A stretch of DNA of 48,645 bases from an uncultured Deferribacterales bacterium (GTDB lineage: Bacteria; Chrysiogenota; Deferribacteres; Deferribacterales; Mucispirillaceae). Both the position numbers and the translations under genes were made by a program. Below the pieces are notes generated by a model. It did not search any database and was not told the DNA's origin. It saw nothing but the letters and a program-made list of their open reading frames with translations. The stretch covers positions 1 through 48,645 of the forward strand of contig CANTXF010000050.1 in NCBI GenBank assembly GCA_947853665.1, read 5' to 3'. This document shows, piece after piece, positions 1 to 48,645 of the stretch (the first letter of the stretch is position 1; every line of letters begins with the position of its first letter).

Positions 1-170
1 TCGCGCGTCGCTTTCTATCCACCAAAGCGGGATGCGCAATATTTGTAGACAGAAAGCGAGCCGCATTAATTGAGGCGGCTCCCGCTTTTGTCGCGCGTCG
101 CTTGGGAGCAAGCAAAGCAAACGTTTCCTTTCCGCCAACATCCGCGCTGATAAAGCAGGCGTATATGTTC
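1..170. repeat. Degenerate hairpin-repeat array A
   Basis: This non-coding stretch holds partial copies of the hairpin repeat family also found near 15.1 and 23.3 kb. It begins with a right arm and the linker CTATCCACC, continues with a left arm AAAGCGGGATGCGC, and then has a complete hairpin (arms 53-64 and 75-88) that is inverted relative to the units in the other arrays. A degenerate short-stem unit follows near 137. No coding potential was seen in 1-219. Confidence 0.7.
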
Positions 171-219
171 TTGATTAAACCCGCTCCGGTAAAATAACAG
201 GCGCGTATAACGGCGGCGC

Positions 220-245
220 ATAAAAAAGCCCGCCTGAAGGCGGGC
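220..245 (-). terminator. Rho-independent terminator of rho
   Basis: On the minus strand the stem GCCCGCC / GGCGGGC (228-234 and 239-245) with a 4-nt loop is followed by six T residues. It lies 23 bp after the rho stop codon and points away from rho. Confidence 0.85.
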
Positions 246-267
246 GGAAATATAAAGCCCCGTAAGG

Positions 268-1554
268 CTATTTGCTCATATTATTGAGAAAATCCATATT
301 GGATTTAGTGCCGCGCATTTTATCGAGCAGAAACTCCATAGCGTCGGCGGAATTCATATTGGAAAGGAAGCGGCGCAGTATCCATACTTTGTTCTGCTCT
401 TCCTGGGTGTGGAGAAGCTCCTCCCGGCGCGTGCCGGATTTGTTCAGGTCTATGGCGGGGAAGGTTCTGCGCTCCACAAGGCGCCTGTCTAAATGCAGCT
501 CCATATTGCCCGTGCCTTTAAACTCCTCGAAAATAACGTCGTCCATACGGCTGCCCGTGTCTATAAGGGCGGACGCTATAATGGAAAGGCTGCCGCCGCC
601 TTCGATATTTCTCGCCGCGCCGAAAAACCTTTTAGGCTTATGCAGGGCGTTGGCGTCCACGCCGCCGGAAAGCACCTTGCCGCTGGACGGCTCCACGGCG
701 TTGTAGGCCCGCGCAAGGCGGGTTATGCTGTCAAGAAGGATAACTACGTCCCTGCCGTGCTCCACAAGGCGCTTGGATTTATTAAGCACCATCTCCGCAA
801 CCTGCACGTGCCTGTACGCCGGCTCGTCGAAAGTGGAAGAAATAACCTCGACCTGCATGGGCTTTATACCCGCCGCGATGGAATCGGCCGTCATTTTCTG
901 AACTGTCTTTTTAAAATCCGTAACCTCCTCCGGGCGCTCGTCTATAAGGAGAAGGATCATATATACTTCCGGGTGGTTTTTGGCTATGCTGCCCGCGATG
1001 GACTTCATAAGCACGGTTTTGCCTGTTCTCGGAGGAGCCACGATAAGCCCGCGCTGGCCTTTTCCTATCGGGGCAACAAGGTTTATGCACCTGGTGTCGT
1101 ACTTGGTGGGTTCTGCTTCCAGATTCAGCCTTTCGTCGGGAAAAAGCGGCGTAAGGTTTTCAAAAAGGTTGCGCTGGCGGGAGGGGGTGTCGAAATTGAC
1201 GCTTTCGACCTTGAGGAGGGCGAAGTATTTTTCGTTGTCCTTCGGGGGCCGTATCTCTCCCGCGATGGTGTCTCCGTTGCGCAGCCCCAGCTTCCTTATC
1301 TGGGCGGGGGAAACGTATATATCGTCCGGCCCGGGCAGGTAGTTATAATCGGGAGACCGGAGGAAACCGAAGCCATCCGGCAGTATCTCCAGCACGCCCT
1401 GGCCGTAAATCTGGCCGTTTCTGGCGCTTGTGGCTTTCAGTATTTCAAAGATAAGTTCCTGGCGGAGAAGATTCCCGGCGTTTTCCACCTCCAGGTCGCT
1501 GCCAATGGCTACCAGTTCTTCGATGGAGGTTTTTTTTAGGTCTGTAAGATTCAC
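268..1554 (-). CDS. rho: Transcription termination factor Rho
   Basis: Hexameric RNA-dependent ATPase and helicase that ends transcription at Rho-dependent sites. The 428-residue protein has the expected layout: an N-terminal helical domain, a cold-shock-like RNA-binding fold (about 45-120), a Walker A loop APPRTGKT (173-180), a Walker B region ending at D275, a Q-loop region (about 290-304) and an R-loop region (about 345-358). The start is GTG with GAGGG six bases upstream. It has its own promoter and terminator, so it is probably monocistronic, and the leader of about 140 nt leaves room for the autoregulation known for rho genes. The length is normal and nothing is missing. Confidence 0.97.
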
Positions 1555-1701
1555 AAGTTACCCTCGAAACAGATTTTTGAATTTAAAACAATTATGATTT
1601 TTCGCACAACAAAACCGTGTGGCATATCGGCGTATAACGATTTTTGACGATTAATTTAGTAACCTTGATATTTATAAAGGCAAGATGTCTTTAACGGGGT
1701 A

Positions 1702-1730
1702 ATGATAATCACGCCTTTATCCGTTGTCAA
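1702..1730 (-). promoter_or_regulatory. Sigma-70-type promoter of rho
   Basis: On the minus strand a perfect -35 TTGACA (1725-1730) and -10 TATCAT (1702-1707) are separated by 17 bp. This predicts transcription starting near 1695 and a leader of about 140 nt before rho. Nothing else is recognisable in 1555-1831, except a weak A/T-flanked hairpin (about 1812-1834) that may help end the ligA transcript. Confidence 0.75.
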
Positions 1731-1831
1731 GCATAAAACGCACTATAAAGGCATTTACGGCGGAATTTGCCTGAAAAACGGTAAAAAGCCGCAAAAAAGG
1801 CATATTTAATACAAAAGCCGCGGCGGTTTTT

Positions 1832-5000
<3,169 letters not shown>

Positions 5001-5094
5001 CGTTTTTACCCGTCCTCGCCCGTTTAATACGCCGCCCCGCTTTTTAAGCCGCTGAAAGCGGAAACGGGACAGTTTAAACCGGGCGGCCATATTG

Positions 5095-5682
5095 TCAACC
5101 GAATTTCAGCTTTTCACTGAATATTTTACCGGCGAAAGCTATATAATCCCCCTCTATATCCACGTTGCCGTTCATTATTATAACGGCAAGACCGTGGGCC
5201 ATCGCCCACATGGCGGTAATATCGTAAGGCCGCTCCTTCTCCGGAGCGCCCACGCTTTCGAGATAATCCGCGGCCGCGTCCCTGAACACGGCGAAAGAGC
5301 TTTCCGCCCCGCTGCTTTTAGCCATATCCTCGAAAGAAACCGATTTATTCAAAAACATACATTTAAAATAAGAGGGATTTTCGACCATAAATTTTACGTA
5401 AGCTTTGCCGATTTCGACTATTTTCCTGAAAAAATCCCCGCCGGCGGTCTTTCCCGCCTCCTCGAGGCTCAAGGCCAAAGCGTTTCCGGCAAACCCCGCT
5501 ATGGCCTCTATCATGTCGTCCTTATCCCGGAAATGGTTGTAAGGGGCCGTGTGGCTTACCCCGCACAGCCTGGCGGCCTCCCGCAGGGAAAAACCCTCCG
5601 GCCCTTTTTCGCTTAACAGCCCGATACCGGCTTTTATAAGGTCGTATTTAAGATTTTTATGATGATACGGCTTTTCGTTCAT
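5095..5682 (-). CDS. TetR/AcrR family transcriptional regulator
   Basis: A 195-residue one-domain repressor. The N-terminal helix-turn-helix (about residues 15-60, including the segment SLREAARLCGVSHTAPYNHF) is typical of TetR proteins, and the C-terminal half resembles the WHG-type ligand domain. It is divergent from the two flavodoxin-like genes at 5784-6961, and the shared intergenic region carries two TTGACA-n-TGTAA repeats that look like its operators. It therefore probably represses itself and the oxidoreductase pair. The ligand is unknown. The start has AAAGGCGGG upstream. Confidence 0.9.
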   Translation of the reverse strand: MNEKPYHHKNLKYDLIKAGIGLLSEKGPEGFSLREAARLCGVSHTAPYNHFRDKDDMIEAIAGFAGNALALSLEEAGKTAGGDFFRKIVEIGKAYVKFMVENPSYFKCMFLNKSVSFEDMAKSSGAESSFAVFRDAAADYLESVGAPEKERPYDITAMWAMAHGLAVIIMNGNVDIEGDYIAFAGKIFSEKLKFG

Positions 5683-5716
5683 ATACCCGCCTTTTGCTAT
5701 TATACAGCAAATTATA

Positions 5717-5763
5717 TTGACAATGTAAGTCTTTTGTTTTAATTATCAATATTGACACTGTAA
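5717..5763. promoter_or_regulatory. Two operator-like repeats in the tetR/flavodoxin divergent promoter
   Basis: TTGACAATGTAA (5717-5728) and TTGACACTGTAA (5752-5763) are direct copies 35 bp apart. Each contains an 11-bp imperfect palindrome of the form T-n-ACA-n-TGT-n-A, a shape common in TetR-family operators. The first copy also supplies a perfect -35 TTGACA for the rightward genes, with a -10-like TAATTA 17 bp later (5740-5745). A repressor bound here would occlude that promoter. Confidence 0.6.
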
Positions 5764-5783
5764 ACATATAATGGAAGGAGACT

Positions 5784-6293
5784 ATGAATATCCTGCTGCA
5801 TGATTTAAGCGAAAACGATTTCAAAGCGTTTTTCGGAAACGTGCCGGAAAACGCCCTCGTAGTATCTCCCGCAGACGGGGAGATAAGGCCGTGTTCCGGC
5901 TGCTTCGGCTGCTGGATAAAAACCCCCGGCGTATGCGTAATAAAGGACGGGTACCAGTTTTTCGGAGCGAACCTTGCCGGAGCTTCCCGATTTACTGTAA
6001 TAAGCGAAATATGCTACGGCGGGTACAGCCCTTTTGTTAAAAACGTCATAGACAGAAGCATAGCCTGCTTTCTGCCCTTTTTTATGATAAAAGACGGCAA
6101 AATGAGGCACACGGCCAGAAAAGGCAGGGTGTCGTCTTTCAGGGTTCTGGCTTACGGAAGCGCGGAGCCGGAAGAATTTAAAGCGTTTGAGCGCCTGGCC
6201 GCTTTAAACGCCATGAACCTGGGGACGAAGGATCATAGTTTCAAGGCCGTAAAAGCCCCGACGGAGCTGAAACCGGAGGAGATTTTCCAATGA
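5784..6293 (+). CDS. Flavodoxin-like NAD(P)H-dependent reductase
   Basis: A 169-residue flavodoxin-fold protein. It keeps the family segment CSGCFGCWIKTPGVCVIKD (about residues 37-55), with cysteine spacing like that of FMN reductases and iron-sulfur flavoproteins, and the SEICYGGYSP segment near the flavin. The first beta strand loop is short compared with typical members. It has a strong AAGGAG site and overlaps the next gene by 4 bases (ATGA), so the pair is translationally coupled. The divergent TetR gene suggests inducible expression. The substrate, perhaps a quinone or electrophile, is inferred only from family habits. Confidence 0.75.
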   Translation: MNILLHDLSENDFKAFFGNVPENALVVSPADGEIRPCSGCFGCWIKTPGVCVIKDGYQFFGANLAGASRFTVISEICYGGYSPFVKNVIDRSIACFLPFFMIKDGKMRHTARKGRVSSFRVLAYGSAEPEEFKAFERLAALNAMNLGTKDHSFKAVKAPTELKPEEIFQ

Positions 6294-6961
6294 ATACGCT
6301 GTTCATAAACGGAAGCCCCAAAAAAGAGGGAGGCTGCTCCGCCTATATCATATCGGAAACCCTTAAAATCATGAAAGACGAAACGGCGGAGCATATCCGC
6401 CCGGGTATGGGCAAAAACCTGGAAGCCGCCTGTGAAAAAGTCTTGCAGGCAAAAAATATATGCTTCGTATTTCCTTTGTATTTCGATTCCGTCCCCTCCC
6501 ACCTTTTAAGGTTTATGCGGGAGCTGGAAAAGTACGCGGCGGAAAGAAAAACGGAAGAAAGGTACTGCTACGCGGTGGTTAACTCCGGCTTTTTTGAAAG
6601 CTCCCATAACGAAAGCGCCATTGAAGCCGTAAAGTGCTTCGCGGCCAGAGCCGGGTTTAAATGGCGCTTCGGGATAGGTATAGGCGGAGGCCCATTTATG
6701 GTGGAAAGCAGGAGCATGCCCATGAACTTTTTTGTAAAGCGGCCCGTGTACGGCGCTTTATGCCGCCTTAAAGACGATATGGAAAATAAAAGCGGCTGGC
6801 CTGAAAATATTTTCGTTTCCCCTGCGATATTCAGAAAGATGTATATCTTAATGGCCCACGCTTCATGGCTTATCCAGGCCCGTAAAAACGGGCTTAAAAG
6901 CAAGGATATTTACAGGGCGCCCGAGCCTGAAAAAAGCCCGTCCGCTACGGAAGGGAAATAA
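6290..6961 (+). CDS. Flavodoxin-like NAD(P)H-dependent oxidoreductase
   Basis: A 223-residue protein starting with the FMN-phosphate loop INGSPKKEGGCSAY and containing FVFPLYFDSVPSHLLRF, typical of NAD(P)H-dependent FMN reductases. It starts inside the stop of the preceding flavodoxin gene (ATGA overlap). The two may form a heteromeric enzyme, because the upstream partner has the cysteine motif and this one the clear FMN loop; that is inference. Its 3' end overlaps the convergent methyltransferase gene by 17 bp. Confidence 0.75.
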   Translation: MNTLFINGSPKKEGGCSAYIISETLKIMKDETAEHIRPGMGKNLEAACEKVLQAKNICFVFPLYFDSVPSHLLRFMRELEKYAAERKTEERYCYAVVNSGFFESSHNESAIEAVKCFAARAGFKWRFGIGIGGGPFMVESRSMPMNFFVKRPVYGALCRLKDDMENKSGWPENIFVSPAIFRKMYILMAHASWLIQARKNGLKSKDIYRAPEPEKSPSATEGK

Positions 6962-7577
6962 CCAGCATACCGCCGCTTACGGGGATTATCTGCGCGGAAA
7001 GGGAGGCATCGGAAAATATTTCAGTGAGGAAATTGATCATTTCAAGGCGGTTGCTCCTGTATTTGGCGGGAACCTCCGCCTCCTGGCAGCATACGTAGCC
7101 GTAAAGCAGAACGTCGTCGAAAACGGCTACCGCGCCTTCGTTCAGCTTAGGGCGCAGCCTTTGCCATATAATGGGGTATTCCCTTTTAACGCTGTCCACA
7201 AAAGCAAGGTCGTAAGTGTCCGCGCAGCCGGTAAGCCATTGCTCTCCCCTCATCTGGCGGGATCTTACGTTGGGACGGTTTTTAAAAAACTCGTTGAAAA
7301 TAAGAATACGCTCCAGATTGCCGTCCACCGCCGTATGCTCCGTGCCGGGACAGCCGGAAAGTATGGCCAGCGTTGACACGCCTATCCCGCAGCCTATATC
7401 TATGCTTTTTCCCGGCCGCTTGACGGAAGCGATATTTCTAAGCGCCTGGCACGCGGAAAGCTCCAGCGACGGAACGCCGTGGGCTTCGGCCAGCTTTCTA
7501 AGCTCTTTATACGGGGCGTCGTCTGAAAGGGAGCTGATAAAAGGCTCGCAGAACGACGCGGAAAACTCTACGTTCAC
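6945..7577 (-). CDS. SAM-dependent O-methyltransferase-like protein
   Basis: A 210-residue class I methyltransferase. Motif I is SIDIGCGIG (58-66), an acidic motif II follows (AVDGN), and AFVDSVKREY and AVFDDVLLYG match the metal-binding region of catechol O-methyltransferase-like enzymes. It is the last gene of the flagellar operon: its GTG start overlaps the stop of the MotE-like gene by 4 bases (GTGA). The substrate is unknown. Placement behind flagellar genes could mean modification of a flagellar or motor protein, or mere co-transcription. Confidence 0.75.
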   Translation of the reverse strand: MNVEFSASFCEPFISSLSDDAPYKELRKLAEAHGVPSLELSACQALRNIASVKRPGKSIDIGCGIGVSTLAILSGCPGTEHTAVDGNLERILIFNEFFKNRPNVRSRQMRGEQWLTGCADTYDLAFVDSVKREYPIIWQRLRPKLNEGAVAVFDDVLLYGYVCCQEAEVPAKYRSNRLEMINFLTEIFSDASLSAQIIPVSGGMLVISLP

Positions 7578-8107
7578 TGCCCTGTAAACACCGGCCGGGG
7601 AGTCAAGCCTTCCGATAATTTGGAAGCGTACGCCGGGTCCAGCCTTCCCATTTCGTTAAGTATCTTTCCGGCGGCGGAGGGGGTCATTTTCCTGAATACG
7701 GCAACGGCCTTTTCCAGATCCATCTTAACGAATATGGCGGCGGCGGATTTGGGCTTGGCGGAGGAATAAATTTTAGCCAGCTTGTCAAGCTCCTCGTCCT
7801 CCGCGCCTTTCAGCTCCTCGAGCCTGTCGGAAACCTCCTGACGCATTTTTTTCAGGTCGTTTTCCCTGTCGAGTATGTCCTTCTGTAAGGTATCGAGCCT
7901 GGCTTCCCTGGCGTTAAGATCAGCTTCCCTGGCGTTCAGGGCTTTTTCCTTCTCCCTGAGCTCCCTGATAAGGCTTTGGGTGTCTATCAGCTTTTCTTCC
8001 CGCGCTTCAGCGGCTTCGGCAACCGCCTTTTCCGACGCGTTATCCTGCGCCCGGACGGACGAGGCTATAAGGCACAGCAAAAATATATAAATAATTTTCC
8101 GGAACAT
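7574..8107 (-). CDS. MotE-like periplasmic flagellar protein (MgtE-N domain)
   Basis: A 177-residue protein with an N-terminal signal peptide (MFRKIIYIFLLCLIASSVRA), a long charged coiled coil (about 45-115) and a C-terminal MgtE-N-like helical domain (about 118-170, including AAAIFVKMDLEKAVAVFRKM). This layout matches MotE, the periplasmic chaperone of the stator protein MotC in other flagellated bacteria. It follows fliJ by 10 bp with a strong GGAGG site and overlaps the methyltransferase start. Family assignment is good; a stator-chaperone role is inferred. Confidence 0.75.
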   Translation of the reverse strand: MFRKIIYIFLLCLIASSVRAQDNASEKAVAEAAEAREEKLIDTQSLIRELREKEKALNAREADLNAREARLDTLQKDILDRENDLKKMRQEVSDRLEELKGAEDEELDKLAKIYSSAKPKSAAAIFVKMDLEKAVAVFRKMTPSAAGKILNEMGRLDPAYASKLSEGLTPRPVFTGQ

Positions 8108-8117
8108 GGCTCCTCCG

Positions 8118-8558
8118 TCAGCGGGTCTCGTCCCTGCGTTTAGTTATGTTTATCTCGTCTATCTGCATCTCTTCCTGCTTAAGCATATATCTGGCGTAGT
8201 CAAGCATGTGCTTTTCTTTAAGCTTTTCCATTATTTTCACGTCGCTTAACGCGTTTTTCAGAACCTTTTTCTGGGCCTCTATTTTAGAAAGGACTTCGTC
8301 CCTTTTCTTTTTAATATATTCCAGGTCGTTTTCACGGACGGCTATATATTTGTTGTAAAGGTCGGTAAAATCGAACCGGCCTTCCGCGGCCTCAGCCGCC
8401 TGCTCGGCTCTTTTATCGCTTATCTCCCCCGCTATTTCCGCCATACGGCCCATCATCATCCTTTCCTGGTTGGCAAGCTCCCCCAGTTTGGCTTTCTCCC
8501 TTTCGAGAGTCCTGTTTCTGAAATCCAGAACCTTTTCAAGCGGGAACTGCTTTTTCAT
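8118..8558 (-). CDS. fliJ: Flagellar export protein FliJ
   Basis: A 146-residue, almost wholly alpha-helical coiled-coil protein beginning MKKQFPLEKVLDFRNRTLE, as FliJ proteins do. FliJ links the FliI ATPase ring to the export gate of the flagellar type III apparatus. Sequence similarity is always low for this family, so the call rests on the N-terminus, size, coiled coil and position directly after fliI. Its ATG overlaps the fliI stop by one base (TGATG). Confidence 0.88.
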   Translation of the reverse strand: MKKQFPLEKVLDFRNRTLEREKAKLGELANQERMMMGRMAEIAGEISDKRAEQAAEAAEGRFDFTDLYNKYIAVRENDLEYIKKKRDEVLSKIEAQKKVLKNALSDVKIMEKLKEKHMLDYARYMLKQEEMQIDEINITKRRDETR

Positions 8559-9874
8559 CAGCCGCTGCCGCCGCCCGTAATGGCGGACATGAGCTTAACG
8601 GAATCCTCGTAGGTAAATTTCTCCGTAGTGCCCTGACGCAGAAAAGAATTTACGGCATTTATCTTGGCTATCGCCTCGTCTATTTTAGGGTTGGAGCCTT
8701 TTGAATAAGCGCCTATGTTTATAAGGTCCTCGGCTTCCCGGTAGGTGGCAAGCAGGTCCCTGAAACGGCCGGCCATTTTAAAATGCTCGTCGGAAACGAC
8801 CTCCCGCATAAGCCTGGACGCGCTTACCATAACGTTTATGGCAGGAAAATGGTTTTTCGCCCCCAAAGCCCTGTCAAGCACTATGTGACCGTCTATTATG
8901 GACCTTACAGTGTCGGCGATAGGGTCGTTCATGTCGTCCCCTTCCACAAGGACGGTATAAAGGCCCGTTATGGAGCCTTCCCCCGATGTTGTGCCGGCCC
9001 TCTCCAGCAGTTTAGGCAAAAGGCCGAAAACGGAAGGCGTGTAGCCTTTGGACGTGGGAGGCTCGCCTACCGTAAGGCCTATTTCCCTCTGGGCCATGGC
9101 GAAACGGGTAACGCTGTCCATCATGAGCATAACGTCCCTGCCCTGGTCTCTGAAATATTCCGCAATGGCGGTGCCTACAAAGGCCCCCTGCCTGCGCACG
9201 AGAGCCGACTGGTCGCTTGTGGCCACAACCACCACGCTGCGTTTAAGGCCCTCCTCGCCCAAGTCCCTTTCTATAAATTCCCTGACTTCCCGGCCTCTTT
9301 CGCCTATTAAGGCTATAACGTTTACGCTGGCGCTGGTGTTTCTCGCTATCATGCCCAGAAGCACGCTTTTGCCCACGCCGCTGCCCGCGAATATGCCCAC
9401 GCGCTGGCCCGTTCCCGTGGTTATAAGGCCGTCTATGGCTTTTACGCCCGTGGTTATGTGATTTTTAATGACCTTCCTGCCCAAAGGCTCCGGGGCGGAA
9501 GCGTTTATGGGTTTCAAGACGCAGCCCGTAAGAGGCCCCTTGCCGTCCATAGGCTCGCCGAAGCCGTCCAGCACCCGGCCCAGAAGGCTGTCCCCAACCT
9601 TTACCATATTGCCGGAAGCCATATTCTCCACAGGGCTGCCGGGGGCTATGCCGTCGCTTTCCCCGTAGGGCATAAGGACTATGCGATCCTCCCGGAAGCC
9701 GATTATCTCCGCAGGTATGGTCCGGCCGGTAACGGAAGTTATGGCGCACCTGCTGCCTATGCTCAAAAGGGGGCCGTCGGCCTCGGCCACAAGCCCCACG
9801 ATTTTAGTGATCTTTCCCCTGAGCGTGAGCCGGGGCTCCGGTTTAAGAGTTCTCAGAAGCTCCAAGTTCTTCAT
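8558..9874 (-). CDS. fliI: Flagellum-specific ATP synthase FliI
   Basis: Export ATPase of the flagellar type III secretion system, related to F1-beta. The 438-residue protein has Walker A AGSGVGKS (163-170), Walker B ending at D253 in MMDSVTRFA, the GERGREVREF segment (191-200) and the family motif GEPPTSKGYTPSVF. Its start lies 32 bp inside the end of fliH, so translation is coupled. Length and motifs are those of an active enzyme. Confidence 0.97.
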   Translation of the reverse strand: MKNLELLRTLKPEPRLTLRGKITKIVGLVAEADGPLLSIGSRCAITSVTGRTIPAEIIGFREDRIVLMPYGESDGIAPGSPVENMASGNMVKVGDSLLGRVLDGFGEPMDGKGPLTGCVLKPINASAPEPLGRKVIKNHITTGVKAIDGLITTGTGQRVGIFAGSGVGKSVLLGMIARNTSASVNVIALIGERGREVREFIERDLGEEGLKRSVVVVATSDQSALVRRQGAFVGTAIAEYFRDQGRDVMLMMDSVTRFAMAQREIGLTVGEPPTSKGYTPSVFGLLPKLLERAGTTSGEGSITGLYTVLVEGDDMNDPIADTVRSIIDGHIVLDRALGAKNHFPAINVMVSASRLMREVVSDEHFKMAGRFRDLLATYREAEDLINIGAYSKGSNPKIDEAIAKINAVNSFLRQGTTEKFTYEDSVKLMSAITGGGSG

Positions 9875-10916
9875 TTATCTGTTTTTCCAGGTCGGCAATC
9901 ATAATACCGGCGTCGAGACTTACCTCGCCCACTCTCGAATGGACCCTGACGCAGCCCTTTTCGACGGAAGTATCCGAAGACACGACGTAATCGGGCAGCT
10001 CTTTTTTTACCGTGTCCAAATCTGCCGGGTTTACGGTAAAGCGCACGTCTTTAAGCTCGTTAAGCCGTTTAAGATTGTTTTTGATAAGGTTTACGACAAA
10101 TTTATCGTTAAGCTTCCGCTCGGCGCCCACTATGCTTTTCACAAAACCCAGCACCGTGTCGGAAATCTGTTCGTCTATGGCTTTTATCGTGGAAGATACC
10201 TCGTCCAGCTTAGCGGCCGATTCTTTGTTAAAAGCGTCCAGCTTCGCAAGATAGTCGTTCCTGTCGGCTTCGTATTTTTTAGAAAACTCCGCCTCGCCCC
10301 GTTTATAGCCTTCCTCGCTTCCGGCGGCTCTGGCTTCCTCCAGCCTGGCCGGCAGTTGGGAGACGGCTTCTTCGATCTCTTTATTTTTGGCTTCCAGGGC
10401 GGCGTCCTTTTCGGCAATGGTCCTGGCCGCCTCTTCCTTCTCCGCTTCCAGCTCCTTAACCCGCTCCTCTAAAGCCTCTATTTTCTCTTTAAGGGCCTGC
10501 GCTTCCACGTCGGGCAGGGCGGCGTCTTCCTCCCCGCTCTGGCTCCTGACGACTTTTGTAGGATAATCCTCCTGATGCTCCTCCACGTCGCAGAACATAT
10601 CCGATTCCACAAAGCCGTCGCTGCCGGGGGAGGCTTTAAGCATCTCCACGGTCTCGCCCACTATGCCGTCCTCGGCCTTCGCCAGCTTGGAAGGCGGCAG
10701 GTAATCCCTGTCGGTGATCTCGTCTTCCTTATTGGTTATGGTGGCGGGCTCCTCCAGATTAGCCGCGGAATACGCGTCCTGAACGGAGAATTCCTCGTCG
10801 TCGGCGAAAGACCTTATTATATAGTCCTTCTCGCCCCGCTCCACCTCCGAAAACCTGCGCATTACAAAAGGGGTCTCCCTGCCGGTTTTCGCGCCGCGGA
10901 TTATTTTTGAGGACAC
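9843..10916 (-). CDS. fliH: Flagellar assembly protein FliH
   Basis: FliH binds and regulates FliI at the export apparatus. The C-terminal third (about 215-350) has the FliH/YscL pattern, with helices followed by the globular segment VVNLIKNNLKRL...DVRFTVNPADL...VHSRVGEVSLDAGI. At 357 residues it is much longer than enteric FliH. The extra length is an acidic, low-complexity N-terminus (about 1-140) followed by a Glu/Lys/Ala-rich coiled coil (about 140-230). The start is GTG with a G-rich ribosome site. It sits between fliG and fliI. Confidence 0.92.
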   Translation of the reverse strand: MSSKIIRGAKTGRETPFVMRRFSEVERGEKDYIIRSFADDEEFSVQDAYSAANLEEPATITNKEDEITDRDYLPPSKLAKAEDGIVGETVEMLKASPGSDGFVESDMFCDVEEHQEDYPTKVVRSQSGEEDAALPDVEAQALKEKIEALEERVKELEAEKEEAARTIAEKDAALEAKNKEIEEAVSQLPARLEEARAAGSEEGYKRGEAEFSKKYEADRNDYLAKLDAFNKESAAKLDEVSSTIKAIDEQISDTVLGFVKSIVGAERKLNDKFVVNLIKNNLKRLNELKDVRFTVNPADLDTVKKELPDYVVSSDTSVEKGCVRVHSRVGEVSLDAGIMIADLEKQINEELGASENS

Positions 10917-10950
10917 GCTGCTCCCCCCGCATTACATAAAAAACGCGCCA

Positions 10951-11994
10951 CTATATAAACTGCTCCTCTTCTCCGCCGCCGATGCTGATAACGCCTTCCT
11001 CGTCCAGCTCCCGGACGATGGCGACGATTTCGTGCTGGGCCTTTTCCACATCCTTGAGGCGCACGGGGCCCATATAGTCCATTTCTTCCTGCATGGTCTC
11101 GACGGCCCGCTTGGACATATTTTCGAAAAATTTCTTTTTCGTATCCTCGTCCGCGCCTTTCAGGGCGAAAGTAAGCACCTTTTTGTCCGCCTTTTTCAGT
11201 ATCTCCTGAATGGCGGCTGTTCCCAGGATCTTGATATCGTCGAACACGAACATCATATCCCGTATTTTGGCCACAAGCTCGGGAGAATCCTTTTCCAGAC
11301 GGTCGAGAGTGGTTTTGCTGGCCACCCTGTCCATACGGTTGAATATCTCCGCCACGGATTTTACGCCGCCCACTTCCACGTTGTAGGAAGAAAGGGCCTC
11401 GAACCTTTCCTCCAGAACTTTGGAAAGGGTCTTGACGACGGCGGGGGATATATCCTGGAGGTTGGCTATACGCACGGCTACTTCCGCCTTAAGCTCCTCG
11501 GGAAGCTGGGCCATGGACTCCGCCGCGTGGGATGGGTCCAGATGGGCCAGGATAAGGGCTATCGTCTGGGGATGCTCGTTCATAATAAACTTGGCAAGCT
11601 GCTTGGGGTCGATTTTAGTAAGAAATTCGAAACCGGACGACTGCTCCAGCAGCTTCGTCAGCCTGTCTATTATCTTTCTGGCCCTTTCCGGCCCCAGAGA
11701 TTTCACAAGGACGGATTTGGCGTACTCGAGACCGCCTTTTGAAATAAATTTCTTGGCGATCATCATGTTGTAGAATTCTTCCACAACCTCGTCTATCTGC
11801 TCCGGGGGAACGACCCTCGTAAGGGCGATCTCCTTGGAAAGGTCGGCCACTTCCTCGTCGTCCATAAAGGCCATTATTTTGGCCGAAAGCTCCTCTCCCA
11901 AAGCGACCATCAGTATGGCACCCTTTTTAAGCCCCTGGGAAGATTCCTTCGAGGCCAGCATTGCCACCTTAGCGGCTACGTCTTCCTTCGCCAT
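10951..11994 (-). CDS. fliG: Flagellar motor switch protein FliG
   Basis: Rotor protein that joins the MS ring to the C ring and receives torque from the stators. The 347-residue protein has all three domains: the N-terminal FliF-binding part, the middle domain with NEHPQTIALILAHLDPSHAA (about 133-152) and the C-terminal charged torque helix region (about 280-330). It follows fliF by two bases. Full length. Confidence 0.97.
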   Translation of the reverse strand: MAKEDVAAKVAMLASKESSQGLKKGAILMVALGEELSAKIMAFMDDEEVADLSKEIALTRVVPPEQIDEVVEEFYNMMIAKKFISKGGLEYAKSVLVKSLGPERARKIIDRLTKLLEQSSGFEFLTKIDPKQLAKFIMNEHPQTIALILAHLDPSHAAESMAQLPEELKAEVAVRIANLQDISPAVVKTLSKVLEERFEALSSYNVEVGGVKSVAEIFNRMDRVASKTTLDRLEKDSPELVAKIRDMMFVFDDIKILGTAAIQEILKKADKKVLTFALKGADEDTKKKFFENMSKRAVETMQEEMDYMGPVRLKDVEKAQHEIVAIVRELDEEGVISIGGGEEEQFI

Positions 11995-11996
11995 TA

Positions 11997-13658
11997 TCAG
12001 CTTCCTTTAATAAGGGCCTTCATCAGGTTGGCAATCATTTCCGGGTCCTCGTTGGCCTGTTCTTCTATCTTCTTGAGCATAACTTTAGATTTTACGGCTT
12101 CCACGTCCACGGGAGTGCTTTCCTCAAGCTCCGCCTCTATTTCCCTTTCAAGCTCGTCTACGGTTTTGGGAAAGCCGCTCTCGTCGCCTACGGTTATATC
12201 AAGGGCCGAAAGCTGGGCGTCCAGAGCGGATTCTCCGAGCATTTCCTCGTCTATCTCCTTGGCCTGGTCGAGACGCTTGAGTATCGGCCTTAATATAAGC
12301 AGATAGAACAGCAGCAAAATCACGACGGCGCTGGCGTATTTGGCTCCCATGCTTATAAGTTCCATGTTTTTCTCTCTCTGTGAATATAAATTGTCAAGAG
12401 TGGTGTCTGCCGTGTCGAAAGATATGTTGGACACGTCCAGCACGTCGCCCCTGGCCGGGTCGATGCCCGCGGCTCCCGCGATCGTGCCGCGCAGCTTCGC
12501 CATATCCTCGTCGGTACGGGGCCTGCGCACGGAAACCGGGTTCCCGTCCTGAGTCTCTATGGCATCCTTATCGTCAACCACCACGGCCACGGTAAGGCGC
12601 TTTATTATGCCTCCCGTTTTTTCCTCGCGGGTAACGGTTTTGCTTATTTCGTAGTTGTTGGTCTCCTCGGATTTGTTATACTCGGAAACGATATTGTCCA
12701 CAAGTATGTCCGGCTCCGCCAGGTTTGATTCCACTCCGGGTATCCCGGACGGCCCCTTGCCGGTATTTTTGGAATTTATCTCGAGCGTGTGCTGGCTGCG
12801 CAGCACGGGAGTGTCGCCGAATTCCTCCTTCATCACTTCCCGCTTGTTGAAATCCATCTCCACGTTGACCTTGGTAACGAATTTCCCGTCGCCCAGTATG
12901 GGGGAAAGAACGTTGCGCAGCTTGGCCTCGATGCGCTTTTCCTCCTCCTTCTGGTGATTTATCTGGGTCTGGGTAAGAAGAAGGGGCTGGTTTTCGTCTG
13001 TAAGGAATTCGCTTAACAGGTTTCCCGCCGTGTCCACTATCTGCACGTTCTGGGGGGTAAGCCCCTTAACGGCGGCGGAAACAAGATGGCTGACGGATTT
13101 TATCTGGTCCGGCGTAAGCCTCGCCCCCGGCATGAGCTTCAGGACTACGGATGCCTTAGCCGTGTCCTCCTCCTGAACGAAAAGGCGCTCCTTGGGTATG
13201 CTTATATGCACCTTGGCCTCGGCCACCTCGTTCATGGCGGAAATGGTATTTGCCAGCTCGCCTTGCAGGGCGCGCTGGTAGTTAACGTTCTGCATAAATT
13301 CCGTCATGCCGAACTTGGACTCGTCAAAAAGCTCGAACCCGGTGTTCTTGGTTTTCGGCAGGCCCTCGGAAGCAAGCATTATACGCGTGTCGTAAACCTG
13401 ATCCGGCAGCACCTCTATGGCGCTGCCGTTTATTTTATATTCTATGGATTTTTGTCTGAGGTTCTCGCTTACTTCTTTAAGGTCCTCTTCGGCCATGTCG
13501 GCGTAAAGGGTTTTATAGACGGGCTTGTTCGCCCAGACCACAAGCACCGCTATGGAAGCGAATACCGCCACGGTGGCGGCGCATATGGACACCCGCTGAA
13601 GCATGGTGAGCTTTGCCCAGATGTCCAGAAACTGGCCTGAAATATTACGAAGGGTCAT
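11997..13658 (-). CDS. fliF: Flagellar MS-ring protein FliF
   Basis: Forms the membrane MS ring that seeds flagellar assembly. The 553-residue protein has a first transmembrane helix near residues 25-45 and the ring-building segment with YADMAEEDLKEVSENL. A beta-collar region follows, then a second transmembrane helix (about 440-460, SAVVILLLFYLLILRPIL) and a cytoplasmic C-terminus ending EDPEMIANLMKALI, which binds FliG. It is preceded by a 198-bp gap with a terminator and a palindrome, so fliF may start its own transcript. Confidence 0.97.
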   Translation of the reverse strand: MTLRNISGQFLDIWAKLTMLQRVSICAATVAVFASIAVLVVWANKPVYKTLYADMAEEDLKEVSENLRQKSIEYKINGSAIEVLPDQVYDTRIMLASEGLPKTKNTGFELFDESKFGMTEFMQNVNYQRALQGELANTISAMNEVAEAKVHISIPKERLFVQEEDTAKASVVLKLMPGARLTPDQIKSVSHLVSAAVKGLTPQNVQIVDTAGNLLSEFLTDENQPLLLTQTQINHQKEEEKRIEAKLRNVLSPILGDGKFVTKVNVEMDFNKREVMKEEFGDTPVLRSQHTLEINSKNTGKGPSGIPGVESNLAEPDILVDNIVSEYNKSEETNNYEISKTVTREEKTGGIIKRLTVAVVVDDKDAIETQDGNPVSVRRPRTDEDMAKLRGTIAGAAGIDPARGDVLDVSNISFDTADTTLDNLYSQREKNMELISMGAKYASAVVILLLFYLLILRPILKRLDQAKEIDEEMLGESALDAQLSALDITVGDESGFPKTVDELEREIEAELEESTPVDVEAVKSKVMLKKIEEQANEDPEMIANLMKALIKGS

Positions 13659-13743
13659 AAAGTTATGCCACCCCCAAAATTAAGGCGACGATGGCGGAAG
13701 GCTGCTCCGCCGAAGGCGCTTTTGTCTAATATATACACGTCTT

Positions 13744-13763
13744 AAAATACTTACAAGTATTTT
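13744..13763. promoter_or_regulatory. 20-bp perfect palindrome upstream of fliF
   Basis: AAAATACTTACAAGTATTTT: two perfect 9-bp arms around a 2-bp centre, about 85 bp before the fliF start and between that gene and the fliE terminator. The symmetry and position fit an operator for a dimeric regulator of the fliF transcript. I do not recognise the cognate protein, and no clear sigma-28 or sigma-54 promoter is visible. Confidence 0.5.
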
Positions 13764-13793
13764 TATATGAACGGGGCAATATATGTAAACGCG

Positions 13794-13815
13794 AAAAGCG
13801 CCCGAAAAAGGGCGC
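13794..13815 (-). terminator. Terminator between fliE and fliF
   Basis: On the minus strand the stem GCGCCC / GGGCGC (13798-13803 and 13810-13815) with a 6-nt loop is followed by TTTT. It lies 41 bp after the fliE stop and should end or attenuate the flgB-flgC-fliE transcript before fliF. Confidence 0.65.
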
Positions 13816-13856
13816 GCATAACCTTGGAAAGCGGGGCCGGCACAAAAAAGCCGCGC

Positions 13857-14168
13857 TTACATCTGAGTTTTTATTACTTCCTGATAGGCTTCCAGAAGCT
13901 TGTTGCGCACTTCCAGCATCATTTTAAGGGAGGTGTCCGCCTTCTGGAGAGCTATCATCGTTTCGTGAACGTCCACCGACTCGCCGCTTAACGCCTGCTC
14001 CACCGCAGTGTTGGCTTCGTGCTGAGCGTCGTTGACCCCGTTGAGGGCGTTTTTCAGTATGTCGGAAAAACTCGGCCCTTCGGAAGGCAGCGAAGAACCG
14101 GCAGACGGGGACTGCACGCCGTTAAGGTTGTTCGGAAGAAGGAAATCAAGTTTTTTTATGTCGGACAT
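13857..14168 (-). CDS. fliE: Flagellar hook-basal body protein FliE
   Basis: A 103-residue protein that joins the MS ring to the proximal rod. The C-terminal half (SVDVHETMIALQKADTSLKMMLEVRNKLLEAYQEVIKTQM) is the characteristic FliE helix pair. The start ATG has GGAGGGAC upstream. It is third in the flgB-flgC-fliE cluster. Confidence 0.95.
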   Translation of the reverse strand: MSDIKKLDFLLPNNLNGVQSPSAGSSLPSEGPSFSDILKNALNGVNDAQHEANTAVEQALSGESVDVHETMIALQKADTSLKMMLEVRNKLLEAYQEVIKTQM

Positions 14169-14235
14169 AATATTGTCCCTCCTGATACATCTTTAAATTT
14201 AAACGTATTTTGCCCCGCTTACAAGAGCAAATACG

Positions 14236-14259
14236 AAAAGGGAAAAATTTTCCCCTTTT
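14236..14259 (-). terminator. A/T-rich hairpin overlapping the flgC stop
   Basis: AAAAGGG and CCCCTTTT arms surround an A5T4 core, immediately at the flgC stop codon. It could act as a weak bidirectional terminator or stabilise the 3' end, reducing expression of fliE. It has no separate U tract beyond its own arm. Confidence 0.35.
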
Positions 14260-14662
14260 ACGACCGCCCTATGGAGAGCGCCGAGCTTGCAAGCTGCTTC
14301 GCCGTGGTTATGGTGGAAATATTTGCCTCGTACCCTCTGGCCGCTTCGAGCAGGTTTACCATTTCCTCTACCGGGCTTATGTTCGGAAAAGCCACGTAGC
14401 CCTCCTCGTTGGCGTCCAGATGGGTCGGGTCATACTGGAGGCGGGGCGGTTTAGTGTCCTCGTATATTTTATCCACCTGCACGCCGCCCTTGTGCTCGCC
14501 CTGGAGCACCTGCTTGAAAATAACGTTTTTCTTGCGGTAAGGGCCGCCTTCCTCCGTGCGCGTGGTATTGGCGTTGGCCATATTTGACGAAAGCACGCTT
14601 ATCCTTATCCGTTGGGCGGAAAGGCCTGTGGAAGCTACGTCAAGGACGTCGTAAAAGCTCAT
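14258..14662 (-). CDS. flgC: Flagellar basal-body rod protein FlgC
   Basis: A 134-residue proximal rod protein. It has the N-terminal rod motif (LDVASTGLSAQRIRISVLSSNMANANTTRT) and the C-terminal helix (PVEEMVNLLEAARGYEANIS) shared by axial proteins. GGAGAGTG precedes the ATG, and it follows flgB by 11 bp. Confidence 0.96.
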   Translation of the reverse strand: MSFYDVLDVASTGLSAQRIRISVLSSNMANANTTRTEEGGPYRKKNVIFKQVLQGEHKGGVQVDKIYEDTKPPRLQYDPTHLDANEEGYVAFPNISPVEEMVNLLEAARGYEANISTITTAKQLASSALSIGRS

Positions 14663-14673
14663 GTCTCACTCTC

Positions 14674-15087
14674 CTAGCGGGTCTTTATTATTTCTTTCAG
14701 GCCGCTGAATTTCCTGCCTACAAGGTCGGAAAAAAGCTGATACCTGATAGAAGTATCGGCCTGCTGGCTCATTTCGTAATCTATATTCACGTCGTTGCCG
14801 TCGTTGCGGACGGACGGGTTGTTCTGAAAACGGACGAAAGTTCTGGGGTCCATGGATTCGCCCTCCACGGGAAGGTGCTTAGGGTCCGTCCTTTTAAGGG
14901 GCATAGTCTTATCTGGGCCGGCGGAAAAATATTCCTCCATAACTTCGCTGAACACTATCTTGGTGCCCTTATACATAGGGGTGTCCTTATTCGCGATATT
15001 CCTTGCTATGGTGTTGTTTTTAACGGAAAGCGTGTCGAGAGCGAAGCTCATGTCGTTGACTTTGGTTTTCTCGAATAAGCCTATCAT
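14674..15087 (-). CDS. flgB: Flagellar basal-body rod protein FlgB
   Basis: A 137-residue proximal rod protein with the N-terminal axial motif (LDTLSVKNNTIARNIANKDTP) and a normal C-terminal helix (NIDYEMSQQADTSIRYQLFSDLVG). It is the first gene of the operon with a good GAGGTGG site. The upstream 30 bp run directly into repeat array B, so the operon promoter must lie in or beyond those hairpins. Confidence 0.96.
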   Translation of the reverse strand: MIGLFEKTKVNDMSFALDTLSVKNNTIARNIANKDTPMYKGTKIVFSEVMEEYFSAGPDKTMPLKRTDPKHLPVEGESMDPRTFVRFQNNPSVRNDGNDVNIDYEMSQQADTSIRYQLFSDLVGRKFSGLKEIIKTR

Positions 15088-15117
15088 TTTCCACCTCGCG
15101 TATCTTTAAGCAATCCC

Positions 15118-15352
15118 CATGCCAAAAACGGGACACGCAATATTTGTAGCGCGTCGTTTTCTATCCACCAAAACGGGAGGCGCAATATTTATCGCGCCTC
15201 GTTTTCTGAACACGGAGCGAAGCGGAGCAAAAGCGGGAGCCGCCTTATTAATGCGGCTCGCTTTCTGTCCACCAAAACGGGACGCGCAATATTTGTAGCG
15301 CGTCGTTTTCTATCCACTAAAACGGGAGCGGGTTATCTGTCCCCGCTCGTTT
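15118..15352. repeat. Hairpin-repeat array B (five units)
   Basis: Five tandem hairpins lie at about 15124-15160, 15170-15205, 15229-15264, 15274-15309 and 15319-15352. Each has outer arms AAAACG / CGTTTT (or AAAGCG / CGCTTT) and an inner 6-bp stem that differs between units yet stays paired (AGGCGC, AGCCGC, ACGCGC, AGCGGG). Each also has an unpaired GG in the left arm and a 9-10 nt AT-rich loop. The linkers are CTATCCACC/CTGTCCACC, or a longer one containing GGAGCGAAGCGGAGC. Unit spacing is about 45 bp. There are no protein-coding signs. Confidence 0.85.
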
Positions 15353-15364
15353 GGGAGTTTATAT

Positions 15365-15540
15365 CCGTCAAAAGCGGATTATTTGTAAAAAGCGGCTTGT
15401 CCGCGCTGTGAAGGCGGAGGGTTAACGAATACTTCAAGGCACTGTTTGAGGGGGTTTATCCCCCTGAGTTTGCCGCAGGTGTTAACCTGACGCATGAACG
15501 TTCAGGGCAGACTGTGCGGTTTTATAAATAGTCCGCTTTT
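15365..15540. repeat. Non-coding repeat module following array B
   Basis: This 3' module includes ATTTGTAAAAAGCGGCTTG (about 15372-15390) and a block from 15482 to 15540 that recurs at 23596-23655, identical over its first 25 bases (starting TTAACCTGACGCATGAACG) and similar afterwards. A strong hairpin GAGGGGG / CCCCCTGA near 15449-15466 lies between. The recurrence behind a hairpin array at both places suggests one composite element. Confidence 0.65.
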
Positions 15541-15589
15541 GGCGCCCGTCATTGCAAAATGAAGCAAATATTTTCCGCCCGGCGGCGGC

Positions 15590-15630
15590 AAAAAAATCCC
15601 CGGCCGGGAAAATTCCGTCAGGGCCGGGGA
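15590..15630 (-). terminator. Terminator of the superoxide reductase gene
   Basis: On the minus strand a 9-bp stem TCCCCGGCC / GGCCGGGGA (15597-15605 and 15622-15630) is followed by seven T residues. A second bulged hairpin (15633-15662) lies between it and the stop codon. Confidence 0.8.
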
Positions 15631-15687
15631 AACCGCGGCTCCGCTTAAAAAAGGGAGCGCGGCAAAAATTTATTTTTTATTAAGGCG

Positions 15688-16185
15688 CTACACGGCGACG
15701 GGGGCGGATTCCCAAAGGCCGTGAATGTTGCAGTAGCTCAAAGCGTAGAGCTTGCCGGGAACGCCAGGCGCTACGCGGAAAAGACCTACGGGGCTTGAAA
15801 ACATTTTGCCGCTTTCTTTGCCTGCGCTTACAGGTTCCCCGTGGGAGGAAAATTCGGCCCTCCCCACATAATGGGCGAATTTGCCGTTTTCAGGAACGAA
15901 ATAAAGGTCTATCCACGCGATATAATGCTCAAGGGTGTTGGGATGCGGGATATCCTTGCCCACCTCCACGGAAACGGTAAGCACGCCGTCCTTTTTATCC
16001 GTTACGGATATTACGGGAACATGCTTTTCCGATTTAAAATCGGCGGACTGTATCTTGGAAGAAAGCATATCCGGCTTGGCTTCCCCCACCGCGAACGCGT
16101 GCCCCGGCACGGCGGCGGCTGCCGCGGCCACCGCTACGCCTGCCATAAATTTTCTGCGGTTCAATCCGTTGTTCGTATCGCTCAT
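15688..16185 (-). CDS. Tat-exported class II superoxide reductase (neelaredoxin-like)
   Basis: Reduces superoxide to hydrogen peroxide at a mononuclear Fe site, without producing O2, which suits anaerobes. All centre-II ligands are visible: H55 in EKHVP, H81 and H87 in HPNTLEH, C152 and H155 in CNIHGLW, with the lid residues E53 and K54. The N-terminus has a twin-arginine signal (NRRKFMAG followed by an Ala-rich core and AFA cut site), so the enzyme is predicted to act folded in the periplasm. The 165 residues are one SORL domain plus signal. The gene is monocistronic, with its own promoter and terminator. Confidence 0.92.
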   Translation of the reverse strand: MSDTNNGLNRRKFMAGVAVAAAAAAVPGHAFAVGEAKPDMLSSKIQSADFKSEKHVPVISVTDKKDGVLTVSVEVGKDIPHPNTLEHYIAWIDLYFVPENGKFAHYVGRAEFSSHGEPVSAGKESGKMFSSPVGLFRVAPGVPGKLYALSYCNIHGLWESAPVAV

Positions 16186-16215
16186 AATGTCCTCCCTTTT
16201 ATATAATTCATATAA

Positions 16216-16244
16216 AATTTATCCGTTTTAAGAATTAAAGTCAA
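16216..16244 (-). promoter_or_regulatory. Promoter of the superoxide reductase gene
   Basis: On the minus strand -35 TTGACT (16239-16244) and -10 TAAATT (16216-16221) lie 17 bp apart, about 30 bp upstream of the start codon, whose ribosome site is GGGAGGAC. Confidence 0.6.
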
Positions 16245-16278
16245 CAAAAATCGGAGGCAAAAAGTCCGCTAATGCAGA

Positions 16279-16302
16279 GGAGACGGCTTAAAAGCCGTCT
16301 CC
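16279..16302 (-). terminator. Terminator-like hairpin after the lid lipoprotein gene
   Basis: A perfect 11-bp inverted repeat GGAGACGGCTT / AAGCCGTCTCC with a very small loop, 25 bp after the stop codon. There is no U tract on the minus side, so it may be a 3' stabiliser rather than a full terminator. Confidence 0.5.
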
Positions 16303-16327
16303 GGTAAAATGAAGATTATATTGATTT

Positions 16328-16819
16328 TCAGTTCTGGGTCACGCTTCCGCGAACGTCCACACGGCCGCCCTGCGAGTTGGTCTCGCCTTCCGTCTTGCCG
16401 CGGAAATCGTTTTCGGCTTTTACTCCTTTGGCCACGGCCGATTCCAGAGCCGCTTTAAAGGCTTCTATACCGGCCTGGTCCGCGGCTTCGACTTTAACGG
16501 TAAAGGCGCCGTCAAAGGCTATGGAGTTTACGGAATTGCCGCCTTTAAACCGGGACATGGTCCAGCGTGTGGTAGCGGGAAGAGCCGCCGCTTCCGTTTC
16601 GAGAAGCGCCATAGCCCTCGCCGCCGCGTGGACGGCGTTTACGTTGCCGTAAGCGCCGTTGGAGTGCCCTCCCGGCCCTTCGAATGCAGCCTCGTAGGAA
16701 GCGCTTACCGAGCCGGAAGGAGGGATAACGACCGGATCGTCGCCGCTGGAGCTGCACCCGGCCAAAGCGAGCATGGATATTGCAGACAGTGCAAAAAATA
16801 AACGTATTTTTTTAAACAT
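16328..16819 (-). CDS. Lipoprotein consisting of a stand-alone M20 dimerisation (lid) domain
   Basis: A lipobox LALAG-C22 marks a lipoprotein. The mature part (about 40-140) reads like the lid domain of M20 metallopeptidases: YEAAFEGPGGHSNGAYG (42-58, with H52), NAVHAAARAMALL, TTRWTMSRFKGGNSVNSIAFDGAFTVKVEA, then a helix AGIEAFKAALESAV. None of the metal-binding catalytic domain is present. It follows the secreted M20 peptidase by 13 bp with a strong GGAGGGGG site. That peptidase's own lid region lacks the GGHS and GG-S-VNSI motifs. I infer that the two proteins may work together, perhaps with H52 acting in trans. This role is not established. Confidence 0.75.
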   Translation of the reverse strand: MFKKIRLFFALSAISMLALAGCSSSGDDPVVIPPSGSVSASYEAAFEGPGGHSNGAYGNVNAVHAAARAMALLETEAAALPATTRWTMSRFKGGNSVNSIAFDGAFTVKVEAADQAGIEAFKAALESAVAKGVKAENDFRGKTEGETNSQGGRVDVRGSVTQN

Positions 16820-16832
16820 ATTATCCCCCTCC

Positions 16833-18591
16833 TTATTCCCAGGTCTCTTTAACGTGTCTCGGAGCCTTGTCAGGATAAGCCGCTGGCACTATCTCGGAGG
16901 AACCGTCCTCTCCGTTCATTCCGGCAACGGCCAGAAGCGTGTAAAGCACGTTCTTAAAGTTAGCTATTTCGCCTTCCAGCTTTCCGGGTATTCCCCATTC
17001 GTTAAAAGAGTGGCCTCCGCCTCCGGCGGCCGTAACGCCTATATTCATATTAACGGAGGGCACGCCTATGGCCGCGGGCACGTTGTCGTTAAGGCTGGTT
17101 GATCTTTCAGGATACTGGTCCAGATCCCGGAACGTTCCCTTAGTCATTCCCCAGGAAGCCCAGGCGGCGTATATGAGAGGGTCGGTGCGCATAAGATGCG
17201 GGCTTCTTCTGTGGGCGGGCCTGTCGCCGAACCATTTTATGCTTTGAACCACGGCGTTTACCCCGGCTTTCGCGTTTTCGTCGTCGGCGCCTTTTTTATA
17301 AAGGGGTAATATAATGGCATTTATCTCTTCAAGAGTTTCCGGGACAGGGGAACGCATATCTATTTCGAAAGAAGTGTCTTTCGAGCCGTCGTCCTCTCCA
17401 ACGGGATATACCATGCCTACCGTATAGGTGGTTTTAGGCTTGGACGGGTCCTGCTCGCTGGGAGATTTTACATCCGCTATGGCCGCTACCGCTCTTGCGG
17501 CAGCCATAGCCGCATTGGCCGCAAGGTTGGAGGAATTGTAGTTTACCTCGTACCTGTAACTGCCAAGATAGTGTATGCTCATCGGGCCTCCGTCTATGGA
17601 CATATTAGCCACGATATTAAGCGTGTTTCTGCCTTTTTCCGCAAGCTCGGCCACTTCCGCATCCTGATTATAGCCGTAGAGCTGCTTCATGCCCACGAGG
17701 TTGCCCCTGCCTTCCTCTCCGGAGGTGGTGCAGAACCATATATCGTGAACGGGCTTTATACCCTGTTCTCTCATGAGCTTAGCCATCTGATAAACGCTCA
17801 TGGTGTTATTCATGGCGTCGGAATAACCGGGTATATAGATCCTGTACCCGCCGTTTGCCTGAGCGTCTGACAGATTGTCGAAGCGCTTATATGCCTTATT
17901 GAAAGCCTCGTCCTCGATCAGCTTGTTATCAGAATCGAAGTTAAGGGTCTCCGTAATGGCGGCCAGCTCCGCGGGAGAGCTTACAAGCGGGTCAGTGGCG
18001 GGAGCTATTCTTACTTTATCGTAAACATGAGCGGGAATGGTATTGCCCGTTCTGTCGGTAATTTCTATGGACGCGGGATTAACCGTGTCTATATGGCCTT
18101 CTATAACGACTTTCGGCCTTGAAAAAATATTCACGTTATCGACAACGCTGTCGGGAGTGGAGCCTTTGACAACGGCGCAGGCGTTCCAGACCGGGCCTCC
18201 GTCGATAATGTTGATGGCGGCTCCCGGCATTTTGCCGTCGGGGCTGAAAACGGTGTAGTAATCGGAACCGGCCTCTCCGTCAAAGCCCGCGGCTTTAAAA
18301 CGGTTGGCCATTTCTATGCCCCTGTATATTTCGTAACGGGAAGGAGATGAAATGCGGGTAACTTCCATGTGTTCCTTAAAACGTTCTTTAGAAAAAGCCT
18401 CGTCCCCGAATTGGGAGATCATGGCCTGCACCCTGGCGTCCTGCTCGATGGCTTCCAGATAACCGTCCATGACCGGGTTTTGGTCAGGCCGCGTAGGCTG
18501 CTGTTCCTCCTGCGCAGAGACTACCCCCCCCCCATACAAAGAGCGAAAGCGCCAGCGCGGACACACCGGAAACAAAATGACTCAGCTTCAT
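16833..18591 (-). CDS. Secreted M20 family metallopeptidase, phase-variable or frameshifted in the signal peptide
   Basis: Metal ligands of M20 enzymes are visible (numbered from an in-frame ATG at 18575): H161 and D163 (GHIDTV), D253 (GYSDAMNNT), E287/E288 (GEEG), D328 (SIDGG) and H522 (GGGGHSFNEWG). The natural start is ATG at 18591 with a perfect AGGAGG site, giving MKLSHFVSGVSALALSLFVW and then G residues and a VSA-Q cleavage site. As sequenced, a run of 10 G breaks the frame; 9 or 12 would restore it. The in-frame alternative from 18575 has no signal peptide. The lid region (about 338-445) has lost the GGHS motif. First of two genes with the lid lipoprotein. Substrate unknown. Confidence 0.8.
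18524..18533 (-). repeat. Poly-G tract (10 nt) in the M20 signal peptide
   Basis: Ten C on the plus strand (ten G in the coding strand) lie inside the signal-peptide codons. Nine G would fuse the SD-preceded start with the enzyme; ten shifts it. Either a slippage switch or a homopolymer miscall. Confidence 0.85.
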
Positions 18592-19030
18592 ATGTTCCTC
18601 CTGTTAAGATATTGCCGTTTAACGGCTTTCAATATATAGCACGCCGTAATATAAGTTATCAATATAATTCGATTATAAAGATAAATATATCACTCTTTAT
18701 AACGCCCAAGCCTGTATTTTTTAAAAATCAACCCTTTGATAATACAGGGTATTTTGTTTAAAATCACTTTAAATGCATTAAATTTTTAATTACATATATT
18801 TAAAATATATAATCATATTATAAAAATCCGGCAGATATGCGGACGCCGGTTCGGCCGCCGTCAATAGGCGCTTATACCAGCCGCTTTGCCGCCCGGTAAC
18901 GGACATAAAACCGGCATATAAACGAAACGCGGCCCTATTGCTTTAAAAAGCGTACCCGCATAAAAGCTAACGGAAAACCGGCATAAAATCTGTACGAAAT
19001 AAAATAATATTTTGATATTTTTATTTAAAA

Positions 19031-19060
19031 TTGACATTAAGTTATTATTCATGCTATCTA
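19031..19060 (+). promoter_or_regulatory. Promoter of the DcuC-like operon
   Basis: -35 TTGACA (19031-19036) and -10 TATCTA (19055-19060) are 18 bp apart, 30 bp upstream of the start codon. The rest of the 18592-19089 intergenic stretch is AT-rich. It must also hold the promoter of the leftward peptidase operon, but I see no other distinct feature. Confidence 0.55.
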
Positions 19061-19089
19061 TTGAGCATCATTCCTCACGGAGGGTTCTT

Positions 19090-20379
19090 ATGACAGGTAT
19101 TCCCGCTATCGTGTTCGGCGTGCTGTGCGTAATAGGCGCTATCGTTTTACTCATCAAAAGATACGAAACAAAAATGATCCTTCTGGGGGCGGGCTTTCTT
19201 ATGGCTATCGCCGCCCTGCATCCTCTCCTGGCGTTTAAGGCGTTTCAGACGCAGATGGTCGCCCAGGGCCTTATCTGGAGTATATGCTCCGTTATGGGCT
19301 TTTCTTTCGTAATGAAGCTCACAGGGTGCGATAAACACCTTGTAAACGCTCTTGCAAAGGGCCTTATGAAGGTGCGCCCCATACTGATCCCCGGCGTGGT
19401 TGTAGCTACCTTTCTCGTGAATATTTCCCTTACAAGCGCAGCCGGAGTTACCGCGGCCGTGGGAGCCATATTTATACCGCTTCTCGTATCCATGGGCGTA
19501 AGGCCCGCCATGGCCGCCGCGGCCGTGATCCTGGGCAACTGGGGTTCCATGCTTTCCCCCGGGTTAAGCCACCAGCCCATAATCGCAAGGCTAGCCTCCA
19601 TGGACGTTATAGAGGTCATAAAAGTCCACGCCGTGGCGGACGTGGTAACGATGCTTATAGCCGCTGCCACCCTTACGGTAATAGCCAAAATATTTAAGGA
19701 AGATAAAGGCTACGTGGATCCGGACAACAACTTTACAGCAGACACTTCTTTCAAGGTAAATTACCTTTACGCGGTAATGCCCCTTGTGCCGGTAGTAGTG
19801 CTGCTGGTTCTCAGCATGGGCGAAGTAAGGGCCGCCATACCCTGGGCAAAGGAGATCGCCATACCCCACGCCATGCTTCTTGGCTCCTTTCTCTGTATGC
19901 TTGTAACGCGCACAACGCCGTCAAAAGCCACGTCGTCCTTTTTTGACGGCATGGGCAAGGCCTACGGCGATATTTTAGGCATAATAATAGCAGCGGGCGT
20001 TTTCGTAGCCGGTATGAAAGCTCTGGGCATTGTGGACGCTTTGATAGAAGCCCTTAAAAGCACGACGGCCATCGTGCCCATAGCCGCCACCTACGGGCCT
20101 TTTCTGCTTGGTATAGTGGCAGGCTCGGGCGACGCGGCGGCAATCGCTTTCAACGAATCGGTAACGCCCCACGCTCAGGCCTTCGGCCATGAAATAGCCA
20201 ATATGGGTTCCCTGGCGGCTCTGGCCGGAGCCATAGGCAGGGCGGCATCCCCCATTGCGGGAGCCACCATCGTGGCCGCAGGCATAGCAAGGGTAAACCC
20301 GTTTGAAATAGCCAAAAGGACGGCTCCCGGCGCTTTTCTCGCGTCTATCGCGGCAATGGTATTCCTGCTTTTTGTATAA
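19090..20379 (+). CDS. DcuC-family anaerobic C4-dicarboxylate/organic-anion carrier
   Basis: A 429-residue polytopic membrane protein with about 12 hydrophobic segments. DcuC family features include an early amphipathic GFLMAIAALHP, the conserved loop GNWGSMLSPGLSHQPI and GIVAGSGDAAAIAFNESVTPHA near the C-terminus. Family members exchange or export C4-dicarboxylates anaerobically, and relatives are linked to peptide-like or aroyl-glutamate substrates. The start is the ATG at 19090 with GGAGGG seven bases upstream; the longer frame to 19012 lacks a site. It is followed at 15 bp by two M20 hydrolases, so it may import their substrate. Confidence 0.82.
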   Translation: MTGIPAIVFGVLCVIGAIVLLIKRYETKMILLGAGFLMAIAALHPLLAFKAFQTQMVAQGLIWSICSVMGFSFVMKLTGCDKHLVNALAKGLMKVRPILIPGVVVATFLVNISLTSAAGVTAAVGAIFIPLLVSMGVRPAMAAAAVILGNWGSMLSPGLSHQPIIARLASMDVIEVIKVHAVADVVTMLIAAATLTVIAKIFKEDKGYVDPDNNFTADTSFKVNYLYAVMPLVPVVVLLVLSMGEVRAAIPWAKEIAIPHAMLLGSFLCMLVTRTTPSKATSSFFDGMGKAYGDILGIIIAAGVFVAGMKALGIVDALIEALKSTTAIVPIAATYGPFLLGIVAGSGDAAAIAFNESVTPHAQAFGHEIANMGSLAALAGAIGRAASPIAGATIVAAGIARVNPFEIAKRTAPGAFLASIAAMVFLLFV

Positions 20380-20394
20380 AGGAAGCGCTGTGTT

Positions 20395-21540
20395 ATGTCA
20401 TCTTTCGATTTGAAAAGATTTCTGAACGAGCTTGAGGAGCTTGTAAACACGGACAGCGGCTCCCGCGACCCGGAAGGCGTCAAAAAAGTGGGAGAGATAA
20501 TGGCCGCTAAATTCGAAAAGCTGGGCGGCTGGACGGTACGGCGCGCCGCGGAAGCTAAAACGGCCGCTCCGTGCCTTGAAATATTCAATAAGGACGGCTC
20601 GTCCTTCGACGTGCTGCTATTAGGCCATATAGACACGGTATTTCCCAAAGGCACCGCGGAAAAGCGCCCTTATTCGGAAAAAGACGGCAGGGTCTACGGC
20701 CCCGGCTCCTACGATATGAAAGCGTCCGTGCTTATGGCCTATTACGCCCTTAAAACGCTCCAGGAGGAAGGCGGGCTGGACGATATGTCCGTATGCCTGG
20801 GCCTGAACGCAGAGGAGGAGCTTGGCTCCGTAAACGCCAGGGAATGGATAGAAAAAACGGCTGCAAAAAGCCGGTTCGTAATGGTCTGTGAGCCGCCCAG
20901 AAAAAACGGCGAAATGGTGCTGGAAAGAAAGGGCCTTGGCCGGTTTAAAATCGAGATAGAGGGCAAGGCGGTACACGCCGGGATAAACCCCTGGGACGGC
21001 GTAAGCGCGATAATGATACTGGCAAAGTGGACCCTGGAGCTTCACGCCATGAACGATTATAAAAAAGGCACGTCCCTCAACATGGGCCTTTTTAACGGCG
21101 GTATAGGCGTAAACACCGTGGCGGGCAGCGCCGTGGGCGAGCTGGACGTACGGGCGGACGACCCGGCGGAGTTCGGCCGTATAGAGGAAAAAATAGAAGA
21201 ATTAAAAAAATGGACGGCGGAGCAGGGAGCAAGCGCTATCGTAAGCGGAGGCATGACGCGGCCCGTTATGAGGGCGGGAGAAAGATCCCTCGAATTTAAA
21301 AAACTGGTGGACGAAGCGGCGGCCCGTCTCGGCATAGACCCGAAATGGATGAAAACGGGAGGCGGCTCGGACGCGAATTTTGCCGGAGCTATGGGAATAG
21401 CCACTTTAGACGGATTCGGCCCGGTGGGCGGTCTTTCCCACACGGAAAACGAATATCTGGAAATAGACACCATAGAGCCGCGCCTTGCTTTAATGACGGA
21501 CGTAATAAGAGCAATAGGAAAAAAATTGCGGGGCCGGTAA
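20395..21540 (+). CDS. M20 family peptidase, glutamate carboxypeptidase (CPG2)-like
   Basis: A 381-residue cytoplasmic di-zinc exopeptidase. Ligand motifs: H78 and D80 (GHIDTVFPKGT), D107 (GPGSYDMKAS), the EEE at 140-142 for catalysis and metal, E165 (VCEPP) and H348 (GLSHTENEYLE). The lid carries AVHAG (H193) and ends with GGIGVNTVAGSAVGELDVRA. Closest to the glutamate carboxypeptidase group that removes C-terminal glutamate from N-acyl or N-aroyl amino acids. No signal peptide. Middle gene of the carrier-hydrolase operon. Confidence 0.87.
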   Translation: MSSFDLKRFLNELEELVNTDSGSRDPEGVKKVGEIMAAKFEKLGGWTVRRAAEAKTAAPCLEIFNKDGSSFDVLLLGHIDTVFPKGTAEKRPYSEKDGRVYGPGSYDMKASVLMAYYALKTLQEEGGLDDMSVCLGLNAEEELGSVNAREWIEKTAAKSRFVMVCEPPRKNGEMVLERKGLGRFKIEIEGKAVHAGINPWDGVSAIMILAKWTLELHAMNDYKKGTSLNMGLFNGGIGVNTVAGSAVGELDVRADDPAEFGRIEEKIEELKKWTAEQGASAIVSGGMTRPVMRAGERSLEFKKLVDEAAARLGIDPKWMKTGGGSDANFAGAMGIATLDGFGPVGGLSHTENEYLEIDTIEPRLALMTDVIRAIGKKLRGR

Positions 21541-21557
21541 AAGCCCCCGGAGGCACA

Positions 21558-22862
21558 ATGATAAATTACATTAAAAATAAAGTAAAGGAGCTGGAGCAAG
21601 AGATAATAAAACGCAGGCGCGACCTCCACAGGCACCCGGAAGCAGGCTGGACGGAATTCCGCACGTCGGCGCTGGCTCAGAAAAAAATGAAAGAACTGGG
21701 CTATACCCTTACGACCGGGGAAAAAGCCGTGTCGAAAAAAGAAATGATGGGCGTGCCCACGGCGGAGGAGCTTAAAAAGCATCAGGAAAGGGCGATAGCT
21801 CAAGGGGCCGACCCGGAAACGGTAAAAGCCATGGAAGGCGGCCTCACCGGGTTCTGGGCCGATATGAAATTTTCCGAAGACGGCCCGCGCCTTGCCTTTC
21901 GCTTCGATATGGATTCAAACGACGTAACGGAAAGCAAAGACCCGGGCCACAGGCCGGTAAAGGAGGGCTTCGCGTCCGTAAACGACGGGGCAATGCACGC
22001 CTGCGGCCACGACGCGCACGTATCCATCGGGCTTGCGGCAGCCCAGATAATAGCCGGCATGAAGGACAAATTAAAAGGCAGCGTCCGCTTTATATTTCAG
22101 CCTGCGGAAGAAGGGCTGCGGGGCGCGGGGCCTATGGTGGCGGCCGGAGCCGTGGACGGAGTGGACTACATAGTGGGCATGCACGTCGGTTTTCAGGCGG
22201 CTCATAAGGGGGAGCTTATATGCGGGGCCGACGGGTTTCTTGCCTCCACCAAATGGGACGTACGCTTTAAAGGCCTTGCGGCCCACGCCGGAGCCTATCC
22301 GCAGGAAGGGAAAAACGCCCTGCTGGCGGCCTGCGCAGCGGCTGTGAACCTTCACGCCATAAGCCGCCACAGCGAAGGCGCCACGCGCATAAACGTAGGC
22401 AAGCTGACAGCCGGGGAAGGACGCAACGTAATACCGTCGGAAGCTCTTATCGTTATGGAAACGAGAGGAATCACAAGCGAGCTGAACGACTATATGGTAT
22501 CCGAATCCGGCAGGATAATAAAAGCCGCGGCCGAAATGTACGGCTGCGAATATTCCATAGAAGTAACCGGCGGCACGAAAAGCGGGAAAAGCAGCCGCGA
22601 AATGATAAAACTGGTGGCGGAAGCCGCCGGGGAAATACCCTACTACACCGACATTACGGAGCTTAAAGACTTCGGAGCGGGGGAAGATTACGCCCACATG
22701 ATGAGCGCTGTGCAGGAGCAGGGCGGCATAGGCACATATATCCAGACGGGTATCGACAGGACGGCCGGGCACCACAACAATAAATTCGACTTCGACGAAA
22801 CGGGCCTTGCCCCGGCGGCGGAGCTGGCGGCCATAACGGCGCTGAAAATCCTGGGGAAATGA
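21558..22862 (+). CDS. M20D amidohydrolase, AbgA-like
   Basis: A 435-residue member of the M20D family (aminobenzoyl-glutamate hydrolase A, aminoacylase and IAA-amino acid hydrolase relatives). Numbered from ATG 21558: the N-terminal RRRDLHRHPEAGWTEFRT, the metal ligands C149 and H151 (HACGHDAHV), E184/E185 (PAEEG), H209 (GMHVG) and a C-terminal H in TAGHHNNKFDFDE. Like AbgA it has an insertion after the first helix (about 55-100), which most M20D members lack. GGAGG lies upstream. The long frame beginning at 21345 overlaps the previous gene and is not real. With the carrier and CPG2-like enzyme it suggests use of an aroyl- or acyl-glutamate. Confidence 0.87.
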   Translation: MINYIKNKVKELEQEIIKRRRDLHRHPEAGWTEFRTSALAQKKMKELGYTLTTGEKAVSKKEMMGVPTAEELKKHQERAIAQGADPETVKAMEGGLTGFWADMKFSEDGPRLAFRFDMDSNDVTESKDPGHRPVKEGFASVNDGAMHACGHDAHVSIGLAAAQIIAGMKDKLKGSVRFIFQPAEEGLRGAGPMVAAGAVDGVDYIVGMHVGFQAAHKGELICGADGFLASTKWDVRFKGLAAHAGAYPQEGKNALLAACAAAVNLHAISRHSEGATRINVGKLTAGEGRNVIPSEALIVMETRGITSELNDYMVSESGRIIKAAAEMYGCEYSIEVTGGTKSGKSSREMIKLVAEAAGEIPYYTDITELKDFGAGEDYAHMMSAVQEQGGIGTYIQTGIDRTAGHHNNKFDFDETGLAPAAELAAITALKILGK

Positions 22863-22868
22863 TTTCAC

Positions 22869-22892
22869 GGCGGGCATAAAAGCCCGCCTTTT
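22869..22892 (+). terminator. Terminator of the carrier-hydrolase operon
   Basis: Stem GGCGGGC / GCCCGCC (22869-22875 and 22882-22888), loop ATAAAA, followed by TTTT, seven bases after the AbgA-like stop codon. In 22893-23182 I see no gene, only short G/C-rich inverted repeats. Confidence 0.85.
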
Positions 22893-23182
22893 AATTGCCT
22901 TAAAAAAAAATATAAACCGGTGCAAAGCGGCAGCTAAAGGCCGGTAAAGCGAAAGCCCCGCCCCGTTTCCCTCTGGGCGGCAGGCGCGTTTACCCCGGTC
23001 TTTTAAACCGGCTTAAATACCCCTTACGCCGGCCTGCATAACAAAGCCGACCTCCCAAAAAAAGAATAAAAAAACGCCTGAAAAACAAAAAAGAAAAAAG
23101 TTAATTTTATAAAGCGCCGTTCTGCGCGGATAATCACAAAGCCATAAGAAATATCTTTCCCTGCCGGGCCATTAAACGGCCG

Positions 23183-23221
23183 ATGTAAAACTATGGAAAA
23201 TATTTATATAAAGCGGCCTGC
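23183..23221. repeat. Copy 1 of a 39-bp dispersed repeat
   Basis: ATGTAAAACTATGGAAAATA and the following bases to GCGGCCTGC match 34012-34051 with few differences. This copy lies about 60 bp before hairpin array C. Confidence 0.6.
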
Positions 23222-23282
23222 AGCGGCAGGAAAAAATCCGGCAAGTCTCCGCCTAAAAGGGCAATCAAAGTTTGCCGCAGAA

Positions 23283-23583
23283 AAAACGGGAGCGGGCTTA
23301 TTTGTCCCCGCTCGTTTTCTGAACACGGAGCGAAGCGGAGCAAAAACGGGAGGCGCATAATCTGTCGCGCCTCGTTTTCTGTCCACTAAAGCGGGATGCG
23401 CAATATTTGTCGCGCATCGCTTTCTATCCACCAACGTCTGCACCAATAAAGCAGACGTTTTCTGTCCACCAACATCTGCATAAATAAGGCAGATGTTTTA
23501 GAGCAAGCTCGGAATAGAAACCTTCGCATTAATGAAGCGAAGGTTTTCTGTCCGCCAACATTTGCATTTATCAGGCAAATATT
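23283..23583. repeat. Hairpin-repeat array C (seven units, two subtypes)
   Basis: Units with a GG bulge: 23283-23318, 23343-23378 and 23388-23423. Units with perfect 9-bp stems and no bulge: 23433-23459 (AACGTCTGC / GCAGACGTT), 23471-23497 (AACATCTGC / GCAGATGTT), 23519-23545 (AACCTTCGC / GCGAAGGTT) and 23557-23583 (AACATTTGC / GCAAATATT). Linkers are TTTTCTGTCCACC, TTTTCTGTCCGCC or the GGAGCGAAGCGGAGC type. Compensatory changes preserve all stems, and one short-stem unit has only a G-T type mismatch. Non-coding, between two unrelated genes. Confidence 0.87.
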
Positions 23584-23595
23584 TTCTGTCCGCCA

Positions 23596-23655
23596 TTAAC
23601 CTGACGCATGAACGTTCAGGACGGACGGAGCGGTCTTATAAATAATCGCGCTTTT
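23596..23655. repeat. Module following array C, second copy
   Basis: It repeats 15482-15540: 25 identical bases beginning TTAACCTGACGCATGAACG, then a diverged part containing GCGGTCTTATAAATAATC. In both places it sits just beyond a hairpin array. Confidence 0.7.
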
Positions 23656-23753
23656 TTAAAGACGGAAACCTTAAAGCGGCGCGGCGCAAGTATTGCGCGA
23701 TCCCGTTAAGGGTTATCCGCGTCAGGGATTCTGGCGGCCGATCCCGCACAGTT

Positions 23754-24407
23754 TCAGAAAGGAAGGCTTTTGATAATAGAAGCAAGCACAGCGTCCCGCG
23801 GCAGGAGACGGCCGTTTTCCACGCAATTTATCACGCGCCAGCCGTCCTGAACGGCTGTTTTCCTGTATGCTCCGTACACGGCTTCCATGTAGCCGCCGTC
23901 CCTTTCGTGTATGTCCTCCTTTTGGGACGTGTACGCGCGGACGCTTTTTTTAAGCACCATAGCGCGGGAAACGGAGGGCGGCACGTCGAGAAAAAAGACG
24001 CAATCCGGTTCGGGAAGCCCCAGCAGGCCGTATTCCATTTTTTTGACCCAGTCTATAAAGGCCACGCGGGCTTTTTCCGGCAGCTTTGCCGCCTGATAAA
24101 CGAAGTTTGAAGGGACGTAACGGTCAAAAATAACGATTTTACCGGCTTTGAGAGCGGCCTCTATGTCCTTTTTCATTTCAAACCGGTCAAGGGCGTACAG
24201 CATGGCGGGAAATTCCGCAGGCAGAGACGCCATATCCCCGTAACCGCCGTTAAGGTACTTGGCGACCTCTCCGCCGAATAAGGTGCCCTCGTAATCGGGA
24301 AAGCTGAAAAGGACGTTATCCGCGCCCTTTTCATTAAGGTATCCCGCAAGAGCGGCGGACTGGGTGCCTTTTCCGGAGCCGTCTATGCCCTCGAACGCTA
24401 TTATCAA
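23754..24407 (-). CDS. tmk: Thymidylate kinase
   Basis: Phosphorylates dTMP to dTDP. The 217-residue protein has the P-loop FEGIDGSGKGT (about 5-15), the DRY motif in FDRYVPSNFVYQAAK and a lid segment KKSVRAYTSQKEDIHERD. Lysine and arginine positions differ from the E. coli type. The start is TTG, overlapping the ppiD stop by 4 bases (TTGA), and the ribosome site is weak, so translation probably depends on coupling. Full length. Confidence 0.93.
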   Translation of the reverse strand: MIIAFEGIDGSGKGTQSAALAGYLNEKGADNVLFSFPDYEGTLFGGEVAKYLNGGYGDMASLPAEFPAMLYALDRFEMKKDIEAALKAGKIVIFDRYVPSNFVYQAAKLPEKARVAFIDWVKKMEYGLLGLPEPDCVFFLDVPPSVSRAMVLKKSVRAYTSQKEDIHERDGGYMEAVYGAYRKTAVQDGWRVINCVENGRLLPRDAVLASIIKSLPF

Positions 24408-26326
24408 TTGGCGCCGCCGTCGTTAAGGAATGCGGGGTTGATCTCCACCTTCGTTCTGCTTCTGAGCGAATCTATATAGGAAGCAAGAGCTTCCTCCGCC
24501 TTTATCGTCCTGATATAAGACGCTATGGCTTCCTTTTCGCTCTCGAAGCCGTCGGCGGAAGGGGGTATTATGCTGTCCACCTTTACGGCGTATATTTTAT
24601 CGCCTATAAGGTAGGCGGTTTTAAGCGTATCGCCCGGTTTGGAAGAAAAAACGGAGTTTATAAGGCCGGGTTCTCCGGCGAAAGCGTCCTCCGGCTCCGA
24701 CCGTTTAAATTCGCCGGATTTGGACACGGCGGCCTTAAAAGAACCGGCGGCTTTGGCGAAGCCGTCTGCGGCAAGGGCTTTTTCAACCCCGGCTATACCG
24801 GCTTTGCCGCCTTCCTCTATATTATACGCTTCCGTAACCTGGGCTTTCACTTCGTCCAGCGCGGGTATTTTGGAAGGTATTTTTTCTTCCACTTCAAACA
24901 GATATGTAACCGAACCGTCCTCCGTAAGCTGGCTCAGCTCCGTCTTGCCGAGGGAAAATATATCCCGCAGAGCATCCGGCCTGGAAAGAAACACTGGCAA
25001 CGCCGCCTCGTTTTCGGAAAACAGCGGGGTGGAAACTACCTTTAAGCCGCTTTCCGGAGCCGCGTCCATATAAGCGGTTATGTTGCCGGCTTTAAGAATA
25101 TCCTTATAAACGGCAAGCACATGGTTTCTGAACGCGGCTTTCAGCTTGTTTTTCTTAAGGGCGTCGGTTATTTCCGCCTTTTTTTCGTCCAGGGTATAGA
25201 CCTTGCCGGGCGTTTTTTCCTCCACCTTAACTATATGATAGCCGTAGTCGGTTTTAAGGGCGTCCGTAAATTTGCCCTGCTCTGAAGCAAACACCGCCGC
25301 TTCGAAATCCGGCTGGAGCTGGCCTCTGTATATCCTGCCCACAAGGCCGTCTCCGGAAGACGCGGAGGGGTCGGAGTATTTTTTTACAGCGGCGATAAAA
25401 TCGGCGCCGGGTTTTTTAAGAAAAGCAAGGGCTTCGTCAATTTTCGCTTTGGCCGCGTTTACGGCCTTTTCGTCGTTCCAGTCGGAAACGGGAACGGCCA
25501 TATTGCGTATCACCACGCTTTCGGGAACGGTATAGGAGGAAATATGCTCCGCGTAATAGCTTTCCACCTCTTTAGGGTCTACGGAAACGTTGTCGGGATG
25601 AAAGGCGTTTTCATCGAAAGAAACGTATTTCAGCTTTATTTTCGCAGGCACCCGGTAGGAATTTTTATTAAGCTCGTAATAAGCGGCGAGAGCTTCCTCC
25701 GAAGGCGCCTCCCCGGGTATGAATCTGCTTACAGGCACGCTGAAATAGCTTATCTGGGCCATAGTGCCCCTGTAATTGTATTCGTTCATCAGGGCCGTGT
25801 CGCTTACGGCGTACTGGGCGTTACGTATAAGGTTCTGGAGCTTGTTTATAAGTATGTCGTCCCGCACGGAGGCCTCGAAAACAGTAGGCGTCTGCCTGTT
25901 GTAGTTAAGGACCTGAACGTATCTGCCGGAATCGAACCGCCCTTTTTCGTCCTGAAAGGCGGGAACTATCTTTATTGCTTCTATAACCTCGAAATCCGTG
26001 GCGGGGATGCCGAGCCTTACGGCTTCTGCCAGAAGCAGCCTTCTGTCCACAAGCTCCCCTATCACGAGAGAGTCCATATTCTGGTTTTTGGCGTATTCGT
26101 CGTAAGCGTCCCCCAGAACGCCGCGCAGCTGCTGGACGGTATTGTCGTAAAAATTTCTGTATTCCTCATAACCTATGGAGGAATCTCCCACCCGGGCCAC
26201 GAACGAAGCCTGGTTTTCTCTGGAGCCTATGCCCCACACTACGAAAATGGTGGAAACGAAAGCGATTATCACCGCCCATAATACTATGGAAAGTATTTTA
26301 CGATTGTTGCGCATTGAACTAAGCAT
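24404..26326 (-). CDS. PpiD-like membrane-anchored peptidyl-prolyl isomerase/chaperone
   Basis: A 640-residue periplasmic folding factor. It has an N-terminal cytoplasmic stub and one transmembrane anchor (about 12-34, ILSIVLWAVIIAFVSTIFVVW). A SurA-N-type chaperone region (about 35-180) follows, then a parvulin domain (about 255-375, with KYSDPSASSGDGLVGRIYRGQLQPDFEAAVF and TDYGYHIVKVEEKTPGK), and a long C-terminal part with a second, degenerate PPIase-like region. This is the PpiD architecture. ATG at 26326 has GAGGAA upstream. Followed by tmk with a 4-base overlap. Confidence 0.9.
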   Translation of the reverse strand: MLSSMRNNRKILSIVLWAVIIAFVSTIFVVWGIGSRENQASFVARVGDSSIGYEEYRNFYDNTVQQLRGVLGDAYDEYAKNQNMDSLVIGELVDRRLLLAEAVRLGIPATDFEVIEAIKIVPAFQDEKGRFDSGRYVQVLNYNRQTPTVFEASVRDDILINKLQNLIRNAQYAVSDTALMNEYNYRGTMAQISYFSVPVSRFIPGEAPSEEALAAYYELNKNSYRVPAKIKLKYVSFDENAFHPDNVSVDPKEVESYYAEHISSYTVPESVVIRNMAVPVSDWNDEKAVNAAKAKIDEALAFLKKPGADFIAAVKKYSDPSASSGDGLVGRIYRGQLQPDFEAAVFASEQGKFTDALKTDYGYHIVKVEEKTPGKVYTLDEKKAEITDALKKNKLKAAFRNHVLAVYKDILKAGNITAYMDAAPESGLKVVSTPLFSENEAALPVFLSRPDALRDIFSLGKTELSQLTEDGSVTYLFEVEEKIPSKIPALDEVKAQVTEAYNIEEGGKAGIAGVEKALAADGFAKAAGSFKAAVSKSGEFKRSEPEDAFAGEPGLINSVFSSKPGDTLKTAYLIGDKIYAVKVDSIIPPSADGFESEKEAIASYIRTIKAEEALASYIDSLRSRTKVEINPAFLNDGGAN

Positions 26327-26377
26327 CAGGGTTCCTCGTATCCTTTTGCCCGAACGGGCAGATTTAAGCGAAATAAA

Positions 26378-26485
26378 ATGACCCGGCAGAGTTGCTCCGG
26401 CACACCGGCGCGAAAACTACCGCTGCTTTCTTCCGAACCTGACGGGGTTCGCCCCGCGCCCGTTGCGGAGGCCCCGCCGGGTCAT
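26378..26485 (-). ncRNA. ffs: Signal recognition particle RNA (4.5S type)
   Basis: The minus strand folds into a long hairpin with a 10-bp terminal stem (ATGACCCGGC / GCCGGGTCAT). The apical Ffh-binding site reads GTCAGGTTCGGAAGAAAGCA, the conserved asymmetric-loop and GGAA tetraloop region of bacterial SRP RNA, flanked by CCCC and GCGGTAG. At about 108 nt it is the short form without an Alu domain. It targets nascent membrane proteins together with Ffh. A T-rich stretch follows the 3' end; ppiD begins about 50 bp further on. Confidence 0.95.
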
Positions 26486-26525
26486 TAAAGGCCGCCCTCT
26501 CTAAAAGACGGCGGACAAGTCTTTC

Positions 26526-26554
26526 TTTTTATCAGCAAGGGCGGCCGTTGTCAA
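26526..26554 (-). promoter_or_regulatory. Promoter of the SRP RNA
   Basis: On the minus strand a -35 TTGACA (26549-26554) is followed after 17 bp by a -10-like TAAAAA (26526-26531). This predicts a 5' leader of about 30 nt with a small CCGCC / GGCGG hairpin that would be trimmed to give the mature SRP RNA, as in E. coli. The rest of 26555-26717 holds only the racemase leader. Confidence 0.55.
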
Positions 26555-26717
26555 ATGAAAAAGTAGGCGCAAAAAAGGCTCCGCCCCGCCGGGATAACCG
26601 TTATTTTAATTGATTTTGCGGGATATATGGATGTAAACTGTCCTTACGGCGGTTCCGAGAGAGCCGGGGCAGGTACCGGCGTAAACAAACGCCCGGCGGC
26701 AAAAAGGGAGGCGAACC

Positions 26718-27410
26718 ATGAAACGGCTAGGCATAATAGGCGGTATGGGCCCGATGGCCACGATAGACCTTTATAAAAAAATAACGGAGCTTACCCCCGC
26801 CGGCAGGGACCAGGACCATATACACATAATAATAGACAGCTATCCCCAGATAGAGGACAGAACGGCCCATATAGTAAATGGAGAGAAAAGCCCCCTGCCC
26901 CGCCTGCTGGAATCGGCCAGAAGGCTCGAAGCCGCAGGAGCCGAGGCTCTGCTCATGCCGTGCAACACGGCCCATTATTTCGCCCCCGACATAGAGAGGG
27001 AAGTAAAAACGCCGCTTATACATATAGTAAGATGCACGGCGGAAGCCATAAAGAACGATTATCCGAACGCTAAAAAAATAGGCCTTTTCGCCACCACAGG
27101 CACGAAAAAGGCCGGAGTCTACGATAAAATACTGGCCGAATACGGCTTTGAAACAATGCGGTTTCCGCAAGCCCTCGAAAACGACGTGATGGCCTGCATA
27201 TACGACGGGGTAAAGGCGGGAAAAACGGAGGAATACGCGCCCCTTTTCCAGAAATGCGCCGACGAAGCCTCATCCCTGGGGGCGGACGTTATGATAGCGG
27301 GCTGTACGGAGATCCCCCTTCTGCTGCCTTACATAAAGTCCGGCGCTCCTTTTGCGGACGCTACCCTGGAGCTTGCCAGAGCCGCGGTAAAGTTCGCCCT
27401 GGAAAAATAA
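26718..27410 (+). CDS. Aspartate/glutamate racemase family protein
   Basis: Cofactor-independent amino-acid racemase. The two catalytic cysteines are in the classic motifs MPCNTAH (C82) and AGCTEIPLLL (C196), and the N-terminus KRLGIIGGMGPMAT is that of aspartate racemases rather than MurI. 230 residues, full length, with AGGGAGGCG upstream. It could supply D-aspartate for peptidoglycan or catabolise it. It stands alone, convergent with the hemolysin III gene and separated from it by a shared hairpin. Confidence 0.9.
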   Translation: MKRLGIIGGMGPMATIDLYKKITELTPAGRDQDHIHIIIDSYPQIEDRTAHIVNGEKSPLPRLLESARRLEAAGAEALLMPCNTAHYFAPDIEREVKTPLIHIVRCTAEAIKNDYPNAKKIGLFATTGTKKAGVYDKILAEYGFETMRFPQALENDVMACIYDGVKAGKTEEYAPLFQKCADEASSLGADVMIAGCTEIPLLLPYIKSGAPFADATLELARAAVKFALEK

Positions 27411-27419
27411 ATTCAGACA

Positions 27420-27460
27420 GGCCCCGAAAGGAAGTCTTTTTTTAAAGACAAAGCGGGGCC
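27420..27460. terminator. Bidirectional terminator-like hairpin between convergent genes
   Basis: GGCCCCG and CGGGGCC arms enclose an inner GTCTTT / AAAGAC hairpin with T-rich and A-rich centre, directly after the racemase stop and at the stop codon of the hemolysin III gene. Confidence 0.6.
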
Positions 27461-28113
27461 TAACGGCCGTCCAGCACCACGAAGAAAAGAACCGCGAAAA
27501 AATGGCAGACTGTCCCCGCCAGGACGAAAAGATGCCATATAGCGTGGTTGTAAGGCAGGGATTTCCACTTGTAAAATATCACGCCGAAAGAGAAAAGCAG
27601 GCCGCCTGCAAGCAGCAGTATCAGCCCGGCAGGCTCCGTCGTATCTATAAGCGGTTTAGCCGCGATAACGATGACCCAGCCCATACAGAGATAAAGCAGC
27701 GTGGACACTTTGCGGAACCGGCTGCCGTATATTATTTTAAGCACGGTTCCTATAACGGCCGAACCCCATACTATGCCGAATATCGTCCAGCCCCAGGGGC
27801 CCCGCAAGTTTACTAGAACGAAAGGCGTATATGTGCCCGCGATAAGGAAATATATGGAAATATGGTCGCACATATTAAGGACGCGCTTTATTTTAGGGTC
27901 GGAAAACCCGTGATAAAGGGTGGAGGCGGAATAAAGGGCTATCATGGAAGCCCCGTATATGGCGGAAGCCGCGACCTTCCACACGTCTCCGGCGGAGGCC
28001 GCCGCGCTGACAAGGACGATAAGCCCCGTCACGCTTAAAATGATCCCCACGCCGTGGGAAACTGCGTTTAATATTTCTTCCGTTTTGCCGTAACGGGGAG
28101 ATGCAGGAGTCAT
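27460..28113 (-). CDS. Hemolysin III / PAQR family membrane protein
   Basis: A polytopic protein with seven hydrophobic segments. It keeps the PAQR metal-site motifs: SHGVG (first helix), the S..YHGF element in YSASTLYHGFSD, DHISIYFLIAGTYTP, and a C-terminal NHAIWHLFVLAGTVCHFFAV. Bacterial members (TrhA) are implicated in membrane-energy and lipid homeostasis; the name hemolysin is historical. The start chosen is ATG 28113 (217 aa) with GAGG eight bases upstream; an extension to 28176 would overlap the upstream gene. Confidence 0.88.
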   Translation of the reverse strand: MTPASPRYGKTEEILNAVSHGVGIILSVTGLIVLVSAAASAGDVWKVAASAIYGASMIALYSASTLYHGFSDPKIKRVLNMCDHISIYFLIAGTYTPFVLVNLRGPWGWTIFGIVWGSAVIGTVLKIIYGSRFRKVSTLLYLCMGWVIVIAAKPLIDTTEPAGLILLLAGGLLFSFGVIFYKWKSLPYNHAIWHLFVLAGTVCHFFAVLFFVVLDGR

Positions 28114-28159
28114 GTCAGATACCTCTTGAAAGCCGTTATGTTTTTTTAAAGACAGTCCG

Positions 28160-28354
28160 TCAGTCCAGAAATTCATCCAGAGTATGCTCTTTTATCTTTA
28201 TCCTGCCTTCGAAAAGGCAGCACCTGATTTTTATTTCATCTCTGGTTATATAGCGCTTCTGGGCGGCGCAACGGAATTCGTATCTGCCCTTCATCTGCTC
28301 TATTTTTATTTCCTTCCTGTGCACGCAGCCCTGGTTGCAGCCTTTATTGCTCAT
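28160..28354 (-). CDS. Small cysteine-rich protein of unknown function
   Basis: 64 residues with five cysteines (C6, C10, C29, C45, C46) spaced like a small zinc or Fe-S binding fold. I do not recognise a family. A promoter (28360-28389) ends only about 5 bp before the ATG and there is no ribosome site, so the mRNA may be leaderless. It lies directly upstream of the hemolysin III gene and could share its transcript. Confidence 0.5.
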   Translation of the reverse strand: MSNKGCNQGCVHRKEIKIEQMKGRYEFRCAAQKRYITRDEIKIRCCLFEGRIKIKEHTLDEFLD

Positions 28355-28359
28355 GGCGG

Positions 28360-28389
28360 ATTATAGCCCAAGCTCTTCCCTTATGGCAA
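28360..28389 (-). promoter_or_regulatory. Promoter at the small Cys-rich gene
   Basis: Minus-strand -10 TATAAT (28360-28365, perfect) and -35 TTGCCA (28384-28389) with an 18-bp spacer. The predicted transcription start falls on or next to the start codon at 28354. Confidence 0.55.
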
Positions 28390-28515
28390 TAGGGCCTTTC
28401 AATTTCTAAAGTTTTTTGCGCCGCGGCCGATATATAGCTTATGGCCCCGCCGGTATACTGCCGGGTTTTCAGGACGAAACGCGAGGGTCGTTTTTATATT
28501 GACACGGAGGTCGGT

Positions 28516-28842
28516 ATGGAATTATTTATTCCAAATATATTGACGGTACAGCCGGTTCCGGGGCCTGCGCCGGACAGGCCGGGAACCCTTGGGCCTGCGG
28601 ATATATCAGCCCCGGCTGGCGGCGAATTCAGAAAGGTTTACTTTGAGGAGCTGGCAAGGCGCTGTTACAGCGAAAACGGAAACCTCGATATGCTGGGCGC
28701 GGTGGCAAGAATCCACCACGAGGAATATTACGGAGCCGGCGGAGGCAAGGTAAAGCGCTGGCGGGTGTTCTTCAGCAAATATAACGTCCTCGTGAATATA
28801 GAGGAGGATGCGGGGGGACGCCTTTTCGTAAAAGCCGCCTGA
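28516..28842 (+). CDS. Hypothetical protein, 109 aa
   Basis: Start ATG with GGAGGT at the right distance. A Pro/Gly-rich N-terminal third (about 10-35) precedes a compact part with EFRKVYFEELARRCYSENGNLDML and KRWRVFFSKYNVLVNIEEDAGGRLFVKAA. No signal peptide, membrane segment or known motif. The longer frame from 28441 lacks a ribosome site. Single gene between hemolysin III and the DMT transporter. Confidence 0.6.
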   Translation: MELFIPNILTVQPVPGPAPDRPGTLGPADISAPAGGEFRKVYFEELARRCYSENGNLDMLGAVARIHHEEYYGAGGGKVKRWRVFFSKYNVLVNIEEDAGGRLFVKAA

Positions 28843-28956
28843 AAAACGCCCTTCTTTATAAGGTACGGCGGCGGCGCTCTTTACCGCCCGGCCTAACCGG
28901 AAAAAATTTCCGCCCACGGCTTTTCCGGCAATCTATAAAAACAGGCGAGGCGCCCG

Positions 28957-29796
28957 ATGGCTTTGAGCTTTTCCCTTATAATCTTCAGCGCGTTTTTCCA
29001 CTCCCTGTGGAATATACTGCTGAAAAACGCCGCGAATAAGCACAGCTTTACCGTACAGATACATTTCGCGGCCTCCGTAATAATGACGGTGATACTGGCG
29101 CTGTTTTTCCCGGAAGCGTTCCGTTTCGACAAAGCCACGGTGATTTTCGCCCTGTGTTCGGCGTTTTTCTTCTCCTTTTATCAGATATTCGTAGCGGAAG
29201 CGTATAAATGCGCCGACGTTTCCATGGTGTACCCCATAACAACCTCCTCCCCCCTTTTCATAATAATATGGGCCTATATACTGCTTGACGAGCGGATAAC
29301 GCCCGCCGGTTTCTGCGGGGTAATGCTCATAATATCCGGCTGCTATATAATGAATATGACTAAAGGCTCGAACAAACTGGCTTTCAGGGGAATACTGATG
29401 GCCGTGCTGGCGGCTCTTTTCTATTCCTTCGGGGCTATGGCGGATAAAATGGGTGTAACGTCCGTAAACACTATGCTTTATATATACCTTATGACGGTTT
29501 TTATGACGGTGTTTACAGGCTTCTTCGTAGGAATCGCCCATATACACACGAAAAGGGCAAAAATACAATGGAAGCTGGTCATACTGGGCGGTATGGCGCT
29601 TTTAGGCTCCACCACTTTTTACAGACTGGGGCTGGTGGATATGCAGATAGCCTACGCCACGTCTTTAAGGCAGGTAAGCTCCTTTTTCGGACTGCTGATG
29701 GGAATTTTTTTCTTCAAAGAGTCTTACGGGCTCAAAAGAGCCGTTGGCTGCGCGGTAATTATTTCCGGAATTGTGCTGATAAGACTTGGCATGTAG
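28957..29796 (+). CDS. EamA/DMT superfamily transporter
   Basis: 279 residues forming ten predicted transmembrane helices in two repeated five-helix halves, as in EamA-domain permeases. The first half includes SMVYPITTSSPLFIIIWAYILLDE and the second YATSLRQVSSFFGLLMGIFFFKE, equivalent positions before the conserved acidic residue of each half. Substrate unknown; DMT members export amino acids or other metabolites. GAGG lies upstream of the ATG. Confidence 0.85.
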   Translation: MALSFSLIIFSAFFHSLWNILLKNAANKHSFTVQIHFAASVIMTVILALFFPEAFRFDKATVIFALCSAFFFSFYQIFVAEAYKCADVSMVYPITTSSPLFIIIWAYILLDERITPAGFCGVMLIISGCYIMNMTKGSNKLAFRGILMAVLAALFYSFGAMADKMGVTSVNTMLYIYLMTVFMTVFTGFFVGIAHIHTKRAKIQWKLVILGGMALLGSTTFYRLGLVDMQIAYATSLRQVSSFFGLLMGIFFFKESYGLKRAVGCAVIISGIVLIRLGM

Positions 29797-29809
29797 CTTG
29801 CTAATATCA

Positions 29810-29885
29810 TGGCAGGTAGAGGACCAACCTCGCCTGAGAGATGGAGCTCTCGTGTCAAGCCGACAGGATGTCGGCTTTTCTTTTA
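29810..29885 (+). terminator. Three successive hairpins ending in a terminator
   Basis: After the DMT gene, a bulged stem GGCAGGT / ACCTCGCC, then GAGAG / CTCTC, then AGCCGAC / GTCGGCT (29858-29864 and 29870-29876) followed by TTTTCTTTT. The last is a good terminator for the plus strand. The two upstream hairpins make the 3' region unusually structured. Confidence 0.7.
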
Positions 29886-29888
29886 TCT

Positions 29889-30239
29889 TTATTCACAGCC
29901 GCCCTTTAAATCCCGCTCTATCTTTTCCAGTAAGGAATGATCCGCGCACTCCGCGCCGCATATAGCTTCAAAGATCTTAAACTGCTGCTGCTCCATTCCC
30001 GCGTCTTTTCCGTAAAGATCTTCATACCGGATAAGAAATTTTGTGAACCAGTAATACCTTCCGTACAAAATATCGGGTAAAGCGTATCTTCCCGCTGATA
30101 ATATCCGCCCTTCATCTTCTTCCAGCAATAAAGCATAGCTTAAAGCTTCGTCCAATTCATCGTCGCCATATATAACGGCCGCGGTTCTGCCTGATAACGC
30201 GAACAGCTTTTGCATCGATATTCTGTCACAAAGCGGCAT
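29889..30239 (-). CDS. Hypothetical protein, 116 aa
   Basis: The ATG has GGAG eight bases upstream. An acidic, helical, soluble protein with three cysteines and the segment LPDILYGRYYWFTKFLIRYEDLYG. No recognisable domain, signal or membrane segment. It is convergent with the DMT gene. In 30240-30553 upstream of it I see only AT-rich sequence and no further gene. Confidence 0.55.
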   Translation of the reverse strand: MPLCDRISMQKLFALSGRTAAVIYGDDELDEALSYALLLEEDEGRILSAGRYALPDILYGRYYWFTKFLIRYEDLYGKDAGMEQQQFKIFEAICGAECADHSLLEKIERDLKGGCE

Positions 30240-30553
30240 CCGGTATCTCCAAAAAATCTGCTTCTATCTTTTTAAGATTTTTATTTTACGGCAATTACAG
30301 GAGCATATAAACTTTTAATTTCCGTAAACAGGCTCCTAACCATACAGGAAGTATGGGGAAAGCGGCCCCCGCCGCCTCAACGTAAATAAAGAACTCTCCA
30401 TTAATACAGGCCGAAACAAAACGCAAAAAAAGCTATAATGCCCTTTCTTATACGGCTTCTGCGGTTTTAAGCCGCCCGGCCGGAACAGGCTTATCCGGCA
30501 ATAGCGTTAACCACGCCGCAATAGAGGCCGCAAAGCCGTATGAAAACGCAGCG

Positions 30554-30581
30554 AAAAAAGCCCGGCTTAAATGCCGGGCTT
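30554..30581 (-). terminator. Terminator of the first symporter gene
   Basis: Minus strand: 9-bp stem AAGCCCGGC / GCCGGGCTT (30558-30566 and 30573-30581) with a 6-nt loop, then a T run, 24 bp after the symporter stop. Confidence 0.85.
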
Positions 30582-30605
30582 ATTATAATGAACGAACTTA
30601 AAAAG

Positions 30606-31895
30606 CTATTTGTTCCAGACTTCCATATCCATTTCGCCTTCCAGCTTGCCTACTATCATGGTTCCAGACATATCGCCTACGATATTCATGGACGTGCGGC
30701 CCATGTCGAGAATGGCGTCTATGCCTAAGATCATACCGTAAGCCATAGCCACGGCCTGGTTGCTGGAAACGCTCAAGCCTACGGACTCAAGGACCATAAG
30801 CAGCATTATAGCTCCCGCTCCCGGAACACCGGCGGTGCCTATGGAAGCAAGAACGGCAGTAAGTATTACAACGCCCTGCTGGCTGAAAGTAAGAGGCATA
30901 CCTATGGCGTTGGCTATGAATATGGCGCATATCCCCAGATATATGGTGGTGCCGTCCATATTTATCGTGGCGCCGAGAGGCAGAGTAAAGCCGTAAACGC
31001 CCTTTGAAACGCCCATAAGTTTTTCAGCAGTTTCCATAGAAACGGGCAGGGTGCCGTTGGACGAACGGGTAACGAAAGCCGTAAGCATGGGAGCCCGTAC
31101 TTTTTTCAGGAATTTTATCGGGCTGAGACCGAAAAGAAAGGTAAGGCCGCAGTAAACTACAAAAAGCTGAATAACAAGGCCTATATACACGGCGATGGTA
31201 ACACCCACGAGAGGGCCGAAAGCCTCGGCTCCCTGTTTGGAAAAAACCACGAATATAAGGGCGAAAACGCCTATGGGAGCGTACTGCATGACCCAACCGA
31301 CAACCTTGTATATGACTTCGGCGGCGCCTTCAAAAAATTTGTAGGTGGTGTCGGCCGCTATTCTGATTCTTTCCTCCGAATGTTCCCGCAGAAAGGCCAG
31401 CGCTATACCGAAAAATATACAGAAGCATATAGTAGGCAGCACGTCGCCTTTGGCAAAAGCCTCAAATGGATTGGTGGGCACTATGGCCAAAAGGGTATTA
31501 ATAAGAGACGGGGATTGCAGCTCCTTGACCACCGCGTTGGCTCCGGCCAGATCGAGGCCCTGCCCCGGCTGCATAACGTTGCCCACGAGAAGGCCCACTA
31601 TAATCGCGATAAAGGACGTAAACAGGTAAAAAATGATTATTTTAACGCCCACCCTGCCAAGACGGGAGGGGGCGATGCTGGCAGTGCCCACTATAAGGGA
31701 AAATATGATAACGGGCTGCACTATCATTTTAAGAAGCCTGATAAACAGGTCGCCTAAAGGAGTAAGAATACTGATGGCGGTATCGGCATGCTGGAAAATG
31801 ATCCCGAACACGGCCCCCAGTATCAATCCGCCCAGAATCCGAACCAGCAGGTTCGACCTGAAATAGAAGGAAAATAAACCACTTTTTTCACTCAT
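30606..31895 (-). CDS. Dicarboxylate/amino acid:cation symporter (DAACS), copy 1
   Basis: A 429-residue secondary transporter of the GltP/DctA family, importing glutamate, aspartate or C4-dicarboxylates with H+ or Na+. Family hallmarks: TRSSNGTLPVSMETAE (re-entrant hairpin 1, serine-rich), NMDGTTIYLG (cation and substrate site) and TAVLASIGTAGVPGAGAIMLLMVLE (hairpin 2). The start is ATG 31895 with GGAGG; the longer frame to 31934 has no site. Paralogous to the next gene. Confidence 0.93.
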   Translation of the reverse strand: MSEKSGLFSFYFRSNLLVRILGGLILGAVFGIIFQHADTAISILTPLGDLFIRLLKMIVQPVIIFSLIVGTASIAPSRLGRVGVKIIIFYLFTSFIAIIVGLLVGNVMQPGQGLDLAGANAVVKELQSPSLINTLLAIVPTNPFEAFAKGDVLPTICFCIFFGIALAFLREHSEERIRIAADTTYKFFEGAAEVIYKVVGWVMQYAPIGVFALIFVVFSKQGAEAFGPLVGVTIAVYIGLVIQLFVVYCGLTFLFGLSPIKFLKKVRAPMLTAFVTRSSNGTLPVSMETAEKLMGVSKGVYGFTLPLGATINMDGTTIYLGICAIFIANAIGMPLTFSQQGVVILTAVLASIGTAGVPGAGAIMLLMVLESVGLSVSSNQAVAMAYGMILGIDAILDMGRTSMNIVGDMSGTMIVGKLEGEMDMEVWNK

Positions 31896-32103
31896 TACTG
31901 CCTCCAAATTTTTTTGCCTCGCGGCTTCAGACATGAGAGAATAAGCAACAAAAAGAAACCAAAATAAGCCAATAATATATGAAAAGAAGTATAAAATATT
32001 TTTTATGGCATAGCAAGAATAAAAACGTACAAAATAATGTCTATATAAGATGAAATTTTAAAATATGACAGTATATAAAAAGAACGCCTGCGAACGCCGG
32101 CGC

Positions 32104-32131
32104 AAAAAAACCGGGCGGCAGGCCCGCCCGG
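32104..32131 (-). terminator. Terminator of the second symporter gene
   Basis: Minus strand: CCGGGCGG / CCGCCCGG (32111-32118 and 32124-32131) with a 5-nt loop followed by seven T, 35 bp after the stop. The two symporters are therefore separate transcription units. Confidence 0.85.
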
Positions 32132-32165
32132 CGTAAAAATATCGCTTTAACTGATTTTTTTTAGG

Positions 32166-33455
32166 TCATTTATTCCAGACTTCCATATCCATCTCGTTTT
32201 CCAGCTTGGCAACGATGGTGGTTCCAGCCATATCGCCCACTACGTTCATGGAAGTGCGGCCCATGTCGAGAATGGCGTCTATACCGAATACCATAGCATA
32301 AGCGGCCGCCACGGCGGAGCCTGCCTCTACTTTAAGACCTATGGAATCAAGAACCATAAGAAGCATTATAGCTCCCGCTCCCGGAACACCGGCGGTGCCT
32401 ATGGAGGCAAGAACGGCAGTAAGTATTACTACGCCCTGCTGGCTGAAAGTAAGGGGAGCGCCTATGGCGTTGGCTATGAATATGGCGCACACGCCAAGAT
32501 ATATGGTGGTGCCGTCCATATTAATGGTGGAGCCGAGAGGGAGGGTAAAACCGTAAACACCCCTCGTTATACCCATTTCCTTTTCCGCCACTTCCATGGA
32601 TATGGGCAGGGTGCCTCCCGACGAACGGGTAACGAAAGCCGTAAGCATGGGGGAGCGCACCTTTTTATAAAACTTCATGGGGCTTAGGCCGAAAAGGAGC
32701 AGAAGCCCGCCGTAAACAAGGATAAGCTGGCAGATAAGACCAAGATAAACCGCCAGGGTAACGCTGGCAAGAGGCCCGAAAGCCCCGGCCCCGTGCTTTG
32801 AGAACACCACGAAAATAAGGGCGAAAACGCCTATGGGAGCGTACTGCATTATCCAGCCGACGACTTTGAATATAACCTCGGCGGCGCCTTCAAAAAACTT
32901 ATAGGTAACGTCCGCGGCAGCCCTTACCCGCTGCTCGGCGTGTTCGCGGCAGAAAGCGAGGCTTATGCCGAAAAATATGCTGAAGCATATAGTAGGCAGC
33001 ACGTCGCCCTTGGCGAAAGCCTCAAAAGGGTTGGTGGGCACTATGGCGAGAAGGGTCGGTATAAGGGACGGGCTTTTAAGGGATTTGCCGGCGGCATCGG
33101 CCCCGGCTATTTCCATACCCGTGCCCGGCTGAATAAGATTGCCGAAAAGCAGGCCGACTATTATGGCGAACAGAGAAGTACACAGATAAAATACGATAAT
33201 CTTGACGCCCACTTTCCCCAGACGGGACGGGGCTATGCTGGCAGTGCCGACTATCAGGGTAAAGATGATTACCGGCTGGACTATCATTTTAAGCAAACGG
33301 ACGAAAAGATCGCCGAAAGGGCTGAAAAAACTGATGGCCTTGGTCGCGTCCTGAAAAATTACACCGGCTACGGCGCCGAGAATAAGACCCAACAATATGC
33401 GCAGGAGCAGATTAGACCTGAAATACCATGACAAAATCCCATTCTTCTCACTCAT
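32166..33455 (-). CDS. Dicarboxylate/amino acid:cation symporter (DAACS), copy 2
   Basis: A 429-residue paralogue of the preceding symporter. Differences cluster in the loops and first helices, while the hairpins and C-terminus are almost identical. Motifs TRSSGGTLPISMEVAE, NMDGTTIYLG and TAVLASIGTAGVPGAGAIMLLMVLD are intact. ATG 33455 follows GGAGGTGG; the extension to 33566 looks spurious. Copy 2 has TRSSGG where copy 1 has TRSSNG, so substrate or affinity could differ. Confidence 0.93.
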   Translation of the reverse strand: MSEKNGILSWYFRSNLLLRILLGLILGAVAGVIFQDATKAISFFSPFGDLFVRLLKMIVQPVIIFTLIVGTASIAPSRLGKVGVKIIVFYLCTSLFAIIVGLLFGNLIQPGTGMEIAGADAAGKSLKSPSLIPTLLAIVPTNPFEAFAKGDVLPTICFSIFFGISLAFCREHAEQRVRAAADVTYKFFEGAAEVIFKVVGWIMQYAPIGVFALIFVVFSKHGAGAFGPLASVTLAVYLGLICQLILVYGGLLLLFGLSPMKFYKKVRSPMLTAFVTRSSGGTLPISMEVAEKEMGITRGVYGFTLPLGSTINMDGTTIYLGVCAIFIANAIGAPLTFSQQGVVILTAVLASIGTAGVPGAGAIMLLMVLDSIGLKVEAGSAVAAAYAMVFGIDAILDMGRTSMNVVGDMAGTTIVAKLENEMDMEVWNK

Positions 33456-33919
33456 ATCCACCTCCGGATTTTCTGCCCGCGGGCAGCAAAAAAATAATGG
33501 AAACGTTCTGACCAAGGCAATACGCCGTTTCATTAATACTTTATATTTTATTAAAACATTTTGCAAGAAAAACAGGATAAAAAAATAAGATTTTTTGCCT
33601 ACCTATTTATATTTATTTTGCCATAGCCCTTAATTAAACGCGCCAAACAACCCATATTTTTGTCATTTAAGTGGACATTTTAAATTTATTCCATAAACAT
33701 CGCAACTTACGCCGCATAATATTATAAGTTAAAGAACAAAATCCCATATTGTTTTATGAAAAAAATTAACGGCAAAAGGTAAATATGGAGATATTTTATA
33801 TTTTTCCGGTAAATTATTTAACGGGTACATACGCGATATAAACAAAAGTTAACAGTACAAATAAAACGTCTCCGGCAGATTTCAATAAAACCTGAGCGCA
33901 TTTTTACACGAACCATGTT

Positions 33920-34051
33920 ATATTCAATATTATATATTGAAAAAACAAGTAATATTAATATATAATCAGCGCGTAATATTTTAATTGACCGGTATGCCCC
34001 AACGGGGGTCAATGTAAAGTTATGGAAAATATTTGTAATACAGCGGCTTGC
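33920..34051. repeat. Palindrome and copy 2 of the 39-bp dispersed repeat in an intergenic region
   Basis: The 33456-34272 stretch is AT-rich and without a credible gene. It contains the palindrome TTCAATAT-TAT-ATATTGAA (33923-33941) and, at 34012-34051, a second copy of the repeat at 23183-23221 (ATGTAAAGTTATGGAAAATA onward). The small minus-strand frame at 33818-34012 has no ribosome site and is not supported. Confidence 0.5.
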
Positions 34052-34272
34052 TCATATCGCAGTTTGCGGGGCAAGGCCCTCCGGGTCTTGCCGTGACTGA
34101 ACAGGTCTTATTACGAATGTTTTTGACGCCTTAAAAGCATTATTATAATTATTTGCCGTAACTATTCAGCGTCAGGGGACAGCCGCATTTTTATCTAGTA
34201 TGATAACGCCGCCGCGCCGGCCGGCGCAGGGCCAGATACATACGCCGTTATCCGCATAAAAAAGGAGCCTGT

Positions 34273-35826
34273 ATGAAAAATATAGCCGCGTTAATATTTG
34301 CCGCCGCTTTCATCATTCAGGGGTGCGCGGCCCTAAGCGGCCCGCCGGAAAGCAGCGGCAAAACAGCGGAGCTTACGGTGCTGCACACCAACGACCATCA
34401 CGGAAGCGTTATGGAAAACGTATACGGCAGAAACGGCAAACCGTATAAAGACGGCCCGTCAGGCGGAGCTGCCGTCCGCGCCGCCTTTATAAAGGAAGTG
34501 AGAAAGACCCATAAAAACGTGCTGCTTCTGGACGCGGGAGACCTTACGTACACAACCCAGCCCGTTTCCATGTTCTTTAACGGGGAGCTTGATATAGAGC
34601 TTTACGGCCTGATGGGATACGACGCCGCAGCAATAGGCAACAACGAGTTCCAGCGGGGTGTAGCCGCCTTTAAAGAGCAGATAAAAAAGGCGCCTTTTCC
34701 GTTTCTGGGGGCCAACGTAAAATATACCGACGGCTCCTATGTGGGCAAGCCGTGGATAATAAAGGACTTCGGCGGGCTGCGCGCGGGGGTTTTCGGCCTG
34801 CTTACCTCCCATACCGGAGAAGTAGCCCCCGAGGACGGCGTTATAATAAGCGGCGAAGCAGAGGCGGCCCGGGAGGCGGTAAAATATCTGCGCGAAAAGG
34901 AAAAATGCGATATAGTAATAGCCCTTACCCATATAGGCGTGCCTGAAGACAAAAATATTTATTCGTCAAAAGACCTGGCCAGGGACGTTCCCGGCATAGA
35001 CCTTATAGTGGACGGACACACGCACGCATATATGACGGAGCCTCTGGAAGAAAACGGGGTCCCCATAGTGCAGGCGGGAGAATACGGCAATTACACAGGT
35101 ATGGCCGTTATCGGGATAAAGGAAGGCAAAATAGCTTCTTTCGCATGGAAACCCGTCGCCATGAGGGGCATTAAGCCGGACCCTGAAACGGAAAGGCTTA
35201 TAGCCTCCCGCGCGGCGGAGGCGGGCAAAGCCTACGGCGTAAAAATAGGCGAAGCGGCGGAGGATTTTCCATACGGCAGGGAAATCAACGAAAAAGAATC
35301 CGCGGCGGCCAATCTGGTTACGGACGCCCTGGCCTGGTACGCGTCGGAAAAAACGAATCTCGGAGCCGATTTCGCCATGATAAACAGCGGCACAATAAGG
35401 GGCGGCCTTTCAAAAGGCGATATAACACTGGGGGATACCCTATCCCTGCTGCCATACAGCAACAATATAACGATAGCGGAGATCAAAGGCGCCGGCCTGC
35501 TTAAATTTTTCGAAAACCTGACCGCAAAGCCGAAAGGCAAAAGGAGCTTCGCTCACGTTTCATATCAGGTAAAATACGCGGCGGACTATTCCGGCGGCAC
35601 GGGCGTTCTTGAAAGCATATCAATAAACGGCAAACCCCTTTCCCCCGATAAAACATACCGCTTTGCCACCATAGATTTTATTACCAACGGCCGCGGCCAC
35701 ACCCTGAAAAAAGACGGAACCGTAACCAATACGGGCGTAGATCTGCGGAAAGCATTAGAGGAATACGTTAAATATAAAAAAACAGTAAGCCCCGCGCTTG
35801 ACGGCAGAATAAAAACGAAAGGCTGA
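34273..35826 (+). CDS. UshA-like 5'-nucleotidase / cyclic phosphodiesterase lipoprotein
   Basis: A 517-residue exported phosphohydrolase. The lipobox (IIQGC18) implies lipid anchoring. The metallophosphatase domain (about 34-300) has D41/H43 (HTNDHHG), D90 (AGD), N123 in IGNNEF, H220 (LTHIG) and H249/H251 (DGHTH). The C-terminal nucleotide-binding domain (about 330-510) has NSGTIRGG and DTLSLLPYSNN. The catalytic His of the usual GNHE motif is Asn124 here. The protein may degrade extracellular nucleotides for phosphate or nucleosides, if still active. Single gene with a good GGAG site. Confidence 0.87.
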   Translation: MKNIAALIFAAAFIIQGCAALSGPPESSGKTAELTVLHTNDHHGSVMENVYGRNGKPYKDGPSGGAAVRAAFIKEVRKTHKNVLLLDAGDLTYTTQPVSMFFNGELDIELYGLMGYDAAAIGNNEFQRGVAAFKEQIKKAPFPFLGANVKYTDGSYVGKPWIIKDFGGLRAGVFGLLTSHTGEVAPEDGVIISGEAEAAREAVKYLREKEKCDIVIALTHIGVPEDKNIYSSKDLARDVPGIDLIVDGHTHAYMTEPLEENGVPIVQAGEYGNYTGMAVIGIKEGKIASFAWKPVAMRGIKPDPETERLIASRAAEAGKAYGVKIGEAAEDFPYGREINEKESAAANLVTDALAWYASEKTNLGADFAMINSGTIRGGLSKGDITLGDTLSLLPYSNNITIAEIKGAGLLKFFENLTAKPKGKRSFAHVSYQVKYAADYSGGTGVLESISINGKPLSPDKTYRFATIDFITNGRGHTLKKDGTVTNTGVDLRKALEEYVKYKKTVSPALDGRIKTKG

Positions 35827-35906
35827 AAAAAAGGCGTAATTTCAGATTGCCGTTTACCCTCCGCAGTACCGGAGCCGCCCATGAAAAGCTGTTTCAAAAA
35901 AATAAG

Positions 35907-35930
35907 GGCCGCGGCTTAAAGCCCGCAGCC
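35907..35930 (+). terminator. Terminator-like hairpin after the nucleotidase
   Basis: A bulged stem GGCcGCGG-CTT / AAG-CCGCaGCC lies about 80 bp after the stop. The following GTAATTAAAATATT is AT-rich but not a U tract, so the call is tentative. Confidence 0.4.
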
Positions 35931-35994
35931 GTAATTAAAATATTGCCATAAATAATCGATAACATTAAATTTAAATAGTTATATCCTGACGTTG

Positions 35995-36014
35995 TGCCGT
36001 CATAAATGCCGTCA
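35995..36014. repeat. Left copy of a putative island-end repeat
   Basis: TGCCGTCATAAATGCCGTCA matches 46900-46919 at 18 of 20 bases, and the sequence character changes here from GC-rich backbone to AT-rich island. Sequences of this kind flank P4-type integrase islands. I did not find a copy of the tRNA-Leu 3' end next to it. Confidence 0.5.
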
Positions 36015-36119
36015 GGCGATTTTCAGACCCCATCAACAGGAATCTTTAATAAAAAAGTCAAGGGCTTGGATATCTGCCTGCAAGTTATATGCAGTTCAAA
36101 TATTTTATGCAATATCCAC

Positions 36120-36410
36120 TCAAGACGCATGTTTCCTGCCGTCAATCAATGCCTGTGCTTTATCCAGCACATGTTTATGCGGCTCTGACTGTGTGCTTTC
36201 AAGAGCTTCCTGCACTCTAACCCTAAACCAAGCGTCATAGGCTTTGGGATCACTTGTTAAGCCTGCAGGCAAAGCGCCTTCTTTAGCTACACGGGTTAAA
36301 AAGATTCTCACGGCATCAGATACCGTTAAACCAAAGTTAGCCAATGTTTCAGCAGCTTCCGTTTTTAAATCCTCGTCAATTCTGACGTGCAGCATAGACG
36401 TTTTTGACAT
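36120..36410 (-). CDS. RelB/DinJ family antitoxin without a partner
   Basis: 96 residues from ATG 36410 (GGAG six bases upstream). The N-terminal ribbon-helix-helix (SMLHVRIDEDLKTEAAETLANFGLTVSDAVRIFLTRVAKEGALP) is typical of DinJ/RelB antitoxins, which neutralise YafQ/RelE RNases and repress their own promoter. A palindrome that fits the operator lies 23 bp upstream. Downstream, where the toxin should be, only about 105 bp remain before the island end, with no toxin reading frame. It is thus an orphan. Confidence 0.8.
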   Translation of the reverse strand: MSKTSMLHVRIDEDLKTEAAETLANFGLTVSDAVRIFLTRVAKEGALPAGLTSDPKAYDAWFRVRVQEALESTQSEPHKHVLDKAQALIDGRKHAS

Positions 36411-36432
36411 ATTCAACTCCTAAAATGATTAG

Positions 36433-36450
36433 GTATCTCAAATGAGATAC
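36433..36450. promoter_or_regulatory. Palindromic operator of the DinJ-like antitoxin
   Basis: GTATCTCA-AA-TGAGATAC, perfect 8-bp arms, just upstream of the antitoxin start. Ribbon-helix-helix antitoxins bind such sites to autorepress. Confidence 0.6.
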
Positions 36451-36636
36451 AGTCAAGAGTGGAATTACAAATCAGTAGATTTATATTTCTCGTATAGCTA
36501 TGGGTCGATATTTGTCTTCCTAACGGCTGTACAGGATAGATATTGATGGTTAGAGCATATGAAACAATAGGTAAGGCAATCATCTTCGTAAAATCTACAA
36601 TATTGTTAAACGTGTTAAGATGGGTTCCTTAGAAGT

Positions 36637-36956
36637 CTAATCTCCTTTACCCTTATCTGTGATAGCTTTTTCAATGGCGTCTCTAATTACCTGCTCAATA
36701 TTGCCAATAAGACTATCATGTAGTTGTTGCATTGCGTTTTCTGGGGATGCTTTTACCGAAGTAGTTCACAAGTTTCGATTTTTAAAGATTTAACGATACA
36801 CTCCATCATTTCAGAGGTAGGGAATCTACGGCAAACTTCAATCATGGCGATGTATTGAGTACTTATTTCAGCTTTTTCAGCCAAATTGGCTTAAGAAAAG
36901 CCAAACCTCTTACGGTTTTCTTTAATACTATTTGCCAGTATGTCTCTAATATTCAT
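36637..36956 (-). pseudogene. XRE-type helix-turn-helix regulator, inactivated
   Basis: Read from ATG 36956: MNIRDILANSIKENRKRFGF then S-stop, then ANLAEKAEISTQYIAMIEVCRRF, a clear Cro/C1-type HTH. The stop at 36891-36893 (TAA) stands where the family has Gln (S-Q-x-x-L). A second stop near 36753-36755 and a frameshift follow, after which the frame SPENAMQQLHDSLIGNIEQVI continues to 36637. Dead gene of the acquired island. 36451-36636 and 36957-37160 hold nothing recognisable. Confidence 0.75.
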
Positions 36957-37160
36957 TACTCTAAACCTTAAGATAATATTAAATGCCCTATAGTTATTTA
37001 TAATTGCTTTTAAATTAATCATTATTGTCTTTTAGATATTTAAATAAATTGGTATTGAAACAATAATAGATTGTATTATCTGAGTTTGTTGGCTTTATCT
37101 TATATTTTAAGTTTAGAAAGCTCTGGACGTTTTAATATTCTGACGTTATTCATTTTAAAA

Positions 37161-37203
37161 TACCCCATAAGTTTTATTGAGTTCTAGCCAGAACTTATGG
37201 GTA
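37161..37203. other. Imperfect inverted repeat in island debris
   Basis: TACCCCATAAGTT and AACTTATGGGTA form a 12-bp stem with one bulge around a 17-nt loop. It could be a transcription signal or the trace of a mobile element. No gene is recognisable in 37204-37506. Confidence 0.4.
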
Positions 37204-37506
37204 TATAATTATCACCTCAGAAAGCGTATGAATATTGGATGGGTTGAGTTTACTGGGGGTACTTAGGTTGGAAAACTATAGGGTAGGTTGGCGAACTGGG
37301 AGTATGGCTACTGTGATGGTGCTCTACCGCCAAGATCCCAGGTTACGATTTTGGCGATTTCTTCAATTATGGTTTTACTGATATTGCCACAGTATAGAAA
37401 ATATTTAATGATTCCGCATTCTATTTAAGCCAAGTTTCAATGTTATTTTTTAGTGAATGCCCGCTTCGGTTTGAATCTGGATTATTATAAAAATATTCCC
37501 ATGCTT

Positions 37507-37683
37507 TTATTCTGCGGCCAGCTTGTATGAATATTCGAGAAGGGTATTAGCAAGATAATCAGATCTGCCAACAGCTCTTGATTCAAAAAAGTCACTTTCT
37601 ATACCTTTCTTTTGGAGCCAGTCTTTAAGTTCTATAGCTGATAGCTTGGCTATGCCAACCAGTAACCGCCAAAATGGAATTAT
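37507..37683 (-). pseudogene. Fragment of an unidentified island gene
   Basis: An open frame of 58 codons without a start (beginning IIPFWRLLVGIAKLSAIELK, ending YSYKLAAE-stop) overlaps the stop of the 101-aa gene upstream. Its downstream continuation reads on in another frame (KAWEYFYNNPDSNRSGHSLK). The family is not recognised. It looks like a decayed coding sequence. Confidence 0.4.
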
Positions 37684-37985
37684 TCAAAACTAAACGCAAA
37701 CCTGCTCATTGAGTCTTTATCCTCAGCAGATGTATAATATGTTAGGCTGTGCCATTGACCGTCATCACCCCACATTTCTTTAAAATATGGCTTTAGTTCA
37801 AATGATTTTATGCTTTCGATTAATATTTTGTATATCATTGCAGAGCCATCAGGCATATCTTTTTCATCTACTAAATCAAACTTGTATTTGCCCGGCAAGC
37901 TTCCAAGTATCAGATTCATTGCCTCATCCACTATTAAGTATATGATATGTCTCCATAAGTTAAGTTTTTGCTGTTTTTCACTCAT
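37680..37985 (-). CDS. Hypothetical island protein, 101 aa
   Basis: An intact frame with GAGG eight bases before the ATG. The protein begins MSEKQQKLNLWRHIIYLIVD and has a hydrophobic stretch (about 14-30), an acidic middle and an aromatic C-terminus (WHSLTYYTSAEDKDSMSRFAF). No family recognised. Its ATG overlaps the stop of an integrase C-terminal scrap, so the original gene order was integrase then this gene. Confidence 0.5.
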   Translation of the reverse strand: MSEKQQKLNLWRHIIYLIVDEAMNLILGSLPGKYKFDLVDEKDMPDGSAMIYKILIESIKSFELKPYFKEMWGDDGQWHSLTYYTSAEDKDSMSRFAFSFE

Positions 37986-38032
37986 GATTTAACCTCGCTT
38001 TTCAATGAATCAAGATAATCCGCCCAATAAGA
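37982..38032 (-). pseudogene. C-terminal scrap of a P4-type integrase
   Basis: The frame SYWADYLDSLKSEVKS-stop matches the invariant tail of P4-family integrases (compare KWADYLDKLKEIQ at the end of the broken integrase at 45.66 kb). Only about 16 codons remain, preceded by a stop. It indicates a second, older integrase whose body is gone. 38033-38255 holds nothing else recognisable. Confidence 0.55.
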
Positions 38033-38255
38033 GAATTAAGTCTTGATAATACTGAGCATATGGATTTTTACTCTTGAATAAACCAAAACAAACCCCTATT
38101 ATTGGAGGCTGTAATTGAAGCTTTTGGGATATAGTACAAGCAGAAAATTCGATTTGATTCTACGCACATCGAAAGGTTGAAGACATTATCCTGCTCAAAC
38201 TCTTTAATGATACTTAATTTTAAAAAAGTACTTTTTTGTAAAAGAAGTTCGATCG

Positions 38256-41200
38256 TTAGATCTGCCCTCCCACACCTTTAAATTTTTCAATAAAAGCGGC
38301 AATCCGTAGGAAAACACCCTGTTTCTTTGTCAGATACTGCGGGTTTAATGGGCTCATCTTGGGCAGGATGGAGTTGAGCTCAGTGCCATTTTCGCTAGCA
38401 TATTCCCGTTTTAGTGATGCGACAATGTAGCGTTTAGCCGCCTCCACATTTAGGTTCTCTTCAGTTATCAGTTTTTGTGCCTCACGCTGCTGCTCCGCTC
38501 TAGCAAAGGCAAAGAAAGCATCAATTACGCTAGCTTTGTCGCCAAGCTGATCTAAATCTGTTTGATTGATAAAATCGACCACCAAGCTTTCTTTGGCGCG
38601 GTTGCCTAGGCTAGCACGAATCACACGGCGAATATCTTCGACCAGTGCGACTTTGTCCTTGATCTTTTTATTATTCTCAAAAATCAGTTCCAAAATGTAG
38701 TCCAAATTGATTTCTTGTGACTTCAACAAGTCAACCTCAAAAACTACATCATCCCAGTCTATGGTTGATTTTTCTTTGTCATTGGCGGATTTTTCGCGGC
38801 GCAGCCACTCGCGAACATCATTATAAGTTGAACGATAGTCCTGAATTTCCCGTTCAGACGGTATCTTAATCGCTTGCAGAGTCGCCAGTTCCTCATCATT
38901 TAAGTAATGCCTGGCTTTGAATTCCTCGACCGCCGCAGGATCGTTAATGTCAACTTTCTGCATGGCTTTGAGGTTGGTAAATTCATCATAATTTTGCAAT
39001 ACGTTCTCAACACGCATATATTCGCCAAACAGCTTCACAAAGGCCTTTTTATCAGATTCTTTTTCAATAGATGAAGGATCAGGGAAACGCTTCTCCAATT
39101 CCTCTACAATATCAACAAATCCACGCCGCGCTTCACCAGTAACTACATCGGTAAAACCCTCCATGTACTCCTTATAACTCTTTTCCAGCACCACGTTTTT
39201 GGTATTACTATCGCCAAATGTGGTTATAGCATCAATTGTCGCCTGCTCTAGATCACGGAAGGTAACAATATTACCAAAAGTTTTAGTGGCATCATAAATA
39301 CGGTTGGTGCGAGAATAGGCCTGTATCAGTCCGTGATAACGTAAGTTCTTGTCAACAAAGAGAGTGTTCAGCGTCGGGGCGTCAAAACCGGTCAGGAACA
39401 TGCCCACCACTATCAACAAGTCAACTTCCTGATTTTTCACGCGTAATGCAAGATCACGATAATAGTTTTGAAATGCTTTGCTTTCCACACTGAAACTGGT
39501 TTTGAATAACGCATTATAATCGGCTATAGCTGCACTCAAAAATTCCTTAGCGCTGCTATTCATAGCAGAAACGTCAAAGCTTTCATCTGGGATATCACCT
39601 ATGGCGTCTTGCTCTTCATTGGCTGCGAATGAGAATATAGTGGCCACTTTTAAAGGGTTAGAGTTACCTTTTTGCACCTCTTTGAACGATTCGTAATAAA
39701 GCTTGGCAGCATCCACACTGCTCACGGCAAACATAGCGTTAAAGCCTTTTGCTCCTATTTGAAAACGATGAGTTTTCTGCCGAAAATTATTTAGAATGTA
39801 TTGGGTAATTTCTTGGATACGTTCCGGATGTAGCAGAGCTTGCTTATTCTCTGCTGCACTTAGTTTTTTCTCGTCCTGCTCAGTTTCGATAGCCTGGAAC
39901 TGCGGACGCACATCGTTATAGTCCACTTTAAACTTTAACACCTTTTCATCACGAATGGCATCAGTTATTACATAAGAATGCAGCTCACGACCAAATATGG
40001 TTGCCGTAGTTTCTGCTCCAAGAGCGTTTTCCGGGAAAATTGGCGTACCTGTAAAGCCAAACTGGATATATTTTTTAAACTTTTTCTTCAGATTCTTCTG
40101 TGCTTCCCCAAACTGGCTACGGTGGCATTCGTCAAAAATAAACACCACCTGCTGATTGTATACGGGCAAGTCGTTTTCGCTCTTCATCAGGTTATTTAGC
40201 TTCTGGATAGTAGTGACAATAATCTTGTTGTCATCTTTATCCAGATTGCGCTTAAGCCCTGCTGTGCTATCAGAGCCATTTACGCTATCTGGCGAAAAAC
40301 GCTGATATTCCTTCATGGTTTGATAATCCAAATCTTTACGATCCACAACGAAAAAGACTTTATCAATAAAATCCAGCTCGGTGGTCATGCGTGCCGCCTT
40401 AAAGCTGGTTAAAGTTTTACCAGAGCCTGTGGTGTGCCAGATATAGCCCCCACTTTCTATTTTGCTCCAGTTTTTTGACAAATGCGCGCATTTGATTTTC
40501 TCCAAAATGCGCTCTGTAGCCGCAATTTGATAGGGGCGCATCACAAGTAGCGTATTGTTGACATCAAACACTGAATAATGTAGCAACACACGAAGCAAAG
40601 TATTCTTTTGAAAAAAGGTGGCAGTAAAATCCTTCAAGTCTTTGATTAGATCGTTATTGGCCTTTGCCCAGTTCATGGTGAAATCAAAGCTGTTTTTGTT
40701 GCGCTGCGTAGTATTAGCAAAATAGCGGGTATCCGTGCCATTAGAGATCACAAATATCTGTAAATACTTGAATAACGAATGCTCGCTGTTGAAGCTCTCT
40801 TTGCTGTAGCGATGCACCTGATTGAACGCCTCGCGAATTGCCACACCGCGTTTTTTAAGCTCCACCTGCACCAAAGGCAGGCCGTTGACGAGTATTGTCA
40901 CGTCGTAGCGGTTGGCGTGACTGCCGGCCTGCTCAAACTGGCTGATCACCTGTACTTTATTGCGGGCGATATTTTTTTTATCCACGAGATAAATGTTTTG
41001 GATGTGCCCATCATCAAAAACAAAATCGTGAATATAGTCATCATGAATCTTACGGGTTTTGTCAACAATACCTTCACTTGACTTATTCAGCCAGTTTTCC
41101 ATAAAACGCTGCCATTCATCGTCTAAAAATTGCACGTTGTTCAAGGTTTGCAACTGTTCACGTGTGTTGGCTAGCAGTTTATCAGGCGTGTTTAGCTCAG

Positions 41201-41354
41201 ATAGATATTCATAGCCTTGATTTTGCAGGTCTTGAATGAGCTCCCGCTCCAAGTCGCTTTCACTTTGATAGCTTTCAGCAATTTGCCACTCTCTGATGTA
41301 TTTATCAAGAACTATAAAGTTGTTGGATTCAATAATGGGCTTTAATTCGTGCAT
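38256..41354 (-). CDS. hsdR: Type I restriction enzyme subunit R (type IC, EcoR124I-like)
   Basis: Motor and nuclease subunit of a type I restriction-modification complex. The 1032-residue protein has the nuclease triad D151, E165 and K167 (RYDVTILV...VQVELKK) and the Walker A HTTGSGKT (307-314, K313). The DECH box is at 408-411, with further helicase motifs FGFTGTP and YSRTNRIYD. These positions coincide with those I recall for EcoR124I (1038 aa), the type IC prototype. C-terminal helical domain complete. Follows prrC by 17 bp with an AAGGAT site. Confidence 0.96.
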
Positions 41355-41371
41355 GTTTTATCCTTGAACTA

Positions 41372-42499
41372 TTAGCCTTCAGCCTGATGAAAGCGATACA
41401 TTTTGTTAAGTTCCTGTACCAGATAACGCAAAACGCGCTTATCATCTTCAGTAATGTAAGGCACTTCTTCACCTGCATGTTTTGAGTGACTGCAAAGATT
41501 AATGATTCGAGCCTCATACGGATTGGTCTCATCCTCAGTTCTTGGCAGCAAATCTTCCCATCTTTTATATCCAAGAAAAGTTGAGGTCTTTTCCAGAATA
41601 TTTCTTAAAAAATTAAAGTGGAACTTACTCAGATAGTCGCTCTCAATGGCTTTTTCAAGCTCTAACTTCAAATAAAGATGGTATGAAAATGGTGAGTCGT
41701 TAGGCTGTTCGTCTAAATTATAGGTGCCATCATCAAGCTTTGTCATCAACCACCTGACGCAATGTTTTCGCTTATAGCTATATTTATCATTGTTTAATTC
41801 GTTATGCAAAACGTTGTAAAAGAGCGGATTATGGGTAGTGATGATGAATTTGACATCTGATTTATTTATCTTGATCAATTCTGCCAGATCTATAGCCACC
41901 TGAATCAGGTGGTTTTCATCCAATGAACTTACAGGATCGTCAATAAAGATATATTCCAGGTGGTCAAATTCGCTGATTTCACGTTTATCAGGTTCCGCAA
42001 TATTAAGCACGTCTATCACCAGCTCAAGTAATGTATAGAAAATGCTCCATATGAAATTGCTTTCTTCACCTTTGGATATTTTCAGATTATCTGAACGTTC
42101 ATCATCACCACGTTCCAGAGAGAAAATTACTTCCGAGAATTCTTCATTGAATCGTGGTGTTAATTTATTATTGGTGTAACGTTGAAAGGTTGTGATAATA
42201 TTCTGGTCTTGACCTTGATCCTTGAGTACCCAGTCAGTAAAGGAGTTGGGTTGGATTTTCAGCTTGCGTTCTGCATCCATATCCAGATCGTTATCCCAAT
42301 AAAACAAATCTTCGGTAAAGGCACTATAATAAATAAATTTAACGCCCGAAGGCTCAATTTCGCTTATTTTTGGAGCAATCAGCTCTTTGAATTCCCGTGA
42401 TAACCGCGTTTTACCTGCGCCATTAAAAGCATAGATCAACTGCACCTTTTTTTCACTATTATTCAGTTGTTCGGCGATTTCGGTTAGTGTTTTGCCCAT
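41372..42499 (-). CDS. prrC: PrrC anticodon nuclease
   Basis: Abortive-infection ribonuclease held silent by the type IC complex it is encoded within; in E. coli it cuts tRNA-Lys in the anticodon loop when a phage inhibits restriction. The 375-residue protein has an ABC-type ATPase part: Walker A AFNGAGKT (24-31), signature SKGEE (142-146), Walker [14 protein letters not shown] (183-195) and H-loop TTH (221-223). It also has the nuclease part with R299-x3-E303 (FLRNILEKT) and H338 (LCSHSKHA), matching the Arg-Glu-His triad of E. coli PrrC. The N-terminus [12 protein letters not shown] is nearly that of PrrC. One base separates it from hsdS. Slightly shorter than the 396-aa prototype. All key residues present, so probably functional. 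Confidence 0.95.
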
Positions 42500-42500
42500 A

Positions 42501-43712
42501 TTAGCTTACCTTTTCAGTTTTGGGGAAGCTGAACAGTAGATCGCGGTAATACTCGTATTGTTTTTGACGCAATTTAATTTCAAGTGGCAAGCCTTCAGTG
42601 ATAGAATTGATCAGGGCATCGAATTTATCGAGTATGGCAACAATACGAGCTTGTGCGGCAAGAGATTTTTCAGGATCGTTTGAGTATGGAATGGGAACAA
42701 GTATTTTAGCCAAATCCCCGCTTGAGACTCTACGAACCTTTGTGCCTGTAATATATTTTATTTTCTGCCGTTGGAATGTATCTGTTTGAAAAAAATATGC
42801 AAGGTATTTCACATTTTGCTCATGCCTGAATATCATCATGTCGCCAGAGATCGCTACTTGCTCTCCAAGCCATGCTAATGGCTTTACCACATCCTCATCA
42901 TTTTCCGATGTTGTTGCAAGAAGCAAATCATTTTTTTGAGCTATTTTCAGCCTATTAGCCAACTCTTCAGGTACATAGATAAGTGTTTTATCGGCAGAAA
43001 GTCCATATCTAGTATAGATCTGACCATAATGAATCGCAGGAAAACCCACTCCTACAAAATCCTTTTTCTGCATACCACTACCACGAATAAATTCGCCAAT
43101 TTTCCCCAACGCCCTCCACTCCACATCCCCTTCGTCAAAACTCAATAACTGGTCACGGTAATGGGCATATTGCTTTTTACGAGCGATAAGCTCAGTGGTA
43201 AGCTCAGTGGTAAGCTCAGTGAAAGCATCTAAGATGCGAGCTATTTCTGCTTGAATGTCAAGCGATTTTTTAGGGTTGTCTGGGCATGGGATGGGAATTT
43301 TGAATTCTTCAATCATGGGCTTTCTAATTGATACGGCAGTTGCGCCAACACTTTTCATCAAAATATACTGTTTAAAACTAGAAAACATAAAGTGATACAG
43401 ATATTTTGTGCTTACATTATCCGATGTAATATGAATCCGATAAGCCCTTTGATGTAGGGCATACTTCCCTTCTATATAGTGAAATATGTCACCAATTCCA
43501 CCTTCTCCAGGGATAACGATTGCTACTTCATCAAATTCGTAGGAATCTGATTTCAAGATATTTTTTGAGCGAACATAGAATGGATAGACTCCATTTTCAC
43601 TTTCGTCTTGGCGATTTGAACTTCCTGTACCAATATTTGCCACAGAGCCTAATGTAACCCACTCCACCTCAACACCATTCAATAACTTTTCCAAAAAGTT
43701 CATGCCACTCAT
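42501..43712 (-). CDS. hsdS: Type I restriction-modification specificity subunit S
   Basis: DNA-recognition subunit with two target-recognition domains (about 15-155 and 205-345), each followed by a conserved helical spacer. The central spacer reads [30 protein letters not shown] and the C-terminal one [31 protein letters not shown], the circular-repeat layout of type IC HsdS. The TELT repeat in the centre corresponds to the TAEL repeat whose copy number sets the spacer length of EcoR124 target sites. Separated from hsdM by two bases, AAGGACAATAGG upstream. 403 residues, full length. Confidence 0.94.
43191..43221 (-). repeat. 12-bp tandem repeat in the hsdS central spacer
   Basis: CTCAGTGGTAAG occurs at 43191-43202 and 43203-43214, followed by a partial third copy CTCAGTG (43215-43221). 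The coding strand reads (ACT GAG CTT ACC) twice and then ACT GAG CTT, that is [11 protein letters not shown]. Gain or loss of one unit keeps the frame and changes the distance between the two DNA-recognition domains. Confidence 0.9.
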
Positions 43713-43714
43713 GC

Positions 43715-45259
43715 CTATTGTCCTTCAATTTCCGCTACAATAGCATCAATATCCTTTCGCAGTTGATCGATCTTTGAGACTATGACTTGCAACTCAGCAT
43801 TCAACTGTGCAATATCTACCACTTCGCGGGTGTCCTCGGCTTCAACATAGCTACTGACCGAGAGATTATAATCGTTGCCTGTGATTCTTTCAAATGGAAC
43901 TGACATTGCAAAATGCTCCACATCCGCCTTGCTGTCAAACACCTGTAAAATCTGCTCAATGTGCTCATCCAACAATGTGTTGGTATTGGTTTCTTTCCTG
44001 AAAAGACCGCTGGCATCAATAAATTGGGTTTTTGTATCGGTTTTATGCTTTGAAAGCACCAGAATGTTCACTGCTATGCTGGTACCGAAAAACAGATTGG
44101 GTGCCAGCGAGATTACCGTTTCCACATAGTTATTATCAATCAGATACTGGCGGATTTTCTGCTCAGCACCGCCCCGGTAAAAAATACCAGGAAAGCATAC
44201 AATGGCAGCACGTCCCTTACTCGAAAGGTAGCTGAGAGCATGAAGCACAAAGGCAAAGTCAGCCTTGGATTTGGGAGCTAACACACCGGCAGGCGCAAAA
44301 CGCGCATCGTTGATCAAAGTCGGGTCGTCTGAACCTATCCACTTCACCGAGTAAGGCGGGTTGGAGACAATAGCATCAAATGGTTTACCATCGCCAAAAT
44401 GCGGGTTAGTCAGCGTATCTCCTAACTTGATGTTGAACTTGTCGTAATTGATATTGTGCAGAAACATATTCATCCGTGCAAGGTTGTATGTGGTGTGGTT
44501 AATCTCTTGACCAAAAAAACCATCTTCAATGATATGAGCGTCGAACTGTTTTTTAGCCTGCAACAGCAAAGAGCCGGAGCCACAAGCCGGATCATAAATT
44601 TTATTAACACTGTCTTGCTTGTGTAAAGCCAGACGTGCGATCAACTTGGATACATGCTGAGGGGTAAAAAATTCACCGCCGGATTTACCAGCATTGGCAG
44701 CATACTTAGAGATTAAAAATTCATAAGCATCGCCAAACAGGTCTATATGGTTGTCTGCAAAATCACCTAAATCAAGAGCAGCCACTCCGTTGAGCACTGC
44801 TGCCAAACGGAAGTTTCTGTCTTTAACAGTATTGCCAAGACGGCTACTGGTGGTATCAAAGTCTGCAAATAGGCCTTTTATGTCTTGCTCAGAGGGATAA
44901 CCATTTGCCGAGCTTTCAATAGCTGCAAATATATCAGCCAGAGCAATGTTAAGGCTCTCATTAGTGTTAGCATTAGCAACCACATTGGCAAATAACTGGC
45001 TAGGGTAAATGAAATAGCCTTTAGTCTTGACAGCGTCTTCTTTAATTTCAGGAGTTATAACATTATCAGAAAGTTTTGCATAGTTGATGCTGGTATCACC
45101 ACCTTCAATATAATTTGCAAAGTTTTCGCTGATAAATCGATAAAATAAGGTACCGAGAACATATTGCTTAAAATCCCATCCATCTACTGCGCCACGGACA
45201 TCATTAGCAATTTGCCATATCTGACGGTGCAGTGCGACACGTTGTTGTATGTTCATCAT
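43715..45259 (-). CDS. hsdM: Type I restriction-modification methyltransferase subunit M
   Basis: N6-adenine methyltransferase subunit. The 514-residue protein has an N-terminal helical domain ([20 protein letters not shown]), the sequence [14 protein letters not shown], motif I DPACGSG (223-229) and the catalytic motif IV NPPY (300-303), then the C-terminal tail with coiled-coil residues. Length and sequence are close to type IC HsdM. First gene of hsdM-hsdS-prrC-hsdR, preceded by GGGAAAAATACA and a 500-bp AT-rich gap. Confidence 0.96.
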
Positions 45260-45343
45260 TGTATTTTTCCCTGTTTTATGTTTTAGCTAATCTGGGAAAG
45301 TATAACCTGATAATATTTTTTGGTCAATTTTAGATTTTCTTAT

Positions 45344-45464
45344 TCAGACGAAGTCTTTACTCTTGATATAATGCTTTCTGACCGCTTCCTGAAGCTCATT
45401 CAAGAGCCTCTTATGTTCAATGACTCCAGTAACGCTTTTAGCTGCCTTTTTATGTAATGGGTCG
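45344..45464 (-). pseudogene. Short coding remnant upstream of hsdM
   Basis: A start-less frame of about 39 codons reading DDPLHKKAAKSVTGVIEHKR and on to YIKSKDFV-stop, with protein-like composition but no recognised family. Likely the tail of a gene truncated during island decay. The rest of 45260-45659 holds nothing further. Confidence 0.35.
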
Positions 45465-45659
45465 TCAACCCATTAAGCGAATTGAAAAATGGATAAACAA
45501 TTATCCACGCAAGATCTTCGGGTACAAAACTACTAATGATATCCGAACTGCTTGACTGATGCGGAGTGGAACTTCAATTTTTACAACTTACCGGATGTTA
45601 CTAGATGGTTGATTTGCTATATCGCCTGATACTAAGGCTTTTTTGGATTGACTTGAAAC

Positions 45660-46840
45660 TCATTGGATTTCTTTTAGCTTATCCAAATAATCTGCCCACT
45701 TTTGCATCATTTCTGTTCTTTGGGGTATATCTTCAGCATGGTTGTAGGCTGCTTTAACCGAATTCCTTTCCGCATGAGCTAACTGCATTTCTATATGAGC
45801 CTATTCAAAACCATGCTCATGTAATAGGGTTGAAGCCATGCCCCTGAATCCATGTCCTGTCATTTCATCTTTCTCATAACCCATACGCCGCAATGCTGCG
45901 TTTATAGTATTATTGCTTATAGGTCTTTCTTTTGAACGCACAGAAGGAAATACATATTTCCATTTTCCTGTAATTGGCTGTATTTCCTGCAGTATCGCTA
46001 TGACCTGTGTGGAAAGAGGTATGATGTGGGGTCTTTTCATCTTCATTTTCTCTGCGGGTATTTTCCATTGCTTTTTATCAAAATCAATTTCCGACCATTC
46101 TGCACTTCTAAGCTCTACCGGACGGAGCATGGCATAAGGAGCTAATTTTAAAACGCATCTGGTCTCAATACTCCCGTCATACCCACCTATTGCCCCTCAA
46201 TAAAGCACCTATTTTCCTGGGATCGGCAATCGTGGCCATATATTTGTTTCTTTTAGGAATTAAAACACCTTCAATTGACTACGTAGAATCTATCTCACAT
46301 TTTTCTGTATGAATACCATATCTGAATACTTCCCCACAGATTCTCTTTACTCTATGACCTATATCAACCGCACTTCTTTTTTGGATCTTTTCAAATAAGG
46401 CGATAAGCTCTCTAACAGATATTTTATTTAGTAGGTGTCTTGCCGATTGCAAGGAAAACATCCTTTTCAAGAAAATGCCATTTCCGCTGTGCATGCGTTT
46501 CAGACCATTTACTCTTTAGTCTCTCATACCATTCTAAAGCGACAGCCTGAAAACTATTAGTTGTAATTTTTTAGTTTTTCTTTCTGCCAGTGGATCAATC
46601 CCTTGCTGTATAAGCTTTCTTGTCTCGTCACATTTTTCTATGGCTTCTTTTAGTGCAATTTCAGGATAGGCATCTAATGCAAGTGTTTTTTTCTTCCCTG
46701 CAAAGCGGTAATCTAATCTGAAATACCTTCCGCCTGTCTTTTTAATAAAAAGATACATAGCTCTTTCATCTGCTATCTTATAATCCTTGTCTTTTGGTTT
46801 TGCGTTTCTTATGACGGTATCTCCATATTCGCTGAGAATG
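45660..46840 (-). pseudogene. P4-type tyrosine recombinase (island integrase), broken
   Basis: The pieces together cover a whole integrase. N-terminal DUF4102 part (DTVIRNAKPKDKDYKIADER, then YRFAGKKKTLALDAYPEIAL; 46534-46840, start lost). Core-binding part (46279-46494). Catalytic domain with LRPVELRSAEWSEIDF, TGHGFRGMASTLLHE (HxxR) and QLAHAERNSVKAAYNHA (tyrosine), and the tail KWADYLDKLKEIQ. Frameshifts separate the pieces, and a TAG at 45801-45803 replaces a Gln before AHIEMQLAH. It lies between the island and the tRNA-Leu 3' end, as for integrases of tRNA-borne islands. Inactive as written. Confidence 0.88.
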
Positions 46841-46899
46841 CCTTATTTAAAAGATATTAAACAATAAATGACATTATCAATTTATGGCTTCTTATACAA

Positions 46900-46919
46900 T
46901 GCCGTCATAGATACCGTCA
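46900..46919. repeat. Right copy of the putative island-end repeat
   Basis: TGCCGTCATAGATACCGTCA, 18 of 20 identical to 35995-36014 in the same orientation, located between the integrase start and tRNA-Leu. It also has internal repeat structure (two GCCGTCA/ACCGTCA halves), as integrase arm sites do. Confidence 0.5.
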
Positions 46920-46987
46920 ATATGTTTCGGATACAGTAAGATCGTTTAGGAATATTATGGAACAATAAGAGCTTGAAAATAGGAATT

Positions 46988-47020
46988 TAAAAAGGCTTCG
47001 CAGACTTCTCCAGAAGCCTT
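46988..47020 (-). terminator. Terminator after tRNA-Leu
   Basis: Minus strand: AAGGCTTC and GAAGCCTT arms (47013-47020 and about 46992-46999) with a 13-nt loop, then TTTTTAAA, 16 bp after the tRNA 3' end. Confidence 0.8.
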
Positions 47021-47035
47021 AAAATTATTATTGTA

Positions 47036-47119
47036 TGCCCGAAGCCGGAATCGAACCGGCACAGAGTTGCCTCCGAGGGATTTTAAGTCCCTTGCGTCTA
47101 CCTATTCCGCCATTCGGGC
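47036..47119 (-). tRNA. tRNA-Leu (anticodon TAA)
   Basis: Cloverleaf on the minus strand: acceptor GCCCGAA / TTCGGGC with discriminator A, D arm GGCGGAATAGGTAGACGC, anticodon stem AGGGA / TCCCT around the loop CTTAAAA (anticodon TAA), a long class II variable arm, and T arm GCCGG-TTCGATT-CCGGC. CCA is not encoded. The adjoining broken integrase makes it the likely island attachment gene. Confidence 0.96.
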
Positions 47120-47260
47120 CAATAACGCCTGCTTATGTTTTTAATACGATACATAAAATTATTTTTATTAATTTTCTAAAAATCCCTGACGCTTAACTAA
47201 AACCTATTTTCCAAACACTGTCAAGCAGATTGTTATAAGCGGAGGCCGGATATGATTCCG

Positions 47261-47452
47261 TTATGGCTGCGCCGCAGCGGCCAAACAGCGGGAAACATCA
47301 TATATGTTCACGTTGGCATTTTTAAAACTGGCAGCAAATGTCCGCCGCAGGCAGCGGAATCTGAAACATTTTATTCCGGCCAGTTTCAGAGCGTTCCGGA
47401 AAGAAGCCTTCAGGCAATCAGCAACGAACAACTCATTCCGACCGGCCGGCAA
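47261..47452 (-). pseudogene. Tyrosine recombinase C-terminal remnant
   Basis: The frame contains SFRNALKLAGIKCFRFRCLRRTFAASFKNANVNIYDVSRCL, which aligns by eye with the integrase segment around the HxxR box (FRFHDLRHTFAS...GVDLYTVQKLLGH). The His of HxxR is missing (CLRRTFAAS), and both ends are lost. Remnant of a second recombinase on the other side of tRNA-Leu. The rest of 47120-47554 shows nothing else. Confidence 0.65.
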
Positions 47453-47554
47453 TTACGGAAAGATATTCACTCCGCGTCTGATACGGCTTTTCCGGAAAAA
47501 AGATATTTTTTAAAACTATTTTCGGCCGGCAGCCGTAATAAATAACCCTGCCCG

Positions 47555-47598
47555 ATAACTTAAAAGTTATTGACGTTTTAATAACTTTCAAGTATAAA
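47555..47598 (+). promoter_or_regulatory. higBA-type promoter with two operators
   Basis: A -35 TTGACG (47570-47575) and -10 TATAAA (47593-47598) lie 17 bp apart. The palindrome ATAACTTAAAAGTTAT (47555-47570) touches the -35, and a second, imperfect copy ATAACTTTCAAGTATA (47581-47596) fills the spacer and -10. This layout fits autorepression by the XRE antitoxin. Confidence 0.7.
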
Positions 47599-47617
47599 TA
47601 AAGAGAGGGGGATAACG

Positions 47618-47980
47618 TTGCATAAAATATATTTTTATCGAGACAAAAACGGCAGAGAACCGGTGACCGAATATTTAGCCGAGCTTAGAGGCAAGAAAGA
47701 CAAAGACAGCCGCATAAAGCTGAATAAATTAAACGACTATATCGAAATGTTAAGCGAATACGGAACCCAAACGGGGGAGCCGTATATTAAACATCTTGAC
47801 GGCGATATATGGGAGCTGCGGCCTATCAGAGACAGAATACTGTTCGCCGCTTGGGTAGACGGCAGTTTTATACTACTCCACCAATTTATGAAAAAAACAC
47901 AAAAAACACCCCAAAGGGAAATTGAAAAAGCCAAGCGTGAGTTTGCCGATATAATAGAAAGAGGTATTAAATATGAATAA
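47618..47980 (+). CDS. HigB/RelE-type toxin (phage Gp49-like family)
   Basis: A 120-residue mRNA interferase-like toxin: [66 protein letters not shown], the typical RelE/HigB core with basic residues for RNA cleavage. AGAGAGGGGG precedes the TTG start. It overlaps the antitoxin by 8 bp, toxin first, as in higBA loci. Confidence 0.88.
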
Positions 47981-48284
47981 GCTTGAAAGAGATATAATAA
48001 CCAATAATCCTGCTATTGGCAGAAGCTGGGAAGAAGTTAGATCGGAACTTTTCACTCCGGAAGAAATAGCGGCAAGCAATTTAAGGGTGGCTCTTATCGG
48101 AGAGCTCATCAAAGCCCGGCATAAAAAGGGAATAAGCCAGAAAAAACTTGAAGAACTGAGCGGTGTAAAACAACCGGTTATCGCAAGAATGGAAAAGGGA
48201 AGCGCAAGCCCTCAAATAGAAACGGTTTTAAAAGTGCTGGCTCCACTTGGTATGACGCTTGCGGTAGTACCCATTAAAAAATAA
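47973..48284 (+). CDS. HigA-type XRE antitoxin
   Basis: A 103-residue antitoxin with a C-terminal Cro/C1 helix-turn-helix ([43 protein letters not shown], about 43-90) and an N-terminal toxin-binding segment ([21 protein letters not shown]). Starts within the toxin gene with AGAGG upstream. Probably represses the upstream promoter through the paired operators. Confidence 0.9.
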
Positions 48285-48296
48285 ACGCGTATATGA

Positions 48297-48330
48297 TTTA
48301 TGAAAAAGTTATATTTAACTTTTTCATAAA
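48297..48330. promoter_or_regulatory. Inverted repeat between the two antitoxin genes
   Basis: TTTATGAAAAAGTT and AACTTTTTCATAAA form a perfect 14-bp inverted repeat with a 6-nt centre. It shares AAGTT/AACTT half-sites with the higBA operators, so it may be both a terminator-like hairpin and an operator for the following gene. Confidence 0.5.
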
Positions 48331-48351
48331 AGTATAAATGAGGAAATCGTT

Positions 48352-48590
48352 ATGGGCAATAAATATGCCGGTAAAACATGGGACGAAGTAAGGGAAACGC
48401 TTTTAACGCCGGAAGAACGAAAAGAAAGCGAAACCCAGGCTATTCTTATTTCAAAAATCATAGAGTTAAGAACTGAAAAAGGGCTGACCAAACGCCAGCT
48501 TTCAGAAATGGCCGGGGGTGCAGCAACCCGTTATAGCAAGGCTTGAGCGGGGAACTTGTATACCCCGCTTTGATACGGCGGTTAAACGAG
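48352..48590 (+). pseudogene. Second XRE antitoxin-like gene, frameshifted and truncated
   Basis: It begins MGNKYAGKTWDEVRETLLTPEERKE and resembles the HigA antitoxin just upstream, with the HTH start KGLTKRQLSEMAG. A run of five G at 48514-48518 shifts the frame; with four, it continues VQQPVIARLERGTCIPRFDTAVK. Homology ends near 48587, where an IS-like end begins, so the C-terminus is also missing. No toxin gene precedes it. Confidence 0.75.
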
Positions 48591-48645
48591 CCTGTCCCTA
48601 ATTTTGTGTAAGCGTCCGAGTAAATAGATTATACTATTTTAAGGA
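48588..48645. mobile_element. Possible terminal end of an IS256-family insertion sequence
   Basis: GAGCCTGTCCCTAATTTTGT followed by GTAA (48588-48611) resembles the terminal inverted repeats of IS256-family (mutator-type) elements, and it lies exactly where the homology of the antitoxin gene stops. The element would continue beyond the window; no transposase is visible here. Confidence 0.5.

Follow-up and report, generated by a model that had tools for sequence, protein, structure and literature searches.

Hairpin arrays and their surroundings

The window, that is the whole stretch of 48,645 nucleotides analysed, carries two hairpin arrays and, at 1-104, a third that is broken by the contig end (Table 1). 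The tandem hairpins that the original prediction placed from position 23283 onward are real and the array, which sits between convergent genes, extends to 23594. Read from the window sequence, its order is A-M-A-S-A-S-B-S-B-L-B-S-B-S, head to tail, with three bulged, GC-rich A units and four nine-bp B units. In the 36-nt A hairpin the outer arms form 6 bp; then come a GG, unpaired and on the 5′ side, and a second, inner stem of 6 bp that is capped by a loop of 9-10 nt. The B hairpin, of 29-30 nt, has a 9-bp stem followed by TT. The linkers, thought at first to be a constant CTRTCCACC, fall into three classes, S (CTRTCCACC, 9 nt), L (AGAGCAAGCTCGGAACAGA, 19 nt) and M (CTGAACACGGAGCGAAGCGGAGCA, 24 nt). 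Three of the inner stems first listed, AGGCGC, ATGCGC and AGCGGG, occur in this array; the other two, ACGCGC and AGCCGC, belong to the array at 15125-15353. The second subtype was credited with perfect 9-bp stems, but in the B unit at 23557 only 8 of the 9 positions pair.

Table 1. Positions of hairpins, linkers and repeat modules in the window, and of repeat copies elsewhere in the genome.
Feature	Position	Strand	Remarks
A hairpin end and linker S	1..23	+	truncated by contig end (broken third array, 1-104)
Nested A hairpin	24..104	+	host hairpin split into 24-43 (nt 1-20) and 89-104 (nt 21-36) by a 45-nt antisense insert at 44-88
Second array	15125..15353	+	A hairpins at 15125, 15170, 15230, 15274, 15319; linkers S, M, S, S
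Repeat module U	15364..15479	+	about 115 bp; directly upstream of arrays on contigs C21 and C37
Repeat module T1	15482..15540	+	
A hairpin	23283..23318	+	AAAACG GG AGCGGG, 36 nt; covariance-model match, 55.4 bits
Linker M	23319..23342	+	CTGAACACGGAGCGAAGCGGAGCA, 24 nt; first linker of array
A hairpin	23343..23378	+	AGGCGC allele; covariance-model match
Linker S	23379..23387	+	CTGTCCACT
A hairpin	23388..23423	+	ATGCGC allele, outer arms AAAGCG/CGCTTT; covariance-model match
Linker S	23424..23432	+	CTATCCACC
B hairpin	23433..23461	+	AACGTCTGC, 29 nt; covariance-model match
Linker S	23462..23470	+	
B hairpin	23471..23499	+	AACATCTGC; covariance-model match
Linker L	23500..23518	+	AGAGCAAGCTCGGAATAGA; fifth linker of array
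B hairpin	23519..23547	+	AACCTTCGC; covariance-model match
Linker S	23548..23556	+	CTGTCCGCC
B hairpin	23557..23585	+	AACATTTGC, 8/9 paired; covariance-model match
Linker S	23586..23594	+	last in array
Repeat module T1	23596..23655	+	after array; other copies at 15482 and on contig C59
T2 repeat copies	L045:3115-3330, L045:3449-3664, L035:11674-11885, L035:7342-7566, L055:2766-2985, L044:393-611, L106:2785-2980		
GGGAACCGGCGAACGGTTCCC palindrome, L034 (contig C53)	630, 7794, 11872	+	
GGGAACCGGCGAACGGTTCCC palindrome, L034 (contig C53)	4069, 4748, 8760	-	
GGGAACCGGCGAACGGTTCCC palindrome, contig C39	25159	-	

Modules T1 and U contain suggestive reading frames (e.g. NLTHERSGxTxRxYK*) but occur in three to six copies and were treated as repeats, not genes. 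Another repeat, T2, is about 215 bp long and about 80% identical in seven copies. Its copies lie beside hairpin arrays. Within the repeat are TTTTTATAATA and a long palindrome (GGCAAGCCG...CGGCTTGCC), and at some loci the 115-bp module U comes next. A second dispersed palindrome, GGGAACCGGCGAACGGTTCCC, is dense on contig C53 and several copies are preceded by GCGGGAAGGGGG-type sequence; none was found in 400 kb of a relative, genome G002.

Two other regions of the window deserve mention. The thymidylate kinase gene beside the 23283 array (23754-24407, minus strand) has its nearest sequences among the scanned genomes in a Campylobacterota MAG (40%), Corynebacterium and archaea, and a horizontal origin is suggested. 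Near a tRNA gene (47036-47119) there is an apparent island, 38256-45259, of type I restriction genes encoding HsdR, an AAA_13 ATPase, HsdS and HsdM, with a broken phage-type integrase fragment at 45801-46130. The hsdS gene (42501-43712, minus strand) has a 12-bp tandem repeat at 43187-43221, between the two target-recognition domains, which we take to resemble the TAEL repeats of EcoR124 HsdS. In EcoR124 the copy number of the TAEL repeat sets the recognition spacing.

Base pairing and its carrier

Folded as single-stranded DNA, the 23283-23594 array gives z = -7.0, none of 100 shuffles being as good, and the second array z = -4.8. In 63 distinct A units the inner stem shows compensation, with changes on both sides in five of the 12 pairs, and 95.8% of cells are paired against 79.2% after shuffling of the 3′ letters; for the 37 B units the values are 96.7% and 88.7%. 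For both classes the structure is better than every slid version. Both sets were collected with covariance models that had themselves been made from paired units. Because units were thus partly chosen for pairing, it was recounted on intervals picked by linkers and length alone, ignoring pairing, which guards against the bias in part. Watson-Crick pairing is then 87.7% against 69.9% in shuffles for A (maximum of 1000 shuffles, 75.5) and 85.3% against 70.7% for B (maximum 75.2). The predicted compensatory change of the inner stem is confirmed, and the claim that base pairing, not sequence, is conserved in the hairpins is supported, also in the linker-picked units.

The outer arms, initially described as a constant AAAACG/CGTTTT, do vary: in the 63 units pair 4/33 is G-C in 29, A-T in 27 and T-A in three. 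The GG bulge comes closer to the constancy claimed for it, G7 being invariant and G8 present in at least 90% of units. A role of the GGA in the A bulge as a CsrA sponge was considered and dropped; B units lack GGA, and the copies are indifferent to strand and gene. Divergence from the allele consensus is 1-5% of positions in stems against 16% in loops, figures that share the selection bias of models built on paired units, and the CTRT adjoining the stem is about as well conserved as the stem itself. Four inner-stem alleles account for about 70% of A units. Loops differ at 2.6 of 10 positions within an allele and at 5.2 between alleles. The alleles, few and tied to their own loops, are subfamilies and not the free, variable tags once envisaged.

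In which molecule is the pairing kept? Selection in RNA or in cruciform DNA had been proposed. If RNA of one strand were the carrier, G-U would be expected to be far more tolerated than A-C. However G-T mismatches in stems number 23 as opposed to 36 A-C (15 and 20 in A units, 8 and 16 in B units); in the linker-picked units the totals are 21 and 18 (10 and 6 in A, 11 and 12 in B). On neither strand is there an RNA wobble signature, G-T not being in excess of A-C, and Rfam provided no array match at gathering and no meaningful match at E<=1. Of the two proposals DNA, as a cruciform or single-stranded, is the better fit.

Distribution and probable movement of the units

The covariance-model search suggested with the original prediction was run over the genome and its relatives. 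Where about 12 units had been counted the 2.43-Mb genome has about 95 A and 53 B sites, about 150 units; there are no A or B matches in 14 genomes of the same family, none of which is of the same genus. Other genomes searched gave only a few weak, isolated matches. The best of them, in genome G059 (28.5 bits), was rejected as a family member and reads as an ordinary terminator. The array was not found in the viral contigs, phages or plasmids searched, and a scan of 400 kb of genome G002 for clusters of at least three hairpins, whatever their sequence, returned none, whilst the window gave two. There is good reason to think that the hairpin family is confined to this Mucispirillaceae bacterium's own lineage.

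The units cluster at 58 loci, of which 22 have a single unit and the largest have eight. As 17 of the loci adjoin contig ends the real total may exceed our count. A genome-wide count gave 59 occurrences of the linker TTTCTRTCCRCC and four of the reversed pattern. Adjacent units share orientation in 85 of 93 pairs, and the spacing of same-strand neighbours is quantised in 76 of 85, at exactly 9, 19 or 24 nt (46, 24 and 6 pairs, respectively). Of 31 pairs of adjacent A units, 5 share an allele, where 4.5 are expected at random. Neighbours are therefore no more alike than random units; each array has been put together from independent units and is not a series of duplicates. There is polarity in the mixed arrays: 20 of 21 start with A (0 of 20000 permutations) and 15 of 21 end with B (p 0.006).

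The units lie mostly outside long ORFs. By a simple ORF rule, as opposed to a gene caller, 12 loci are convergent, 14 co-directional, seven divergent and eight inside ORFs, several of these short and doubtful. With many loci downstream of genes, covarying stems and strong folding, the arrays could be structured RNAs (regulatory RNA, an mRNA stabiliser or a protein sponge) with pairing selected in the RNA. The mismatch counts and the Rfam result already given, the copies in divergent regions and within ORFs, and the absence of the family from all 14 family genomes make this quite improbable. Multiplied terminators or bidirectional terminators beside genes are a further notion. A-tract and T-tract arms flank GC stems, the 23283 array has its convergent neighbours, and seven terminator-like sites, as opposed to 2.7 in shuffles, lie between 22800 and 24000. 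Few of these scan matches, though, are array hairpins, and those few lie on the minus strand; the run of T has a length of only four and continues as CTGTCC; B units are AT-rich; and arrays of up to eight units, with divergent-region and intragenic copies, exceed the needs of termination. We regard terminators as a very unlikely account. The divergent and intragenic positions, together with the absence from relatives, argue against explaining the family by a host RNA or a terminator, although individual copies may well affect transcripts.

The clearest sign of movement comes from eight A hairpins that each carry exactly 45 extra nt, made up of a 9-nt linker and a 36-nt AGCCGC-type hairpin, always antisense, as in the insert at 44-88 of the window. 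The insert follows host nt 20, in the loop, or nt 19-20 where decay is most advanced. Removal of the 45 nt in silico restores the host hairpin, with 12 or 11 of 12 pairs in five cases and nine in three decayed ones, and leaves no target duplication, such empty sites being demonstrable only inside sibling hairpins in a comparison set with no same-genus genome. The hosts differ in stem allele, AGCGGG on contig C33 and ACGCGC on C39, and hence at least two insertion events took place. More than two are likely, and the eight cases may descend from fewer than eight events. A MITE of a DDE transposon, with terminal inverted repeats and a target-site duplication, was also considered and set aside: excision of the 45 nt leaves no duplication.

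Units have entered genes too. A fusion gene for ketopantoate reductase (PanE) and NUDIX has in-frame units at C39:17969-18049, encoding LVDRK-type repeats within the N-terminal Rossmann region, and a gene for a TPR-containing protein has one in frame at C27:5652-5687; the 45-bp length of a unit preserves the reading frame. The TPR protein (L033:4081-6216, P0002) contains long internal duplications that are almost identical (EGLAEHMEEAEPADALSDEAGVLDGGLPDFP...), and one of the copies stops at the insertion.

The hairpins also bear a tag. On the bottom strand YAG abuts the 3′ foot of the palindrome in 55 of 94 A units and 34 of 53 B units, where chance predicts 2% per position, and on the top strand it stands 1 or 2 nt ahead of the 5′ foot in a further share of units. 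The right-hand tetranucleotide, NYAG, is ACAG in 45 and ATAG in 35 of 89 cases, together 80, and GTAG in one.

Some hairpins are hybrids, their arms matching different alleles, and include the reciprocal pair AGGCGC...GCGCGT and ACGCGC...GCGCCT, which indicates exchange between units at the loops. Exchange of this kind speaks for an account in which a few founders gave rise to the arrays solely through tandem duplication or slippage, followed by copying through recombination, with no transposition of single units. That account has little probability given neighbours no more alike than random units and the loci with a single unit, and exact, antisense 45-nt insertions in loops are not products of slippage.

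Which enzyme might have moved the units? In this genome, which is 97% complete, there was no match to the Y1 transposase family (PF01797), for which the same search was positive in the E. coli control, nor to reverse transcriptase (PF00078) or IS110 transposase (PF01548). PF01797 is matched in six of 15 family genomes, all from a sister genus, with intact frames of about 152 amino acids. The spreading enzyme has so been lost, was missed in the roughly 3% gap of the assembly or is of another kind. Integron integrase (TIGR02249) matched below the cut-off only, and did likewise in all 14 control genomes. This bears on a comparison with integrons, in which the arrays would be products of attC-type site-specific recombination with the cassettes shrunk to a hairpin. 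The mosaic, polarised arrays, the single-strand hairpins and the absence of target duplication are in keeping with the idea. It is nevertheless extremely improbable, since unit borders have no GTTRRRY/RYYYAAC core, B units end in GTTTTCT, no integrase reaches the cut-off and single units are found throughout the genome.

In our judgement the arrays are probably clusters of a dispersed, non-autonomous, REP-like family of mobile palindromes of one lineage. The mobile quantum, as read from the nested insertions, would be a single hairpin and a short linker (45 bp for A plus S), and units would spread to intergenic sites, into the loops of siblings and occasionally into genes without detectable target duplication. 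We infer that the machinery recognises folded single-stranded DNA, which would be why stem pairing is kept; a loop would offer a target since it is single-stranded once the hairpin folds. Palindrome, bulge, foot tag, lack of target duplication and loop target are the grounds for proposing past transposition of single-strand hairpins, probably of the Y1 type. The most likely machinery would be a Y1 HUH-type enzyme that acts on such hairpins and may read the NYAG tag and bulge as RAYTs read GTAG and bulge. Exchange of units at loops would later have reshuffled the arrays and given the hybrids. Set against the REP-like family are the lack of a Y1 enzyme in the assembly and a tag that is AYAG, not GTAG. 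It is less likely, though conceivable, that a non-Y1 enzyme moves the single hairpin and linker with a strong preference for exposed sibling loops. If true, this would be a mobile hairpin system of its own kind, and would explain the spread of REP-like repeats where no RAYT is present.

Comparison with known repeat systems

We file the hairpin family as a new variant of REP-like repeats, unusual in its single-hairpin insertion unit and missing enzyme. The original prediction was to be given up if the units matched a known REP/BIME or IS-derived family; by anatomy they behave like a REP/BIME-type family, by sequence they do not match one. Like the GTAG REPs, BIMEs and REPINs, they are palindromes of 20-40 nt, high in copy number and mostly intergenic, with several stem alleles that carry complementary changes, a stem bulge in one class, a short YAG-bearing foot tag, conserved spacers, clustering and occasional insertion into genes (PMC3733652, PMC8266576). 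TnpAREP enzymes recognise a tetranucleotide at the foot together with a bulge or loop of the stem, and their cleavage of single strands falls at CT or CA (PMC8266576). The tag here is in the right position at the foot but is AYAG instead of GTAG, and with no match to a RAYT or other Y1 transposase the genome has no repeat-flanked RAYT. Inverted doublets (HH/TT) do not predominate, most adjacent pairs being same-strand. In genomes with a RAYT the doublet, or REPIN, and not the single hairpin, is regarded as the mobile unit (PMC3116915), whereas the inserted unit here is one hairpin with its linker. A BIME is likewise a mosaic of palindromes with few conserved spacers, but the regular alternation of orientation is not seen. 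Judged by its tag, the missing RAYT and the head-to-tail order, the family is no GTAG REP in the strict sense.

The CGTC REPs, which include Neisseria dRS3 and Rickettsia RPE-4 and RPE-6, share A-T at the first two stem positions, 9-bp stems (as in the B units), intragenic copies and the want of a dedicated transposase (PMC3733652). They differ in that no CGTC, TGTC or CCTC with a CCA tail stands directly at the stem here, TGTC occurring only inside linker S; loops are of 9-10 nt as opposed to 4-5; and grouping in arrays is rare among CGTC repeats. The Rickettsia palindromic elements are also palindromic selfish DNA lying in frame within protein genes (PMC10969869), but a palindrome of about 150 bp with a conserved encoded peptide contrasts with our 45-bp, mostly intergenic units, and organism and sequence differ. 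Pneumococcal BOX elements are modular mosaics in which tandem boxB units, variable in number, are enclosed by other modules (PMC3049150), much as the hairpin arrays are bordered by modules U, T1 and T2. Our units, however, are self-contained hairpins of two classes, and the fixed left and right modules and IS-like terminal repeats of BOX were not identified.

How REP-like repeats without a RAYT multiply is an open question, stated for the CGTC repeats (PMC3733652). To it the family brings eight insertions resolved to the base, each of one hairpin and one linker, at the same loop position, in the same orientation and with no target duplication. Two palindrome classes, three linkers and a foot tag provide a concrete set of substrates on which a hairpin-specific nuclease or transposase can be tested.
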